Translations under genes and position numbers: made by a program
The notes under the pieces: generated by a model
The model's database searches: none
Told to the model about the DNA's origin: nothing
What the model saw: only the letters and a program-made list of their open reading frames with translations
Shown: positions 1 to 64,000 of the stretch, piece by piece
Numbering within the stretch: position 1 is the first letter of the stretch
How the letters are laid out: each line of letters starts with the position of its first letter
Assembly (NCBI GenBank): GCA_902538915.1
Contig: CACBGZ010000003.1
Location: 1 to 64,000 of the forward strand
From: an uncultured Pelagibacteraceae bacterium
Lineage (GTDB): Bacteria; Pseudomonadota; Alphaproteobacteria; Pelagibacterales; Pelagibacteraceae
DNA length: 64,000 bases
Direction: 5' to 3'

Positions 1-5
1 AATTT

Positions 6-1946
6 ATGAATAAAATACTATCGCAGGCCTTAAAGAAAGCTGTCTCTGAATATAGCCCAGAAATAAAAGAAACAATTAATGATAAAAGACCTGATCTTTT
101 CTCATTAAATAATGAAACCGAATTATATCAAAATAATAAAGGCATAATAATCAAGATAGACCGATCTAGAGACAAAAATTTAACAGATTTTGGTAAAGCA
201 ACCTTAAAAGACCGATACTTAGGTCATAACGAGTCCTTTCAAGATTTGTTTGCTAGAGTAGCAAGCACTTATTCTGATGATAACTTACATGCACAAAGAA
301 TTTATAATTATATAAGTAATCTTTGGTTTATGCCGGCAACTCCGGTTTTGTCTAATGGAGGAACGAAAAGAGGTTTGCCTATATCATGTTTTTTAAATGA
401 AGCATCTGATAGCCTTGGGGGAATCCTAGATTTGTGGAGTGAAAATGTTTGGTTAGCAGCTAAGGGTGGAGGTATAGGAAGTTATTGGGGAAATTTAAGA
501 TCGATAGGTGAGAAAATTGGTAAAGTAGGAAAAACTTCTGGAATAATTCCATTTATAAAAGTGATGGACTCTTTAACAATGGCAATCAGCCAAGGTTCAT
601 TAAGAAGAGGATCTGCAGCTTGTTACTTGCCGGTTGATCACCCTGAAATCGAGGAATTTATGGAAATGAGACGACCTACAGGTGGTGATCCTAATAGAAA
701 AGCTCTAAATTTACATCACGGTGTTTTAGTTTCTGACGCATTTATGAGAGCCGTTGAAAATGATGATCAATGGGCACTAAAAAGCCCTGCTGACGGCTCA
801 ATTCAACAAACTATATCTGCAAGGAATTTGTGGATAAGACTATTAACTGCAAGAATTGAGACAGGCGAACCTTATATAATTTATATTGATACTGTTAACA
901 GACAAATACCTCAACATCATAAATTAGCAAATTTAACTGTAAAAACTTCTAACTTATGTAGTGAAATTACTTTACCAACAGGAATTGACAAAGATGGTAG
1001 AGACAGAACTGCTGTTTGTTGTTTATCATCTTTAAACTTAGAAAAATATGATGAATGGAAAGATGATCCAAATATGATTAATGACGTTATGAGATTTTTA
1101 GATAATGTTTTGTCTGATTTCATTAATAAAGCTCCTGATCAATTTAAAGATGCAAAATATTCTGCTGAAAGAGAAAGAAGCGTTGGTTTAGGAGTTATGG
1201 GTTTCCATTCGTTTTTACAAAAAAATAGAATCCCTCTAGAGTCGGTGATGGCGAAAGCATGGAATAAAAAAATATTTAAAAATATTAATGAAAAAGTTAA
1301 TCAGGCATCAAAAGATCTGGCTGAGGAAAGAGGTGCATGTCCTGATGCAGCTGAATATGGATATAAAGAAAGATTTTCAAATAAAACAGCCATAGCTCCA
1401 ACCGCTTCAATTTCAATTATTTGTGGAGGCGCTTCACCAGGGGTTGAGCCAGTTGCAGCTAATAGCTATACTCACAAAACCTTGTCTGGATCTTTTAATG
1501 TTAGAAATAGATATTTGGAAGAAATCCTAGAAAGTCACAATAAAAATGATGATGAGACTTGGTCTACAATCACTACTAATCAAGGTTCGGTTTCACACTT
1601 AGATTTTTTATCAGATCTAGAAAAGGATGTTTTCAAAACTGCTTTCGAATTAAACCAAAAATGGATAATAGAATTAAGTGGAGATAGGACACCATTTATT
1701 TCTCAAGCACAGTCGGTTAATTTATTTTTACCGGCAGATGTTCATAAGAAAGAATTACATAGAATTCATTTTGATGCATGGAAAAAAGGCTTAAAAAGCC
1801 TTTATTACTGTAGATCAAAATCAATTCAAAGAGCTGAAAATGTCAATAATGCTCAATCGACCGACATAACAGCTAATGTATATAAATCAAAAAATCAACA
1901 AAGCAATGAACAACCAGAATACGAGGAGTGTCTATCATGTCAGTAG
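6..1946 (+). CDS. nrdA: Ribonucleoside-diphosphate reductase, alpha (catalytic) subunit
   Basis: Catalytic large subunit of class I ribonucleotide reductase, which reduces ribonucleoside diphosphates to deoxyribonucleotides. Visible active-site features are the NLCSE motif (C318, position of the thiyl-radical cysteine with flanking Asn and Glu), the redox cysteines C128 (PISCF) and C338/C339 (AVCCLSS), and a C-terminal CLSCQ tail (C642, C645) that would re-reduce the active site. At 646 residues it is about 100 shorter than E. coli NrdA, and its first 60 residues do not look like an ATP-cone, so dATP overall-activity control is probably absent. Its end overlaps nrdB by 10 bases. The ATG lies five bases into the window, so an upstream start cannot be excluded. 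Confidence 0.95.
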   Translation: MNKILSQALKKAVSEYSPEIKETINDKRPDLFSLNNETELYQNNKGIIIKIDRSRDKNLTDFGKATLKDRYLGHNESFQDLFARVASTYSDDNLHAQRIYNYISNLWFMPATPVLSNGGTKRGLPISCFLNEASDSLGGILDLWSENVWLAAKGGGIGSYWGNLRSIGEKIGKVGKTSGIIPFIKVMDSLTMAISQGSLRRGSAACYLPVDHPEIEEFMEMRRPTGGDPNRKALNLHHGVLVSDAFMRAVENDDQWALKSPADGSIQQTISARNLWIRLLTARIETGEPYIIYIDTVNRQIPQHHKLANLTVKTSNLCSEITLPTGIDKDGRDRTAVCCLSSLNLEKYDEWKDDPNMINDVMRFLDNVLSDFINKAPDQFKDAKYSAERERSVGLGVMGFHSFLQKNRIPLESVMAKAWNKKIFKNINEKVNQASKDLAEERGACPDAAEYGYKERFSNKTAIAPTASISIICGGASPGVEPVAANSYTHKTLSGSFNVRNRYLEEILESHNKNDDETWSTITTNQGSVSHLDFLSDLEKDVFKTAFELNQKWIIELSGDRTPFISQAQSVNLFLPADVHKKELHRIHFDAWKKGLKSLYYCRSKSIQRAENVNNAQSTDITANVYKSKNQQSNEQPEYEECLSCQ

Positions 1947-2953
1947 TAGAAAAAATAGGAGATAAAAAGAAAGAGATAATTCAACCAAAGAAAATGGGAT
2001 TACTAGTTGAGAATCCAGTGTACAAACCATTTAGATATCCATGGTGTTATGATGCCTGGTTAACTCAACAAAGAATTCATTGGTTACCAGAGGAAGTACC
2101 TCTTGGTGATGACGTAAGAGACTGGCAAAAAAATTTATCACAACCAGAAAAAAATCTATTAACTCAAATTTTCAGATTTTTCACTCAAGCTGATGTAGAA
2201 GTTAATAATTGTTATCTAAGACATTACACAACTGTATTTAAGCCTACAGAAGTTCTTATGATGATGACAGCTTTTGCTGCGATGGAAACAGTCCATGTTG
2301 CAGCTTACTCTCATTTATTAGATACGATTGGTATGCCAGAGTCTGAATACTCAGCGTTTATGAAGTATAAAGAGATGAAAGACAAATATGATTATATGCA
2401 GGGATTTAATGTAAACTCCAAGGAAGACATCGCAAAAACAGTTGCTGTCTTTAGTGCATTTACTGAGGGCTTACAATTATTTGCAAGTTTTGCAATTCTT
2501 TTAAATTTCCCAAGACATAATAAAATGAAAGGTATGGGCCAGATAGTTACTTGGTCTGTAAGGGATGAAACTCTTCACTGTAATTCAATGATAAGAATTT
2601 TTAAAGAATTTATAAAAGAAAATCCAGAGATTTGGACTCCTAAATTAAAAAAAGAACTTTATGAAGCTTGCAGAACTATTATTGAGCATGAAGATGCTTT
2701 TATAGATTTAGCTTTTGAAATGGGTCCGATGGAAGGTCTAACAGCACAAGAGGTTAAAGACTATATTAGATTTATAGGCAACAGAAGATTGGTCCAATTA
2801 GGTCTAGAACCAATCTATGATGTACAGAAAAATCCTCTTGGATGGCTTGATACTATGTTAAATGCTGTTGAGCATATGAATTTCTTTGAAGGTCGTGCTA
2901 CTGAGTATTCTAAAGCATCAACACAAGGAACATGGGTAGAAGCATTTAGTTAA
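1937..2953 (+). CDS. nrdB: Ribonucleoside-diphosphate reductase, beta (radical-generating) subunit
   Basis: Small subunit that houses the diferric-tyrosyl radical used by NrdA. With the start at 1937 (338 residues) the metal ligands read D86, E117 and H120 (METVH), E177 (FTEGLQ), E211 and H214 (DETLH), and the radical tyrosine is Y124, four residues after H120 as in canonical class Ia enzymes. A GTG at 1928 would add three residues, but AGGAG at 1924-1928 sits eight bases before the ATG at 1937, one of few good ribosome binding sites in this stretch, so 1937 is preferred. It is translationally coupled to nrdA by a 10-base overlap. Confidence 0.95.
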   Translation: MSVVEKIGDKKKEIIQPKKMGLLVENPVYKPFRYPWCYDAWLTQQRIHWLPEEVPLGDDVRDWQKNLSQPEKNLLTQIFRFFTQADVEVNNCYLRHYTTVFKPTEVLMMMTAFAAMETVHVAAYSHLLDTIGMPESEYSAFMKYKEMKDKYDYMQGFNVNSKEDIAKTVAVFSAFTEGLQLFASFAILLNFPRHNKMKGMGQIVTWSVRDETLHCNSMIRIFKEFIKENPEIWTPKLKKELYEACRTIIEHEDAFIDLAFEMGPMEGLTAQEVKDYIRFIGNRRLVQLGLEPIYDVQKNPLGWLDTMLNAVEHMNFFEGRATEYSKASTQGTWVEAFS

Positions 2954-2986
2954 TTTACATAATAAAAAAATCTAAAAATTTAATTA

Positions 2987-3014
2987 ATAAAAAAGGCTCT
3001 GTGAAAAGAGCCTT
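2987..3014 (-). terminator. Rho-independent terminator for aceA
   Basis: AAGGCTCT at 2993-3000 and AGAGCCTT at 3007-3014 form a perfect 8-bp stem. Read on the minus strand it is followed by a run of six T (2987-2992 on the plus strand are A), which suits termination of aceA. On the plus strand the downstream sequence is only TTAAAA-like, so termination of nrdAB would be weaker. Confidence 0.75.
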
Positions 3015-3047
3015 AAAACGGTTTATTGGGGGGAATAAAGTTGTTTT

Positions 3048-4322
3048 TTAAAATTGCTCTGACTCAGTCGAACCAGCCATTGCTGTAGTCGAGCTCTTTC
3101 CACTACTAATCGTATTAGAAACAGCATCAAAATAAGAAGTGCCAACTTCTCTTTGGTGTTTAACGCTTGTGTAACCATCTTTTTCACGAGCAAATTCTTG
3201 TTCTTGAATTTTTGAATAAGCGGACATACCTTCTTTTTTATATTTTTCTGCAAGCTCAAAAATTGCAATATTTTGAGTGTGAAATCCAGCAAGAGTAATA
3301 AATTGGAATTTATAACCCATAGCGCTAATTTCTTTTTGAAAAGAAGCAATTTCCGAGTCTGACAAATGTTTCTTCCAATTGAATGATGGTGAACAATTAT
3401 ATGCTAGAAGTTTACCTGGAAATTTTTCATGTATAGCATCTGCAAATTTTTTTGCCTCTTGTAAGTTTGGAGTAGCTGTTTCACACCAGATTAAATCCGA
3501 ATATGGTGCATAGGCTAATCCTCTAGAAATTGCTTGTTCGATACCAGCTTTAACGTAATAAAATCCTTCTGGTGATCTTTCGCCAGTCATAAAAGGTTTA
3601 TCATTATCATCATGATCATTTGTAATAAGCTTTGCAGCATTAGCATCTGTTCTTGCCAATATTATAAGCGGGACATCAGCAATATCTGCCGCTAATCTAG
3701 CAGCTTTTAAATTTTTAATCATTGTGCTTGTGGGTACAAGTACTTTTCCACCCATATGACCACATTTTTTTTCACTCGCTAATTGATCTTCAAAGTGAAC
3801 ACCTGCAGCTCCAGCTTTAATAAATTTTTTTGCTAATTCAAATACATTTAAAGGTCCACCAAAACCTGCTTCACCATCAGCTATAATTGGAAGCATGTAA
3901 TCTATTCTTTTTTCTTTTTTCATATCTCCATCTAGAAGCTCCATGTGTTGAATTTGATCAGCTCTAATTAATGCATTGTTCATTGACTCAACTAATTTTG
4001 GAGCACTATCGTAAGGATATAATGATTGATCTGGGTACATTTCTCCAGCACTGTTTGCATCGGCAGCAACTTGCCATCCACTTAAATAGATTGCTTTTAA
4101 ACCTGCTTTAGCATGTTGAACAGCGTGATTGCCTGACAAAGATCCTAAAGTGTTAACATAATTTTCTGTATTTAGAAGCTTCCATAATTTTATAGATTGT
4201 TGTTTACTTAAAGAGTATTCTATTCTAATCGAGCCCCTCAGCCTTTCAACTTCTTGTGGAGTGTAATCCCTTTTTATTCCTGCAAATCTTTTTAAGTCAT
4301 ACGAAATATTTTCTGCACTCAT
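3048..4322 (-). CDS. aceA: Isocitrate lyase (glyoxylate shunt)
   Basis: Splits isocitrate into succinate and glyoxylate, allowing growth on two-carbon units. The family signature KKCGH is at residues 185-189 with the catalytic cysteine C187, and the GVHFEDQ and IIARTDA segments of the PEP-mutase/ICL superfamily barrel are present. The length of 424 residues matches the short bacterial form. It is transcribed away from a DUF2083-type regulator gene, an arrangement known for RamB-like control of acetate and propionate genes. A 53-residue gene lies just upstream on the same strand. The start ATG has no clear Shine-Dalgarno sequence. Confidence 0.95.
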
Positions 4323-4382
4323 AAGGGGAATCCTTTGATATTAAAGCTATTTTAAGAAATGAATTTAGTGAAATTTAAAGAT

Positions 4383-4544
4383 TTAATTAGAGTCTCTTGA
4401 GGAGTCGTTTAAATCGTTCATTCCACTAGAACCCCAATCACAATGATCATCTCTCATATAAATCCCTCTTCTATTATGTCGAGCAAGATCCTCATGTCTT
4501 ATGATTTGAGCTTCATTTTCAGTGTTTTTTAATTTTTCGTCCAT
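4383..4544 (-). CDS. Conserved-looking 53-residue protein between aceA and its putative regulator
   Basis: An open frame of 54 codons, ATG to TAA, fills most of the gap between aceA and the divergent regulator. The product is hydrophilic, begins MDEKLKNTENEAQ, and has HEDLARHNRRGIY and DDHCDWGSSG segments with several His, Asp and one Cys. There is no membrane segment or signal peptide. The stop is about 60 bases upstream of the aceA start on the same strand, so it could be the first gene of an aceA transcript. I do not recognise the family. Codon use resembles the neighbours (AT-rich third positions), which argues for a real gene. Confidence 0.6.
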   Translation of the reverse strand: MDEKLKNTENEAQIIRHEDLARHNRRGIYMRDDHCDWGSSGMNDLNDSSRDSN

Positions 4545-4557
4545 GTAAATCTTATAA

Positions 4558-4647
4558 TTTACAGGATTTACAAAATCTACAAAAAAGTGTAAAAGTATTG
4601 TAAATGAAAGAAAAAAATTGTAAAAATAAATTTACAAAATTTACAAA
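4558..4647. promoter_or_regulatory. Cluster of eight TTTACA/TGTAAA half-sites (putative regulator operators)
   Basis: Between the 53-residue gene and the regulator there are eight copies of TTTACA-like half-sites: forward at 4558, 4567, 4576 (TCTACA), 4631 and 4640; reverse at 4587, 4598 and 4618. Forward copies recur at 9-base spacing, and 4618-4637 forms a perfect 7-bp inverted repeat with a 6-base spacer. RamB-type regulators bind related AT-rich half-sites upstream of aceA and of their own gene. By inference this is the shared operator region of aceA and the regulator gene. Confidence 0.55.
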
Positions 4648-4655
4648 TAGTAAAT

Positions 4656-6086
4656 ATGAGTCAAATTAATTTAAAAATTGGTCCAAAAATTAAGGCTTTT
4701 AGAAGACAACTTGGTCTTCAGGCTAACAAATTAGCTGAAGAATTAAATATTTCCCCTAGTTATTTAAATTTGATTGAGGGGGGAAAAAGGAAAATAGATG
4801 GAGATTTACTATTAAAAATTTGTGAAAAACTAAATATTGAGCTTTCTCAGCTTACCACAAAAACTGACTTAAATTTAGAAAACACTTTGTCTGAAATTCT
4901 AGATGATGAATTATTTGAGGATTTAGACATTTTAGGACCAGAGGTAAAAGATCTTGTTGGTACAAATCCAAAAATAGGAAAGGCAATAGTTAGATTGGGA
5001 GATATCCTTAAAAAGAAAGACCATGAACTTGTAAACAAAATAGAGAAAATATCTGGGAAGATTGTAGATAATAGAAAAAATTCTTTTCCAGGAGAGGTTA
5101 TATCAGATTTTTTACAAGAAAATAAAAATTATTTTCCAAAACTAGAAGATTTTGCGAATAAGGTTTTTGATAAAGTTCAAAAAAACAATCGAACAAGATA
5201 TATAGCACTTTGTGAGTACTTAAACTCAGAATATAACATAAAAGTGAAAGACGTTATACCTGAGGAAAATAAACCGTTTTCTAAGATTTTTAACAAAAAT
5301 AAAAAAGAGCTTTTGTTAAGTGATTATAGTTCTTTAGAGACAAAAAAACTTCATGCAGCTGCCCAGATAGCTCAAGAGGGTGCAATTAAAGAAATAGAGG
5401 AATACTTAAAAAAATTTACTTTTCCATCTGAGGAGTCAAAAAAATTGACTAAAGTAGCTTTACTAAACTATTGTGGTGCAGCAATTCTGATGCCATATAA
5501 ACAGTTCCATTCTCAATGTAAAAAACTTAAATATGATTTAGAGCTATTACAAAATACTTTTGCAACTTCCTTTGAGCAAGTGGCACACAGAGTAACGTGT
5601 TTACAGGATCCAAAGTTACCTGGTATTCCATTCCACTTTTTAAGAGTTGACATGGCAGGAAATATTTCAAAAAGATTTTCATTATCAGGTATAGAAATCC
5701 CAAGATATGGAGGAGCATGTCCTCGATGGAATGTTTATTCAGCATTAACTAGACCTGGTGTAATTCAAACAGCTGTTAGTAAAATGAGTAATGGGGAAAA
5801 ATACGTTTGTATTGCGAGGACCGTCGAAAAAGGTATCGGTAGGTTTGGTCAATCAAAAAGTATTTTATCAATTGGCCTTGGATGTGAAGCAAAATACGCA
5901 AAAGATTTTATTTACACTGAAAATATAAACATTAACGATAAATCTACCGAAATACCAATAGGTGTATCATGTAGAACATGCGATAGATTAGACTGTTCCC
6001 AAAGAGCTTTTCCTCCATTACACAAAAAATTCGATGTTGATATTAATTCAAGAGGCGTATCAGTCTATGTTGGAGATAAGAGTTAA
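4656..6086 (+). CDS. XRE-family transcriptional regulator with DUF2083 domain (RamB/ScfR-like)
   Basis: A 476-residue regulator with an N-terminal helix-turn-helix of the XRE type (about residues 8-62, including LGLQANKLAEELNISPSYL), a middle region with IrrE-like helical character (about 150-310), and a C-terminal DUF2083 segment with a conserved cysteine cluster (CRTCDRLDC) near residue 450. Members of this family (RamB, PrpC activators, ScfR) sense acyl-CoA or glyoxylate status and control isocitrate lyase, propionate and acetate genes. The divergent aceA fits this. It probably binds the TTTACA cluster immediately upstream and regulates itself; that part is inference. There is no Shine-Dalgarno sequence, and the start lies eight bases after the last half-site. 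Confidence 0.85.
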   Translation: MSQINLKIGPKIKAFRRQLGLQANKLAEELNISPSYLNLIEGGKRKIDGDLLLKICEKLNIELSQLTTKTDLNLENTLSEILDDELFEDLDILGPEVKDLVGTNPKIGKAIVRLGDILKKKDHELVNKIEKISGKIVDNRKNSFPGEVISDFLQENKNYFPKLEDFANKVFDKVQKNNRTRYIALCEYLNSEYNIKVKDVIPEENKPFSKIFNKNKKELLLSDYSSLETKKLHAAAQIAQEGAIKEIEEYLKKFTFPSEESKKLTKVALLNYCGAAILMPYKQFHSQCKKLKYDLELLQNTFATSFEQVAHRVTCLQDPKLPGIPFHFLRVDMAGNISKRFSLSGIEIPRYGGACPRWNVYSALTRPGVIQTAVSKMSNGEKYVCIARTVEKGIGRFGQSKSILSIGLGCEAKYAKDFIYTENININDKSTEIPIGVSCRTCDRLDCSQRAFPPLHKKFDVDINSRGVSVYVGDKS

Positions 6087-6091
6087 TAATA

Positions 6092-6256
6092 ATGGTTAAA
6101 TTTATTGTTCCAGCAGTAATTATTTTTTTAATAGTTTTATTTTGGGAAAAAATAAATGATGCAATATATAAAAAATTTAATGTAAAAATTAATTATATAG
6201 TTTTAATATTATCAATTTTAATTTTTGGAGTTATTTTTGCTTTATTATATTTTTAA
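6092..6256 (+). CDS. Small two-helix membrane protein, 54 residues
   Basis: Five bases after the regulator stop, an ATG opens a 55-codon frame. The product starts MVKFIVPAVIIFLIVLFW, has a short charged loop around residues 19-34 (EKINDAIYKKFN), then a second hydrophobic segment to the end. That is a typical two-helix inner-membrane microprotein. It is too short for family assignment. Position suggests cotranscription with the regulator or with rseP, which starts 34 bases later. Confidence 0.5.
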   Translation: MVKFIVPAVIIFLIVLFWEKINDAIYKKFNVKINYIVLILSILIFGVIFALLYF

Positions 6257-6290
6257 TTTTACTATGTTTATAAATTTTAATTAAAAAATT

Positions 6291-7403
6291 ATGCTTAGTT
6301 ATATATTACCTTTTCTATTTTTGATTTTAGTCGTTGTTTTTATTCATGAATATGGACATTATTATTTTGCGAGAAAATATGGAGTAGGAGTAACAGATTT
6401 TTCAATTGGTTTTGGAAAAGAAATTTTCGGTTGGAATGATAAATCTGGTACGAGATGGAAAATTTGTTGGATACCTCTAGGTGGTTATGTAAAATTTTTT
6501 GGAGATAGAAATGTTTTTTCTCAAGCTGATCAGGAGAAAATTCTTGAAAAATATAATGAAAATGATCGCCAAAAGTTATTTGTTCTAAAACCTTTGTATC
6601 AAAGAGCATTAATTGTTTTCGGCGGACCATTAGCTAATTTTTTACTTGCTTTAGTTATTTTTTTTTCAATTTATACTTTTGTAGGAAAAGATTTTACTCC
6701 AGCGGTAATCAACGAAGTCCAAAAAGATAGTCCAGCAATGGTAGGTGGATTAAAGCAAAATGATATCATTTTAGAGATAGACGGTAATAAAGTTGAGAGC
6801 ATCATGGATGTTTCTAAGTTTATTACAATGTCCACCGCAGATCTTATAGATTTTAAGGTAAAGCGATCTTATGATGAATTATTGCTTAAAATTAAACCAA
6901 AAGTGATTTTAAGTGAGGATAATCTTGGAAATAAAATTAATAAACGTATAGTTGGAATAAAGCTTGGTGCTTATAATAATGAAATAAACCACGTAAAGTT
7001 AGGTCCAGCCCAGGCTATATATCATGCTGTAAATGAAGTGTATTACGTGAGCATTTCATCTTTAAAATATGTTGGCGGAATGATTATGGGTAAGGCTGAT
7101 ACTTCTCAACTAGGTGGTCCAATTAGAATAGCAAAAATTTCTGGTCAGGTTGCTGAGTTTGGTATCTTGGCATTCATAAGCATGATGGCATATATTTCTA
7201 TAAGTCTTGGTTTAGTAAATTTATTTCCGATACCAATGTTGGATGGTGGTCATTTGATGCTATATGCTTTTGAGAAGATTTTAGGCCGACCTTTATCACA
7301 AAAAACTCAGGAGGGTTTTTTTCGAATCGGTCTGTTTTTATTGCTATCTTTAATGTTTTTTACAACATTTAATGACCTAAAAGACATAGGTTTGTTGAGA
7401 TAA
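6291..7403 (+). CDS. rseP: RIP metalloprotease RseP/MmpA-like (site-2 protease)
   Basis: Intramembrane zinc protease that cleaves membrane-anchored regulators such as anti-sigma factors. The zinc motif HEYGH (H19, E20, H23) lies in the first membrane helix and the third ligand D318 is in PMLDGGH near the C-terminus. A PDZ domain lies at about residues 130-205. The length of 370 residues is typical for alphaproteobacterial members. In this lineage rseP usually accompanies bamA and dxr; here it stands beside HU instead. The start ATG at 6291 gives an immediate hydrophobic segment, as expected. Confidence 0.93.
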   Translation: MLSYILPFLFLILVVVFIHEYGHYYFARKYGVGVTDFSIGFGKEIFGWNDKSGTRWKICWIPLGGYVKFFGDRNVFSQADQEKILEKYNENDRQKLFVLKPLYQRALIVFGGPLANFLLALVIFFSIYTFVGKDFTPAVINEVQKDSPAMVGGLKQNDIILEIDGNKVESIMDVSKFITMSTADLIDFKVKRSYDELLLKIKPKVILSEDNLGNKINKRIVGIKLGAYNNEINHVKLGPAQAIYHAVNEVYYVSISSLKYVGGMIMGKADTSQLGGPIRIAKISGQVAEFGILAFISMMAYISISLGLVNLFPIPMLDGGHLMLYAFEKILGRPLSQKTQEGFFRIGLFLLLSLMFFTTFNDLKDIGLLR

Positions 7404-7449
7404 ATTGTTTCCATTAATTGACAAAAAACTCAATAAAATCAACATTTTT

Positions 7450-7478
7450 TAAGTATTTTACTATATATTGTGTATAAT
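7450..7478 (+). promoter_or_regulatory. Possible promoter of the HU gene
   Basis: A perfect TATAAT is at 7473-7478 in a very AT-rich stretch 80 bases before the HU start. The -35 region near 7450 is poor. An isolated TTGACA at 7418-7423 is too far upstream (49-base gap) to pair with this -10. Confidence 0.3.
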
Positions 7479-7557
7479 TTTATAAATAACACTAAAAAAA
7501 AGCTTGATTTATCAACACTTTTGATAACAATAGAATTAACCATTAACCGGAGCTAAA

Positions 7558-7833
7558 ATGAATAAAAAACAACTAATAGTCAAGCTTTCAGGAGCATTAA
7601 ATTTAAGTAAAGCTGATGCTGAAAGAACTTTTGACACAATTACCAACACTATTTTAGATGCTTTAAAAGGTGATGATCCTGTGAAAATTGCTGGATTTGG
7701 TACTTATAAAGTAGCTAAAAGAAAAGCAAGAGTAGGTAGAAACCCTAGAACAGGTGAGCAAATACAAATCGCTGCATCACAAAAGGTAAAATTCTTGCCT
7801 GCAAAAGCCCTAAAAGAAGTATTTAATAAATAA
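7558..7833 (+). CDS. hup: HU family DNA-binding protein
   Basis: Nucleoid-associated histone-like protein, 91 residues, which bends and compacts DNA as a dimer. The HU signature is visible as GFGTYKVAKRKARVGRNPRT at about residues 46-65, which forms the DNA-gripping beta arm, after an N-terminal helical half that begins MNKKQLIVKLSGA. GGAG at 7549-7552 is a good ribosome binding site five bases before the ATG. The gene has its own leader and its own strong terminator, so it is probably a monocistron. HU and the IHF subunits are similar; the length and start favour HU. Confidence 0.95.
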   Translation: MNKKQLIVKLSGALNLSKADAERTFDTITNTILDALKGDDPVKIAGFGTYKVAKRKARVGRNPRTGEQIQIAASQKVKFLPAKALKEVFNK

Positions 7834-7843
7834 TTCTATCTAA

Positions 7844-7876
7844 CAGCCTTAACGATTTTTCTCGTTGAGGCTGTTT
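7844..7876 (+). terminator. Rho-independent terminator of the HU gene
   Basis: A 12-bp stem with one wobble pair (7844-7855 with 7862-7873) and a TTTTTC loop is followed by TTT. It begins 11 bases after the HU stop codon. Confidence 0.85.
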
Positions 7877-7878
7877 CT

Positions 7879-7897
7879 ATATGCAGAATCTGCATAT
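7879..7897. promoter_or_regulatory. 19-bp perfect palindrome upstream of amtB
   Basis: ATATGCAGA (7879-7887), one central A, then TCTGCATAT (7889-7897): a perfect 9-bp inverted repeat. It lies just past the HU terminator and 73 bases before the amtB start. It has no T-tract of its own, so it is more likely a dimeric operator or the foot of a leader RNA than a terminator. Confidence 0.5.
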
Positions 7898-7944
7898 CCA
7901 ATTTTCCTAATCAGCGTTAGTTTTAAGTAACCAGTAAAATATAA

Positions 7945-7965
7945 ACCGTCCCTTAACAGGGAGGT
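7945..7965 (+). promoter_or_regulatory. Hairpin that sequesters the amtB Shine-Dalgarno sequence
   Basis: ACC (7945-7947), a single unpaired G, and TCCCT (7949-7953) can pair with AGGGAGGT (7958-7965) across a TAAC loop. The eight pairs bury the complete ribosome binding site, which sits four bases before the amtB ATG. Such a strong, paired ribosome binding site is unusual in this window, and translational control of amtB is the natural inference. Confidence 0.5.
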
Positions 7966-7969
7966 CTTA

Positions 7970-9268
7970 ATGACTAAATTTTTAAATAAAATAAGTGTGC
8001 CACTTATTAGTTTAATTTTTTTATTAAACATGAGTAGTGCAGGATATGCAGATACAACTGTTTCTGCAGAAGTAGGGTTTATTTTTAATACTCTACTATT
8101 TTTAATGTGTGGATTCCTGGTCTTTTTTATGGCTTGTGGATTTGCAATGTTAGAGTCAGGTATGGTTACATCGAAAAGTGTATCTGTAATCTGTGCAAAA
8201 AATATAGGTTTGGTATCTATTGGAGCAATAATGTTCTGGTTAGTTGGATACAACCTAGCATATGGTATCCCAGAAGGAGGATACATTGGAAAATTTATCC
8301 CATGGAGCGACGGTAGTAAGATCGATACTGGTTATGCAGATGGGTCAGATTGGTATTTCCAAATGGTATTTTGTGTTACAACAGTTTCAATTGTTTCTGG
8401 AACAATGGCTGAAAGAATTAAATTGTGGCCATTCTTTTTATTTGCAGCAATTTTGGCTGGTGTTATTTATCCAATTGTAATGGGTTGGCAATGGGGAGGC
8501 GGCTGGTTAGCTAAAGCTGGTTTCTCAGATTTTGCTGGTTCAACATTAGTTCACTCAACTGGTGGAGCAGCTGCTTTAGCTGGTGCAATACTTATTGGGC
8601 CTAGACTAGGTAGATTTACCAAGTCTGGAGCGCCGGCACCACTTAAACCTTTTGCGGCATCATCAATTCCATTGGTTACGTTAGGTGTATTCATTCTATG
8701 GTTAGGTTGGTTTGGATTTAATGGTGGTTCACAGTTAGCAATGGGAACTGCAAATGATGCAATTGCTGTATCAAAAATATTTATAAACACATTATTAGCT
8801 GGTGCAGGAGGTGTAATGGCCGCTGCAACTGTAACAAGATTATCTGGCAAAACAGATGTAGTACAGATGCTTAATGGATGTATTGGTGGCTTAGTTGCTA
8901 TTACTGCAGAACCATTAATGCCTTCACCTTTTGCTTCAATTTTAATTGGTGCAGTAGGAGGTATAATAGTTGTTTATGGTACTAAGATGTTGTTTGCTTT
9001 AAAAATCGACGACGTAGTTGGAGCAATTCCTGCACATATGTTTGCAGGTATTTGGGGAACTTTAATAGTTCCTGCTACAAACTCGGGTGCGAATTTTGGT
9101 ACTCAATTACTGGGCGTAATTTCAATAAATGCATTTGTATTTGTTGCTGCGTTTATAGTCTGGTCGATAATGAAAGCTACAATGGGTATCAGATTGAGTA
9201 AAGAAGCTGAACTGAAAGGAACTGATGTATCAGAGACTGGAGTTATAGCTTACTCAATTCGTGACTAA
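7970..9268 (+). CDS. amtB: Ammonium transporter AmtB
   Basis: Trimeric inner-membrane channel for ammonium uptake, the main nitrogen source of oligotrophic marine bacteria. After an N-terminal signal-like segment (residues 1-28, ending SAGYADT) come about 11 hydrophobic helices. The family marks are the pore histidines in VHSTGGAAAL and PAHMFAGIWG, the phenylalanine-containing FFMACGFAMLESG segment, and the WLGWFGFNGG motif. Length is 432 residues. No glnK/P-II gene follows. The leader holds a 19-bp palindrome and an occluded ribosome binding site, and the 3' end holds a second large hairpin before the terminator. Confidence 0.96.
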   Translation: MTKFLNKISVPLISLIFLLNMSSAGYADTTVSAEVGFIFNTLLFLMCGFLVFFMACGFAMLESGMVTSKSVSVICAKNIGLVSIGAIMFWLVGYNLAYGIPEGGYIGKFIPWSDGSKIDTGYADGSDWYFQMVFCVTTVSIVSGTMAERIKLWPFFLFAAILAGVIYPIVMGWQWGGGWLAKAGFSDFAGSTLVHSTGGAAALAGAILIGPRLGRFTKSGAPAPLKPFAASSIPLVTLGVFILWLGWFGFNGGSQLAMGTANDAIAVSKIFINTLLAGAGGVMAAATVTRLSGKTDVVQMLNGCIGGLVAITAEPLMPSPFASILIGAVGGIIVVYGTKMLFALKIDDVVGAIPAHMFAGIWGTLIVPATNSGANFGTQLLGVISINAFVFVAAFIVWSIMKATMGIRLSKEAELKGTDVSETGVIAYSIRD

Positions 9269-9288
9269 TTGTTAACAATAACAATTAT

Positions 9289-9336
9289 GGGGTTCTTCGC
9301 TCTCTGTATCTCCGCGATTACTCATCGGAGGACCCC
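9289..9336 (+). other. Long-stem hairpin in the amtB 3' untranslated region (possible structured RNA)
   Basis: Positions 9289-9299 pair with 9326-9336 as an 11-bp stem with two G-U wobbles, enclosing a 26-base loop. The stem begins 20 bases after the amtB stop and 33 bases before the true terminator. There is no T-tract after it. The GC content is much higher than the surrounding intergenic DNA, which suggests selection on an RNA structure, for example mRNA stabilisation, a small RNA released from the 3' end, or a protein-binding element. Which of these applies is not visible. Confidence 0.5.
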
Positions 9337-9368
9337 TTAAATCTCTCTCTAGTTAGTTAGTTAAAAAA

Positions 9369-9394
9369 AGCCCCCTCCCCTAAGGGGGCTTTTT
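9369..9394. terminator. Bidirectional terminator between amtB and the glycosyltransferase gene
   Basis: AGCCCCCT (9369-9376) pairs with AGGGGGCT (9383-9390) over a 6-base loop, with seven A before and five T after. It can stop amtB transcription on the plus strand and the convergent glycosyltransferase-like gene on the minus strand. Confidence 0.88.
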
Positions 9395-10361
9395 ATTTGT
9401 TGTCCTCCCATAATTTTTTATAGTCTAAGAAAGGAGATAAGCCGTAACTAGAATTAACGTTGGTTAAATGAAGAGATAGACTTTTGATTGGTGAAATACA
9501 AACTTCATTTTCATAAATTTCATTAATATATTTTTCAAAAGGATCATGGCGATCTAAGCAAGTTTTGTAAAAATTTTCCCAATATTTATTCAGTAAATTT
9601 TTACTTAACATAAATGTACATAGGGTTTTATTAATTGTTCTCCAATGTCTATTGTTACCAATCAAAATATTTGTTTTTTCATTATTCATATAAAGATAAG
9701 GGTAGTCTGCCGGGCACATAATTATATCTTTTTTAACTTGTGAGGCTATTCTTTCATATGACGAAATCATTTCATCTAACATTGTTTCAGAGTGAATATA
9801 ATCATCCTCGATAAAAAAAATTAGATCATCACTTTGGTTTTTACCAATTTCAAAACTCTGCAGTAAACTTGCTAAGTTAGAGAAAGTCTCTTTTTTTTCC
9901 TGTTTTTTAATTATGGATTTATATTTTTCATGATCTAATGAAATAATTTCAATATTTTGATCTTGAATTAATTTTCTAATTTTATCTAGGTTTTCTTTTG
10001 TTGATTCATCATCAACAATAATAGTCTTGATTTTTATAATAGGATATTTATTACGACAAACAGTCATTGCTTTAATTAATGAATTAATAGATCTTATTGA
10101 ATACTCAATTTTTGGTTGCTCAAACAATCTTTTCTTTTTTTGATCCCAAATTTCTACCACTGTATTCATACGCAACACTATTAATAACGACTTAACTTTT
10201 TTCGTAATGTTAACATTTCCCAATGGTAATATTATCGATTTTTGATTAATAATTGAAAGTTCATCATTAAGTTCTTTTTCTAATGATGGTGATATAAAAT
10301 TATTTTGATCAATAATTTCGTAACCTAACAGTCTTGCGAGTTTTATAAAAATTTTTTTCAT
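9393..10361 (-). CDS. Glycosyltransferase-like protein
   Basis: A 322-residue soluble protein. A GT-A-type nucleotide-sugar fold is suggested by TIIVDDEST (about residue 114) and FFIEDDYIH (about residue 192), which resembles the DXD metal site of such enzymes, and by HLTN near the end. The N-terminal 85 residues are not recognisable. It is most similar in style to proteins that add sugars to surface polysaccharides. The acceptor and donor cannot be read from the sequence. It stands alone, convergent with amtB. Confidence 0.6.
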   Translation of the reverse strand: MKKIFIKLARLLGYEIIDQNNFISPSLEKELNDELSIINQKSIILPLGNVNITKKVKSLLIVLRMNTVVEIWDQKKKRLFEQPKIEYSIRSINSLIKAMTVCRNKYPIIKIKTIIVDDESTKENLDKIRKLIQDQNIEIISLDHEKYKSIIKKQEKKETFSNLASLLQSFEIGKNQSDDLIFFIEDDYIHSETMLDEMISSYERIASQVKKDIIMCPADYPYLYMNNEKTNILIGNNRHWRTINKTLCTFMLSKNLLNKYWENFYKTCLDRHDPFEKYINEIYENEVCISPIKSLSLHLTNVNSSYGLSPFLDYKKLWEDNK

Positions 10362-10397
10362 AAATATAAAATTTATGGTATAGATATTTATCTGATT

Positions 10398-10781
10398 ATG
10401 ACAATTAAATCATCCCAAACCCTTGTATCTGAAGCACTTAAAGAGATAAAAACTATTTCAACTGATGAGGCTCATGAAATGTCAAGTAATAACCAATGTA
10501 ATTTAATTGATATTAGGGATATTAGAGAACTTGAAAAAGAGGGTAGAGTAGAAAATGCCAATCATATCCCAAGAGGGATGCTTGAATTCTGGTTAGATCC
10601 TGACAGCATATATTTTAAAAAAGGAAAACTAGATTTAAATAAAGAAATGGTTTTATTTTGTGCTGGGGGTTTAAGATCTGCATTAGCAGCAAAATCATTA
10701 AAAGATATGGGTTTTAAAAAAGTTTCTCACATAGATGGTGGCTTTGGTGCAATTAAGCAAAGTAAATTTAAAATTGTTTAA
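10398..10781 (+). CDS. Rhodanese-like domain protein
   Basis: Single-domain rhodanese of 127 residues. The active-site loop CAGGLRS contains the catalytic cysteine (about C96) and the typical Gly-x-Arg-Ser follow-up. NLIDIRDIRELEKEGRV is the conserved N-terminal strand-loop (CDC25/rhodanese domain). Such proteins carry a persulfide and move sulfane sulfur, or act in redox repair. The last four bases overlap the convergent DsbA-like gene on the other strand. Confidence 0.85.
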   Translation: MTIKSSQTLVSEALKEIKTISTDEAHEMSSNNQCNLIDIRDIRELEKEGRVENANHIPRGMLEFWLDPDSIYFKKGKLDLNKEMVLFCAGGLRSALAAKSLKDMGFKKVSHIDGGFGAIKQSKFKIV

Positions 10782-11362
10782 GAATTGTATTCATCTAAAG
10801 CATAATCAAGACGGTCTTGTCCCCAAAAAATTCTATTATTAACAACAAATGTTGGTGCACCAAAAATATCTTTTTCAAAGGCATTACTGGTTAGGTTTTT
10901 TAACATTTCTTTAATATCATTTTTTTCAATATCATCTAGAAATTTTTTTTTGTTTAAGTCTGATTTTTTAATTATATTGTCAACAGTTTCCTCGTCAGAA
11001 ATATCTAAATTATCTTTCCAATAAGCATCAAAACAATTTTCAAAGAATTTTTTTTTAAGGTTTTTATCAACAACAAGATATCCTCTCATTAGATATAAAG
11101 AATTTATTGGAAATTTTACATTCCATTTAAATTCAATATTATTTTTAGCAGCAATTAATTCACAATCATTTTTCATATTTTTTAATTTTCGTTGATTAAA
11201 AGCAGGTGGAGTTATTTTTCCAAGGTTATGTAGACCTCCAAGTAATATAGGCTTATAATTAATATTAATTATATTATCTTTATTTAATGAACATAATCTC
11301 TTGTAAGCTAAATAAGAATATGGACTTATAAAATCAAAATAAAAATCCAAATTTTTAGTCAT
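10778..11362 (-). CDS. DsbA-family thioredoxin-fold protein, 2-hydroxychromene-2-carboxylate isomerase type
   Basis: A 194-residue member of the HCCA isomerase / DsbA superfamily. FYFDFISPYSYLAYKRL at the N-terminus replaces the CXXC of true DsbA with a serine-containing SPYS site, as in glutathione-dependent kappa-class isomerases. FGAPTFVVNNRIFWGQDRLD near the C-terminus is the typical cis-proline (APTF) and WGQDR closing motif. The substrate is unknown; naphthalene-type pathways are not present nearby. It overlaps the ABA4-like gene upstream by eight bases, so they form an operon. Confidence 0.85.
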   Translation of the reverse strand: MTKNLDFYFDFISPYSYLAYKRLCSLNKDNIININYKPILLGGLHNLGKITPPAFNQRKLKNMKNDCELIAAKNNIEFKWNVKFPINSLYLMRGYLVVDKNLKKKFFENCFDAYWKDNLDISDEETVDNIIKKSDLNKKKFLDDIEKNDIKEMLKNLTSNAFEKDIFGAPTFVVNNRIFWGQDRLDYALDEYNS

Positions 11363-11828
11363 ATAAACTGACGCTTTTTGCGTGAAATATTCTAATTAAC
11401 CAATAAATAAATAAACCTAATGGACCTATTAAATATGTAATTGATAAAGGAAAAAACATTAATATTTTATTAATAGAAAATTTCTGTGAATCTTTCACAA
11501 TCCAACCACCTGTAAAGAGATTGATACAAATAAAATGTGTCCAAAACATCATGAGAAAAGTTTTATTAGAAAATAAGTCAGAAACATTATCTATACTCAG
11601 ATAAAGAGTAAAATTATTATTAAAAGGGTAAGTATTTAAATAAGCTTTATACAGAATAAAAATATAAACCCCACTTAAAATAAAAATTGGAAAAATTGAG
11701 GTTACAAAATACCTACAAAAATAAGATTGAGGAAAAAAAATTAATACTAACCAAAAGGGCAAAACTCCTAAATTTACCCAATAATAGAGCATTTCAACTG
11801 TAAAATAAGTATAAATTTGTTCGATCAT
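11355..11828 (-). CDS. ABA4-like membrane protein (DUF4281)
   Basis: A 157-residue protein with four predicted membrane segments. FWTHFICINLFTGGWIVKDS and the YLIGPLGLFIYWLIR ending are the recognisable ABA4-like pattern. Plant ABA4 takes part in neoxanthin formation, and other members have been tied to carotenoid chemistry. The bacterial role is not established. It is cotranscribed with the DsbA-like gene (8-base overlap). There is no carotenoid gene in the window, so any link to retinal or carotenoids is speculation. Confidence 0.65.
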   Translation of the reverse strand: MIEQIYTYFTVEMLYYWVNLGVLPFWLVLIFFPQSYFCRYFVTSIFPIFILSGVYIFILYKAYLNTYPFNNNFTLYLSIDNVSDLFSNKTFLMMFWTHFICINLFTGGWIVKDSQKFSINKILMFFPLSITYLIGPLGLFIYWLIRIFHAKSVSLYD

Positions 11829-11856
11829 TTACAAATATATTATATTAAATCTTTTG

Positions 11857-12420
11857 ATGATTCCCATAAGAAATAAAAAAAAAAATCTTCAGGTAACTGT
11901 TGAAGAAATGAGAAATTTTGCATTCACTTATGTTGAAAAATATGCGCCATCAAAACAACAGCTTAAAACATACTTATTAAAGAAATATTTAAAGATTTCT
12001 GTACCAAATGTAAAAAAACAAGATGTTAATAATTTAATCGATATAGTTTTGTCAGATTTAGAAAAGAACAGATTTATTAATGACAAATTTTATTCTGAAA
12101 CTAAAGCTAAAAGTATGATTCGAAGAGGAAATTCAATAAATAAAATAAGAAGTTATTTAATAGGTAAAGGTATAGAAGATAATTTTATCAAAGAAACAGT
12201 TAATAAAATTCAAGATGAGAATTCAGACCAAGATTTCTTTTCAGCAATCAAAGTTTGTAAAAAAAAAAGAATAGGACCAGCTAGAATAGATGATAATAGA
12301 TCTTTATTTTATAAAAAAGATATCTCTTTATTAGCAAGGAATGGCTTTGATTTTGAAACTTCAAAAAAAGTGATGGACTTAAAAAAAGAAGATTATTTAA
12401 AAATTACAAAATTACTTTGA
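11857..12420 (+). CDS. recX: RecX-family regulatory protein
   Basis: RecX family proteins are small, helical modulators of RecA filaments. The product, 187 residues from the ATG at 11857, has the three-helix repeats of the family: APSKQQLKTYLLKKYLK, then NDKFYSETKAKSMIRRGNS, then IRSYLIGKGIEDNFIKETV. An in-frame TTG at 11854 would add one residue and is less likely. recA is not nearby. Its last nine bases overlap the small gene on the opposite strand. The family call rests on these degenerate helical repeats and length. Confidence 0.75.
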   Translation: MIPIRNKKKNLQVTVEEMRNFAFTYVEKYAPSKQQLKTYLLKKYLKISVPNVKKQDVNNLIDIVLSDLEKNRFINDKFYSETKAKSMIRRGNSINKIRSYLIGKGIEDNFIKETVNKIQDENSDQDFFSAIKVCKKKRIGPARIDDNRSLFYKKDISLLARNGFDFETSKKVMDLKKEDYLKITKLL

Positions 12421-12555
12421 CTTTTTATCTTTTTCAATTTTTACCAAGTATTCAATTTTATTTTTAATGTAATTTTTGACAAAAACAAATACTAATAATC
12501 CAAAAATTGAGACTGATACTATAATAATAAGTATAATTCTTAATTGATCATCCAT
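12412..12555 (-). CDS. Small single-helix membrane protein, 47 residues
   Basis: ATG to TAA frame of 48 codons just after the cysQ-like gene, sharing one base with its stop (TAATG), which indicates translational coupling. The product starts MDDQLRIILIIIVSVSIFG, so it has one N-terminal transmembrane helix (about residues 7-27), followed by a strongly basic tail (KNYIKNKIEYLVKIEKDK). It overlaps the 3' end of recX on the other strand by nine bases. No family is recognised. Confidence 0.55.
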   Translation of the reverse strand: MDDQLRIILIIIVSVSIFGLLVFVFVKNYIKNKIEYLVKIEKDKKSK

Positions 12556-13328
12556 TATAAAATTCCTTTACTTTTTAAAATTAAACTTGGATTTTTAAAA
12601 TTTTCTTTACCATACAAAATCTCATTACCATTAAAATCAGTAACGTTTCCCCCTGTATGCTTTAGTATTGCGTGACCTGCTGCTATATCCCACTCACAAG
12701 CTCTAGGCTCTGCAACATAACCATCAAACTCACCAGCAGCTATCACACAAAATTTCAACGAACTCTTCATTCTTACATATTTTTTAACGTTTAATTCTTT
12801 ATGAATTTTCTCAATTTCTGGTTTTATTATATGGGAATAAGAAACAAATTTTATTTCATTTTTATTAAAATTTTTTTTTCCATCTAGTTTAACAGGTTTT
12901 CCGTTAATTAATTCAAATGCATAATTCATCCCATATGAGTAAAACATTCTATTTTTTGCAGGCGCATAAATTAATCCCGCCACTGGCCTTTTATCAATTA
13001 TTAAACCAGCGTTAATAGTAAATTCATCTTTATTATTGATATAATCATAAGTTCCATCTATTGGATCTATTAACCAAAAATTTTTAAGGTTTTTTATTGA
13101 TTTATTATCTGATGTTTCTTCAGAAATTATAGGAATATCTGGAGTAAGTTTTGATATTTTTTGAGATATAATTTTATTTACTTCTAAGTCGCCATTACTG
13201 ACAGGAGTATTATCTGATTTTGTTTCTTTGGATAATCCCTTATCCCTTAGATCTAAGGAGATCTTCCCTGCGTTCAAGAATGTATCAACTAAATTCTCCA
13301 CAACATCTTTGATATTAATTTTTGTCAT
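12555..13328 (-). CDS. cysQ: Inositol monophosphatase-family phosphatase, CysQ-like
   Basis: Magnesium-dependent phosphatase of 257 residues. The metal-binding motifs are the EE of IISEETSDN, the signature WLIDPIDGTYDYIN, and CEWDIAAGHAILKHTGG near the C-terminus. CysQ hydrolyses 3'-phosphoadenosine 5'-phosphate from sulfate assimilation. Closely related enzymes act on inositol phosphates or NADP, and motifs alone do not settle the substrate. It lies between the DUF3553 gene (14-base overlap) and a 47-residue membrane gene (1-base overlap), so the three are one operon. Confidence 0.8.
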   Translation of the reverse strand: MTKINIKDVVENLVDTFLNAGKISLDLRDKGLSKETKSDNTPVSNGDLEVNKIISQKISKLTPDIPIISEETSDNKSIKNLKNFWLIDPIDGTYDYINNKDEFTINAGLIIDKRPVAGLIYAPAKNRMFYSYGMNYAFELINGKPVKLDGKKNFNKNEIKFVSYSHIIKPEIEKIHKELNVKKYVRMKSSLKFCVIAAGEFDGYVAEPRACEWDIAAGHAILKHTGGNVTDFNGNEILYGKENFKNPSLILKSKGIL

Positions 13329-13491
13329 TTATTTTTTTTAATTCTATATTTTCAGCATTAATAACTTTTTTTCCAACATTCTCAAAATTGACTGTTATTT
13401 TATCCTTAATAATTGATTGAACCTGACCGATACCCCAGTCTTTATTGCGTGGATTGAAAACTTTGTCACCTGGTTCAAAATCATAAATCAT
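13315..13491 (-). CDS. DUF3553-family small protein, 58 residues
   Basis: A 59-codon frame upstream of the cysQ-like gene, overlapping its start by 14 bases. The product begins [20 protein letters not shown] and continues with [18 protein letters not shown], which is the PGD...W-GIGQVQS...VNFE pattern of the alphaproteobacterial DUF3553 family. The pattern suggests a small SH3/tudor-like beta-barrel related in shape to CarD-type domains. Its function is not known. It starts the operon that ends with the 47-residue membrane protein. Confidence 0.8.
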
Positions 13492-13532
13492 TTAATTTAA
13501 TTTATATTAGAAATGAGTATAAATACCACCAA

Positions 13533-14651
13533 ATGAGTAATGAATTAAATTCTATAGGATTAGATAAAAAACCTTCAGATACAACAGTGGTTGTCGCTAT
13601 GTCGGGTGGAGTAGATTCATCTACAGTCGCAGGTATGATGAAAAATGAAGGATATAAAGTAATTGGGATTACTTTAAAACTTTATGACGATGGAAAAGAC
13701 GTTGCGTCTTCAAAGCAATGTTGTTCAGGCCAAGATATCATGGATGCAAAAAGAGTTGCCAACAAATTAGGTATCGAACATAAAATTCTTTACTATCAAA
13801 ATAAATTTAAACAAGGAGTTATAGATAATTTTGTTGACAGTTATTTAAAAGGTGAAACACCTATTCCATGTGTTCAATGCAATCAAACAGTAAAATTCAA
13901 AGATTTATTTGAGGTATCTAAGGATTTAAAAGCTGATGCAATGATCACAGGTCATTATGTTAAAAGTGTTACATCAGGAAATGAAACTAATATGTATAGA
14001 GCTGTAGATGAGAATAGAGACCAAAGTTATTTTTTATTTAATACTACCAAAGATCAGTTAAACTATCTTAGATTCCCTCTTGGTGGTATGCTGAAAGATG
14101 AAACTAGAAAAATAGCAAAACAATTAGATTTAAACGTTTCGGATAAACCTGATAGTCAAGATATCTGCTTTGTGCCTAATGGAGATTATGCATCAGTTAT
14201 CCAAAAATTTAATCCAGAGGCTTATAAAAAAGGAAATATTAAGGATCTATGTGGAAAAGTGATCGGTGTGCATGACGGTATAGTTAATTTTACCATTGGG
14301 CAAAGAAAAGGAATAAAGGTCTCTGATAAAGACCCTTTATACGTTCTTAAAATTAACGCAGATAAAAATGAAATTATAGTTGGGCCTAAAGACAAATTAG
14401 GAAAGAAAATAATTTACTTAAATAATTTAAATTTATTAGCTAACAAAAATGAATTTAAAGATGAAATTTTAGTAAAAGTAAGATCAACTGGAAAGCTTCT
14501 TAATGCTAAAATTTCTTTTAAAGATTTAGAAAAAGCTGAAGTAAATCTTAAAATTTCTGAGGATGGTATTTCTCCTGGTCAAGCTTGCGTTTTTTATAAA
14601 AAAGATAACTTTGGATATAAAGTTTTGGGTGGTGGCTGGATTACAAATTAA
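13533..14651 (+). CDS. mnmA: tRNA-specific 2-thiouridylase MnmA
   Basis: Transfers sulfur to U34 of tRNA-Lys, -Glu and -Gln. The ATP pyrophosphatase P-loop AMSGGVDSS is at about residues 23-31; the two catalytic cysteines are in [10 protein letters not shown] and SQDICF; GHYVK and GQRKG are further family motifs. The length of 372 residues is normal. The last 11 bases overlap the convergent membrane-protein gene. No Shine-Dalgarno sequence is visible. The short intergenic gap to the divergent DUF3553 gene (41 bases) must hold both promoters. Confidence 0.95.
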
Positions 14652-15354
14652 TTTTTTTCCACATAAAAAAAGTAAATAAATAAAAGGTTATAACACCAAT
14701 AAAATAATCCCATTCTAATGCATGTTTAAAAAATTTTAAATTAAAACCCATAAAGTCATTTCCTGGCAAGCTTATGATTGGGATACTTATTGCTGCTACA
14801 ACTATCAAAATTGATACTAAAACTAACTTAGCTTTTAAAAAATTTGGGTTAATAAGATCTATTATTTTATTTTTAAAAGAGTACAAAATTATAACTAAAT
14901 ATGTCTGTGCAACTATTTCAAAAATTATAAACGATAACATAATTACCCTTCTAAATAATTTATATAGGTCGTACTCAAATTTTACCCCTAAAAAGATTGA
15001 GTGAACTGTTAGAGCAATCGCTGATGCTACACCAAAAAAAATTATTTTTTTAATATGTTTATGTTCCCCACCAACTTTAAGTAAAATCTCTCTGTTTAGA
15101 TACCAATATCGGATTAATAAATACGAGGTTAAAAACATAGCAGGTTTAAAAATAAGATAAGTAGGAAATACTCTAGCTGTCCTACTTATAGAAGCACCAC
15201 CATCAATATATGGAAAAGTGTTATGAATTATATCTGCTCGATTAGGAAATAAACCGTGAAATTGGGTTATTAATATTAAGCAAGTGTTTACTGCTACAAA
15301 AGGAACTATAAATATCCAAATACTCATGGATTTAACTTTTTTTATCTGTTCCAT
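14641..15354 (-). CDS. Multi-pass membrane protein of unknown function
   Basis: A 237-residue protein with about six hydrophobic segments. [20 protein letters not shown], after the first helix, and a conserved basic/aromatic start to the next helix resemble FRAG1/DRAM/Sfk1-type membrane proteins, but I rate this only as a possible relation. The function in bacteria is unknown. It follows the 27-residue basic gene by eight bases on the minus strand, and its end overlaps mnmA by 11 bases. Confidence 0.55.
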
Positions 15355-15362
15355 TGGAAAAA

Positions 15363-15446
15363 CTATTTTTTTTTGTTTTTCTTTCTAGCTCGTCTTTTTT
15401 TAGAGCCCATTTTTCTTCGGCCTCTATGCTTTTTTGGATATCCCAT
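15363..15446 (-). CDS. Very basic 27-residue protein
   Basis: A 28-codon frame (ATG to TAG) with an AAGGGA-like ribosome binding site just upstream. Sixteen of 27 residues are Lys or Arg (for example PKKHRGRRKMGSKKRRARKK), with no acidic residue at all. It lies eight bases before the membrane-protein gene and can share its mRNA. The composition resembles ribosomal proteins such as bL34/bL36, but there is no match to their motifs. Nucleic-acid binding is an inference from charge. Confidence 0.5.
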   Translation of the reverse strand: MGYPKKHRGRRKMGSKKRRARKKNKKK

Positions 15447-15522
15447 TATTTCCCTTAGTTATAATTTAATTGAAATTATGTCAGGGATATAGCATTGTCT
15501 TTTATAGTTATCAATTTTTTTT

Positions 15523-16698
15523 ATGTCTAAATCTTTCAAGACTTTTTTAAAGCACACAGCTAAAGATTTTCATAATCAATCTGTCAATCCACCAGTAGTT
15601 AGAGCATCTACAATTATATTTAAGTCTATGCAACATTTAAGAAAAACCCAAGCTAAAGCACAAAAAAATCCTATTGGTGGATATTATGATTATGGGAGAC
15701 AAGGCACATCAACAACTTACATTTTACAAAAAATTTTAACTAAATTAGAAGAGTCTTATCATGTCTTTACTACGCCAACTGGTTTTGGCTCAGTTTTTTT
15801 AGCAATTTTTAGTGTTGTAAGACCTGGGGATGAGATATTAGTTGCTGATCCTGTTTATAGCCCAACAAGAATTTTAACTGAAGATTATCTAAAAGAATTT
15901 AAAATTCGAACAACCTTTTATGATCCTTGTAATTTAAAGACTTTAGAAAAATCTATAACAAAAAAAACTAAATTGATTTTTGTTGAAAATCCTGGAAGTA
16001 ACACCTTTGACTTTCAAGATCTAAGGAAAATAATTTCTATAGCAAAAAGAAAAAAAATCCTAACAGCAATAGATAATACTTGGGCAACACCATATTATTT
16101 TAAACCTATCAAAATCGGCTTTGATATGTCGATAGTTTCAGCAACCAAATATTATTCAGGACACTCTGATGTTATGGGTGGTAGTTTGGCAGTTAACAAA
16201 AAAGTTTTTAATAAAGTAAAAATAGCAGAAAAAATAACAGGTTTAAGATTAGGACCGGATGATGCATATTTAATTACCAGAGGACTTAGAACTTTAGATA
16301 TAAGACTTGATAGACATAGTGAGAATGCGAAAAAGATTGCTGCTTTTTTGAGTAAAAATAAAAAAATAGAATTGCTTTATCCCCATAAAAAAAATTCATT
16401 GAATTATAAAATGTGGAGAAAGTATTATTCAGGTGCTTCAGGTCTTATGGGATTAAAAATTAAAACTAAAAATTCAAGTTCAGTAACAAAATTCGTAAAC
16501 TCTTTAAAATTGTTTGGTTATGGATACAGTTGGGGTGGATTTGAAAGTTTAGCTTTACATCAAGAATCCAAAGAAACAGGAAATAGAAAATTTATGAAAC
16601 TAGAAAAGAATGAGCATTTAGTAAGACTTCATATAGGCCTTGAGGATCCTAGTGACCTTATTGCCGATTTAAAGCAAGCTCTTAAACATTTAAAGTAA
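15523..16698 (+). CDS. metC: Cystathionine beta-lyase (PLP-dependent)
   Basis: Cys/Met-metabolism PLP enzyme of 391 residues that would split cystathionine to homocysteine, pyruvate and ammonia. The PLP lysine lies in SATKYYSGHSDVMGG (about K207), with FVENPGSNTFD and AIDNTWATPYYFKP preceding it as in the family. The YDYGRQGTSTTYILQ segment near residue 57 favours cystathionine beta-lyase over the gamma-synthases. Eight bases separate it from an MFS transporter gene. Strict substrate assignment within the family is uncertain. Confidence 0.88.
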   Translation: MSKSFKTFLKHTAKDFHNQSVNPPVVRASTIIFKSMQHLRKTQAKAQKNPIGGYYDYGRQGTSTTYILQKILTKLEESYHVFTTPTGFGSVFLAIFSVVRPGDEILVADPVYSPTRILTEDYLKEFKIRTTFYDPCNLKTLEKSITKKTKLIFVENPGSNTFDFQDLRKIISIAKRKKILTAIDNTWATPYYFKPIKIGFDMSIVSATKYYSGHSDVMGGSLAVNKKVFNKVKIAEKITGLRLGPDDAYLITRGLRTLDIRLDRHSENAKKIAAFLSKNKKIELLYPHKKNSLNYKMWRKYYSGASGLMGLKIKTKNSSSVTKFVNSLKLFGYGYSWGGFESLALHQESKETGNRKFMKLEKNEHLVRLHIGLEDPSDLIADLKQALKHLK

Positions 16699-16705
16699 TT
16701 ATTTT

Positions 16706-17926
16706 ATGTCCTCTGAAAAATTTATAAGAAATAAAACAGCATTGATTACTTTAATTGCAGCTAGTCTAGTTGTGCTCATTTCTTTAGGTGTAAGACAAAC
16801 ATTTGGAATGTTTTTTATGGACTTTAGAGATGATTTAGGAATCTCTTTAACCCAATCTGGATTATCAATTGGCCTTCAAATGTTAATGTGGGGAATGACA
16901 GGACCTATTTTTGGTGTAATCGCAGATAAGTATGGTGGTCATAAAGCAATTTCTCTAGCATTCATCTTTTTTATTGCTGGAGTTTATTTTTTGTATGCTG
17001 GGCCAAATACAGGAATTTTTTTTCAAATTGATCTTGGCATTTTAGTTGGCATAGGTCTTGGAGGTACTGCCATAAGCATTCCAATGTCGGTTGTAGGTAA
17101 GCATTTTCCTCTGTCTAACAGAACTATTGCAATGAGTATCGTCACTGCTGTTGGATCATTTGGATATTTTTTATCTCCTATATTAACGGAGTACTCTTTA
17201 ACCGAGAATGGTTGGCAAAATACTTTAGTTGCATTTATGATTACTCTAGCTATAGGTTTTGCTATATCATTTTTTGTTAGATCTCCATCATTAACCGAAA
17301 CAATTGAACAACCTAATACTCAAACCACTCTTGAGGCAATCAAAGAGGCCTTAGGCACTAAAAGTTATTTGCTTTTAGTTTCAGGTTTTTTTGTATGTGG
17401 TTTTCATATAACTTTAGTTGGAACTCACGTTCCAACATACGTAATAGACAGAGGATTAGAAAGCTGGACAGCAGCAGCGATTTTATCTCTAATAGGTTTA
17501 TTTAATATATTTGGATCTTTAACCAGCGGTTATCTTTCAACAATCATGAGTAAAAAAATAATACTAAGCACAATTTATGCTTTAAGAGGTCTTACAATTA
17601 TATTTTTTATATTTTTACCAGCTAGCAATATTAATTCATTCATATTTGGAGCAAGTTTTGGGTTCTTATGGCTTTCAACTGTTCCAGCAACAAGTGGAAT
17701 AGTTGCCCATATGTTTGGTACGAAATATTTAGGTCTCTTATATGGATTTGTTTTTTTAAGCCATCAAATTGGATCATTTTTTGGTGCTTTCTTAGGGGGT
17801 CTGTTTCATGATCTTTATGGGTCATATGATTACGCGTGGTATTTAGCAATTGCTTTATCTATTTTTGCAGCAATAATTCATCTACCTATTAAAGAACAAC
17901 CAGTCTTAAGATTGAAAACAGAATAA
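16706..17926 (+). CDS. Major facilitator superfamily transporter
   Basis: A 406-residue protein with about 12 hydrophobic segments in two halves. GVIADKYGGHKA at the loop between helices 2 and 3 is the MFS motif A. The RQTFGMFFMDFRDDLGISLT opening is typical of the monocarboxylate/oxalate-formate-like (OFA/MCT) branch. The substrate is unknown. It is packed between metC (8 bases upstream) and pabB (TTG start 2 bases downstream), so it is likely part of the same transcript. Confidence 0.88.
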   Translation: MSSEKFIRNKTALITLIAASLVVLISLGVRQTFGMFFMDFRDDLGISLTQSGLSIGLQMLMWGMTGPIFGVIADKYGGHKAISLAFIFFIAGVYFLYAGPNTGIFFQIDLGILVGIGLGGTAISIPMSVVGKHFPLSNRTIAMSIVTAVGSFGYFLSPILTEYSLTENGWQNTLVAFMITLAIGFAISFFVRSPSLTETIEQPNTQTTLEAIKEALGTKSYLLLVSGFFVCGFHITLVGTHVPTYVIDRGLESWTAAAILSLIGLFNIFGSLTSGYLSTIMSKKIILSTIYALRGLTIIFFIFLPASNINSFIFGASFGFLWLSTVPATSGIVAHMFGTKYLGLLYGFVFLSHQIGSFFGAFLGGLFHDLYGSYDYAWYLAIALSIFAAIIHLPIKEQPVLRLKTE

Positions 17927-17927
17927 A

Positions 17928-19079
17928 TTGAATATAACAAAGCAATTATCAGAGATACATCAATCGGGAGTACCTTATATTATTTACAAATCCCAAAAAG
18001 GATTTGATCTTTATACTGATTTTTCAAAAAAAATTATTTTGAATAACAAAAATATTAAGAGTTTTTTAAGTAAAAAAAATAAAAAAAAATTAAAAAATAC
18101 CGATCTATTTATTGGTTTTTTTGGATATGAGTTGTTGAATAATCTGATTAACATCAAGGTCCCAAAACAAAAAAATTTAAATTTTCCAAAAGGAATTTTT
18201 TATAAACCAGAAAAAAAAATTAAATTAAGTAATAATTTTAAATATCCAAAAAAAAACTTTGTTGCTGGAAATTTTCAAATTAATATGAATAAAAAAAATT
18301 ATACGAGAATATTCAGTAAATTTAAAAAAAAAATTAAAAGAGGTGAAACCTATCAAATTAAGATTTGCACCAAATATAAGACCAAATCAAAAATCAATCC
18401 CTTAGATTTTTTTTCAAGATTATCTAATAGCAATTTAGCACCAGAGGCTTTCATGATTAAAGATAACAATTACTCAATAATTAGCTGTTCTCCTGAGAAT
18501 TTAATTACAAAAAAAGGTGTCGATATATCAACAAAACCAATAGCTGGGACTGTGAAAAAAACAAAAAATTTAAATAAATTAAAAGCGTTAAAATATTTTA
18601 GAAAAAATCTAAAAGAGACCAAGGAACACAATATGATAGTTGATATGGAAAGAAATGATTTATCGAGAATCTGTAAAGTAGGCTCTGTAAAATTATCTAA
18701 ACAAAAAATTGTCGAAGAATACAAAGATCTCTTTCATTATGTTAGTTTGATTAAAGGAAAACTAAAAAAAAATATCAACAACTTTGATATAATTAAAGCA
18801 ATGATGCCAGGTGGTTCAGTTATAGGGTGTCCAAAGATAAATACGCTTAATCTTTTAAATAATCAGGAAAAAGAAAATAGGAATATTTATACAGGTAGTT
18901 TTGGCTATATAAAATTCAATGGTGATATGAGATTTAATATAATTATACGTTCAATTCTAAATTTTAAAAATATATCTGAAATTTCAGTTGCTTCAGGTGT
19001 TGTCGTCGATAGTAATGTCAATCATGAGTTTAATGAGAATTTTCTTAAAGCTAAAGCCTTAATAGATTTATTTAAATGA
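17928..19079 (+). CDS. pabB: Aminodeoxychorismate synthase component I
   Basis: Chorismate-binding enzyme that with PabA converts chorismate and glutamine to 4-amino-4-deoxychorismate for folate. Signature segments are RGETYQIKIC, SCSPENLI, KPIAGTVKK, EHNMIVDMERNDLSRIC, MMPGGSVIGCPK and NIYTGSFGYI. At 383 residues it is a short form with a reduced N-terminal half, rich in lysine. The start is TTG; no ATG in frame occurs near the start. It overlaps pabA by four bases (ATGA), a coupled junction. Confidence 0.9.
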   Translation: MNITKQLSEIHQSGVPYIIYKSQKGFDLYTDFSKKIILNNKNIKSFLSKKNKKKLKNTDLFIGFFGYELLNNLINIKVPKQKNLNFPKGIFYKPEKKIKLSNNFKYPKKNFVAGNFQINMNKKNYTRIFSKFKKKIKRGETYQIKICTKYKTKSKINPLDFFSRLSNSNLAPEAFMIKDNNYSIISCSPENLITKKGVDISTKPIAGTVKKTKNLNKLKALKYFRKNLKETKEHNMIVDMERNDLSRICKVGSVKLSKQKIVEEYKDLFHYVSLIKGKLKKNINNFDIIKAMMPGGSVIGCPKINTLNLLNNQEKENRNIYTGSFGYIKFNGDMRFNIIIRSILNFKNISEISVASGVVVDSNVNHEFNENFLKAKALIDLFK

Positions 19080-19633
19080 TTTACGTAATTGATCATAACG
19101 ACTCCTTTACTCATAATGTAGTTCATCAATTTGCTTTGTTTGATAAAGTTGAATATGATAACTATGATAAAATTAACGAAAATAAAATTAAGCAAGCATC
19201 TACAATAATTTTTTCACCCGGACCAGGTAATCCTAAAAATTATCCAATCACTTCACAAATTTATAAAAAATATAAAGGTAAAAAGAAAATCATAGGGATT
19301 TGTTTAGGATTTCAACATATTCTATTTTGTGAGGGTGCAAAAATTATCGAACAAAAAAAAATTTATCATGGATTTCAATCAAATATAAAAGTAATCACTA
19401 ATAATTCTTTATTCAACAAAGGAAAAATATTTAAAGTTGGCAGGTATCATTCTTTAAAATTAAAAGAACCTTTCAAATCCAATAATTTTGAGATAACTAT
19501 GAGATGTTTAAATTCAAAAGTTGCAATGGCATTTGAAAATAAAAAGGAAAAAATATATGGATTTCAGTTTCATCCAGAATCTTTTTTAACTATAAATGGT
19601 AACTTACTTATTAAAAAAATCTTATCAGCTTAA
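19076..19633 (+). CDS. pabA: Aminodeoxychorismate synthase, glutamine amidotransferase component
   Basis: Class I glutamine amidotransferase of 185 residues that supplies ammonia to PabB. The nucleophile is in GICLGFQH (about C78) and the histidine-glutamate pair in YGFQFHPESF. SPGPGNPKNYP is the oxyanion loop motif. Anthranilate synthase TrpG is a close relative, but direct linkage with pabB and a class IV aminotransferase gene identifies the folate pathway. It overlaps pabB by four bases and pabC by 38 bases. Confidence 0.9.
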   Translation: MIYVIDHNDSFTHNVVHQFALFDKVEYDNYDKINENKIKQASTIIFSPGPGNPKNYPITSQIYKKYKGKKKIIGICLGFQHILFCEGAKIIEQKKIYHGFQSNIKVITNNSLFNKGKIFKVGRYHSLKLKEPFKSNNFEITMRCLNSKVAMAFENKKEKIYGFQFHPESFLTINGNLLIKKILSA

Positions 19634-20369
19634 AGACTTAAAACAAATAGAATTTCAAGATCTTTGGGGGGATCATGGAATCTTCACAACGATGTGGATT
19701 TTTGGCAAACCAGCAAAAATTTTATTTTTTGATAATCATTTAAAAAATTTAATTTTATCATTGAAAAAATATCAAATAAAAAAGAAATCATTAGAGTCAG
19801 ATATTTTAGAAATAATTAATAGAAATTTATCTAAAAAAAAGAAATACAATCATCTATTGAGAATTGCTGTAAATAAGAAAATTATTTCAATTTCTTTAAG
19901 GAAAAGAGTTAAACCAAAATTAAATTTTAATTTGAAGTTAGTAAAATTAAAAAGAGAAAAACCAGAATTTAAAAACCTTAAATACAAAAAAATATTATCT
20001 TATCTCTCTAAAATGGATAACTCTCAATCAGATATTGCATTAGTATTTAATAAGAAATTATTAGAAACTGGAACCTCAAATTTATTATTTGTTAAAGATC
20101 AAAATTTTTTTACTCCCAAAAAGGATTATTATGAGGGAAATACTTATAAATTTTTCAAAACAAAAATAAAAAAGATTTTTAAGAAAGATATTTTGCTTAA
20201 AGAGTTAAAAAATTATGATGAAATATTATTGATAGGTTCTGGAAAAGGTGTTGCTTCAGTTAGAACTATAAATGAGCTTAGATGGAAAAGAAAAAACCTG
20301 AAAAAATTTAAGCTTCTATCAAAGCAATATGATGCAGTTATAAATAAATGCAATTATTATAGATTTTAA
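19596..20369 (+). CDS. pabC: Aminotransferase class IV, probable 4-amino-4-deoxychorismate lyase
   Basis: PLP enzyme of 257 residues that removes pyruvate to give para-aminobenzoate. FDNHLKNL near residue 43, the lysine-containing KNLKYKKIL (PLP lysine position), ETGTSNLLFVKD and GSGKGVASVRTI are class IV features. The fold is shared with branched-chain and D-amino acid aminotransferases; its place after pabB and pabA makes PabC most likely. The ATG at 19596 overlaps the pabA end by 38 bases; no other nearby start fits better. The protein is exceptionally lysine-rich. Confidence 0.8.
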   Translation: MVTYLLKKSYQLKDLKQIEFQDLWGDHGIFTTMWIFGKPAKILFFDNHLKNLILSLKKYQIKKKSLESDILEIINRNLSKKKKYNHLLRIAVNKKIISISLRKRVKPKLNFNLKLVKLKREKPEFKNLKYKKILSYLSKMDNSQSDIALVFNKKLLETGTSNLLFVKDQNFFTPKKDYYEGNTYKFFKTKIKKIFKKDILLKELKNYDEILLIGSGKGVASVRTINELRWKRKNLKKFKLLSKQYDAVINKCNYYRF

Positions 20370-20372
20370 TAT

Positions 20373-20771
20373 ATGAAAGATCCAAACAATCCCTGTTTAT
20401 TTTGTGATGTAAAAAAAACTGGAATTGTTTATGAAAATAAGTTGGCATACGCAAGTTATGATTCATATCCAGTTTCAGAACACCATTGTTTGATTATACC
20501 CAAAAGACACATAAAGGATTATTTTGAATTATCTAATGATGAATTGGTTGCGTGCAATGAACTTATAAAAATTGTTAAAAAAGAAATAACCAATAAAGAT
20601 CCATTAGTTAAAGGATTTAATCTAGGCACAAATATAGGAATTGTATCTGGTCAATCTATTTTACATTGTCATTTTCATTTGATTCCCCGAAGAGAAGGAG
20701 ATGTTGACAATCCTCAGGGTGGAGTAAGATCTGTTTTTCCAAACAAACAACATTATAAAAGAAATAATTAG
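20373..20771 (+). CDS. HIT-family (histidine triad) protein
   Basis: Nucleotide hydrolase/transferase fold of 132 residues. The histidine triad is LHCHFHLIPRR at about residues 105-115. CLFCDVKK near the start may bind metal. GIVSGQSILHCH is the catalytic loop. Substrates of bacterial HIT proteins are typically adenosine phosphoramidates or dinucleotides. The gene is three bases after pabC and probably the last of the metC-MFS-pabBAC transcript. Confidence 0.9.
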   Translation: MKDPNNPCLFCDVKKTGIVYENKLAYASYDSYPVSEHHCLIIPKRHIKDYFELSNDELVACNELIKIVKKEITNKDPLVKGFNLGTNIGIVSGQSILHCHFHLIPRREGDVDNPQGGVRSVFPNKQHYKRNN

Positions 20772-20789
20772 GCTGTTATAAAAGACAAA

Positions 20790-20818
20790 TTGACCTCAGT
20801 TTGAGGTTGAACTATAAA
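20790..20818 (+). promoter_or_regulatory. Promoter of aprMBA with an internal palindrome
   Basis: TTGACC (20790-20795), a 17-base spacer and TATAAA (20813-20818) form a good sigma-70-type promoter 55 bases before aprM. ACCTCA (20793-20798) and TGAGGT (20802-20807) make a 6-bp inverted repeat spanning the -35 box and the spacer, where a repressor or activator dimer could bind. Confidence 0.5.
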
Positions 20819-20872
20819 TTCAACTAGATATAAAAACTTTAAAACTAATTCAAAATTTAACAAAAGGCGGAA

Positions 20873-21667
20873 ATGTTAAGTAATAATCCATTTTCAATTT
20901 TATCAGAAACTATCTCACCATTTGCAATGCAATCTTTTATTATTGCAATGGTTTTGTTGATTGCAATTGGAACTATTATTCAAATGATACATCATAAAAA
21001 TTTGACTTATTTTTTTAATAACGCAAAAAAAGCAAAACTTTCTGCAACAAAAAAATTAGGTGTTGGAGAAAAAGTATCTGTTATTACAAAAACAACATTA
21101 GTTGATATTGGTACAACTTCTGAATTAGGTTTTGGCAAAAGAAGACTTGCGCATGTTTTAGGAATGTATGGAACAATTTTATTTTGGGTTTCTTCTGCCA
21201 TTTTAGTTTTTTGTTACACAGGTGCTGATAAACCAAGTTCTCAAACTTGGTCAATGATTTGGCATGCTGGAGCCATATTAACATGTTTAGGTGGATATTG
21301 GTTTTGGTTTTTTTTAAGAGTTGATGTATCGGCAGAAGCTCATCCTTGGTACAGAATTATTAAAGCTGATTTATTTGTTTTAGCATTACTTGCATGTTCA
21401 ACTTTTGGGTTAGCATGGTCATTCACTCAATTTAATGGGCAAATAGGTTTATCTTATTTATTTTTAACTTTATTTGTGGCATCAAACTTAATTTTATTTG
21501 GTGGTGTTTATTGGTCAAAATTTGCGCACATGTTTTATAAACCTGGAGCTGCTATTCAAAAAAACTTAGCAGAGGCAGATGGTTCTAGGGACAATCTACC
21601 TCCACCAGCTGATGCTCCTGAACAATTTGGCCTGGGTATAAAAAGAGAAGAGCCAAAACATTATTAA
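20873..21667 (+). CDS. aprM: APS reductase membrane anchor AprM
   Basis: A 264-residue integral membrane protein with about six hydrophobic segments, directly before aprB and aprA. Position and size match AprM, the proposed quinone-interacting membrane anchor of adenylylsulfate reductase in proteobacteria that oxidise sulfite. Histidines in HVLGMYG, IWHAGA and KFAHMFYKPG are candidates for haem or quinone contacts, but I cannot prove that. A soluble tail follows the last helix (residues about 222-264, rich in Pro/Asp). AAAGGCGG just upstream is a moderate ribosome binding site. Confidence 0.8.
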   Translation: MLSNNPFSILSETISPFAMQSFIIAMVLLIAIGTIIQMIHHKNLTYFFNNAKKAKLSATKKLGVGEKVSVITKTTLVDIGTTSELGFGKRRLAHVLGMYGTILFWVSSAILVFCYTGADKPSSQTWSMIWHAGAILTCLGGYWFWFFLRVDVSAEAHPWYRIIKADLFVLALLACSTFGLAWSFTQFNGQIGLSYLFLTLFVASNLILFGGVYWSKFAHMFYKPGAAIQKNLAEADGSRDNLPPPADAPEQFGLGIKREEPKHY

Positions 21668-21700
21668 TATGATATTAGAATAAGGAGAAAAATATAAATT

Positions 21701-22171
21701 ATGTCAACTTTTGTATACATGACAAGATGCGATGGCTGTGGACATTGCGTAGATATATGTCCGTCAGACATCATGCATATTGATGAAAATATTCGAAGAG
21801 CGAAAAACATTGAACCAAATTTTTGTTGGGAATGTTACTCTTGTGTCAAGGCATGTCCAAATCATGCTATCGATGTAAGAGGGTATGCTGATTTCGCCCC
21901 AATGGGTCACAGCGTTAGAGTTAGAAGAGAAGAGGAAAAAGGAACCATCTCTTGGAAAATTAAATTTAGAAATGGAACAGAGAAAAATTTTGTTTCACCA
22001 ATAACAACTAAGCCATGGGGAAAATTTATACCTAAGCTTGCTGAAGGTGATACGCCTAATCAGGGAGAAATTAACTCACAGAGACTATATAGTGAGCCAG
22101 AGGGTTTAAATACCAATAAAGAATTACCGTCAGTTCCAAAAGAATCTTTCAAAAAAGGTGTCTACTATTAA
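21701..22171 (+). CDS. aprB: Adenylylsulfate reductase, beta (ferredoxin-like) subunit
   Basis: Electron-transfer subunit of APS reductase, 156 residues. Two [4Fe-4S] cluster motifs are CDGCGHCVDICP (about residues 10-21) and CWECYSCVKACP (about 47-58). The C-terminal half (from about residue 75) is the arm that wraps AprA. In sulfur oxidisers the enzyme runs in reverse: sulfite plus AMP gives APS. AAGGAG at 21682 stands 14 bases ahead of the ATG. It overlaps aprA by one base (TAATG). Confidence 0.95.
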   Translation: MSTFVYMTRCDGCGHCVDICPSDIMHIDENIRRAKNIEPNFCWECYSCVKACPNHAIDVRGYADFAPMGHSVRVRREEEKGTISWKIKFRNGTEKNFVSPITTKPWGKFIPKLAEGDTPNQGEINSQRLYSEPEGLNTNKELPSVPKESFKKGVYY

Positions 22172-24030
22172 TGGCTAAGCATAAAACACACTACGAGGAA
22201 TGTGATGTATTAGTTGTTGGTGGTGGAATGGCTGGTACAGGAGCAACATTTGAAGCCAGGCATTGGGGAAGAGATTTAAAAATTGTTTGTGTTGAAAAAG
22301 CAAACATTGATCGAAGTGGTGCTGTCGCACAAGGTTTATATGCAATTAATTGTTACATGGGAATGCAATGGGATGAAAATCAACCTGAGGACCATGTCAG
22401 ATATGCTAGAAATGATTTAATGGGAATGGTAAGGGAGGATTTAGGTTATGACATGGCTCGTCATGTAGACTCAACTGTTCACATGTTTGACGAGTGGGGT
22501 CTACCAATGATGAAAAATGAAAAAACTGGCAGATATCTTAGAGAAGGTAAATGGCAAATAATGATTCATGGTGAAAGTTATAAACCAATTGTTGCTGAGG
22601 CAGCAAAAAAATCTGCTGATAAAATTTATAACAGAATAATGGTTACACATTTGTTAATGGACGAGTCTAAAGAAAATAGAATTGGTGGTGCAGTTGGTTT
22701 TAATATGAGAACAGGTGATTTCCATGTGTTTAGAGCAAAAGCAGTTATCGTTGCTGCAGGTGGTGCATCACATATTTTCAAGCCAAGAGCTGTAGGTGAA
22801 GGGATGGGAAGAACTTGGTATGCACCATGGAGTAATGGATCTGCATATGCCCTACCTATTGCTGCAGGTGCTAAGATGACTCAAATGGAAAATAGGATTG
22901 TGTTGTGCAGATTTAAAGACGGGTATGGACCCGTTGGAGCATATTTTTTACATTTAAAAACATATACACAAAATGCTAATGGAGAAAACTACGAGAAAAA
23001 ATGGTATGATCAAACTAAAGAATTAGTAGGGGAGTATATTGATCATCATCCAACTCCAACTTGTTTAAGAAACCACGCATTTATCCAAGAGGTAGCTGCA
23101 GGTGGTGGACCGATCCACATGGTTACTAAAGAAGCTTTTCAGGACCCACATTTAGAAACAGTTGGATGGGAGAACTTTTTAGGAATGACAGTTGGTCAAG
23201 CTGTTGTTTGGGCATCACAAAATATTGATCCAAAATATACAAATCCAGAGCTGACTACGTCTGAACCTTACGTAATGGGTTCTCATGCCACATGTTCTGG
23301 AGCATGGGTAAGTGGACCTGAAGATCTTTCTCCTCCAGAATATTTTTGGGGTTATAATAGAATGTTAACTATTGATGGACTTTTTGGTGCGGGAGATACA
23401 GTTGGTGGTAGTGCTCATAAATTTTCATCAGGATCATTTACTGAAGGAAGATTAGCGGCTAAAGCAGCAGTCAAATATATAGAGGATAAAAAAGCTGAGG
23501 GAATCAAAGTGTCTGATAATCAATGTGAAAATTTTAAGACTGCAGTATACAAACCCTTGGAAACTTTTACCGTTGCTCAAAATGAGATTACAGGTGGTAC
23601 AGTATCTCCAAGTTACATATCGCCAATTCAAGGTCTACAAAGACTGCAAAAAATCATGGATGAATATGTAGGTGGAATTACATCAAATTACATGACCAAT
23701 GGTAATTTACTAAAAAAAGCATTAGAACTTTTAGATTGGCTTCAAGAGGACTTAGAAAAAGTAGGTGCAGAAGATTATCATCAATTAATGAGAGCTTGGG
23801 AGTTAAAACATAGAGCCCTAACCTCTCAATGTGTAACAGAACATACCTTGTTTAGAGAAGAAACACGTTGGCCAGGCTATTATTATAGGGGTGATCATAT
23901 GAAATTAGATGATGAAAACTGGCATTGTTTAACTGTTTCAAGGAGAGATCCTAAGACTGGTAAATTTACTTTAGAAAAGGTTCCTGTTTATCACATTGTC
24001 GATGAAAAAGAGAAAAAGAAGGCCTCTTAA
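22171..24030 (+). CDS. aprA: Adenylylsulfate reductase, alpha (FAD) subunit
   Basis: Flavoprotein of 619 residues that carries the catalytic site of APS reductase. The FAD fingerprint is VVGGGMAGTGATFEARHWG at about residues 15-33, followed by the acidic CVEK end of the second strand. RSGAVAQGLYAINCYMG and GRTWYAPWSNGSAYALPI are AprA-type segments, and GLFGAGDTVGGSAHKFSSGS is the C-terminal FAD loop. With aprB and aprM it would oxidise sulfite released by sulfonate degradation; sat, needed for the next step, is not in the window. The stop codon lies inside an AT-rich hairpin. Confidence 0.96.
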   Translation: MAKHKTHYEECDVLVVGGGMAGTGATFEARHWGRDLKIVCVEKANIDRSGAVAQGLYAINCYMGMQWDENQPEDHVRYARNDLMGMVREDLGYDMARHVDSTVHMFDEWGLPMMKNEKTGRYLREGKWQIMIHGESYKPIVAEAAKKSADKIYNRIMVTHLLMDESKENRIGGAVGFNMRTGDFHVFRAKAVIVAAGGASHIFKPRAVGEGMGRTWYAPWSNGSAYALPIAAGAKMTQMENRIVLCRFKDGYGPVGAYFLHLKTYTQNANGENYEKKWYDQTKELVGEYIDHHPTPTCLRNHAFIQEVAAGGGPIHMVTKEAFQDPHLETVGWENFLGMTVGQAVVWASQNIDPKYTNPELTTSEPYVMGSHATCSGAWVSGPEDLSPPEYFWGYNRMLTIDGLFGAGDTVGGSAHKFSSGSFTEGRLAAKAAVKYIEDKKAEGIKVSDNQCENFKTAVYKPLETFTVAQNEITGGTVSPSYISPIQGLQRLQKIMDEYVGGITSNYMTNGNLLKKALELLDWLQEDLEKVGAEDYHQLMRAWELKHRALTSQCVTEHTLFREETRWPGYYYRGDHMKLDDENWHCLTVSRRDPKTGKFTLEKVPVYHIVDEKEKKKAS

Positions 24031-24047
24031 TTAAACTTTTTAATTAA
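24027..24047 (+). other. AT-only hairpin spanning the aprA stop codon
   Basis: TTAATTAAA (24027-24035) and TTTAATTAA (24039-24047) are a perfect 9-bp inverted repeat with a 3-base loop. It contains the aprA stop and ends five bases before the next ATG. The all-AT stem is weak; it could modulate readthrough or mRNA decay between aprA and the downstream gene, or be chance in AT-rich DNA. Confidence 0.35.
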
Positions 24048-24052
24048 AATTC

Positions 24053-24403
24053 ATGGACTTATTAGCTAAATCTGATGAAGAAATTTTTGCAATTGGTAAA
24101 CCATTTTGGGAGAACTTAGTTAAATCCTCAAATCTTAAGGATTATGGAAGCTTTACAAGAGATTTTTCAACACAAATGTTATTTGGTGCTAATGAGGTAG
24201 AATTGGGCAAGCAATGGGCAAATAATGAACTAATCACCAACTTAAATGAAACTTATGAGCCTTTCGGCACTTTAAGAAGGGGAGATCACATTACAGTTCT
24301 TATTAAACAAACCAATAAGAAGATCCCTGGTGAATTTTTAGGAAGAATGGTTCTAGGTGTTGAGGATGGTCAGGTCAAGGTCTTTGGAGCAACAATCTAT
24401 TAA
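24053..24403 (+). CDS. Unrecognised 116-residue protein in the apr block
   Basis: Soluble protein with no membrane segment, 22 bases after aprA on the same strand. It has SDEEIFAIGKPFWENLVKSS near the start, then KDYGSFTRDFSTQML, and a C-terminal part rich in predicted beta strands (RRGDHITVLIKQT, GEFLGRMVLGVEDGQVKVFG). The alpha-then-beta order suggests a small ligand-binding fold such as SnoaL/cystatin-like, but that is a guess. It contains no cysteine and no metal motif. Its place between aprA and tauE implies a role in sulfite handling. Confidence 0.7.
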   Translation: MDLLAKSDEEIFAIGKPFWENLVKSSNLKDYGSFTRDFSTQMLFGANEVELGKQWANNELITNLNETYEPFGTLRRGDHITVLIKQTNKKIPGEFLGRMVLGVEDGQVKVFGATIY

Positions 24404-24467
24404 AAAATTTTATTTAAACTCAATTATAGTTTGACAATTTTTACTCTGGGTGTAATTAGAAATACAG

Positions 24468-24602
24468 ATGAACTTTCCAAAAATAAAAATTCCTCAAAAA
24501 ATCACAGAAAATAAATCAACTTTTATTAAAACTGGAATTTTTTCAGCTATAGCTGCTTGTTGGAGTGTTATCTTAATAGGAACTTTTATAACTTTTAAAT
24601 AG
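24468..24602 (+). CDS. Small single-helix membrane protein, 44 residues
   Basis: A 45-codon frame from ATG to TAG. The product starts MNFPKIKIPQKITENKS and has one hydrophobic helix (about residues 20-42, TGIFSAIAACWSVILIGTF). TTGACA at 24431-24436 with TAATTA at 24453-24458 (16-base spacer) could be a promoter directly ahead. It lies between the 116-residue gene and tauE. Proteins this size beside transporters can be accessory subunits; the function here is unknown. Confidence 0.5.
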   Translation: MNFPKIKIPQKITENKSTFIKTGIFSAIAACWSVILIGTFITFK

Positions 24603-24630
24603 AACATATAAAAGTTTTTATTTTTTTTAG

Positions 24631-25725
24631 ATGGAAGTTTTTTTACCAATAGCACAAGTCTTTATTAATCCAGTTGAAATTCTTTTGTTAAGTGCAATCG
24701 TTGGTGTTCTTTCTGGTCTTTTTGGTGTCGGAGGTGGTTTTTTAATGACACCTTTTTTAATCTTTATGGGTGTCCCCCCAGCTTATGCTGTAGCTAATGA
24801 GGCAAATAATATATTGGCAACTTCTGTGTCCGGATCAACTACGCACTATCTAAAAAATACTTTGGATTATAAAATGGGTTTTATAATTGTAATCGGTGGA
24901 ACCATTGGCACTATATTGGGTATTTTTACTTTCACCTATTTCAAGGACATTGGAAAAATAGATACAGTCATTTCTTTGGCATACATGTACATCTTAGCAA
25001 TAATTGGAACTTTAATGTTGGTGGAAAGTCTTGGAGAGATAGATAAAGCCAAGAAGAATATTGTTGAGAAGAAAAAATTACATGTGCATTACTGGATACA
25101 TGGGCTTCCATTTAGGATGAGATTTCCAAAATCAAAATTATATGAAAGTATATTTACACCTATAATAATTGGATTATTAGTTGGCTTTATAGCAGCAATA
25201 ATGGGAATAGGAGGTGCATTTATTTTAGTTCCAGCGATGATTTATATCATTAAGATGCCAACAAAATTGGTGCCTGGAACTTCTCTATTTGTAACTATTT
25301 TTGTTAGTGTAATAGTTACATTTCTTCACTCAATAAATTATGGTTCAATAGATTTAATGCTTGTATTGTTGTTGGTTGTGGGATCAATAGTAGGAGTTCA
25401 GGTTGGTCAGAAAATTGGTGAACAAATTGATAGCTCTGGGTTAAAAGCTTTATTAGCAATTTTATTATTAATTGTTGGGATAGTTATTGCTTATGATACT
25501 TTTTTTGCTGAGGAAATACAAAAAGAAATAAGCTCTATTAGCTCCCAGGATCTAAACTTTTTTTCAAAATTTATAAAAGAGTTTTCAAATGATATGCCGT
25601 TTTTCTATGGTTTATTTTCGATCTTGTTTGCTGTCATCTTGGGGATTGCTGCAGCTTTTATTAGGAGATCAGTCTCAAATTTTAGAAAAAAATATTTTAA
25701 CAAAAGTATTAAGCAGTCTAAATAA
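24631..25725 (+). CDS. tauE: TauE/SafE-family membrane protein (putative sulfite exporter)
   Basis: A 364-residue transporter of the TauE/SafE/TSUP family with about nine hydrophobic segments. The two family repeats begin GVLSGLFGVGGGFLMTP (about residue 25) and VGFIAAIMGIGGAFILVP (about 187). Members export sulfite or sulfoacetate during taurine degradation. Placement after aprBA and near suyAB and xsc makes sulfite the best guess. The N-terminal segment is long for the family. The end overlaps the convergent YeiH-like gene by eight bases. Confidence 0.85.
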   Translation: MEVFLPIAQVFINPVEILLLSAIVGVLSGLFGVGGGFLMTPFLIFMGVPPAYAVANEANNILATSVSGSTTHYLKNTLDYKMGFIIVIGGTIGTILGIFTFTYFKDIGKIDTVISLAYMYILAIIGTLMLVESLGEIDKAKKNIVEKKKLHVHYWIHGLPFRMRFPKSKLYESIFTPIIIGLLVGFIAAIMGIGGAFILVPAMIYIIKMPTKLVPGTSLFVTIFVSVIVTFLHSINYGSIDLMLVLLLVVGSIVGVQVGQKIGEQIDSSGLKALLAILLLIVGIVIAYDTFFAEEIQKEISSISSQDLNFFSKFIKEFSNDMPFFYGLFSILFAVILGIAAAFIRRSVSNFRKKYFNKSIKQSK

Positions 25726-26785
25726 AAAATTTTAAATAGATTTCTATAGTTGATAGTGAAATTATACCAACAGTTAACATTGCAATAAAACCGACAATAA
25801 AAGGCTTATATCCCATTCCTTTTATATCTTTTAGATTAGTTGATAAGCCTATAGCGCCCATAGCCATTGTCAAAAATATCTTTGAAGATACTGCGATGAA
25901 ATCTATCATATTTATCCAATTACTATCGACAATAAATACTTTATCACCAATATTTCTAAAAATAATCATTCCAACAAAGCCCAAAACAAAATAAGGAAAA
26001 ATATTTTTGATAGAGTAATTTTTTCCGTTTATTTGCCCTCTATTGTAAAGAAAAGCAAAAAGAGGAATCATTATTATTAAAAAAGTATTCCTTATTAGTT
26101 TCGTGACTGTTGCTGTATTTAGTGTTTCTGGACTATTAAATTGTTGATCATAAATAAGACCTGCGGCTGCTACTTGTGATGTTTCATGAATAGAGGTTCC
26201 TAAAAAAAGACCTGCAAAAAGAGAATTTCCCTCAAAATAAAAATTAGCGAAGTAGGGATATAGTAGCATAGATAATATTCCAAATAGAGTAATATTTGCT
26301 ATTGCGTAAGACACTTCATTCTTACTAGCTTTAATAACTGGTGCTGTAGCCATGATAGCAGTAGTTCCACAAACAGTACTACCAATTGATATTAGATAAG
26401 ACATTCTGGTTGAGATCTTAAATTTCTTTATTGTGATTTTAATAACAATAAGAACGCTTATAATACATATGACTATTAAAGGTATTGCGATTTTACCAAA
26501 CTCTAAAAATTCAAATGGTTTTAGCTGGATTCCAAGACATATAATTCCTAATTTTAAAATATATTCTCTTGAAAAATCTAGACCTTTTTGAAAACTTTCT
26601 CTAATCTTAAAATAATTACCAAAAAATATCCCAAGAAGTATCGCTATCATTGCAGTCGAGATAGGGCTTTTGGTATGTCCTAAGAGTTCAATTCCGATGA
26701 TATTATTAAAACCTTGAGAAAGCGTATAAAGAACAAATGCTAAAATTATACCTGGTAATACTACCAAATAATTTTTATATAGCAT
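25718..26785 (-). CDS. YeiH-family (UPF0324) putative sulfate/sulfonate-linked exporter
   Basis: A 355-residue integral membrane protein with about ten hydrophobic segments. KSPISTAMIAILLGIFFGNY near the start, GSTVCGTTAIMATAPVIKAS in the centre and GTSIHETSQVAAAGLIYDQQ are the YeiH/UPF0324 pattern. The family has been proposed to export sulfate or related anions; the transport substrate is not firmly established. It is followed upstream by suyB, 14 bases away on the same strand, so all three minus-strand genes likely form one operon. Confidence 0.85.
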   Translation of the reverse strand: MLYKNYLVVLPGIILAFVLYTLSQGFNNIIGIELLGHTKSPISTAMIAILLGIFFGNYFKIRESFQKGLDFSREYILKLGIICLGIQLKPFEFLEFGKIAIPLIVICIISVLIVIKITIKKFKISTRMSYLISIGSTVCGTTAIMATAPVIKASKNEVSYAIANITLFGILSMLLYPYFANFYFEGNSLFAGLFLGTSIHETSQVAAAGLIYDQQFNSPETLNTATVTKLIRNTFLIIMIPLFAFLYNRGQINGKNYSIKNIFPYFVLGFVGMIIFRNIGDKVFIVDSNWINMIDFIAVSSKIFLTMAMGAIGLSTNLKDIKGMGYKPFIVGFIAMLTVGIISLSTIEIYLKFFI

Positions 26786-26799
26786 GAGTTATTGATTAA

Positions 26800-27966
26800 T
26801 TAAGCACTTCTATAAAGTTTAGTCATGACGAATTCTTTATGACCTAAAGCTTCTGCGCAGGTTAATCTTCCATTTGCAACTCTTAAAGTTGTTTCGATGA
26901 GTTTATCTCCTGCCTCAGATAAGTTCATTTCTCTAGAAAGAATTTTTGACACATCACAATCAATATGTTCACCCATACTTTTTACAGTAAGAGGGTTTGC
27001 AGTTAATTTAAGAACTGGTTCGATTGGGTTTCCAACAATATTTCCTTGCCCTGTTGGAAATAAATGAATGTTAAATCCAGCGGCAGCTTGAAGTGTTACA
27101 CATTCTGCTGCAGCTGAGGATGTATCCATAAAATATAGACCTTTACCTTTTTTTGGTTCTTCGGCTGGCTCTAAAACATCTATGAATTTACAATTTCCAA
27201 TCTTTTGAAAATTTCCAAAGGCTTTTTCTTCTATTGTAGTTAATCCACCGGCAATATTTCCAGCGGTAGGTTGGCTTTCGGAAAGATCGTTAGTTGCTTC
27301 TTTTAAAATAAAATCATTATAGGCACTCCACGTTTTCATAAACTTATCTGAGGCCTCTTTTGTTGCTCCTCTAGTTGCACAGACCTTTTCAGCTCCAGTC
27401 AGCTCAGATGTTTCACCAAAACATAAATGAACACCTAAAGGCTCTAGTTTATCCATTAGATTTCCAACTGTAGGATTTGAAGCTAAGCCAGATGTCGTAT
27501 CTGACTCTCCACATTTTACTGATATCCACAAATCACTAATTGGACATTCTTCTCTCTGTTTTTCTGATGCCCACATCACAAATTCTTGAGCCTTTTTTGA
27601 TGCTTTCATTACTGTTCCAATGTCACCTGTACGCTCAATATGAAAACCCTCAACAGGTTTTCCCGTTTTGGCTATGCCATCTACAATTCTTTTAGTCCAT
27701 TTAGGCTCTATGCCAATTACTATTACAGCAGCTACATTTGGGTTACTGCCGGTACCAATCATAGTTCTAAAATGTAATTCTAAATCTGCTCCAAACTGAA
27801 GTCTTCCATATGAATGAGGTAAAGCAATTGTACCTTTAATATTATTTGCTACAGCTTCAGCACATGCATTCGAAATGTCATCCACTGGTAAAATTATAAC
27901 GTGATTTCTTGTTCCAGCTCTACCGTTTTCTCTTTTATAGCCTAAAAAACTTTTTGGGATCTCCAT
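26800..27966 (-). CDS. suyB: (2R)-Sulfolactate sulfo-lyase, large subunit SuyB
   Basis: UxaA-family lyase of 388 residues. [20 protein letters not shown] (about residue 145) and the [20 protein letters not shown] segment are common to SuyB and to the large domains of altronate and galactarate dehydratases. The separately encoded SAF-domain subunit just upstream (3-base gap) is the SuyA-SuyB arrangement, and the adjacent xsc and apr genes argue for sulfolactate, which is split to pyruvate and sulfite. If this reading is wrong, a sugar-acid dehydratase is the alternative. Confidence 0.85.
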
Positions 27967-27969
27967 CTC

Positions 27970-28254
27970 TTACCACTTTTTTGTTTTTACATTATGAACA
28001 TGAACATGTTCGCCTTTTTTTATTGATTTCACAACTTTACCAATATCATGACCATATTTTAAGATTGTATCTCCCTCTTTTAAATCAATCATCGCAATTT
28101 TATGTCCTAGAGGTATTTCATCCATTGATTGAATATTAGTAGAGCCATCATCTTCCATTATCCAGCAATTACAGTCTTGTTTGGGGGTTATTTTTTCAAT
28201 GACAACAACACCAACGTTATCTTTTTTATCGTGAATTATGATATCTGTAGCCAT
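27970..28254 (-). CDS. suyA: (2R)-Sulfolactate sulfo-lyase, small subunit SuyA (SAF domain)
   Basis: SAF-domain protein of 94 residues. IIHDKKDNVGVVVIEKI near the start, IPLGHKIAMIDLKEGDTILK in the middle and HVHNVKT at the end are the SAF/UxaA N-terminal pattern. In SuyAB it forms the complex with the large subunit that cleaves sulfolactate. It is the first gene of the minus-strand operon suyA-suyB-yeiH, and its start is 117 bases from the divergent xsc start, so a shared regulatory region is likely. Confidence 0.85.
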   Translation of the reverse strand: MATDIIIHDKKDNVGVVVIEKITPKQDCNCWIMEDDGSTNIQSMDEIPLGHKIAMIDLKEGDTILKYGHDIGKVVKSIKKGEHVHVHNVKTKKW

Positions 28255-28371
28255 TTTTATAGTGTCGATTTGTTTGTTTGAATTTCAAAAAATCTTATAT
28301 ATTAATCGCATCAATTAACAAATAGTTTTATAAAAGATTATAACATTTACTAGTTTAGAAAGGTTCTATTG

Positions 28372-30156
28372 ATGACTAAAATGACTACAGAAGAAGCTTT
28401 TGTAAAAGTTTTACAAATGCATGGTATTGAGCATGCGTTTGGAATAATCGGTTCAGCATTCATGCCTATTTCTGACATTTTTCCTGATGCTGGAATAACA
28501 TTTTGGGACGTAGCTCACGAAACAAATGGTGGTTTGATTGCTGACGGTTACACAAGAGCCACTGGAAAAATGTCTATGGTCATTGCACAAAATGGACCAG
28601 GTATAACAGGATTAGTAACACCAATTAAAACAGCTTACTGGAACCATACACCTTTGCTATTAGTGACTCCTCAAGCTGCAAATAAAACAATGGGCCAAGG
28701 TGGTTTTCAAGAAGTAGAGCAAATGAATTTATTTAAGGATATGGTTTGTTATCAAGAAGAGGTTAGAGATCCTTCAAGAATGGCAGAGGTATTAAACAGA
28801 GTTATTGAAAAAGCAATACGAGGCTCTGCACCAGCACAAATAAATGTTCCAAGAGACTATTGGTGTCAAGTAATTGATATCGAGCTTCCTCCAATCGTAA
28901 GATTAGAGAGACAGGGTGGAGGAGAAGATGCAATTTCAAAAGCAGCAGAGCTATTATCAAAAGCAAAATTTCCAGTTATTTTATCTGGGGCAGGAGTTGT
29001 AATCGGAGGTGCTATCGAAGAAACTAAAAAGTTAGCTGAAAAACTGGATTCACCAGTTTGTTCTGGTTATCAGCACAACGATAGTTTTCCTGGCAGTCAT
29101 CCTTTAGCAGTTGGACCGTTAGGTTATAATGGATCAAAAGCTGCAATGGAATTAATTTCAAAAGCGGATGTTGTTTTAGCCCTTGGAACAAGATTGAACC
29201 CTTTTTCAACTTTACCAGGTTATGGAATTGACTATTGGCCAAAGAATGCAAGTATAATTCAGGTAGATATGAATCCAGATAGGATTGGATTAACAAAAAA
29301 AGTTACAGTTGGAATAAGTGGAGATGCAAAATTAGTGGCTAAGCAAATTTTAGAAAAACTATCCTCAAAGGCTGGAGATACAGATAGACAAAAAAGAAGA
29401 GATATAATTCACCAAACTAAATCAGCATGGTTACAAAAATTATCAAGTTTAGACCATGAAGATGATGATGAAGGAACAGTGTGGAATAAAGAGGCAAGAG
29501 AAAGAGATGCTGATAGAATGTCACCAAGACAAGCATGGAGGGCAATTCAAGCAGGTATGCCAGAAGATGTAATTATTTCTAGTGATATTGGAAATAATTG
29601 TGCCATTGGTAATGCTTATCCAACTTTTGAAAAACCAAGAAAATATTTAGCTCCTGGTCTTTTTGGTCCATGTGGATATGGCTTCCCCTCAATCTTAGGT
29701 GCAAAAATTGGATGTCCTGATACACCTGTAATTGGTTTTGCTGGAGATGGAGCTTTTGGAATTAGTATGAATGAAATGAGTTCTTGCGCAAGAGAAGAAT
29801 GGCCAGCAATTACTATGGTTATATTTAGAAATTATCAATGGGGCGCAGAAAAAAGAAATACCACTCTTTGGTTTGATAATAATTTTGTTGGTACAGAATT
29901 AGATCCTGAATTAAGTTACGCTAAAGTAGCTGATGCGTGTGGCTTAAAAGGGGTTACTGTTAAAACTATGGATGAAACAACTGCAGCAATCAAGCAATCA
30001 TGTGAAGATCAAAAAAAAGGCATTACAACATTTATTGAAGTTATCTTAAACCAAGAACTAGGTGAGCCTTTCAGAAGAGATGCAATGAAAAAACCAGTAA
30101 GAGTTGCTGGTATTAAAAAAGATGATATGAAAAAGCAGCCATCTTTAAACTCTTAA
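28372..30156 (+). CDS. xsc: Sulfoacetaldehyde acetyltransferase
   Basis: Thiamine-diphosphate enzyme of 594 residues that converts sulfoacetaldehyde and phosphate to acetyl phosphate and sulfite, the desulfonating step of taurine and related sulfonate use. The glutamate of the TPP site is in WDVAHETNGGLIADGYTRAT, the middle FAD/DHS-like domain follows, and GDGAFGISMNEMSS starts the TPP-binding motif. YWCQVID and the WGAEKRNTTLWFDNNF region are Xsc-like rather than acetolactate-synthase-like. An in-frame TTG at 28369 is less likely than the ATG at 28372. No taurine aminotransferase or dehydrogenase gene lies in the window. Confidence 0.92.
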   Translation: MTKMTTEEAFVKVLQMHGIEHAFGIIGSAFMPISDIFPDAGITFWDVAHETNGGLIADGYTRATGKMSMVIAQNGPGITGLVTPIKTAYWNHTPLLLVTPQAANKTMGQGGFQEVEQMNLFKDMVCYQEEVRDPSRMAEVLNRVIEKAIRGSAPAQINVPRDYWCQVIDIELPPIVRLERQGGGEDAISKAAELLSKAKFPVILSGAGVVIGGAIEETKKLAEKLDSPVCSGYQHNDSFPGSHPLAVGPLGYNGSKAAMELISKADVVLALGTRLNPFSTLPGYGIDYWPKNASIIQVDMNPDRIGLTKKVTVGISGDAKLVAKQILEKLSSKAGDTDRQKRRDIIHQTKSAWLQKLSSLDHEDDDEGTVWNKEARERDADRMSPRQAWRAIQAGMPEDVIISSDIGNNCAIGNAYPTFEKPRKYLAPGLFGPCGYGFPSILGAKIGCPDTPVIGFAGDGAFGISMNEMSSCAREEWPAITMVIFRNYQWGAEKRNTTLWFDNNFVGTELDPELSYAKVADACGLKGVTVKTMDETTAAIKQSCEDQKKGITTFIEVILNQELGEPFRRDAMKKPVRVAGIKKDDMKKQPSLNS

Positions 30157-30212
30157 TACTTTTAAAATAACTTATAATTATTATAATGTCCGAAAAAGCT
30201 AACATTTAAATT

Positions 30213-31910
30213 ATGTCTCAAAAGATTAAGACTATATTAATTTGTTTTATTACCTTTCTTTTATTTTTAGCTTGGTGGTCCGCTCTTACCATTGGCCTAT
30301 CAACAGATGAATATTTTCATCATATAAATGGTTTAAAAAGATATAATTTTTTAATAAGTTTAGGAGAAGATACTAAATTTCAATTCAGAAATAATGAATT
30401 TTACCCTGGTCTTTATGACACTTTGTCTTACGCAGTTGGTCAAATAATTTTAATTATAAACAAAAAGTTTTACGCTAATAATATAGATTTTGTAATGCAT
30501 CTCGTAAATATTACTTTTTCTACATTAAGTATTTTAGGCCTTTACTTATTTACAAAGAAAATTTTTAACAGCAATATTGCGATTTTAACTTCATTTTTAA
30601 CATTATTAAATCCTTTTTTTTTTGGACATATGGGTATGAATTCGAAAGATTTAATAATCTTTTTTTCTTTAATATGGTTTTGCTATTATTTTTACCTTTA
30701 TTGTTTGGAAGATAAAAAAAATATTAAAAATTTAATTTTGGCATCATTTTTTATTGGCTTTGGTTGTGGAGTTAGATTGACCTTTTTAGTTGTAATTTTT
30801 CCTGTTGTAATTTGTGGATTAATTTTTTTGTTTATCAAATATAAAAATGAATACATTTATTTATCAAAAAGAATTTTATTACACTCATTAACGGCACTTT
30901 TTATTTCATCGTTTTTGATCGTACTTTGTTGGCCTCATATGATTTTGGAAATTCAAAATGGAAATTTTTTAAGTTTCTTTAAAACTATTATAAACAACAC
31001 TATAAATTGGATAGATGGTCCTAAAACTGGCATAATAAATGGAGAGTATTATGAAGTATTTAACACTCCAAAATCTTATTTTTTAGATATCATTATTTAT
31101 AGATTACCTTTTTATTTTACAATACTTGTTATCTCGACTTATCTACTAATTTTTACTAAAAATTTATTTATTGAAAACAATATAAGTAACTTTAAGATTA
31201 AATTTATAGTAATAAATTTAATTGCTTTTTTTCCAATTCTACTTGCTTTATTTTTAACTGTGAATATTTACGATAATTTAAGATTGTTTTTGTTTATAAT
31301 TCCTTTTTTTTGTATCATTGCATCTTTGTCACTAGAATATTTAATTAAATCTTTTAGAATAAATTGGAAAACAAAAACATTTTTTTCAATTATTTTAATA
31401 TTATTTTCACTTTCTTTTTACAGATTTATTTTACTCACTCCTTATCAATACGATTATGTAAATTACTCTGCATTAAAATTTAAAAATGCTGAATATAAGT
31501 GGGAACATGATTATTGGGGGGCAAGCTATAAAGAACTTGTTTTAAAAATCAAAGATAGATACTCAAGAGAAGAAATTCAAAAAATGAAAATTACTAATTG
31601 TTCTGGCGATGATACACTTCTTTATTACTTATATAGACATTTAGGAAAAAAATTTATTTATAGGAATAAAAGAGAACATGAAGCTGATTACACTGTTTTA
31701 ATTAATAGAGCTACTTTATATGTTATCAACAATCCAGCAGTAGAGAATTTAGTTAATGATAAAGGTGATATGTTAGTAAGCGATATGGAAAAAGTTGTAA
31801 GAACTCCTGGTGTAAAAACTACTTGTCATGAACAATATATTGGGAAGGATGTTGTTAGAGTTTCAAGAAACGGAGTTACCCTATCAGCTTTAAGAAAATT
31901 AGATAAATGA
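30213..31910 (+). CDS. GT39/ArnT-like membrane glycosyltransferase
   Basis: A 565-residue protein with about 12 hydrophobic segments and a soluble C-terminal part of about 140 residues (from about YDYVNYSALKF). The first periplasmic loop carries LSTDEYFHHINGLKRY, resembling the acidic DE motif of the lipid-linked-sugar glycosyltransferases (PMT, ArnT, GT83). GHMGMNSKDLIIFFSLIWFC is typical of that family. Acceptor and donor are unknown. It lies alone, 57 bases after xsc and convergent with the hydratase gene; it probably works on the cell envelope. Confidence 0.75.
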   Translation: MSQKIKTILICFITFLLFLAWWSALTIGLSTDEYFHHINGLKRYNFLISLGEDTKFQFRNNEFYPGLYDTLSYAVGQIILIINKKFYANNIDFVMHLVNITFSTLSILGLYLFTKKIFNSNIAILTSFLTLLNPFFFGHMGMNSKDLIIFFSLIWFCYYFYLYCLEDKKNIKNLILASFFIGFGCGVRLTFLVVIFPVVICGLIFLFIKYKNEYIYLSKRILLHSLTALFISSFLIVLCWPHMILEIQNGNFLSFFKTIINNTINWIDGPKTGIINGEYYEVFNTPKSYFLDIIIYRLPFYFTILVISTYLLIFTKNLFIENNISNFKIKFIVINLIAFFPILLALFLTVNIYDNLRLFLFIIPFFCIIASLSLEYLIKSFRINWKTKTFFSIILILFSLSFYRFILLTPYQYDYVNYSALKFKNAEYKWEHDYWGASYKELVLKIKDRYSREEIQKMKITNCSGDDTLLYYLYRHLGKKFIYRNKREHEADYTVLINRATLYVINNPAVENLVNDKGDMLVSDMEKVVRTPGVKTTCHEQYIGKDVVRVSRNGVTLSALRKLDK

Positions 31911-31933
31911 TTTTGTTAAAAAAAAACTTTAAG

Positions 31934-32707
31934 TTACTTTATTAGTGTTTTTACGGATCCTAACTTGTCGATTTTGCCTGAATAAAGACCCTTTCCTTTA
32001 ATTGGAACAACGCCTACTGTTGATCCTGTAAAAACCCAAAAATCCATATTTAAATTAATTTTATCTTTTCTCACTTTATTTAGAACAAATCTTAATGCAT
32101 TTAGTGGATTAATATAAACGCTATTAGTATTACCATTAACACTTTGATTTATTTTTTTGTTAGAAATATTGGTCTTTAAATTGCCTATATTTAATTTTTT
32201 AAACTTTTTTGAAGGACCTAAAAAAAATTTTACATTAGCGCCAAAGTCACTACACAAATCACCAAATGAAGTAATACCTTTTTTTCGTTGCCTATAGCCT
32301 ACAACCTCAATACACGGGGCCATATGAGAAATATATTTAGATATATTTTTCATTGTGATAATGCCTTTAGATGAGAAAAAGGATCTTTTAATTTTATAAC
32401 AAACTTCAAGCTCTATACCTAATGTCGACTTATTTATTTTAACACTTTTGCCATTTTTTAGAACATTTCTGCTATAAACCGAGGCATAAAAAGGTTCTTT
32501 TTCTTTTAATTTTTTTATAAGAGGAATACCAGTTCCAGCTGCTTTAAAACCAATAACAGAAAGTTTAATCTTACTTTCACATAATTTTCGTAATTTTTGA
32601 GCTTCATTTATTTTTTTACAAAATTTTGATGGTATTGGAGCAATGATCTTGTTTTTTAAAAAAGCATTGACTAATTTATCAGATGTTTTTTCAATTAAAG
32701 ATTTCAT
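31934..32707 (-). CDS. 2-Keto-4-pentenoate hydratase-like protein (FAH superfamily)
   Basis: Soluble protein of 257 residues. SVIGFKAAGTG at about 50 and the ELEVCY metal ligands near residue 100 are the hydratase pattern; INPLNALRFVLNKV and VFTGSTVGVVPIKG near the C-terminus complete it. Family members hydrate 2-hydroxypentadienoate in aromatic or catechol degradation, and others decarboxylate or hydrolyse fumarylacetoacetate-like compounds. No other aromatic pathway gene lies close, so the substrate is unresolved. It is the last gene of the five-gene minus-strand operon, four bases after the M23 gene. Confidence 0.78.
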   Translation of the reverse strand: MKSLIEKTSDKLVNAFLKNKIIAPIPSKFCKKINEAQKLRKLCESKIKLSVIGFKAAGTGIPLIKKLKEKEPFYASVYSRNVLKNGKSVKINKSTLGIELEVCYKIKRSFFSSKGIITMKNISKYISHMAPCIEVVGYRQRKKGITSFGDLCSDFGANVKFFLGPSKKFKKLNIGNLKTNISNKKINQSVNGNTNSVYINPLNALRFVLNKVRKDKINLNMDFWVFTGSTVGVVPIKGKGLYSGKIDKLGSVKTLIK

Positions 32708-32711
32708 AATT

Positions 32712-33515
32712 CTAGTTTAATACTGACATCGGGTCGAGTCTAGTCTGAAACCAATTAATTCTAAAATCTAAATGAGGCCCCGTAGATCTACCAGTTGAAC
32801 CAACGGTACCAATTATATCACCTTGATTTATTTTATCTCCAACAGAAACCATTACATTTTCAAGATGAGAATAGATTGTTGATATTCCATGTCCGTGATC
32901 CATAATAATTGTACCCCCAGTATAATAAAGATCATCCTCAGCCATTGTAACTGTGCCAGATCCGGAGGATTTAATCATTGTTCCTTGTTTAGCAGCAATA
33001 TCAATACCATAATGAGGCCATTTCGGTTTACCATTTAAAATTCTTTGGCTTCCATAAACCCCACTAATAATTCCCTCAACTGGCATAATAAATTGGTTTT
33101 TAAAAAAAGGTAAGTCAGAATCAATTGATCTTGCTTCTCCAATTTTATTATTTTCTTCCTTAATTCTCTTATAAACAGATTCTGGCGGTGTTACTTTACT
33201 CTCTTCAAGTCCATCAATTCTTTGAATATTGTATTTTCGTTTTAAAACCTTTTTGATTATTTTTTCTTTTTTTCCATTTTGAATCTTTGTAATTGTTAAA
33301 TCAAATTTTCTATCTCGATCAATTCCAAACACAAAGTAACCATCATTTGAAACTTTTACTTCTTTTTTATCTATTATAATTTTCGCTGAGGGATTAGTAA
33401 TTCCAACAATATAATGACCTTGAAGGAATTTACCTTCAAATTCTATAGCATTTGAATGAGCTGATATTAAAAAAATTATCAAAAAAAATAATCTAAATTT
33501 TATTTTGCCGTCCAT
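32712..33515 (-). CDS. M23-family (LytM-type) peptidase with signal sequence
   Basis: Secreted or envelope zinc metallopeptidase of 267 residues that would cut peptidoglycan cross-links. An N-terminal hydrophobic segment (about residues 5-24) is a signal peptide. The catalytic domain starts about residue 143: WPHYGIDIAA gives the H-x-x-x-D zinc pair, MDHGHGISTIYSHLE follows, and GPHLDFRINW supplies the last histidine. Unlike EnvC or NlpD it has no coiled coil or LysM domain. Its start overlaps the SDR gene end by 16 bases. Confidence 0.88.
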   Translation of the reverse strand: MDGKIKFRLFFLIIFLISAHSNAIEFEGKFLQGHYIVGITNPSAKIIIDKKEVKVSNDGYFVFGIDRDRKFDLTITKIQNGKKEKIIKKVLKRKYNIQRIDGLEESKVTPPESVYKRIKEENNKIGEARSIDSDLPFFKNQFIMPVEGIISGVYGSQRILNGKPKWPHYGIDIAAKQGTMIKSSGSGTVTMAEDDLYYTGGTIIMDHGHGISTIYSHLENVMVSVGDKINQGDIIGTVGSTGRSTGPHLDFRINWFQTRLDPMSVLN

Positions 33516-34267
33516 CCACCATCAACCAATAATGAAGTGCCAGTAATCATGGATGCAGCATCTGAGGCCAAAAAAACTACAGCTGATGCTACTTCAGATA
33601 ACTCTGCAAATCTTCCTAAAGGAATATTATTTAACATATCTTGTTTAAATTTCTTATCTTTTAAAAATTTTTTTGTCATCGGTGTCACAACAAATGTTGG
33701 GCAAACCGTATTTACTCTAATATTATATTTTGCAAGATCAATTGACATTCCTTTTGTTAGACCCTCTAAACCAAATTTATTCATATTGTAGACACTTCTT
33801 ATAGGGCCACCAACATGACCCATCTGAGAGGACATGTTTACTATAGATCCACCTATTTTTTTTCTATTTTTAGATTTAATCATTTTTAATGCACAAAGAT
33901 GAGCCAGGTTAAAACTTGCTATAGTATTTATTTTGACCATATATTCCATATCTTCCTTTTTAACTTTGGTAAAATGTGCTGGTCTATTATTTCCAGCATT
34001 ATTAATTAAGATGTCTATTCTTGACTGCTTATTAATGATTTTTTTTATTTCATTATAGTCTGTGATATCACAAACATAAGATTTACACTTTGATTTAAAT
34101 TTTTTTATTTTCTTAGAAACTTCGTTTAAATCTTTATTGGTTCTGCTGATTATGATCAAATTTGCACCAGCCTCAGCTAGAGCGATAGCACACGCTCTAC
34201 CAATACCTTTACCGGCACCTGTCACAACTGCAGTTTTATTTCTAAAATTATAATTTTTAAGGAACAT
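33500..34267 (-). CDS. Short-chain dehydrogenase/reductase
   Basis: Classical SDR of 255 residues. TGAGKGIGRACAIALAEAGA is the NAD(P)-binding motif, NNAGNNRP the structural one, and YNMNKFGLEG carries the catalytic Tyr and Lys. LVDGGWTA closes the domain. Gluconate or 3-oxoacyl type activity is possible; the substrate is not clear from sequence. It overlaps terC by one base (TAATG) and the M23 gene by 16 bases. Confidence 0.9.
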   Translation of the reverse strand: MFLKNYNFRNKTAVVTGAGKGIGRACAIALAEAGANLIIISRTNKDLNEVSKKIKKFKSKCKSYVCDITDYNEIKKIINKQSRIDILINNAGNNRPAHFTKVKKEDMEYMVKINTIASFNLAHLCALKMIKSKNRKKIGGSIVNMSSQMGHVGGPIRSVYNMNKFGLEGLTKGMSIDLAKYNIRVNTVCPTFVVTPMTKKFLKDKKFKQDMLNNIPLGRFAELSEVASAVVFLASDAASMITGTSLLVDGGWTAK

Positions 34268-34860
34268 TATAAAAATAATATTTTAATATCAGTGTAAATC
34301 AACTCAATAGCAACAATAAGAATTGCTAATAAACCAGCCCAAGCTATCCATTTATACTTTTTAATCCAATTGGATATTAACGTTGCAGCAGTTGCCATTA
34401 AAACAATTGATAAAACCAGTCCAAAAACTAGCAAATAATAGTGATCTCCAGCTGCCCCAGCAACACCCAAAACATTATCCAAACTCATTGTAAAATCAGC
34501 AAGTAGAATAGTCCAAATTGCTTTCATGAAGCTAGAGTTATCTACTTTAATATCATCTTGATGACTTGAACCTTTCACAACATCAACATAAAGTTTATAA
34601 ACTATATAAAGAAGAAGAAGACCACCAATTAATCTTAACCCTGTAATTTGTAACAAGTAAGCAGTCAATAAAGTTAATATAATTCTTAAAACAACAGCAC
34701 CACCTATGCCCCAAAAAATAATTTTTTTTCTCTGTTCTGGTGGAAATTTGGAGGCAACCATACCAATAATGATTGCATTATCACCAGCAAGCACAAGATC
34801 TATTAAGATAATTTGCGTTAAAATAGTAATTTGCTCTGGCGTAACAAAATCAGATAGCAT
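34267..34860 (-). CDS. TerC-family membrane protein
   Basis: Integral membrane protein of 197 residues with about seven hydrophobic segments. The conserved acidic residues are in LVLAGDNAIIIGM (about residue 24) and LLADFTMSLDNVLGVAG (about residue 125), spaced as in the small YjbE/YkoY subgroup. Some TerC proteins move manganese out of the cell. Both junctions with the neighbouring genes are one-base overlaps, so translation is coupled along the operon. Confidence 0.88.
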   Translation of the reverse strand: MLSDFVTPEQITILTQIILIDLVLAGDNAIIIGMVASKFPPEQRKKIIFWGIGGAVVLRIILTLLTAYLLQITGLRLIGGLLLLYIVYKLYVDVVKGSSHQDDIKVDNSSFMKAIWTILLADFTMSLDNVLGVAGAAGDHYYLLVFGLVLSIVLMATAATLISNWIKKYKWIAWAGLLAILIVAIELIYTDIKILFL

Positions 34861-36455
34861 TAACCTCTAAGTATCATATCAGCACCTTTTTCTGCAATCA
34901 TTATTGTTGGTGCATTTGTATTACCTGAAGTTATATTAGGCATTATTGATGCATCAATCACTCTTAAATTTTTTAAACCTTTTACTTTAAGTGTTTCATC
35001 GACCACTGCCATGTCGTCTTGACCCATTTTACAAGTACCAACAGGATGAAAAATAGTTTGAGCATAATCTGAGCCAGCTTTAACTAATTCTTCATCATCA
35101 TTAATATTTAAGCCGGGTCTATATTCCTCAGGTCTATATTTTTTAAAAGTTTCAGACTCCATAACAATTTTTCTAGTAAGTTTTAATCCTTTTGCAGCAA
35201 TCATCCTATCATGTTTAGTTGAAAGATAATTGAGTTTTACTTTTGCGTAAATTCTTGAGTCTTTATTTGTAATATTTACAAAACCTCTACTAGTAGGTCT
35301 AATATTAGATACTGTAGGAGTAAATGCATGAAAGTCATGATTTTTAGTTGCACCTAAAGTATCCATACTCATAGGCTGAACATGCCATTGCAAATCTGGT
35401 AGTTCTATAGATGGATCACTTTTAGCAAACATACACATTTGACTAGCACCCATCGTCATTGGTCCACTTCGATTAAAAACATACTCAAGACCAATCATTA
35501 ATTTACCTAATAAACTATTAACTTTTTTATTTAAAGATTTTAATCCATGAATTTTATAAATCGGCCTAAACATGAGATGATCCTGAAGATTTTCTCCAAC
35601 TCCTTTTAGATCATGAATCATATCTATACCTAAATTTTTTAATTTATCAGAGTTACCAATTCCAGATACTTGTAAAATTTGTGGCGATCCAATTGATCCT
35701 GATGAAAGAATAATTTCTTTATTTGCTAATATTTTTTTAAGTTCATTTCCTTGCCAGTATTCGACACTTTTAGCTATCTTGTTTTCAAAGTTTATTTTTT
35801 TTACATGTGCATTGGTAATTATATTAAGATTATTTCTATTTTTAATAGGATTTAAATATCCAACAGCTGTACTACATCTGAAGCCATCTTTTTCAGTGAC
35901 TTGAAAGTAACCACATCCATGATTATCACCAGTATTAAAATCTTTTGTTTTCGGGATTCCAAATTCTTCAGCTGCATTTTGAAACTCATTTAATAATGGA
36001 AGTTGAATTCTTTGATCAGATACAGACAGGGGTCCACCAACACCGTGAAAATCATCTTTTCCACGCTCTTGATTTTCTGCTTTTATAAAATAGGGAAGGA
36101 CATCATCCCATCCCCAACCAGTGTTACCTAATTGACGCCAAACATCATAATCTCTACTTTGTCCTCTAATATATAAAAGACCATTTATGGCTGAACTGCC
36201 CCCTAAAGTTTTTCCTCTAGGATAACGAATTGAACGGTTATTCATTGTTTCATCAGGCTCTGTTTTATAACACCAATCTACAGATGGGTTGTGCATTGTT
36301 TTAAAATATCCAACGGGTATATGTATCCATGGATAGTTATCTTTGCCACCAGCCTCAATTAATAAAACTTTATTTTGAGAATTTTCAGAAAGACGATTTG
36401 CAAGAACACATCCCGCAGACCCAGCACCAATAATTATAAAATCAAAATTTTCCAT
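34860..36455 (-). CDS. GMC-family oxidoreductase (choline dehydrogenase-like)
   Basis: FAD-dependent alcohol dehydrogenase of 531 residues. IIGAGSAGCVLANRLSE is the FAD fingerprint, GKTLGGSSAINGLLYIRGQ the GMC signature 1, and HPVGTCKMG near the C-terminus holds the catalytic histidine with the NTNAPTIMIAEKGADMI ending. It is most like BetA/choline dehydrogenase and alcohol dehydrogenases of the GMC type, but no betaine aldehyde dehydrogenase or betaine transporter lies nearby. It starts 133 bases from the divergent TRAP binding-protein gene, suggesting it oxidises whatever that transporter imports. Confidence 0.88.
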   Translation of the reverse strand: MENFDFIIIGAGSAGCVLANRLSENSQNKVLLIEAGGKDNYPWIHIPVGYFKTMHNPSVDWCYKTEPDETMNNRSIRYPRGKTLGGSSAINGLLYIRGQSRDYDVWRQLGNTGWGWDDVLPYFIKAENQERGKDDFHGVGGPLSVSDQRIQLPLLNEFQNAAEEFGIPKTKDFNTGDNHGCGYFQVTEKDGFRCSTAVGYLNPIKNRNNLNIITNAHVKKINFENKIAKSVEYWQGNELKKILANKEIILSSGSIGSPQILQVSGIGNSDKLKNLGIDMIHDLKGVGENLQDHLMFRPIYKIHGLKSLNKKVNSLLGKLMIGLEYVFNRSGPMTMGASQMCMFAKSDPSIELPDLQWHVQPMSMDTLGATKNHDFHAFTPTVSNIRPTSRGFVNITNKDSRIYAKVKLNYLSTKHDRMIAAKGLKLTRKIVMESETFKKYRPEEYRPGLNINDDEELVKAGSDYAQTIFHPVGTCKMGQDDMAVVDETLKVKGLKNLRVIDASIMPNITSGNTNAPTIMIAEKGADMILRG

Positions 36456-36556
36456 CTCAAGTTGAATAGTTTTTTTAATTAAACTTATTTTATGATGTTT
36501 ACAACTATATCAATTAATTGTCACTTGTGTCAGGTTTGTTTTTCTGATTACATCAA

Positions 36557-36578
36557 CTTGTTAAATTTAACTAACAAG
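36557..36578 (+). other. Small hairpin in the dctP leader
   Basis: CTTGTTA (36557-36563) pairs with TAACAAG (36572-36578) over an 8-base loop, directly followed by AGGAATAATAATG where the ribosome binding site lies. It could affect leader stability; the pairing is short and AT-rich. Confidence 0.3.
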
Positions 36579-36588
36579 AGGAATAATA

Positions 36589-37683
36589 ATGAAAAAAATC
36601 ATTTCAATGTTATTTGCAACAATTTTAGTTCTTGGTTTTACATCAAGTGCTAATGCTGCAAAAACATTAAAGTGTCAAACTGTTCTTAACACTAAGGCCG
36701 ACGAGGTTAAAATGTTAAAGGACTTTACTGACACTGTAACTGAATTAACTAGCGGATCATTGAAATTTGAAATATTGCCTGCAGGCGCAGTTGTTGGAGT
36801 TAAAGAAACTCTAGATGCTGTTGATAAAGGATTAATAGATTGTGGATTCGCTTGGACTCACTATTGGTCAGGTGACCATCCTGCTGCTATGTTATTTGGT
36901 TCGCCAGTAGCTGGTGGTGGAGTAGGTATTGATAATATAGCGTTTCTTTCATGGTTCCAATATGGTGGTGGTAAAGAATTATACGATCAACTTTGGAAAG
37001 AAATGGGAAGAGACATTAAAGGATTTATGATTCAACCGGTTGGTCCAGAAGCTTTAGGCTGGTTTCCAAAACCAATTAAAGATATGGCTGATTTTAGAAA
37101 ATATAAATTCAGAACTCCTCCAGGAATACCAGGACAAACTTATAAAGATATTGGTATAGCCTCAGTTGCTATGGGTGGTGGAGATATTCTTCCAGCTCTT
37201 GAGGCAGGTACTATCGATGCTGCTGAATGGTGTTGTCCAAAACCCGACTTAACGTTTGGTTTTCAAAAAGTATTAAAGCACTATTACTTACAAGGTCTAC
37301 ACCAAGTAGTCGTAAATGCTGACTTTTATATTACTGGAAAAACATACAATGCTATGAGCGCTCATGAGAAAAAGTCACTTGAGGTAGCTGCTAATGCTTC
37401 ATTAGCGAAATCTCTAAGTTACAGAATTTATGAGAATGGTAAAGCTTTAAGAGAGCTAACTACTAAACATGGAGTAATTCTAGAAGATACACCTTCAGAT
37501 TATTTCACAGAATATATGGCTGCAGCAAAAGCATCTTTAAATAAGAATGCTAAAGATAATAAATTTTTTAACGAAGTTTACACTTCAATGAAAAATTTCG
37601 CTGATGTTGCTGTTCCTTTCTGGAGTGGTGCTCAAATGTCTAATGCTAAGCTAGGAATGGCTCACGCGGCGACATTAAAGTAA
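36589..37683 (+). CDS. dctP: TRAP transporter substrate-binding protein (DctP family)
   Basis: Periplasmic binding protein of 364 residues with a signal peptide (residues 1-23, ending SANA-AKT). YKFRTPPGIPG carries the conserved arginine that binds the substrate carboxylate, and DAAEWCCPKPD is the TakP-like (mannitol/chloroaromatic, alpha-keto acid) subgroup pattern. The ligand is probably an organic acid. AAGAGGAAT upstream gives a ribosome binding site. A very strong terminator separates it from dctQ and dctM, which would favour production of the binding protein over the permease. Confidence 0.92.
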   Translation: MKKIISMLFATILVLGFTSSANAAKTLKCQTVLNTKADEVKMLKDFTDTVTELTSGSLKFEILPAGAVVGVKETLDAVDKGLIDCGFAWTHYWSGDHPAAMLFGSPVAGGGVGIDNIAFLSWFQYGGGKELYDQLWKEMGRDIKGFMIQPVGPEALGWFPKPIKDMADFRKYKFRTPPGIPGQTYKDIGIASVAMGGGDILPALEAGTIDAAEWCCPKPDLTFGFQKVLKHYYLQGLHQVVVNADFYITGKTYNAMSAHEKKSLEVAANASLAKSLSYRIYENGKALRELTTKHGVILEDTPSDYFTEYMAAAKASLNKNAKDNKFFNEVYTSMKNFADVAVPFWSGAQMSNAKLGMAHAATLK

Positions 37684-37704
37684 TCAGTAATTAATCTTGA
37701 TTTT

Positions 37705-37740
37705 TTAGAGCGGACTTTTAAAGTCCGCTCTAATTTTTTT
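37705..37740 (+). terminator. Strong hairpin terminator inside the TRAP operon
   Basis: A 29-base perfect inverted repeat (14-bp arms, 37705-37718 and 37720-37733, one central base) is followed by seven T. It is 21 bases after dctP and 12 bases before dctQ. Partial readthrough would set a high ratio of binding protein to permease. Confidence 0.9.
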
Positions 37741-37752
37741 AACTAAAATTTT

Positions 37753-38367
37753 ATGGTGGACGAACCTGATAAACTAGACATCTCTGATGAAATGATTGCC
37801 GAAAGGCGAGGTGGGTCAGGTAAAATGCCAGCTGATATGCCATCATGGATGGCTAAATCTATCGTTAATATTGATAAATTCAGTAAGTGGATCGGTAGTA
37901 TTGTTTGTTGGATATTGATGCCACTAATTTTTGCAATGACTTATGAAGTTCTTGCAAGAAAATTATTTTTAGCACCAACAATTTGGGCTTACGACATAAG
38001 TCGTTTTCTTTATGGTGCATTATTTATGCTAGGTGCAGGATATGCTCTTTCTAGAGGAGTCCATATTAGAGCAGATTTTATATACAGAAACTTTAAAACT
38101 AAAACACAAGGTCTTATTGATTTCTGGTTATATCTTTTATTTTATTTTCCAGGACTAATTGTTTTTCTTTATATGACTATAGGATTTGTTGAAGAGTCAA
38201 TTAGAAGAGGCGAAAGAGGAATGGACACTACTTGGATGCCTTATATGTGGCCCATCAAAACATGTTTGTTAATTGGAATTATTTTTTTATTAATTCAAGG
38301 TTTTTCAGAATTACTAAAAAGTTATTGGGCCGCTAAAAAAGGTGAGTGGCCTGGAGAAACTAAATGA
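37753..38367 (+). CDS. dctQ: TRAP transporter small permease DctQ
   Basis: Small membrane subunit of 204 residues with four predicted helices after a soluble N-terminal segment of about 38 residues (VDEPDKLDISDEMIAERRGG), which is longer than usual for DctQ. SKWIGSIVCWILMPLIFAM starts the membrane part and WAYDISRFLYGALFMLGAGY is the DctQ core. It partners with DctP and DctM. Its stop overlaps the dctM start by four bases (ATGA). Confidence 0.9.
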   Translation: MVDEPDKLDISDEMIAERRGGSGKMPADMPSWMAKSIVNIDKFSKWIGSIVCWILMPLIFAMTYEVLARKLFLAPTIWAYDISRFLYGALFMLGAGYALSRGVHIRADFIYRNFKTKTQGLIDFWLYLLFYFPGLIVFLYMTIGFVEESIRRGERGMDTTWMPYMWPIKTCLLIGIIFLLIQGFSELLKSYWAAKKGEWPGETK

Positions 38368-39698
38368 TAGCTGAGTTTATAGATCCAGCAATCTTGGGCT
38401 TTATCCTAGTTGGAGTAATGTTATTTGCAATATTTATAGGGTTTCCCATTTCATTCACTTTAATATTTCTAGGTTTTGTATTTGGCTATCTTGGGTTTGG
38501 AAAATTAGTTTTTTATTTAATGACCCTTCAATTTTCAATGGTCATGACTGAACAAACTCTCGCCGCCGTCCCACTCTTCGTTTTTATGGGTATTATGATG
38601 GAACAAGCTGGATTGATGGAAAGGTTGTTTTCAGCATTTCAAATGATGCTAGCAAAAGTTAAGGGGTCTTTATATTACGCAGTTTTATTTGTTTCTGTAA
38701 TATTTGCTGCAGCAACAGGAATTGTTGGTGCCTCTGTAACAATTCTTGGAATCATGGCGGCAAAATCTATGAACAGATCTGGTTATGATGTTAGACTTGC
38801 AGCTGGTACAATTACAGCTGGAGGAACCTTAGGAATATTAATTCCACCCAGCATTATGTTAGTTGTTATGGGGCCTATAATGGAAATTCCAGTAATTGAT
38901 TTATTTGCTGCTGCAATCCTACCCGGAATTCTTCTCGCAAGTTTATACGCAGGTTACACAACAATTAGATGCATGATTAATCCTAAATTGGGACCAATCA
39001 TACCTGAAGACATGAGAGCTGCGAGTATGAAAGATGTGTGGATTGAATTTTTTTTAGGTTTAGTTCCACCCGCGGCTTTAGTATTTGCAGCATTAGGAAG
39101 TATTCTATTTGGTTTTGCTACTCCAACTGAAGCTGCAGGATGTGGAGCTATGGGTGCGTTACTTCTTTCACTAGCCTATAAAAAGTTGACTTTTCCAAAG
39201 TTACAGGAAGCACTAGTCAAAACACTTGAGATAACTGCATTGATAATGGTTTTGGTTGCAGCTTCAAATTTTTTTGGTGCTGTTTTTGCAAGACTTGGAA
39301 CACCAACTTTATTAACTGAATTTTTATTAGGTCTTGAAATGAACAAGTATCTAATTTTAGCGATGGTTATGGTAATGATATTTTTATTAGGATGGCCTTT
39401 AGAATGGGTGCCTATTGTAATGATTATTGTACCAATAATATTACCACTAATTGAGGCTTTAGGTTTTAATTTAACTTGGTTTGCAATATTAGTGGCTGTC
39501 AACTTACAAACCGCCTGGTTATCTCCTCCAGTTGCTCTTTCAGCTTATTTTTTAAAGGGGGTTGTTCCAGAATGGGATCTTAAAGATATTTATTATGGAA
39601 TGATGCAATTTATGGTTCTACAAGTATTTGGTTTAATATTAATTATCATTTTTCCAAAAATTGCACTTTGGTTGCCAACTCTCCTATATGGACAGTAG
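38364..39698 (+). CDS. dctM: TRAP transporter large permease DctM
   Basis: Twelve-helix sodium-driven permease of 444 residues. PLFVFMGIMMEQAGL and GTLGILIPPSIMLVVMG are the conserved DctM elements; LQTAWLSPPVALSAYFLKG is the second half counterpart. Helices are too dense to separate by eye. It is translationally coupled to dctQ and 25 bases before the NCS1 permease gene. Confidence 0.93.
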   Translation: MIAEFIDPAILGFILVGVMLFAIFIGFPISFTLIFLGFVFGYLGFGKLVFYLMTLQFSMVMTEQTLAAVPLFVFMGIMMEQAGLMERLFSAFQMMLAKVKGSLYYAVLFVSVIFAAATGIVGASVTILGIMAAKSMNRSGYDVRLAAGTITAGGTLGILIPPSIMLVVMGPIMEIPVIDLFAAAILPGILLASLYAGYTTIRCMINPKLGPIIPEDMRAASMKDVWIEFFLGLVPPAALVFAALGSILFGFATPTEAAGCGAMGALLLSLAYKKLTFPKLQEALVKTLEITALIMVLVAASNFFGAVFARLGTPTLLTEFLLGLEMNKYLILAMVMVMIFLLGWPLEWVPIVMIIVPIILPLIEALGFNLTWFAILVAVNLQTAWLSPPVALSAYFLKGVVPEWDLKDIYYGMMQFMVLQVFGLILIIIFPKIALWLPTLLYGQ

Positions 39699-39723
39699 AA
39701 TAATAAAGTTTTATATTGTTTAA

Positions 39724-41184
39724 GTGAGTCAATTTAAAAATTCAAATAAATCACTCATCAATTGGGATTTAGTCACTGTCAATCCTAATAATAAAAACTG
39801 GGATTGGAAAGATTTATTCTATTTTTGGGGTGTCAATATACAAAGTGTGATTGGTTTTTCCTTAATTGCCTCGTTATATGTTATCTATGATTTAAACACT
39901 TTTGTTGTTTTTTTTGGTACATTAATAGGTTCATTGTTAGTTTATTTTTTTTCAAACTTAATTGGGGAGCCCTCACAAAAATTTGGATTACCTTTTGTAG
40001 TTTTATTGAGATCCTCTTTAGGTGTAAAAGGTGCAAAATACTTTGGTTTGATAAGAACTCTAGTTGGCGTTTTTATGTTTGGAATACAAACATACTTTTT
40101 GTCAAAAGCATTTGTTTATTTGGTACGAATATTATTTTTTTCAATCGACTCATCTTTGCTTGATCAAGACATCTTTTTATTATTTTTTTTAGGTCTAAAT
40201 ATAATTGATTGGATTTCAATTACACTGTCAATTCTTATACAAGTATCTTTATTTAGTGTTGGTATGGTGTTTAATAGAAAAATCATGAAATTTTCAGCAA
40301 TAGCTGTTTATGTAGGAATTTTTATGTTTTTTTTAATTGTTTTATTAAATGATGTAAAAATTACTTCTCAAGCATTTTTACAGTCAGTAAATTATTATAA
40401 TTTTTTTGATCAAAAAAACTTTATACCTCTACTTACTGTTGCGGGTACTGTGTTTGCTTATTTTTCAATAATTATTTTGAGTTATGGAGATTTTTCCCGT
40501 CATGTAAAAAATAAAGGTGAGTTAAAAAAGGGAAATCTAAGTTTAATACTTAATTTGGTTGTTTTTTCTTTTATGGCTTTATTTATTGTTAGTGGTGCTG
40601 ATGCTTTAATAAAACAAGATGCACAAAATTTATCAAGAATTCTTACTAACCCAACTGACATAATAGGTAAAATGAACAATCTCTTAGTTACAATTTTAGT
40701 GCTGATTTTTATTATTATTGCATCTGCATCGACAAATTTGATCGCAAATTTTATACCATCGCAATATACATTAATAAATTTTATTCCTTCATCAATATCG
40801 TTAAAAGGTGCAAGCTATACAATTGGATTTTTTGGTTTTTTCCTTGGAGTTTTCTGGTTAACTTTTTTAAGTCAAATTGGAATTTTATCAATGATAGATA
40901 CCTTAGGAGCTTTTTTTGGTCCATTATTTGGACTGATGATTTGTGATTATTATTTTATCAAAAAAAATAAACTTAATAATAAAGATATTTATTCATTAGA
41001 TAAAAATGGTATTTATTACTATTCAGGTGGATGGCATTTAAAGGCAGTTTATTCGTTAATTTTGGGTTTTATTTTTGCAGCATCTACAATTTGGAATTCT
41101 AATTTAATGTTTTTACAATCATATTCATGGATTATGGGGGCATTTATTGCGGCTATTGTGTATTATTTGCTAGCAAAAGATTAA
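39724..41184 (+). CDS. NCS1-family nucleobase:cation symporter
   Basis: Permease of 486 residues with about 12 hydrophobic segments; the start is GTG. NPNNKNWDWKDLFYFWGVN before helix 1, SLIASLYVIYDLN, and QKFGLPFVVLLRSSLGVKGA are typical NCS1 (cytosine, allantoin, uracil, hydantoin) landmarks. Substrate choice is not readable. It follows dctM by 25 bases and precedes an SDR gene by nine, so it likely shares a transcript, unusually combining TRAP and NCS1 transport. Confidence 0.85.
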   Translation: MSQFKNSNKSLINWDLVTVNPNNKNWDWKDLFYFWGVNIQSVIGFSLIASLYVIYDLNTFVVFFGTLIGSLLVYFFSNLIGEPSQKFGLPFVVLLRSSLGVKGAKYFGLIRTLVGVFMFGIQTYFLSKAFVYLVRILFFSIDSSLLDQDIFLLFFLGLNIIDWISITLSILIQVSLFSVGMVFNRKIMKFSAIAVYVGIFMFFLIVLLNDVKITSQAFLQSVNYYNFFDQKNFIPLLTVAGTVFAYFSIIILSYGDFSRHVKNKGELKKGNLSLILNLVVFSFMALFIVSGADALIKQDAQNLSRILTNPTDIIGKMNNLLVTILVLIFIIIASASTNLIANFIPSQYTLINFIPSSISLKGASYTIGFFGFFLGVFWLTFLSQIGILSMIDTLGAFFGPLFGLMICDYYFIKKNKLNNKDIYSLDKNGIYYYSGGWHLKAVYSLILGFIFAASTIWNSNLMFLQSYSWIMGAFIAAIVYYLLAKD

Positions 41185-41193
41185 TTTAACTCA

Positions 41194-41946
41194 ATGAAAA
41201 AAAATCAATATAACTTTGAAAACAGAACTGCTCTTATTACTGGAGGAGCACAAGGTTTTGGTCTTGATATTGCCAAAAGATTCTTAGACTCGGGTGCTAA
41301 AGTTGTTATATGGGATATTGATGACAAAGTATTAGATAAAACAAAAAAAGATGTTAACAATGTTAATTTGACCTCAGATATTGTTGATGTTTCAGTTTAT
41401 AAAGATGTTGAAAAGGCCGCCTCAAAAATTTTAAGTAATTCAAAAATAGATATACTAATTAATAATGCTGGCATCACTGGACCAACGGCTCCGTTGTGGA
41501 AATATGACGTAGAAACGTGGAATAAGATCATAGAAATTAATTTATTTGGCACATTTAATTGTTGCAGAGCGGTAGTGCCTAATATGATTGAAAATAATTA
41601 TGGAAGGATTGTCAATGTAGCATCTGTTGCTGGAAAAGATGGAAATGCTAATGCGAGCGCATATAGCGCTGGAAAAGCTGGAGCTATTGGACTTACAAAA
41701 TCGTTAGGAAAGGAACTTGCTGATAAAAATATTGCAGTAAATGCTGTAACGCCAGCTGGAGCAAAAACTCGCATTTTAAACCAAATGAGTAAAGAGCATG
41801 TGCAGAGGATGCTTTCTAAGGTTCCAAGGGGAAGATTTTTAGAAGTTGAAGAATTTACATCGTTAATTTGTTGGCTTTCATCAGAGGAAAATACCTTTTC
41901 AACTGCTGCAGTGTTTGATATCAGTGGTGGCCGTTCAACGTATTAA
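41194..41946 (+). CDS. Short-chain dehydrogenase/reductase
   Basis: SDR of 250 residues. TGGAQGFGLDIAKRFLDSGA is the NAD(P) site and YSAGKAGAIGLTKSLG the catalytic Tyr-x-x-x-Lys. DISGGRSTY closes the protein. The sequence is close to 3-oxoacyl-ACP reductase and gluconate/rhamnose dehydrogenase types, so the substrate is uncertain. Its position after the NCS1 permease gene implies oxidation of an imported sugar, alcohol or nucleobase derivative, which is inference. Confidence 0.88.
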   Translation: MKKNQYNFENRTALITGGAQGFGLDIAKRFLDSGAKVVIWDIDDKVLDKTKKDVNNVNLTSDIVDVSVYKDVEKAASKILSNSKIDILINNAGITGPTAPLWKYDVETWNKIIEINLFGTFNCCRAVVPNMIENNYGRIVNVASVAGKDGNANASAYSAGKAGAIGLTKSLGKELADKNIAVNAVTPAGAKTRILNQMSKEHVQRMLSKVPRGRFLEVEEFTSLICWLSSEENTFSTAAVFDISGGRSTY

Positions 41947-41954
41947 CTTTGGTA

Positions 41955-42080
41955 TTAAAGGTCAACTACCTTTACATTACTTAACTTTGCTCTACTAAAT
42001 TTGAGATCTTTCGACATAACTGGCGCAAAAATCATTATTGACCAGTAAATAAGTAATAAAAATATCGAAATTGTCTTCAT
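41955..42080 (-). CDS. Possible 41-residue membrane-anchored or secreted peptide
   Basis: A 42-codon frame on the minus strand in the gap after the SDR gene. The N-terminus is a hydrophobic helix (KTISIFLLLIYWSIMIF), then about 20 polar residues ending KVVDL. It could be a signal peptide with a tiny mature peptide or a membrane anchor. It is convergent with the SDR gene, with an 8-base gap between the stops. A real gene is plausible but not proven. Confidence 0.4.
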   Translation of the reverse strand: MKTISIFLLLIYWSIMIFAPVMSKDLKFSRAKLSNVKVVDL

Positions 42081-42154
42081 ATTATAAATGTAGAACTAAA
42101 TGTTGAATTTTGATTGTTTAAATTTTGTCAAAATAATGTATTAACAATTTTTTT

Positions 42155-42805
42155 ATGAAATTTTTTACACAAACTTTTGTCATTTCAATTCTTGCAATTA
42201 ATTTTTCTTTTGCATCTGAAATAAAAGTTTTTAGTTTTACAGAAACCGAACTCTCACAATTACAAGTTAGAAAAGTAAGAGGTGCTGATAATAAAACAAT
42301 TTATTCTGTTGGAAAAAATGAAAATGGAAATTTTTTGAAATCAGAGGCTAATAACGCTGCTTCTGGTCTTGGTAAAGAGATAATTATCGATCTCAATAAA
42401 ACTCCCTTTATCAACATTACTTGGAAAATTGAACAAGATTTAAATGGAATTAAAGAAAATTCAAAAAAAGGACATGATTATGCAGCTAGAGTTTTTGTCA
42501 TTAAAAAAACAGGCGCTACCCCTCTTTCTAATAGAGCTATAAATTACGTTTTTTCTAGTAATAATGATGTCGGGTTAAATTGGCCAAGTCCCTACACAAA
42601 AAAATCAATAGATAATGTATTGGCTAGTACAAAAAAAAATATGAATGAATGGGTAACTGTAAAGGCCAATGTAAAAGAGGATTTTAAAAGATTTCACAAC
42701 TTAGATGTAAAAGAATTGGATGGAGTTGCTATAATGTCTGATACCGATAACTCAAAAATGAAATCAATTGCATACTTTCAAAATATTTATTTTTCTGAAA
42801 AATAA
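42155..42805 (+). CDS. DUF3047-family secreted protein
   Basis: Secreted beta-rich protein of 216 residues. Residues 1-20 (MKFFTQTFVISILAINFSFA) are a signal peptide. ITWKIEQDLNGIKENSKKGH and DYAARVFVIKKTG, with VGLNWPSPYT later, match the DUF3047 pattern (a jelly-roll-like domain). Function is unknown. Neighbours (two micro-genes and ybgC) do not help. Confidence 0.75.
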   Translation: MKFFTQTFVISILAINFSFASEIKVFSFTETELSQLQVRKVRGADNKTIYSVGKNENGNFLKSEANNAASGLGKEIIIDLNKTPFINITWKIEQDLNGIKENSKKGHDYAARVFVIKKTGATPLSNRAINYVFSSNNDVGLNWPSPYTKKSIDNVLASTKKNMNEWVTVKANVKEDFKRFHNLDVKELDGVAIMSDTDNSKMKSIAYFQNIYFSEK

Positions 42806-42946
42806 TTAAAATTTTAGGTACTTTTTTAACCAGAGATTAAATAAAGAAAGAATAACTGCAACGATAACATCTTCCAAAGGACTTGCTTGTGGGTAGCCAA
42901 AATTCCACGCTACCACCATTACCAACCAAATCACAAAAATATTCAT
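42806..42946 (-). CDS. Small two-helix membrane protein, 46 residues
   Basis: A 47-codon frame converging on the DUF3047 gene with directly adjacent stops. The product starts MNIFVIWLVMVVAWNFGYPQ, has a short SPLEDV turn, then a second hydrophobic segment (VIVAVILSLFNLWLKKYLKF). This is typical of small inner-membrane hairpin proteins. Function is unknown. Confidence 0.5.
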   Translation of the reverse strand: MNIFVIWLVMVVAWNFGYPQASPLEDVIVAVILSLFNLWLKKYLKF

Positions 42947-43003
42947 TTTAAATCTTATACCTTAGAATGTATGAAATATAAAATTTTTTGATATAATCCA
43001 ATA

Positions 43004-43426
43004 ATGCACGACAATTTCTTTCACAAATTAAAAGTATACTATGAAGATACAGACTCAGGAGGAGTAGTTTATTACGCAAATTATTTAAAGTTTCTTGAGC
43101 GAGCAAGGACAGAGGCTTTGTATTCAATTGGTTATAGTAATAAAAAAGTAAAAGATGATTTTGAGTCATTAATTATTGTTAAATCTTGTAACATAGAATA
43201 CAAAAAGTCTGCTTATCTGGAAGATGAGTTGACAATTAGATCTTTTGTAAAATCTATTAGCAAAATATCTTTTTCAATGAGTCAAATTATTACAAGAGGT
43301 GATGACAAAATTGTAGATGCGCATATTCAGCTGGTATTTGTAGATACAAAAGGCAAACCAAAAAAAATACCAGAGGAAATTTATTCAAAATTTAAACCAT
43401 ATTTTTGTGATACAATTAAAAGTTAG
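43004..43426 (+). CDS. ybgC: YbgC-type acyl-CoA thioesterase (hotdog fold)
   Basis: Thioesterase of 140 residues. YYEDTDSGGVVYYANYLKF holds the aspartate and Tyr/His-containing 4-hydroxybenzoyl-CoA thioesterase signature, and FLERARTEAL follows. YbgC acts on short-chain acyl-CoAs and is linked with the Tol-Pal system, whose other genes are not in this window. It converges with the uracil-DNA glycosylase gene (11-base overlap). Confidence 0.88.
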   Translation: MHDNFFHKLKVYYEDTDSGGVVYYANYLKFLERARTEALYSIGYSNKKVKDDFESLIIVKSCNIEYKKSAYLEDELTIRSFVKSISKISFSMSQIITRGDDKIVDAHIQLVFVDTKGKPKKIPEEIYSKFKPYFCDTIKS

Positions 43427-44096
43427 CAAGTTTTTTTGCCTTTTTGAATAAATTTATCATCATTCTGGTTGAAATTAATTTTGTGTTAACATTTCTTGGG
43501 CTAGGGTGGTAACTCGATAATATTATCAATCCATTTGGCAATAATTGTTTTTTGCCATGTTTAAAAATAAATTTTTCTTTAATATTAAATTTTTGTTTAT
43601 ATAATTTTGTATAATTATCAAAAGCTACTTTACCTAAGGTAACTATCACTTTAAGTTTTTTTAAAGATAAAATTTCTTGATCAATAAAATTAGAACAGTT
43701 AGAAATTTCATTGCTCAATGGTTTATCTTCAGGAGGAACACATTTTAGTACGTTGGTAATATAAGTAGATTTTAGATTTAAGTTATCATTTAAATGTTTT
43801 GAGAACGGTAAATTGGAAATTCCTGCTTGATATAAACATTTAAATAAAAAATCACCAGATTTATCTCCTGTAAAAGCTCTGCCAGTTCTTGTACCGCCAT
43901 GAGCTGCTGGTGCTAAACCTATGATAGCTAATTTTGCATTTAAATTTCCAAAACCTGGAACTGGTTTTCCCCAGTATACCTCGTTAATGTTTTGTTTTCT
44001 TTTTTGTGTACTTACCTTATGGACAAATTTAACTAATCTTGGACATTTCTTACAATTAACTATTGTTTTGTTTAAATTATTCAATCTAATATCCAT
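43416..44096 (-). CDS. Uracil-DNA glycosylase, family 5 (UdgB-like)
   Basis: DNA repair enzyme of 226 residues that removes uracil and related lesions. The motif 1 GLAPAAHGGTRTGRAFTGDK is the family 5 variant (no catalytic Asp/Asn in the family 4 position) and SSYHPSPRNVNT is motif 2. Iron-sulfur cysteines are in NCKKCPRL, LKCVPP and NCSNF. Its start codon is two bases from the divergent histidine phosphatase gene start. Confidence 0.88.
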   Translation of the reverse strand: MDIRLNNLNKTIVNCKKCPRLVKFVHKVSTQKRKQNINEVYWGKPVPGFGNLNAKLAIIGLAPAAHGGTRTGRAFTGDKSGDFLFKCLYQAGISNLPFSKHLNDNLNLKSTYITNVLKCVPPEDKPLSNEISNCSNFIDQEILSLKKLKVIVTLGKVAFDNYTKLYKQKFNIKEKFIFKHGKKQLLPNGLIILSSYHPSPRNVNTKLISTRMMINLFKKAKKLANF

Positions 44097-44098
44097 AA

Positions 44099-44656
44099 AT
44101 GAAATTTTTAAGATTCTCTTTAATAATATTTATAACTTTAACCTCAACAGTTAAAGCAGATTTCAATAAAAAATTGATTGATCAACTTGATGATGGTGGA
44201 AAATTAATATTTATCAGACATGCATATGCACCTGGAAGTGGTGATCCAGATAATTTCAATCTAAACGATTGTTCAACTCAAAGAAATTTAAGTAACGAAG
44301 GTAAAAATCAAGCTAAAAATATTGGTGAATTTTTTAGAAAGAATAAAATCAAAATAGAAAAAGTAATCTCAAGTGAATGGTGTAGGTGCAAAGACACTTC
44401 TAGTTTAGCTTTTGGAAGTTTTGAGACCAAAAATTTCTTGAATTCATTTTATAGTTCAAAGTTTGTCAAAAACAAAAACTCGCAAATGTTAGATTTGAGA
44501 AAGTATATCAAAAACTTTAAAAGCAAAAAAAATTTAGTGTTAGTTACTCATTATGTTGTAATTTCTGAGGCTTTGAATTTTGCACCATCATCTGGAGAAA
44601 TTGTTATTTCGGATAAAAAATTTAATATAATAGGTAATGTTAAGACAAATTATTAA
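44099..44656 (+). CDS. Secreted histidine phosphatase-family protein
   Basis: Branch-1 histidine phosphatase of 185 residues. KFLRFSLIIFITLTSTVKA is a signal peptide (residues 2-20). LIFIRHAYAPGSGDPD carries the phosphorylated histidine of the RHG motif in the RHA form; RNLSNEGKNQA and ISSEWCRCKDTS complete the family, with LVTHYVVISEAL containing the second histidine. It is probably periplasmic or membrane attached. The ATG is two bases from the divergent uracil-DNA glycosylase start, so promoters must overlap coding regions. Confidence 0.85.
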   Translation: MKFLRFSLIIFITLTSTVKADFNKKLIDQLDDGGKLIFIRHAYAPGSGDPDNFNLNDCSTQRNLSNEGKNQAKNIGEFFRKNKIKIEKVISSEWCRCKDTSSLAFGSFETKNFLNSFYSSKFVKNKNSQMLDLRKYIKNFKSKKNLVLVTHYVVISEALNFAPSSGEIVISDKKFNIIGNVKTNY

Positions 44657-44662
44657 AATATT

Positions 44663-44788
44663 ATGTCATCTAAAAGAGCAATGAAACAAGCCCAAAAGCA
44701 GGCCTATGCTAAACATAGAAGCAATATTACAAATAATCGATTTAATTCGAGAAAAAGAAACATTAATAAGAATAAAAAAAAAAATTAG
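44663..44788 (+). CDS. Basic 41-residue protein
   Basis: A 42-codon frame six bases after the histidine phosphatase gene. The product starts MSSKRAMKQAQKQAYAKHRS and ends NRFNSRKRNINKNKKKN; 14 of 41 residues are Lys or Arg and there is no acidic residue. No membrane segment or known motif. It may be a nucleic-acid binding or ribosome-associated microprotein. It overlaps the end of the next minus-strand gene by four bases. Confidence 0.5.
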   Translation: MSSKRAMKQAQKQAYAKHRSNITNNRFNSRKRNINKNKKKN

Positions 44789-45207
44789 CTTTCTTTTTCA
44801 AATTTTTCTACTTTTTTACACGTAGAAATTTTTGATAAGCCTTCCTCATTGTTTAAAACTGACTTCATAAAAATTTCTGATTTACCTTTTTCAATTAAAA
44901 TTTGAGTGTAAAATTGAGGGTAACCATGTTTGAGAGTTAATATTTTTCCATCTTCTTCATATATATTAGTAATGTAGGTATTAGCTTTTTTTACGCTTAA
45001 ATCTGTTCTTTTGTGTTTTTTAAAGGTTTGTTCTTTGTAAACGTAATTTCTTGTCATTGTTAATTCATCAAGATTAATTACATACTCATTTTTTAAAAAT
45101 TCATCTTGTTTATCATCACACTTACTCATAATAATTATTTCTGATTTTAGGTGTTGTATTGGGAGAGAAATGAAGAAAAAAAATATTAAAAAATTAATTT
45201 TTTTCAT
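44785..45207 (-). CDS. Secreted or membrane-anchored protein of unknown function
   Basis: A 140-residue protein with an N-terminal signal sequence (residues 3-22, FLIFFFFISLPIQHLK region). Mature part has NLDELTMTRNYVYKEQTFKK and YITNIYEEDGKILTLKHG, a beta-rich profile, and cysteines near both ends that could form a disulfide. An in-frame TTG at 45219 would add four residues; GAGAAAC before the ATG at 45207 favours the shorter start. No family recognised. It overlaps the upstream 57-residue gene by 14 bases. Confidence 0.65.
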   Translation of the reverse strand: MKKINFLIFFFFISLPIQHLKSEIIIMSKCDDKQDEFLKNEYVINLDELTMTRNYVYKEQTFKKHKRTDLSVKKANTYITNIYEEDGKILTLKHGYPQFYTQILIEKGKSEIFMKSVLNNEEGLSKISTCKKVEKFEKES

Positions 45208-45367
45208 GTTTCTCAGCAAAAAATAAGCCTATTAAAAGTAAAGCCGTCCAACCGAGACCTAAAAGTCCTTTAAAAACATTTGTGTCTGCACTCCAAATCT
45301 TAAGAAATAATGCTCCAAAGATAAGTCCTACAATGTATATGATTATTACTATTGAAGTTTTACTCAT
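45194..45367 (-). CDS. Small two-helix membrane protein, 57 residues
   Basis: A 58-codon frame on the minus strand between the DUF1289 gene (8-base overlap) and the secreted protein gene (14-base overlap), so all three are coupled. MSKTSIVIIIYIVGLIFGAL is the first helix and LLGLGWTALLLIGLFFAEK the second. No family recognised. The overlaps on both sides are good evidence that it is real. Confidence 0.6.
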   Translation of the reverse strand: MSKTSIVIIIYIVGLIFGALFLKIWSADTNVFKGLLGLGWTALLLIGLFFAEKHEKN

Positions 45368-45611
45368 TTTTTAAATTTTTTTTGAATAAAGAAATACCAT
45401 TTTCAATTTTATATGTATAGGACTCTTCGAAACTTTTTAATTGCCATCCAGATAGTCTTTTTTTAAGAGTATCTAAATTATCTTTTTTCCATTGATCTGA
45501 TGTTTCTTCAAGTTTCCAAATTTTTTTTTCCTCATTAGTTCTTCCACAACCATAACAATATCCTGATTTTGGATCTGTTTTACAAATGCTTATACAAGGT
45601 GAAATAATCAT
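45360..45611 (-). CDS. DUF1289-domain protein
   Basis: Small protein of 83 residues with the DUF1289 cysteine pattern: SPCISICKTDPKSGYCYGCG (four cysteines near the N-terminus) and then the WKKDNLDTLKKRL helix. Such Fe-S- or zinc-like tetra-cysteine domains are widespread in proteobacteria; function unknown. It heads a three-gene minus-strand operon and is divergent from the DUF4956 gene by 33 bases. Confidence 0.85.
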   Translation of the reverse strand: MIISPCISICKTDPKSGYCYGCGRTNEEKKIWKLEETSDQWKKDNLDTLKKRLSGWQLKSFEESYTYKIENGISLFKKNLKNE

Positions 45612-45644
45612 TTATTTATTTTAGATATTAAGTATATATATTTA

Positions 45645-46337
45645 ATGGATACTTTATCAATTAATGATTTAAAAAATTTCGAGATCAACATTGATTTTTT
45701 TAGTCTCATTATTTCTATATTAACAAGCGCGATATGTGCTTATTTAATTAAATTTATTTATATAAAATTTGCTAAATCAATAAACAACAAGGAGAATTTC
45801 TCTGACACTTTTGTCTTACTAGCAATAACCACAACTGTTGTTATAACTGTTGTAAAGTTTTCTTTAGCTCTATCACTAGGACTTGTGGGAGCTTTATCTA
45901 TTGTAAGATTTAGGGCTGCCATCAAAGAACCTGAAGAGCTAATTTATCTTTTTTTAATTATCGGAGTTGGTTTAGCGTCAGGATCAGGTCAATATCATAT
46001 CAGTTTTATCTTAACCTCCGCAGCTTTTATTATAATTTTTTTTGATAATAAGTTTCGTAAAAATAGAATTTTTTCAAGCGCAGAAATATTGAATGTGGAA
46101 ATTAATTGTGAAGATTATGAAAAACTTAAAAAGGAATTAGAACAAATTACAAAGAATACCAAAATAGAATTAGACCTAAAATCTATAATAAAACAAAACT
46201 CAAAATTTGAGATTATCTACATAATTAAAAAACAAATTGACTCAGACACTGCAAATCTTGTTATTAAGAAATTAAATGATTTAGATTTTAAAGATTTTAT
46301 ATTTTCAATTTCTAAAGATATTCATGTACCACTCTAA
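45645..46337 (+). CDS. DUF4956-family membrane protein
   Basis: A 230-residue protein with four predicted helices in the first 145 residues, then a cytoplasmic tail. SLGLVGALSIVRFRAAIKEP is the DUF4956 signature, and IIGVGLASGSGQYHISFI follows. The tail (about residues 150-230) has a beta-alpha-beta look. Family members co-occur with VTC-domain polyphosphate polymerases and CotH-like proteins. It starts the three-gene operon and is three bases from the CotH gene. Confidence 0.88.
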   Translation: MDTLSINDLKNFEINIDFFSLIISILTSAICAYLIKFIYIKFAKSINNKENFSDTFVLLAITTTVVITVVKFSLALSLGLVGALSIVRFRAAIKEPEELIYLFLIIGVGLASGSGQYHISFILTSAAFIIIFFDNKFRKNRIFSSAEILNVEINCEDYEKLKKELEQITKNTKIELDLKSIIKQNSKFEIIYIIKKQIDSDTANLVIKKLNDLDFKDFIFSISKDIHVPL

Positions 46338-46340
46338 TAG

Positions 46341-48629
46341 ATGATCAAAATTTGGTTAAATATAATCAGAAATTTATTTTCAATTTTTGGTATATTAGTT
46401 TTTGTATCAATCATTTTATTTCTTTTTTTTGGTGAAACCTCTAAGCAAAGAAGAAATATTTTCTTTGAGACAGTCAAATCATTTGTTGGAATTGGTTTTA
46501 AATATGATGGATTTATCGCTAATACACCCTACAAGTATTTTGATTATATGTATTTGACTTTAACAAATAAATTTATCAATCATGATTTTAGTTCAATTAA
46601 TTTAGAGATAAATCTTAAAAATTTGAAATTATTGGAAAAGATGAGAGATGATAAATATAGAAATGTTAATAATAAAAGTGAATGGGCAAGAGCCCAACTT
46701 AGAATAGAGGATAAAAAAAACAATGTTAATAAAATAGTCAAAGTAAAATTAAGGCCCAAAGGAGATAGGGCAATTCATTTCCTAAATTTGGACTCAATGT
46801 CATATAAACTGGATGTAAGAGGTGAAGATAACTACATTTTTGGAATGGAGGAAATGTCATTACAAAAACCAATTGCAAGAAATTTTGCCTGGGAAATTCT
46901 TTATCATCAAATGTTGAGAGATGAGAGTATTTTATCTTTACAAATTACCCCAGTTAAATTTTATAGAAATGGAGAATATTTAGGAGTATTTGTTTTAGAA
47001 GAAGGTTTTGGAAAAGAACTACTAGAGAAACAAGCAAGAAAGAATGGTCCAATTGTTAGTATAGATGAAAATTTAGATCAATCTTTTCCAAATTTAACAT
47101 ACGAGTACTACTCTGAAAATTATTGGGTTAAAAAATCACCAGATATTATAAATTATTTTAAAAATAATTTAGAATTTATAAAAACTAATTTTAGAAATGA
47201 TGAATTTCAAATTGAGAATTATTTTGACATAGATAAATGGGCAAAATTCTTTGCACTCTCAGATGTTTTAAAAATGTTTCATGGCACTGTAACTAAATCA
47301 GTAAAGCTATACTACAATCCTAGCTCAGGTTTAATCGAACCGATTGCATTTGATGGACATTATCAGTCGGGTTATAACGATTTTTCTTTCATTGATTTTA
47401 TTGATAACCCAAAAATAGAATGTGGTTACGCTTGTACAAACAGAGTGTGGTACAGTTTATTTTTTGATAAAAAAAATATTAATTTTTTAAAAAAATATTT
47501 TTATCATATAAATAGATACACTTCTGATGATTACCAAAATAAATTAATTAATTATTCTGAAAATCAACTAAAAAAGATTAACAATTTTTTTTATAGTGAA
47601 TACCAAAGCTCTGATCGAGTTTTTTTTAATGGAATATTACCATATTATTATGATAATTCAGTCATAAAAAAAAGAAGTTCCATTTTAAAAAATAAAATAT
47701 TGAAAAAAAACTTAAACTCTTCTTTAGAACAGATTGAGTTTGCAAGGAACTTTTTTTATAAAAATATAAGAAACTTAGAAATTAGTGAAAATAGAAATAT
47801 TGAGGTTAAAAGCGGTTTATGGGTTTTGAAAGATGTCAGACTAATTGATCGAGATATAACTTTTAAAGATGACTCTATATTAATTCTTACCGGAAATAAT
47901 CAAATCATCGGCCAAAATAAAGAAGTTAATATTTCTGGTGATGGAATGTTGGTTCAATTAAATGGCAAAATTGATCTTGAAAATATAAAATTCAGGCAGT
48001 TAAAAAATATTAGATTAGATGGTTTAAATTGGTCTGGAGCACTCAATATAATTGACTCAATTACAAATATTAAAAACGTTTCTATAGAAAATACTCTAGG
48101 AGAGGACTCAATAAACTTGGTTGGTTGTAAATCTTATATAGAAGACCTAACTGTTTTAAATTCTGAAAGTGACTCAGTTGATATTGATTTTGGAAAAATT
48201 ACTTTTAATACAATTAATTGTAATGGTTCTGGCAATGATTGTTTTGATACTTCTGGATCCACTGTAAGTGGGAATATTTTATCAGGATCTAATGTTGTTG
48301 ATAAACTTGGTAGCTTTGGAGAAAATTCGAATGTATCAATTAAAAAAATAAATGGTAATGATGTTAATATTGGAATTGCTTCTAAGGATGGGAGCAGTGT
48401 TCAAATTAAAGAATTAAATTTGACAAATTACAACATACCATTAGCTAGTTATTATAAGAAATTTTTTTTTAAAGACTCCAAAATTGAAATTCAAAAAATT
48501 AATCTAAAAGAAGCGATTTCAAATAATTTTCTAGTTTCTGACGGCAATAAATTAGTTATTAACAAAAAAGAGCATAAAATTAAGTCGCCAAACAAAGTTA
48601 TAATTAATTCGATATACCCTAATACTTAA
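46341..48629 (+). CDS. Membrane-anchored CotH-kinase-like protein with C-terminal beta-helix
   Basis: A 762-residue protein with an N-terminal membrane helix (about residues 9-29), a CotH-like domain (about residues 80-450: VKLRPKGDRAIHFLNLDSMS, RNFAWEILYHQMLRDES, FYRNGEYLGVFVLEEGFG, KLYYNPSSGLIEPIAFDG) and a right-handed beta-helix-like region (about residues 490-720, many short NxxGxx turns such as GSGNDCFDTSG). CotH kinases phosphorylate proteins; here the usual acidic WDxD tail of the active site reads AFDGHYQSG, so activity is uncertain. It sits between DUF4956 and VTC genes with 2-3 base gaps. The outside-facing part would lie in the periplasm. Confidence 0.8.
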   Translation: MIKIWLNIIRNLFSIFGILVFVSIILFLFFGETSKQRRNIFFETVKSFVGIGFKYDGFIANTPYKYFDYMYLTLTNKFINHDFSSINLEINLKNLKLLEKMRDDKYRNVNNKSEWARAQLRIEDKKNNVNKIVKVKLRPKGDRAIHFLNLDSMSYKLDVRGEDNYIFGMEEMSLQKPIARNFAWEILYHQMLRDESILSLQITPVKFYRNGEYLGVFVLEEGFGKELLEKQARKNGPIVSIDENLDQSFPNLTYEYYSENYWVKKSPDIINYFKNNLEFIKTNFRNDEFQIENYFDIDKWAKFFALSDVLKMFHGTVTKSVKLYYNPSSGLIEPIAFDGHYQSGYNDFSFIDFIDNPKIECGYACTNRVWYSLFFDKKNINFLKKYFYHINRYTSDDYQNKLINYSENQLKKINNFFYSEYQSSDRVFFNGILPYYYDNSVIKKRSSILKNKILKKNLNSSLEQIEFARNFFYKNIRNLEISENRNIEVKSGLWVLKDVRLIDRDITFKDDSILILTGNNQIIGQNKEVNISGDGMLVQLNGKIDLENIKFRQLKNIRLDGLNWSGALNIIDSITNIKNVSIENTLGEDSINLVGCKSYIEDLTVLNSESDSVDIDFGKITFNTINCNGSGNDCFDTSGSTVSGNILSGSNVVDKLGSFGENSNVSIKKINGNDVNIGIASKDGSSVQIKELNLTNYNIPLASYYKKFFFKDSKIEIQKINLKEAISNNFLVSDGNKLVINKKEHKIKSPNKVIINSIYPNT

Positions 48630-48631
48630 AA

Positions 48632-49303
48632 ATGTTTGAATTAATAAAAAAAATTGAAAAAAAACACAGAATTATTAAACCCAGATTAGAAAGAAAGGTA
48701 AAAATTAGTAAACACAGCCAAGTTTTTTATAAAAATTTTTTGAAAAGATGTTCGTTTTATAAGCAATTTTCAGACCAAATAGTGGAATCTATTTACTTTG
48801 ATGATCATAATTTGAGTTTTGCAAAATCTAACATTGACGGAGAATTTTACAGAATCAAACCTAGAATCAGATGGTATAATGATGATTTATCAAAAATTAA
48901 ATATGAGTTTAAAATTAAAAAAGGATTTAACGGATATAAAATCATTTCAAATGATATTTATGACTTTGAAAATGATAAAAAAATTATATTAAAAAAAACT
49001 AGATCTTTTCTTAAAGAAATTTTTGACATGAGTCTAAAAGAGGCAATCACAATCAGATATAACCGGTCTTATTTAAAGCATCCATCTGGAATAAGACTAA
49101 CTTTAGATAAAAACTTAACCTACAGTCTTCCAGGATCAAGTATTAAAAAGTCTTTAGATTTTGAAGTATTAGAGTTTAAATATGATGTGGATAAAGACTA
49201 TTACTTTAGAAAAGTTTTATTTAATAATTTTTTAAATTTACCATTAAAGCTCACCAAGTGCTCAAAATACGTTGAGGCTATCACAAGTGAATACTCTTAT
49301 TAA
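48632..49303 (+). CDS. VTC-domain protein, putative polyphosphate polymerase
   Basis: A 223-residue protein of the VTC / triphosphate-tunnel superfamily. Conserved lysines and arginines line the tunnel: RKVKISKHS, VESIYFDDHNLSF, RIKPRIRWYN, KYEFKIKKGF, IRYNRSYLKH, RLTLDKNL and the closing KCSKYVEAI. Yeast Vtc4 uses this domain to make polyphosphate from ATP; bacterial solo VTC proteins are usually annotated as putative polymerases. Downstream comes tRNA-Leu. It is the last gene of the operon. Confidence 0.85.
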   Translation: MFELIKKIEKKHRIIKPRLERKVKISKHSQVFYKNFLKRCSFYKQFSDQIVESIYFDDHNLSFAKSNIDGEFYRIKPRIRWYNDDLSKIKYEFKIKKGFNGYKIISNDIYDFENDKKIILKKTRSFLKEIFDMSLKEAITIRYNRSYLKHPSGIRLTLDKNLTYSLPGSSIKKSLDFEVLEFKYDVDKDYYFRKVLFNNFLNLPLKLTKCSKYVEAITSEYSY

Positions 49304-49310
49304 TTTAAAT

Positions 49311-49338
49311 TGGACAAATAAAATCAATAATATATAAA
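49311..49338 (+). promoter_or_regulatory. Promoter of tRNA-Leu (and probably tig)
   Basis: TGGACA (49311-49316), a 16-base spacer and TATAAA (49333-49338) form a reasonable sigma-70 promoter 16 bases before the tRNA. Transcription from here could continue into tig, whose ATG is 14 bases after the tRNA. Confidence 0.5.
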
Positions 49339-49354
49339 GCTCAATATTATAACT

Positions 49355-49439
49355 GGGGCGATGGCGGAATTGGTAGACGCGCTGGTCTTAGGAACCAGTC
49401 GAGCAATCGGTGAAGGTTCGAGTCCTTTTCGCCCTACCA
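49355..49439 (+). tRNA. tRNA-Leu, anticodon UAG
   Basis: Long-variable-arm tRNA of 85 bases with a 7-bp acceptor stem (one G-U pair) and an encoded CCA end. The anticodon loop CTTAGGA reads UAG, for CUA/CUN leucine codons. The T loop GTTCGAGTC and the D-region GGCGGAATTGGTAGACGC are typical. It lies 51 bases after the VTC gene and 14 bases ahead of tig. Confidence 0.95.
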
Positions 49440-49453
49440 TGAAGTAAATATTT

Positions 49454-50878
49454 ATGAAAGTAACAGTAGAAAATAAAAAAGGTTTAAACAAAGATCTTAA
49501 AGTATTTGTGGATAAAAAAACCATGAATACTTATATGGACGAGAAGTATGATGAAATAAAAGGAACAGTTAATTTAAAAGGTTTTAGACCAGGTAAAGTT
49601 CCTAAAGAAATTCTAAAAAGACAATTTGGTAAGGCTGTTTTTGGTGAAGTTTTAGATAAGGTTATTAAAGAAACTTCAACAAAGGCATTAGAGGAAAATA
49701 AAATTAAACCTGCCGGCCAACCAAAATTAGATCTTAAAACCTACGGGGAAGACAAAGAACTTGAATATATAATTTCTGTAACAGAACTTCCTAAAGTTGA
49801 AATTAAATCTATAGAGAACATCAAATTTAATGAATACAAAGTTAAAATTGATGAAAAAGAAACTGATAAAAGAATAAATGAAATTGCAAAAAACCAACCT
49901 AATTTCAAAGAGTCTCCCCAAGATAGTAAAGCCAAAGAGGGAGATTTAGTAGTATTTGACTACAAAGCAACAGTTGATGACAAGCCATTTAAAGGAGATG
50001 AAGGCAAGAATACACAATTAACATTAGGCAAAGATTTATTTTTAAAAGATTTTGATAAACAATTAATTGGTGTAAAAAAAGGTGACGAAAAATTAGTTGA
50101 AGCTATTTTACCAGAAAACTTTCCAGAAAAAGATTTAGTAAATAAAAAAGCAAAGTTTAGTTGCAAAATTACTTCAATTAAACATCCTGAAAAAGTAGTT
50201 ATAGATGATGAATTTGCAAAAAATCTAGGAGCAAAAGACTTAAAAGATCTAAAGTCGCTGATATCTAAACAAATAAATGATGAGTACAAAAATTCATTAG
50301 ATAGACTTTCAAAAAATCAAATTTTGAGAGAAATAGAGAAATTTAAAGTAAATGAGATACCAGAAAATTTAATCGAGGAAGAAGTAAAGATACTTTCGCA
50401 AGGCATGAAAGAAGAAGATGCAAAAAAAAGTAAAAAGAATTTTGAAGACGTTGCGAAAAAAAGAATTAAAGTCGGTTTAATACTCAATGAGTTCGGCGAA
50501 CAAAATAAAATTAGTGTTACAGAACAAGAATTACAAGCAGAGGTCCAAAAACAAATAAGAATGATGCCCGGACAAGAAAAAATGGTAATGGACTTTTATC
50601 AAAAAAATAAATCAGCTTTAGCAAGTTTAAGGGGCACTGTTTATGAGGAAAAAATCATATCTGCTATCAAAGAAAAAGCAAAAGGTAGTCTAAAAGAAGT
50701 CACAAAAGATGATGCTGAAAAAATTTTGAAGGAGTCACAAAAAACAGAGAATGATGCCTCAAATGAGAAAAAAGATTCAAATAATAAAAAAGTAGAAGCA
50801 AAAAAATCTTCTACCAAAAAAACTTCAGTAAAATCAGCTAAATCAAAACCTAAAACAAAAAAAGTTAGCAAAAAGTAA
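49454..50878 (+). CDS. tig: Trigger factor (ribosome-associated chaperone / PPIase)
   Basis: Nascent-chain chaperone of 474 residues. The ribosome-docking [11 protein letters not shown] motif is at about residues 43-53, the FKBP-type PPIase domain is at about 155-245 ([15 protein letters not shown] start), and the helical C-domain follows to about 430. The tail of some 45 residues is a Lys/Ser-rich low-complexity extension, longer than usual. No Shine-Dalgarno sequence is seen; the leader after the tRNA is only 14 bases. Confidence 0.95.
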
Positions 50879-50910
50879 GCACAAGTTGTATAAATAAAAC
50901 GAATCAACTT

Positions 50911-51522
50911 ATGACAACAAAAATTGCTGAACACATGAATACTCTTGTCCCTATGGTTGTTGAACAATCTAACAAAGGTGAAAGAGCCTATGATATTTAT
51001 TCTAGACTTTTAAAGGAAAGAATAATTTTTTTAACTGGTCAAATTAATGATACCGTTGCTTCATTAGTAACTGCACAACTTTTGTTTTTGGAAGCTGAGG
51101 ATCCTAAAAAAGAGATTTATTTTTATATCAATAGTCCAGGTGGGTTAGTAACAGCAGGTTTAGGTATTTATGACACAATGCAATATATCAAACCAGAAAT
51201 TTCAACTTTATGCATTGGTCAAGCTGCATCAATGGGCTCTTTTTTATTGGCTGCAGGCAGTAAAGGTAAAAGATTTTCATTACCAAATTCTAGAATTATG
51301 GTTCATCAGCCTTCAGCTGGTTTTCAAGGACAGGCTACAGATATTGAAATTCATGCGAAAGAAGTTTTAGATTTAAAAAATAGATTAAATGAAATTTACT
51401 CAAAACACACAGGTAAATCAGTTGAGGAAATAAAATCTGCCCTTGAAAGAGATAATTTTATGACAGCTGAGATTGCTAAAGACTTCGGATTAGTGGATGA
51501 AGTTGTTGAAAAAAGATCTTAA
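50911..51522 (+). CDS. clpP: ATP-dependent Clp protease proteolytic subunit
   Basis: Serine protease of 203 residues. The catalytic serine is in [14 protein letters not shown] (about S102), histidine in [10 protein letters not shown] (about H127), and the aspartate in the [14 protein letters not shown] stretch. It forms the barrel partner of ClpX, whose gene follows 88 bases on. It belongs to the tig-clpP-clpX-lon protein quality set. Confidence 0.96.
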
Positions 51523-51610
51523 AACACAACATATTGTAACAACTAATAATAGAACTTGATAACATAAACTCCTTTATAATAAAGTAATCTTATTGATTCG
51601 TTTTTAAATT

Positions 51611-52882
51611 ATGAGCACAAATAATAAAAATATTCTTTATTGTTCTTTTTGTGGTAAGAGCCAACATGAGGTTAGGAAACTTATTGCTGGACCTACTGTA
51701 TTCATATGTGATGAGTGTGTTGAGCTTTGTATGGATATTATTAAAGAGGAGAACAAAGATACATTTGTAAAACACCAGGACGGATTACCATCACCAAAAG
51801 AAATTTGTACAGTTTTAGATGATTATGTAATTGGTCAAGGACATGCAAAAAAAGTTCTTTCTGTTGCAGTTCATAATCATTACAAAAGACTAAATTACGA
51901 GAATAAAACAAGTAAAAATGTCGAACTCTCAAAATCAAATATTCTTCTTGTAGGACCAACAGGCTGTGGAAAAACTTTACTAGCTCAGACTTTAGCAAGA
52001 ATACTTGACGTACCTTTTACAATGGCTGATGCAACAACTTTGACTGAAGCAGGTTATGTTGGCGAAGACGTTGAAAACATCATATTAAAACTTTTACAGG
52101 CAGCAGATTATAATGTAGAAAAAGCTCAAAGAGGAATAGTTTACATTGATGAAGTAGACAAGATTAGTAGAAAGTCAGAAAACCCATCTATAACAAGAGA
52201 TGTTTCGGGTGAAGGTGTTCAACAAGCGTTGCTTAAAATTATGGAAGGTACAATTGCAAGTGTTCCTCCTCAAGGTGGAAGAAAACATCCTCAGCAAGAA
52301 TTTTTACAGGTGGATACAACAAATATCTTATTTATTTGTGGTGGAGCTTTTGCTGGTTTAGAGAAAATTATTTCACAAAGAGATAAAGGTACATCAATTG
52401 GGTTTGGGGCTGATGTTAAAAATACTCAAGACAAGAAAACTGGTGAGTGGATGAAAGCTTTAGAACCTGAAGATTTATTAAAATACGGACTTATACCTGA
52501 GTTTATTGGTAGACTCCCTATGATTGCAACCTTAGAAGATTTAGATGTTAAATCTTTGATTAGAATAATTGAAGAACCTAAAAATTCACTAACAAAACAA
52601 TATCAAGAATTATTTAAATTAGATGGAGCAAAATTAACTTTTAAAGAAAATGCTTTGAAAGAAATTGCCCTTAAAGCAATAAAGAAAAAAACTGGAGCAA
52701 GAGGCTTAAGAGCGATAATGGAGAATATTTTATTAAAAACTATGTATGATTTACCTGGAATGGAAAATATTCAAGAAGTAATTGTTGATGCAAATTCAGC
52801 AAAAGGACTTTCTGAACCAATATTAATCCACTCCAAAGGCGATTCGAGCTCAGCTAAATCCAATAAAACAACAGCGGCTTAA
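51611..52882 (+). CDS. clpX: Clp protease ATP-binding subunit ClpX
   Basis: AAA+ unfoldase of 423 residues. N-terminal zinc finger CSFCGKSQ and CDECVELC, Walker A GPTGCGKT (about residues 118-125), Walker [10 protein letters not shown], and sensor GARGLRAI are all visible. Substrates are fed to ClpP. The tail after about residue 405 is Ser/Ala-rich. It has its own 88-base leader behind clpP. Confidence 0.97.
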
Positions 52883-52942
52883 TATCCTTAATAAGTCATA
52901 AAAATCTATTGCAATATTTTATTTAATATCCATATTCTTCAT

Positions 52943-55321
52943 ATGGATGTTAAATTTACATTACCACTCTTACCTTTAAGAGATATTGTAGTATTTCCAA
53001 GTATGGTAATTCCTTTATTTGTTGGAAGGGATAAATCTATTTCAGCGCTTAACGAGGTGATGAAAAAGGAGAAAAAGATTATCTTGGTAACACAAAAAAA
53101 CTCAGAAATTGACGATCCTAAAAAAACTGATATTTTTTTGCAAGGTTGTGAAGGAAATATTTTACAACTTTTAAAACTTCCAGATGGAACAGTTAAAGTT
53201 TTAGTTGAGGGAATAAGAAGAGTAAAAATTCTTGAATTTATTGACAACCAAAAATTTATAACTTGTGATTACTCACATTCTAAAGATGAAAACGAAAAAA
53301 ATGAGGACCTTTATCCATTAGCTGTTACAGCATTAAGAAGATTGGAAAAATTAACATCTATAAACAAAAAAATTTCTACTGAAACTATAAATAGCATAAA
53401 GCAATTGAAAGATCCCTCACAGATTGGAGACAATATTGCCTCGCATCTGTCAGCTTCTATTTCAGAAAAACAACAGATATTTGAGACCTTAGATGTAAAG
53501 AAAAGGTTAAACTCAATAATTAAGATTATGGAAAATGAAACAAGTATTATTGGTGTTGAAAAAAGAATTAGAGGTAGAGTTAAAACTCAAATGGAAAAGA
53601 CCCAGAGAGAATATTATTTAAATGAACAACTTAAAGCAATTCAAAAAGAATTAGGTGAAATTGAAGATGGTAAAGATGAAAGTGCAAATTTAAATAAATC
53701 TATTTTGAAGGCTAAAATGCCAAAAGATGTTGAAAAAAAATGTCTTCAAGAATTGAAAAAATTGAAGAATATGAGCCCTATGTCAGCTGAGGCCACAGTT
53801 GTAAGAAATTATCTAGATTGGATGATTGATTTACCATGGCACAAAAAAAGCGAAGTCGATATTGATTTGAATAAAGCTTTGAATATTCTGGATAAAGATC
53901 ATTTTGGACTAGAAAAAATTAAAGAAAGGATAATAGAATTTTTAGCTGTGCAAAAAAGAATGGGTAAAATTAAAGGACCCATTCTATGTTTGGTTGGTCC
54001 TCCTGGCGTAGGCAAAACTTCGTTAGGAAAATCAATTGCTAAAGCAACAAATAGAGAATTTGTGAGAATGTCAGTTGGTGGCATGAGAGACGAAGCTGAG
54101 ATTAGAGGACATAGAAGAACTTATATAGGTTCATTACCAGGTAAGATAATTCAGTTGATGAAAAAAGCAGGAACTAAAAATCCACTTATCCTTTTAGACG
54201 AAATAGATAAAATAGGAAACGATTATAGAGGAGATCCCTCCTCAGCTTTACTTGAAGCTTTGGATCCTGAGCAAAATACAAATTTTAACGATCATTATTT
54301 AGAAGTTGATTACGATTTATCAGATGTGATGTTTGTTACCACTGCCAATACTTTGAATATCTTGCCACCATTATTAGACAGAATGGAGGTTATTAGATTA
54401 GCTGGATATACTGAGGATGAAAAACTTAATATTGCAAATAAATATTTGCTACCTAAGCAGATAAAAGATAACGGCGTAAAAGAACAAGAAATGAAGCTTA
54501 AAGATGATATAATTAAAGAAATAATAAGAAACTATACAAAAGAGTCAGGAGTAAGAAATTTAGAAAGAGAGATTTCAAAAGTTGCCCGTAAAGTCGTAAA
54601 AAAGGTTGTTTCTGGAGAAAAAAAAGAAGTGGTAGTTGAAAAAAATAATCTTCAAGATTTTCTTGGGGTAGCAAAATATAAGTCAGGTGAACTAGAAAAT
54701 GAAAATAGAATAGGGGTAGTAACAGGTTTAGCGTGGACGGAGTATGGAGGTGAAATTTTAAAAATTGAAACCGTAACAATGCCAGGTAAAGGCAGAATGC
54801 AAATTACAGGAAAACTTGGTGATGTAATGCAAGAGTCAGTAAAAGCAGCAAAGTCTTTTGTTAGATCTAAATGTTTAGAATATGGAATTATCCCTCCTTT
54901 ATTTGAAAAAAAAGATTTTCATATTCATGTACCAGAAGGAGCCACACCCAAAGATGGGCCATCTGCAGGTATCGGTATGGTGACCTCTATAGTATCGTCT
55001 TTAACAAATATACCTGTAAAAAAAGATATCGCCATGACTGGAGAAGTTACAATTACTGGTCAAGTTTTACAGATCGGTGGATTAAAAGAGAAATTACTAG
55101 CAGCTCATAGAGCTGGCGTTAAAGAGGTTTTAATTCCTAAGGAGAATGAAAAAGATTTAATAGATATGCCAAAAAAAATTATTGAAGAAATTAAAATTAC
55201 GCCGATTGAATATGCAGATGAAGTATTAAAAATAGCTTTAACAAAAGAACTTAAGAAAACCGAGTGGGTCGAAGTTGATTTAGCTAAAAAGGACGATAAA
55301 TCTCAAGCAAGTATCCAATAA
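52943..55321 (+). CDS. lon: ATP-dependent Lon protease
   Basis: Lon of 792 residues. LPLLPLRDIVVFPSMVIPLF opens the N-domain; GPPGVGKTSLGKSIAKA is Walker A (about residue 352); the Ser-Lys dyad is in KDGPSAGIGMVTS and in GGLKEKLLAAHRAG. It degrades misfolded and regulatory proteins. It lies 60 bases after clpX. The ATG at 52943 is chosen because it begins the domain without extension. Confidence 0.97.
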   Translation: MDVKFTLPLLPLRDIVVFPSMVIPLFVGRDKSISALNEVMKKEKKIILVTQKNSEIDDPKKTDIFLQGCEGNILQLLKLPDGTVKVLVEGIRRVKILEFIDNQKFITCDYSHSKDENEKNEDLYPLAVTALRRLEKLTSINKKISTETINSIKQLKDPSQIGDNIASHLSASISEKQQIFETLDVKKRLNSIIKIMENETSIIGVEKRIRGRVKTQMEKTQREYYLNEQLKAIQKELGEIEDGKDESANLNKSILKAKMPKDVEKKCLQELKKLKNMSPMSAEATVVRNYLDWMIDLPWHKKSEVDIDLNKALNILDKDHFGLEKIKERIIEFLAVQKRMGKIKGPILCLVGPPGVGKTSLGKSIAKATNREFVRMSVGGMRDEAEIRGHRRTYIGSLPGKIIQLMKKAGTKNPLILLDEIDKIGNDYRGDPSSALLEALDPEQNTNFNDHYLEVDYDLSDVMFVTTANTLNILPPLLDRMEVIRLAGYTEDEKLNIANKYLLPKQIKDNGVKEQEMKLKDDIIKEIIRNYTKESGVRNLEREISKVARKVVKKVVSGEKKEVVVEKNNLQDFLGVAKYKSGELENENRIGVVTGLAWTEYGGEILKIETVTMPGKGRMQITGKLGDVMQESVKAAKSFVRSKCLEYGIIPPLFEKKDFHIHVPEGATPKDGPSAGIGMVTSIVSSLTNIPVKKDIAMTGEVTITGQVLQIGGLKEKLLAAHRAGVKEVLIPKENEKDLIDMPKKIIEEIKITPIEYADEVLKIALTKELKKTEWVEVDLAKKDDKSQASIQ

Positions 55322-55387
55322 TTAATATTTAACAAACTATAGTTTTTTATAAAGTTTTATCAATTATTCGTGTTATTGTTTTTAACT

Positions 55388-56062
55388 ATGAAAAAAATAA
55401 TTGGAAAACCAAGTGAAACAAATAATAAACTTATTAAGTTAATTGAAAAATTAAAAATCAATAATTTTTATTTAGAAAATAATAAAGATTTTAGAGATCA
55501 AATTCTTAAAGATATTAATTATAAAGATGAAATATTAGATATTGGAAAAGCGATGAGAGATAAATTTGATAAGATTGATTGTATGAGTAAAGAAACTTTA
55601 GATGTTAACGATTTTGGTGCTTTTCCAGATATAGTTTGTGATATATGCTCTGAAGTAACAGGATTAGAAAACAAGTATGACAAAATTATTTGTATAGCTA
55701 TACTTGAACATGTTTATGATCCATTTAAAGCAGTAAGCAATTTAAAAAAAATGCTCAAAGATAACGGAAAAATCTATGGTTACGTTCCATATCTTTTTTA
55801 TTATCATGCTCCAAAAAATTTAAAATTTCAGGATTATTTTAGGTTTTCTAAAGATGCCTTAGCTTATTTATTTAAAGATTTTGGAGATGTTGAATTATAT
55901 CCTGTTAGAGGAAGAATATCATCTTCATTTAACATTATGTTTGCAGGTAGATGGAAAAAATATATTGAAAAAACTAATATAAATATTCTTTTAGATAAGT
56001 TGTCAAATAATGAAAAAAATCTTAAACAATGTAGTGGTTTTAATTTTATTGTTAAAAAATAA
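55388..56062 (+). CDS. SAM-dependent methyltransferase-like protein
   Basis: Class I methyltransferase-like protein of 224 residues from the ATG at 55388; a GTG at 55370 would add six hydrophobic residues. The core includes KDEILDIGKAMRDKF (in the position of the SAM-binding motif I), DIVCDICSEVTGLENKYDKI and IAILEHVYDPFKAVSNLKKM, the post-II helix signature, then NGKIYGYVPYLFYYHAPKN. The glycine-rich motif I is degenerate, so activity is uncertain. Similar proteins are found in cell-surface polysaccharide clusters. It stands alone between lon and tRNA-Val. Confidence 0.65.
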   Translation: MKKIIGKPSETNNKLIKLIEKLKINNFYLENNKDFRDQILKDINYKDEILDIGKAMRDKFDKIDCMSKETLDVNDFGAFPDIVCDICSEVTGLENKYDKIICIAILEHVYDPFKAVSNLKKMLKDNGKIYGYVPYLFYYHAPKNLKFQDYFRFSKDALAYLFKDFGDVELYPVRGRISSSFNIMFAGRWKKYIEKTNINILLDKLSNNEKNLKQCSGFNFIVKK

Positions 56063-56094
56063 TTTTTTAAGCCATTTTTCATTATTAATTGAAC

Positions 56095-56122
56095 TTGACG
56101 TTGTTGTGCTAAAAGATATAAA
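56095..56122 (+). promoter_or_regulatory. Promoter of tRNA-Val/tRNA-Asp
   Basis: TTGACG (56095-56100), 16-base spacer and TATAAA (56117-56122) precede the tRNA-Val gene by 17 bases. Both tRNAs are probably in one transcript. Confidence 0.55.
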
Positions 56123-56139
56123 ACAATATTTTTGGTAAT

Positions 56140-56215
56140 GGGCGGTTAGCTCAGTTGGTAGAGCATCTCGTTTACACCGAGGGGGTCAAAGGTTCGAGTC
56201 CTTTACTGCCCACCA
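56140..56215 (+). tRNA. tRNA-Val, anticodon UAC
   Basis: 76-base tRNA. GGGCGGT pairs with ACTGCCC in the acceptor stem; the anticodon loop TTTACAC reads UAC for valine; the CCA end is encoded. It is 15 bases before tRNA-Asp. Confidence 0.95.
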
Positions 56216-56230
56216 AAAGAATCAAAAAGG

Positions 56231-56307
56231 GGGGGTGTAGCTCAGTTGGTTAGAGCGATCGCCTGTCACGCGATAGGTCGAGGGTTCGAGTCCCTTCACT
56301 CCCGCCA
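56231..56307 (+). tRNA. tRNA-Asp, anticodon GUC
   Basis: 77-base tRNA with an encoded CCA end. The ATCGC/GCGAT anticodon stem holds the loop CTGTCAC, reading GUC for aspartate. Acceptor stem GGGGGTG pairs with CACTCCC (one G-U). It is followed by a 105-base gap before nuoA, in which I see no gene. Confidence 0.95.
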
Positions 56308-56412
56308 CTTTATTGTTAACAGCTGATAATACTCATGAATTTGGCTGTATATTTTGAATAATGTGACCTAACACCACTTCATCTGGCTATAAAAAATGAT
56401 ATATATTCGTCC

Positions 56413-56781
56413 ATGACAGCGGAATTTTTAAAAGATTATTTGCCCATAATATTATTTCTAATTATCGCATTAGGTTTAAGTTGTGCTTTTATAGTCATTA
56501 ATTTTATTTTATCTCCAAAAAACCCAGATCCTGAAAAGTTATCAGCTTATGAGTGTGGGTTTGAACCATTTCAAGACTCAAGAATGGAATTTGATGTGAG
56601 ATTTTATCTTGTTGCGATACTCTTTATTATATTCGACCTTGAAATCGCATTTTTATTTCCATGGGCAATATCTTTGGGAAATATTGGTATTTTAGGTTTT
56701 ACCTCAATGATGATTTTCTTATTCATACTAACGGTTGGGTTTATTTATGAATGGAAAAAAGGTGCATTAGACTGGGAATAA
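56413..56781 (+). CDS. nuoA: NADH-quinone oxidoreductase subunit A
   Basis: Membrane subunit of respiratory complex I, 122 residues, three predicted helices. [20 protein letters not shown] is the conserved loop with the cysteine, and [20 protein letters not shown]-like residues follow ([17 protein letters not shown]). It starts the nuo operon, 10 bases before nuoB. Confidence 0.96.
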
Positions 56782-56791
56782 AATTTTTAAA

Positions 56792-57307
56792 ATGAATAGT
56801 AAGTTAGATAAAGTTCCTGAGGAGTTTAAAAAACTTGCAGAAGATTTCGGCAAGAATGGTTTCATCACTACTTCTTTAGAGAACTTAGTTAATTGGTCAA
56901 GATCTGGCTCTTTACATTGGATGACTTTCGGACTTGCTTGTTGTGCAGTTGAAATGATGCAAACTGCTATGCCAAGATATGATCTCGAAAGATTTGGTGC
57001 TGCCCCAAGGGGTTCACCTAGACAGTCTGATGTTATGATAGTTGCAGGCACTTTAACTAATAAAATGGCACCTGCGTTAAGAAAGGTTTATGATCAAATG
57101 CCTGAACCAAGATATGTAATATCAATGGGGAGTTGTGCTAATGGCGGAGGCTACTATCATTATTCTTACTCTGTAGTAAGAGGATGTGATCGTATTGTGC
57201 CCGTTGATGTTTATGTACCAGGATGTCCACCTTCTGCTGAAGCTTTATTATATGGCATATTACAGTTACAAAAAAAAATAAGAAACAAGGGTTCTTTCAA
57301 TAGATAA
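56792..57307 (+). CDS. nuoB: NADH-quinone oxidoreductase subunit B
   Basis: Subunit of 171 residues holding the terminal [4Fe-4S] cluster N2. Cluster cysteines are in [20 protein letters not shown] and [10 protein letters not shown]. It is part of the hydrophilic arm and touches the quinone site. It follows nuoA by 10 bases and precedes nuoC by two bases. Confidence 0.97.
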
Positions 57308-57309
57308 AA

Positions 57310-57915
57310 ATGAATAATTTAATTGATTTAGAAAAAAAAATAAACTCTGAGCTAACGACTAAAATAAATAAAACTTCAATTAAGCATAATCAAATTTATG
57401 TTGAAATTGACAAAGAGGATTTAGTTGATGTCATTTTATTTATGAAAACAACTCAAGATATAAAGTTTAGACAACTTATTGATATTACGGTTGTTGATTA
57501 TCCAGAACAAACTAGAAGATTTAAAATTGTATATTTGTTTTTAAGTCATGAATATAATCAGAGAATGATTTTGAGTTATTTTATTAATGAGAACGAAGTT
57601 ATATCTTCTATAACCTCTGTTTTTCCATCAGCCAATTGGATGGAAAGAGAGGTATTTGATATGTATGGTGTAAATTTTAAGGACCATCCAGATTTAAGAA
57701 GAATACTTACAGATTATGGTTTCGAGGGACATCCACTTAGAAAAGATTTTCCTCTAACTGGTCATACAGAAGTAAGATACAGCGAAGAGAAAAAAAAAGT
57801 TGTTAATGAACAAGTAAAATTGGAACAAAATTATAGAAATTTTGATTACGAAAGTCCCTGGGAAGGTACTAAATATATTAAAGAAATAACTGACTCTAAT
57901 GACAAAAAAAATTAA
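57310..57915 (+). CDS. nuoC: NADH-quinone oxidoreductase subunit C
   Basis: Complex I 30-kDa subunit of 201 residues. The signature [20 protein letters not shown] with [20 protein letters not shown] is present. It has no cofactor. It overlaps nuoD by 17 bases. Confidence 0.96.
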
Positions 57916-59074
57916 AAATTTAAATTTAAATTTTGGCCCACAACATCCAGCAGCTCATGGTGTGCTTAGACTGATATTAGAGTTAGATGGTGAAGTCGTT
58001 GAAAAAGCTGATCCACATATTGGTTTATTGCATCGTGGAACAGAAAAATTAATAGAGAACAAAACCTATATGCAAGCCGTCCCTTACTTTGATCGACTTG
58101 ACTATGTCGCGCCAATGAACCAAGAACATGCTTTTGCTTTAGCTATTGAAAAGATTTTAGAAATCGATGTGCCAATAAGAGCCCAATATATAAGAGTAAT
58201 GTTTTGTGAAATTGGAAGAATATTAAGCCATATATTGAATGTTACCACTCAAGCTTTAGATGTAGGTGCTTTAACTCCATCATTGTGGGGATTTGAAGAA
58301 AGAGAGACATTAATGACTTTTTATGAACGTGCATCTGGATCAAGATTACATGCAAATTATTTTAGGGCTGGTGGTGTCCATCAAGATTTACCAGCAGGTT
58401 TAGAGAAAGATATTGCAAAATTTTGTGAGACTTTCCCAAAAATAATTAATGATTTAGAAAATCTTTTAACTGATAATAGAATATTTAAACAAAGAAATGT
58501 TGATATTGGAATAGTTTCAAAAGAAGATGCACTTGATTATTCTTTCAGTGGTGTGATGATTAGAGGCTCAGGTGTTCCATGGGATCTTAGAAAATCACAA
58601 CCATATGATTGTTACGATCAATTAGAATTCAAAATTCCTGTCGGTAAAAATGGTGATTGTTATGACAGATATTTATGTAGAATTGAGGAAATGAAAGAAA
58701 GTGTTTCAATCATTAAACAATGTCTAGCAAAAATGGAAAAAGGTCCTATCAAAACTTTTGATGGAAAAATATCTCCTCCATCAAAAGCAGAAATAAAAAA
58801 ATCAATGGAGGCTTTAATACATCACTTTAAATTATTTACAGAGGGGTATCGAGTGCCTAAAGATGAAATTTATACTGCTGTTGAAGCACCAAAGGGTGAA
58901 TTTGGTGTATATTTAATTTCTGATGGGTCAAGCAAACCTTATAAATGTAAGATTAGAGCCCCAGGGTTTTCTCATTTACAATCAATGGACTATCTGATCA
59001 AAGGTCATATGCTAGCAGATGTTCCTGCTGTACTTGGTTCTCTTGATATAGTTTTTGGCGAGGTTGATAGATGA
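57899..59074 (+). CDS. nuoD: NADH-quinone oxidoreductase subunit D
   Basis: Complex I 49-kDa subunit of 391 residues. [20 protein letters not shown] at the N-terminus carries the quinone-site histidine; [12 protein letters not shown] follows; the C-terminus ends IVFGEVDR as in the family. It overlaps nuoE by four bases and nuoC by 17 bases. Confidence 0.97.
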
Positions 59075-59679
59075 GTTTAAGAAAACCAGCAAAAAATCAA
59101 CCTGACAATTTTGAGTTTAATTCTTCATCATTAGAGGCAGCAAAAGATATTATTGCTAAATATCCATCAGGAAAACAACAAAGTGCAGTAATGGCATTAT
59201 TATACATAGCTCAAAAACAAAATGATAATTGGATACCTTTAGCAGCTATGAAGTATATCGCAAAATTTTTAGAGATGCCGTATATAAAAGTTTATGAGGT
59301 TGCTACTTTCTATAGTATGTATAATTTATCACCAGTAGGTAAATATTTTGTTCAGGTGTGTACCACCACACCATGTATGATAAGAGGAGCAAATAAAATT
59401 GTTGAGGCATGTAAAGAAAAAATTTCTGAGGATGAGTGTGAACTTTCGAAAGATAAAAGTTGTTCATGGATGGAAGTTGAGTGTTTAGGAGCATGTGTTA
59501 ATGCTCCTATGATGCAAATTAATGATGATTATTTTGAAGATCTTGATAAGGAAAAAACTTTAAAAATTTTAGATAAAATACTTAGTGGAGAAAAACCGGT
59601 GCCTGGCTCATATAGAGGTAGGGTAAATAATGAACCTGAAAACAATAGAAAAACATTAATGGATTTAAAAAATGCTTAA
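59071..59679 (+). CDS. nuoE: NADH-quinone oxidoreductase subunit E
   Basis: Subunit of 202 residues carrying a [2Fe-2S] cluster: [11 protein letters not shown] and [14 protein letters not shown] supply the four cysteines. The fold is thioredoxin-like. It couples with nuoF; the two genes overlap by eight bases. Confidence 0.96.
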
Positions 59680-61000
59680 AGATAAAGATAGAATTTTTCA
59701 AAATTTGTATAATGATTTAGGTCCTGACTTAGACTCATCACAAAAAAGGGGTGATTGGATCAATACTAAAGAAATAACTGATAGAGGTAGGGATTGGATA
59801 ATAAATGAAATTAAAGAGTCTCAACTAAGAGGAAGAGGTGGGGCTGGTTTTCCAACAGGTCTTAAATGGTCATTTGCACCTAAAGAAGTTGGGTCTAGAC
59901 CTCATTACTTAGTGATAAATGGTGATGAATCAGAGCCAGGAACTTGTAAAGATAGAGATATTTTGAGGTTCGAACCACATAAGTTAATAGAAGGTTGTTT
60001 GATAGCTTCTTATGCAATTCAGGCACACGTATGTTATATTTATATAAGAGGTGAATACTTTGTAGACGGACAAAAACTTCAAGCAGCAATTGATGAAGCT
60101 TACAAAAAAAAATTATTGGGTAAAAATGCAGCTGGCACTGGATGGGATTTAGATATTTATATTCATTATGGTGCTGGTGCTTACATTTGTGGTGAGGAAA
60201 CTGCATTACTAGAAAGTATAGAGGGAAAAAAGGGTCAACCAAGATTAAAACCGCCTTTCCCAGCATTAATTGGCCTTTATGGTTGTCCAACAATAATTAA
60301 TAATGTTGAGACAATAGCAGTAGTTCCCACAATACTTAGACGAGGTGGAAAATGGTTTGCATCTTTAGGAAGAGAAAAAAATACAGGTACAAAAATTTTT
60401 TGTATTTCTGGAAATGTCAACAATCCCTGTAATGTTGAGGAAGAAATGAGTATTCCCTTAAGAGAGTTAATCGAGGTTCATGCTGGCGGTGTGATTGGTG
60501 GTTGGGACAACTTACAAGCTGTTATTCCAGGCGGGTCATCAATGCCATTAATACCAAAAGAGAAATGTGAAACACTGACAATGGATTTTGACTCTCTAGT
60601 AGCAGAAAAAAGTGGATTAGGGACAGCAGGTGTAGTTGTTATAAATAAAGATCAAGACATAATAAAGTGCATGGCTAGAATTGCTAGATTTTATAAACAT
60701 GAAAGTTGTGGACAGTGCACACCTTGCAGAGAGGGTTCTGGTTGGATGTGGAGAATGCTCGAGAGAATGGCAAAAGGTGAAGCATCAAAAGATGAAATTG
60801 AAATGCTGGGTGATGTAACAAAGCAAATTGAAGGTCATACTATTTGTGCTTTTGGTGAAGGATCATCATGGCCTGTTCAAGGTTTATTACGACATTTTAA
60901 GGATGAGATTAAAAAGAGGAATAAATTTGATCCAATCGTAAAAGAGAATAAGAATATTCCTTATTTAGTAGATCAACACTTATTAGATAAAAATGCTTAA
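59672..61000 (+). CDS. nuoF: NADH-quinone oxidoreductase subunit F
   Basis: The 51-kDa subunit with the FMN and NADH site, 442 residues. [16 protein letters not shown] is the NADH/FMN glycine loop, [15 protein letters not shown] follows, and [19 protein letters not shown] holds cluster N3 cysteines. It accepts electrons from NADH. It overlaps nuoG by eight bases. Confidence 0.97.
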
Positions 61001-63026
61001 GTTAAAAGTAAACGATATTGAAGTAGAGGTTGAAGAGGGACTGACTGTTCTTCAAGCTTGTGAGAAAGCTGGAGCAGAGATACCAAGATTTTGCTATCAT
61101 GAGAAATTATCAATTGCAGGTAATTGTAGAATGTGTTTAGTTGAAATGGAAAAATCTCCAAAGCCAATAGCATCTTGTGCAATGCCGGCAGCAGATGGAA
61201 TGGTAATAAAAACAAATACTCCCAAAATCGAGAAATCAAGAAAAGGTGTTATGGAGTTTTTACTAGCGAACCATCCACTCGATTGTCCTGTTTGTGATCA
61301 AGGAGGAGAATGTGATCTTCAAGATCAGTCAATGTTTTATGGGATAGATAAATCTAGATTTAAAGAAAATAAGAGAGCAGTACCTGATAAGAATATGGGC
61401 CCATTGATTAAAACTCAAATGACTAGATGTATTCATTGTACACGTTGTGTAAGATTTGCAACTGAAGTAGCCGGAGTTCCTGAATTAGGAGCAATTGGAC
61501 GAGGTGAAGATATGCAAATAACCACATATTTAGAGCAATCAGTTCAATCTGAATTATCTGGAAATGTAATTGATCTTTGCCCAGTTGGAGCTCTTACATC
61601 TAAACCTTACGTATTTGAGGCTAGACCATGGGAATTAAAAAAAACTGAAACAATCGACGTAATGGATGCCGTTGGATCAAATATCAGAGTTGATACATAT
61701 GATTGGGAAGTTAAAAGAGTTTTGCCAATTATTAATGAAGATATTAATGAAGAATGGATTTCAGATAAAACAAGATACGCATGTGATGGATTGCTTAACC
61801 AAAGATTAGATACACCTTATATAAAATATAATAACAAATTTGAAAAAGCTTCTTGGAAAGAAGTTTACAATATTATCAAATCTAAAGTAGAGAATACTGA
61901 CGCAGAAAAAATTTGCGGTTTTGTAGGAGATCTTACAAATATGGAGACAAGTTTTATTTTTAAAGAATTTTTAGAAAGAACAATTAACACTAAAAAATAT
62001 GATTTTAGACCAAAGAAAAGATTAATAGATAATTCAAAAAGAGAGAATTATTTATTTAATTCTACAATAAATGGTATCGAAAAAGCAGATCTAATTTTAT
62101 TAATTGGCACAAACCCACGATTTGAAGCAACAATGCTTAATGCCAGAATAAGAAAAGCATTTGTGAATAATAACACAAAAATTGTCTCGTTAAACAATAT
62201 TGGTGAATTGACTTACGAATATCAAAGTTTAGATGGAAATACTAAAACTATCAAAGATATTGTTGATAATAATAACGAAATATCTAGAGAGATTGTTAAT
62301 TCAAAAAATCCAATGATTATTTTAGGTGAATCTTTTCAAAAGTTAAAATCAGCAGATTATTTATTTAACTCTTTAAAAAATTTTTTGTCTAAAAATAATA
62401 AATTTACACAAGATTGGAATCCTTTAAACTTGTTATCAGTAGATGCATCAACAGTTGGTAATTTAGATTTAGATTTAATTGATAATAGTAATACAATTTT
62501 AGACGATCTTAATAAGAATAAGTTTGAAATTATTTTCTTAGTTGGTCAAGATAATCTAGATTTTAAAAAGAAAGATGAGTTTATAATTTATCTGGGTAGT
62601 CACGGTGATAAAGGGGCTGAAATTGCAGACCTAATTTTACCAGGTGCAGCTTTTACAGAACAATCGGGTCATTATACTAATTTAGAGGGCAAAATTCAAA
62701 AAGCATATAAAGCTTCATATCCACCAGGTGATGCAAAGGAAGATTGGCAAATCATCAATGATCTTGCAGAAATCATGAATAAAAGGAAACTTTTTAATGA
62801 TAAAGATGAACTTGAGAGTAGTATGTTTAATTATCTTAAAATAAAACAAGAGCAACTAACCTCTGACTCTAATTATAAAAAAAATGAGGATAGTTTTGTT
62901 AATGAAATTTTAAACATCGATTTTAAAGATTATTATTTTTCAAATGTAATCGCGCGATCATCAAAAACAATGCTTGAGTGTTACAACTCTAAATTAGATT
63001 TTAAAAAAACTGGTACTGAAGGTTAA
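60993..63026 (+). CDS. nuoG: NADH-quinone oxidoreductase subunit G
   Basis: The 75-kDa subunit with 677 residues. The [2Fe-2S] region is [15 protein letters not shown] with [25 protein letters not shown] is the His/Cys cluster motif; [16 protein letters not shown] carries a [4Fe-4S] site. The molybdopterin-oxidoreductase-like C-terminal half is divergent, as usual in alphaproteobacteria. It is followed by nuoH three bases later. Confidence 0.96.
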
Positions 63027-63029
63027 TTA

Positions 63030-64000
63030 ATGGAATATTTAAATATAATTTTTCAAGAAACTTATAAAATATTATTTTTATTGGTACCTGTTTTAGTTTC
63101 TGTTGCTATGATCGTATGGTTAGATAGAAGAGTATGGGCTTTTGTTCAAAAAAGACAAGGCCCAAATGTCGTTGGTCCCTTTGGTTTACTTCAATCACTA
63201 GCTGATGCTCTTAAATATATATTTAAAGAAATAATCATTCCAGCAAGTTCAAATAAAGTTATATTTATTCTTGCGCCAATTATAACAATGACCCTAGCTT
63301 TAACGGCTTGGGCTGTTATTCCATTCAGTGAGAGCAATGTTTTATCAAATATTAATGTTGGTATTCTTTATATTTTCGCAGTTTCATCTCTAGGTGTATA
63401 TGGAATTATAATGGGAGGCTGGGCATCGAATTCGAAATATCCTTTTTTAGGGGCAATAAGATCTGCAGCACAAATGGTATCTTACGAAGTTTCTATTGGC
63501 ATCATAATAATTAATGTTTTGCTATGTGTTGGTTCATTAAATTTGAATGATATTGTTATAGCTCAAAAAAATATGTGGTTCGTCATTCCATTATTCCCAA
63601 TGTTTGTTATTTTTTTTATATCAGCATTAGCAGAAACAAATCGACCTCCTTTTGATTTACCTGAAGCAGAAGCTGAATTAGTTGCTGGTTATCAAACAGA
63701 ATACTCTGGTATGATGTATGCAATGTTTTGGTTAGGAGAGTATGCAAATATTTTATTGATGTGTGCTTTAGGATCAATTTTATTTTTAGGAGGATGGTTA
63801 TCACCAATTGATCTTTTTCCATTTAATATGATACCTGGTGCTATTTGGTTAATTTTTAAGATATTATTTTTATTTATACTTTTCGCACTAGTAAAAGCTA
63901 TTGTGCCAAGATATAGATATGACCAACTCATGAGATTAGGTTGGAAAATATTTTTACCATTATCTCTTACTTATGTTATTTTAACAGCAAGTTATCTTTT
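63030..64000 (+). CDS. nuoH: NADH-quinone oxidoreductase subunit H (truncated by window end)
   Basis: Partial: 323 residues seen, no stop before the window ends. Hydrophobic helices from the start; [20 protein letters not shown] is the amphipathic loop and [20 protein letters not shown] the quinone-site signature of NuoH. The start ATG is three bases after nuoG. The rest of the gene and the remaining nuo genes lie beyond the window. Confidence 0.95.

Follow-up and report, generated by a model that had tools for sequence, protein, structure and literature searches.

A DUF4956, CotH-fold/beta-helix and VTC gene trio in a SAR11 genome: a candidate polyphosphate-linked membrane system

The window analyzed here, a stretch of 64,000 nucleotides from an uncultured Pelagibacteraceae bacterium, carries three genes on the + strand that encode a DUF4956 protein (45645..46337, 230 aa; assigned from a PF16316 match and a model), a CotH-fold/beta-helix fusion (46341..48629; assigned from an AlphaFold model and structural matches) and a VTC protein (48632..49303, 223 aa; assigned from a PF09359 match and a profile match to Vtc4). 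Only 3 bases separate the first two genes (stop 46337, ATG 46341) and 2 bases the last two (stop 48629, ATG 48632), in agreement with the coordinates, strand and 2-3 base gaps of the preliminary description. The operon also ends beside a tRNA-Leu, as described there: ARAGORN places tRNA-Leu (TAG) at 49355..49439 on the + strand, 52 bases past the VTC gene, and this host gene lies outside the module and borders the insertion. We regard the trio as an insertion because the closest relative has an empty site of 89 bases where the window has the three genes; GC content does not mark it. A simple att duplication at the tRNA was also considered and is not seen, as neither tRNA end has a second copy within the window and the trio is located 5' of the tRNA. 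No substrate or glycan genes of known type adjoin the window copy of the trio.

The first gene product belongs to the DUF4956 family (PF16316, E 3.9e-18, 66.2 bits against a gathering cut-off of 30.6) and contains the motif SLALSLGLVGALS..RFR..IK.PEEL, whose residues are invariant across 77 sequences. The family assignment made at the outset stands, whereas the four-helix architecture proposed with it does not: the model (pLDDT 87) has helices over residues 18-142, five of them in the membrane region, followed by a C-terminal ACT-like alpha/beta domain that is predicted to be cytosolic. Its structural matches include the MgtC C-terminal domains 2lqj (Foldseek rank 1) and 7qa5; a second structural comparison covered the ACT domain, the TM region yielded no structural match, and the DUF4956 profile has no match among PDB sequences. 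MgtC resembles DUF4956 in combining an N-terminal TM bundle with a C-terminal ACT-like domain, but the window protein matches MgtC PF02308 only marginally and below the cut-off (E 0.04, 14.7 bits against 31.4), and the conserved motif and operon of MgtC are other than those of DUF4956.

The second gene product is, as had been proposed, a membrane-anchored CotH-like protein fused to a beta-helix. It has one N-terminal TM helix at residues 12-30 (an N-terminal TM is present in 57/58 fusions), with the domains predicted to be periplasmic. In the AlphaFold model (pLDDT 88, pTM 0.88), residues 81-459 match B. cereus CotH kinase 5jda (Z 28.1, 327 aligned) and residues 473-743 match right-handed beta-helices such as AlgG (Z 24.6). 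Single-sequence searches of Pfam (E up to 10), NCBIfam and PDB with the window fusion returned nothing, and a SAR11-only fusion profile had no match among PDB sequences; orthologous fusions match PF08757 (1.8e-21, 3.9e-12 and 7.7e-7) and PF13229. By hhalign, the fusion aligns with canonical CotH only weakly and in part (probability 15% over 94 columns), and the residue mapping between them is based on a MAFFT alignment.

In this mapping, an active-site-like segment (47280..47357, + strand) extends from FHG with His314 through IAFDG with D338. His314 occupies the place of the Asp in the canonical CotH NxD motif and D338 matches canonical YD.D; across 58 fusions, H314, Y324 and N326 are each conserved in 56, P334 in all 58 and D338 in 50. 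The Asp of the NxD motif is catalytic in CotH, although a literature search turned up no paper that names the CotH active-site residue. This Asp is His in 56/58 fusions, the window copy included, and the SAR11 copies lack the KKS Lys of canonical CotH, the ATP-type Lys. Since these hallmark residues are changed, "kinase" denotes a fold assignment for the fusion, ordinary ATP-dependent kinase activity appears doubtful, and the early suggestion that CotH points to phosphorylation is unsupported as worded. The fusion thus differs from the B. cereus kinase (5jd9/5jda), with which it shares the fold over ~327 residues (Z 28), in these residues and in its added membrane anchor and beta-helix. The pocket region holds a near-invariant basic cluster (R138, K140, H146, R180 and H314), and ~20 of its residues, His314 among them, are near-invariant over phyla. 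On one face of the beta-helix, a ladder of Asp/Asn then Lys (48102..48461, + strand) follows the coil period of 22 residues; its residues (D589, D611/D614/D616, D633/D636, D654/K655, K682/D683 and K706/K707) occupy columns conserved in at least 49/58 fusions. The polysaccharide enzymes AlgG, AlgE4 and GH87 have a similar beta-helix fold (Z 22-25) but share only ~7-17% identity with the fusion, which has this conserved ladder of its own.

The third gene product matches the VTC family (PF09359, E 1e-13, 51.8 bits against a gathering cut-off of 23) and, by profile, yeast Vtc4 (3g3q, E 9.7e-14). In the Vtc4 alignment, R78, R80, K96, R145, R155, E181 and K212 correspond to tunnel basic residues, the metal Glu and the catalytic Lys. 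The intact tunnel Lys/Arg motifs noted previously are indeed present: the set R18-x-E20-x-K22, R78, R80, K94/K96, K103, R145, R155, E181-x-K183 and K212 is conserved in 60/60 sequences, save K96 (57/60). Metal-2 glutamates or basic residues separate tripolyphosphatases from polymerases of the TTM fold (PMC4641920), and two of the three metal-2 Glu positions are basic here (R18 and K183, 60/60). E20 is Glu in 60/60, as in the phosphatases, where Vtc4 has Thr, and the tunnel therefore resembles that of Vtc4 incompletely. Judged from the alignment, it is polymerase-like at most positions that separate polymerases from tripolyphosphatases. The window protein is a TTM domain alone, lacking SPX, and is predicted to be soluble, with TM helices absent from 60/60 VTC proteins. 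The yeast VTC complex (Vtc1/Vtc3/Vtc4), in which a polymerase and multi-TM partners synthesise and translocate polyphosphate (polyP), has these TTM tunnel residues in common with the window VTC, and beyond them the likeness is one of analogy. It differs in that the window VTC chain lacks SPX and TM segments, the TM partner is an MgtC-like DUF4956 protein in place of Vtc1, and an envelope enzyme is added.

The same gene order and the same CotH/beta-helix fusion are found again across many phyla. The order DUF4956, fusion, VTC is constant in 44 loci, with median gaps of 5.5 and 0 bases. Among 299 Pseudomonadota genomes, VTC exceeds the cut-off in 7, DUF4956 in 8 and both in 7 (hypergeometric P 2e-13), and DUF4956 lies within 4 kb of 9/9 VTC genes over the cut-off, a linkage far above chance expectation. 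The idea that these families are usually unlinked fails, and the proposal of a single functional membrane unit with a link to polyphosphate chemistry is supported: in the Pseudomonadota sample, genomes with VTC are the genomes with DUF4956, and order and fusion persist in many phyla. The trio stands alone with housekeeping genes on both sides in several SAR11 genomes. Plasmids gave no match to the fusion, and viral contigs gave two pattern matches and no relative.

Contrary to what had first been suggested, the system is not wholly undescribed. CotH, poly-phosphate polymerase and DUF4956 genes are already on record as a group of Pel accessories (PMC7112168), and mutants of the three have been phenotyped in S. 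intermedius, where strains lacking the VTC homologue, SIR_1593, showed no aggregation phenotype and strains lacking either of the other two did (PMC12345266). As in the window, these Gram-positive Pel loci (SIR_1592-1594 in S. intermedius) group in one cluster a DUF4956 protein with TM and ACT domains, an extracytoplasmic CotH protein and a VTC-type polymerase. Their accessory list also includes DUF4832, and the accessories form part of pelDEADAFG, whereas the window trio is free-standing: PelG is absent from 61 relatives, and no Pel-like neighbours occur at the window site or the SAR11 sites read. The Pel CotH domain (with FN3 added in SIR_1594) has no reported beta-helix, unlike the window fusion, which also has His where the catalytic Asp is expected. 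Free-standing loci contradict the statement that the synteny is not found outside Pel (PMC12345266). What is new relative to Pel is this free-standing form, the beta-helix fusion, and the secreted pyrophosphatases, secreted CYTH proteins and, beside the minimal pair, phosphate transporters as accessories. Because the set recurs across many unrelated bacteria, genes so far known only as an add-on to a single locus for a biofilm sugar would seem to form a machine in its own right, and a widespread one.

Two alphaproteobacterial loci pair the minimal DUF4956-VTC set with a PiT transporter (PF01384, E 4e-105 and 5e-100). Pyrophosphatases with an intact GDGD..D motif lie in or beside the trio at five loci, signal-peptide-like in four (L012, L081, L089 and L091) and a probable lipoprotein in L142; the L012 protein is the only PF00719 protein found among 61 Pelagibacterales genomes. 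At three loci (L114, L128 and L140), secreted CYTH proteins that carry the motifs ExExK and ExE are encoded between DUF4956 and the fusion. Bacteroidota versions are accompanied by Wzy_C, glycosyltransferase and MBOAT genes. PPK1 and PPK2 have no match in the window genome (79% complete) or in a closed relative that carries the trio (G012). PPK1 occurs in 0/8 genomes with the trio and 7/29 without it (P 0.15, not significant), so mutual exclusion is suggestive only.

Sequences and models establish the architecture of the trio and its linkage; its chemistry and transport we infer as follows. VTC is probably a polyP polymerase, judging by its tunnel residues, and would make polyP from ATP in the cytosol as yeast Vtc4 does. 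DUF4956 may serve as a conduit or docking site for the chain through the inner membrane, by analogy with the Vtc1/Vtc3/Vtc4 TM region; we consider such translocation evenly balanced. Outside, where ATP is not supplied, exported polyP could be the phosphoryl donor for the CotH-fold domain, the beta-helix would hold a surface polymer along itself for that domain to modify, and in some operons leftover PPi and PPPi might be cleared by the secreted pyrophosphatase or CYTH protein. Consumption of polyP by the fusion is a tentative proposal; synthesis, DUF4956 translocation and some extracytoplasmic use, taken jointly, fall a little short of an even prospect. More speculative is the full form, in which cytosolic polyP powers an ATP-independent, His-based CotH-fold phosphotransferase acting on a surface polymer and widespread in prokaryotes. 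The linkage, basic VTC residues, K212, lack of PPK matches, PiT linkage, secreted PPase/CYTH genes, TM topology and basic CotH pocket cluster speak for the export model; VTC E20, the SIR_1593 result, the PPK1 P of 0.15 and the lack of adjoining substrate genes count against it.

Two other readings are, in our view, each unlikely. VTC polyP could be stored in or at the envelope, with a dead CotH sensor gating VTC through DUF4956 and the beta-helix binding an outside ligand. The PiT linkage, the Asp to His change with loss of Lys in SAR11 copies, and the ACT-like domain, a fold common in ligand sensing, agree with this, but the ~20 near-invariant pocket residues would be unusual in a dead domain and the secreted PPase and CYTH genes point to the presence of short phosphoanhydrides outside the cell membrane. 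Alternatively, the trio could tune surface-glycan production or attachment as in Gram-positive Pel loci, polyP being secondary. DUF4956 and CotH gene mutants do alter Pel levels and aggregation (PMC7112168, PMC12345266), Bacteroidota versions lie beside glycan genes and the beta-helix resembles alginate epimerases; the 61 relatives without PelG and the SAR11 trios alone among housekeeping genes speak against it.

Two further readings are less probable still. In one, VTC acts as a triphosphatase, or has some other TTM activity, rather than being a polymerase, and the trio handles a nucleotide or lipid-linked triphosphate. This would fit E20, which in 60/60 sequences takes the place of Glu-4 in TTM phosphatases, and the diverse activities of TTM proteins (PMC4641920); it is improbable given the Arg/Lys at two metal-2 positions in 60/60, the retained K212 and the profile match to Vtc4. 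Least probable is that the CotH domain works as a conventional protein kinase, using ATP to phosphorylate a protein of the envelope: the CotH fold (Z 28) and the PF08757 matches of related fusions are set against His for the canonical Asp in 56/58, the absent KKS Lys in SAR11 copies and a predicted location in the periplasm, which has no ATP supply.

It has long been asked how bacteria carry out phosphorylation or power reactions beyond the cytosol, which contains the ATP. A conserved operon that combines a VTC-type polymerase, a membrane protein, an extracytoplasmic kinase-fold enzyme and sometimes secreted PPi/PPPi hydrolases allows a direct test of whether polyP supplies the power. If the export model is true, it would provide a bacterial polymerase-translocase of the VTC-like kind. 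It would likewise give SAR11, one of the most abundant groups of marine bacteria, a means of making polyP in genomes that yielded no PPK match.

The DUF4956 gene (45645-46337, + strand), the CotH-fold/beta-helix fusion gene (46341-48629, +) and the VTC gene (48632-49303, +) lie exactly where the preliminary description had placed them, with negligible spacing between them, and tRNA-Leu(TAG) starts downstream of the VTC gene at 49355. The DUF4956 and VTC genes score above the Pfam cut-off, and the fusion gene is recognized from its predicted structure, a Pfam search of the window's own fusion protein giving zero matches.

The three genes form a real unit. Among 61 Pelagibacterales genomes, VTC is found in eight, the fusion in seven and DUF4956 in seven; the members missing from VTC genomes are lost at contig ends or located on another contig. 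In a sample of 299 Pseudomonadota genomes, VTC is above cut-off in seven, DUF4956 in eight and both in seven (P 2e-13), and DUF4956 lies within 4 kb of 9/9 VTC genes above cut-off. Scanning the DUF4956 alignment against 84,980 species genomes gave at least 526 relatives, and the 80 loci retained are skewed to this subfamily because the query derived from SAR11. Downstream sequence of 5 kb or more is available for 52 loci; within 6 kb, 48 of these have VTC, 45 CotH and 43 both. The exact order DUF4956, fusion, VTC recurs in 44 loci including SAR11 (counting a few duplicate views of one genome), with median gaps of 5.5 and 0 bases, and its hosts are SAR11, Saprospiraceae, Flavobacteriaceae, Planctomycetota, Omnitrophota, Delongbacteria and one Nanohalarchaeota bin, the last of which could be mis-binned. 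The trio-like cluster at L115:309-3743 stands on a contig labelled Nanohalarchaeota that may be of bacterial origin and mis-binned.

In SAR11, the trio is an insertion. The stretch from the DUF1289 gene to tRNA-Leu measures 89 bases in G029, the nearest relative found (its trigger factor is 96% identical), versus 3.7 kb in the window, and the trio is missing here from eleven additional relatives too. SAR11 copies at other sites lie between ilvC and leuA, after mnmA (gene names inferred from protein sequences), beside tRNA-Thr and beside an rRNA operon. In the DUF4956 tree, 25 SAR11 sequences including the window's form a single clade (support 100/100), and the copy from another SAR11 genome, G028, is nearest to Candidatus Uabimicrobium, with which it groups (support 100/99); at least two separate acquisitions are therefore likely. 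The G028 version (L010:9000-11719), ordered DUF4956-VTC-CotH and with Asp, not His, in its CotH, was probably acquired independently. In G028, the same tRNA-Leu(TAG) is also closely preceded by a phage-type integrase (PF00589), a Sigma70_r4 protein and other short unknown genes (L075:2073-6639), so this locus takes integrated elements in a relative too. Slightly upstream of the window's trio, a signal-peptide-like histidine-phosphatase-family protein (44099-44656) is a host gene, since it is kept in relatives without the trio.

Gram-positive Pel loci were described in 2020 as having CotH, a 'poly-phosphate polymerase' and DUF4956 among their accessory genes (PMC7112168), and a 2025 study of these genes saw no such synteny outside Pel (PMC12345266). 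The SAR11 trio, by contrast, occurs without PelG, which was found in none of 61 relatives, and it is therefore a new form of a known, unexplained gene set. The free-standing trio, of which a literature search short of most subscription journals and preprints found no description, is possibly the commoner form.

The VTC family profile matches yeast Vtc4 (E 9.7e-14) with tunnel residues aligned, and the catalytic Lys458 position is retained as K212. An acidic patch marks TTM tripolyphosphatases, and the corresponding patch is basic in the polymerase Vtc4 (PMC4641920). In 60/60 VTC sequences, basic residues (R18, K183) stand at two of the three metal-2 positions, the third being Glu (E20). Judged by these residues, the protein, which has no predicted TM segment, is probably a polyphosphate (polyP) polymerase. 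PPK1 occurs in 18 of the 61 relatives, yet in 0/8 of those with the trio, and the empty-site sister G029 carries it; this is suggestive of replacement, and the pattern falls short of significance within the genus (P 0.15).

In its predicted model, DUF4956 has a TM bundle and, after it, an ACT-like domain; MgtC C-terminal domains are among the structures that this domain matches. The fusion, predicted from an alignment with 57 relatives (pLDDT 88, pTM 0.88), has one N-terminal TM segment (12-30) ahead of a CotH-like domain. In the model, residues 81-459 align in structure with 5jda, the CotH kinase of B. cereus (Z 28.1, 327 residues); for residues 473-743 the matches are right-handed beta-helices, and one of the first is the alginate epimerase AlgG (Z 24.6). 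Compared with canonical CotH proteins from the same kind of operon, the N-x-D Asp, which we take to be CotH's catalytic Asp, is His314 in 56/58 fusions, the YD.D Asp is retained as D338 in 50/58, and KKS becomes KWS or, in SAR11, loses its lysine. About 20 pocket-region residues are near-invariant, many of them basic (R138, K140, H146, R180, H314). Such a pattern does not resemble that of an ordinary ATP kinase, and equally it does not mark the domain as obviously dead. On the beta-helix, Asp gives way to Lys along a conserved ladder with a 22-residue register, which suggests a ligand groove.

The accessory genes speak for phosphoanhydrides outside the cell. In the closed SAR11 genome G012, the trio encloses a gene for a signal-peptide-like inorganic pyrophosphatase (L164 / L012:9015-9635, - strand), the only PF00719 (soluble-type pyrophosphatase) hit among 61 Pelagibacterales genomes. 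A similar gene lies beside the trio at L081, L089 and L091, and a probable lipoprotein version follows VTC at L142. Three Saprospiraceae have DUF4956 separated from the fusion by a secreted CYTH protein carrying tripolyphosphatase ExExK/ExE motifs. Alphaproteobacterial loci L156-L158 hold a simpler DUF4956-VTC pair without CotH; in L156 and L158 a PiT phosphate transporter comes next, and L158 also has a phytase-like protein. Some Bacteroidota operons add a second, canonical CotH, O-antigen ligase, glycosyltransferases and an MBOAT enzyme. Genome G101 has both LTD-CotH - VTC - DUF4956 - HlyD and the DUF4956 - fusion - VTC trio (L160, L161). A Saprospiraceae bin (L110:10660-20184) has one DUF4956 and then three fusions, the first two separated by VTC; this suggests substrate diversification.

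From architecture, linkage, residue patterns and accessory genes, we infer polyP synthesis, passage and use. This account is weakened by S. intermedius, where deleting the DUF4956 or CotH homologue gives an aggregation phenotype and deleting the VTC homologue leaves aggregation unaffected (PMC12345266). For passage, the analogy is yeast, which joins cytosolic polyP synthesis with translocation via a TM channel (PMC9911596). In what would be the best single story, VTC would probably synthesize polyP inside the cell, the polymer would, at roughly even odds, cross the membrane through DUF4956, the CotH/beta-helix enzyme would, more tentatively, consume it outside on a surface polymer, and leftover PPi or PPPi would be cleared there.
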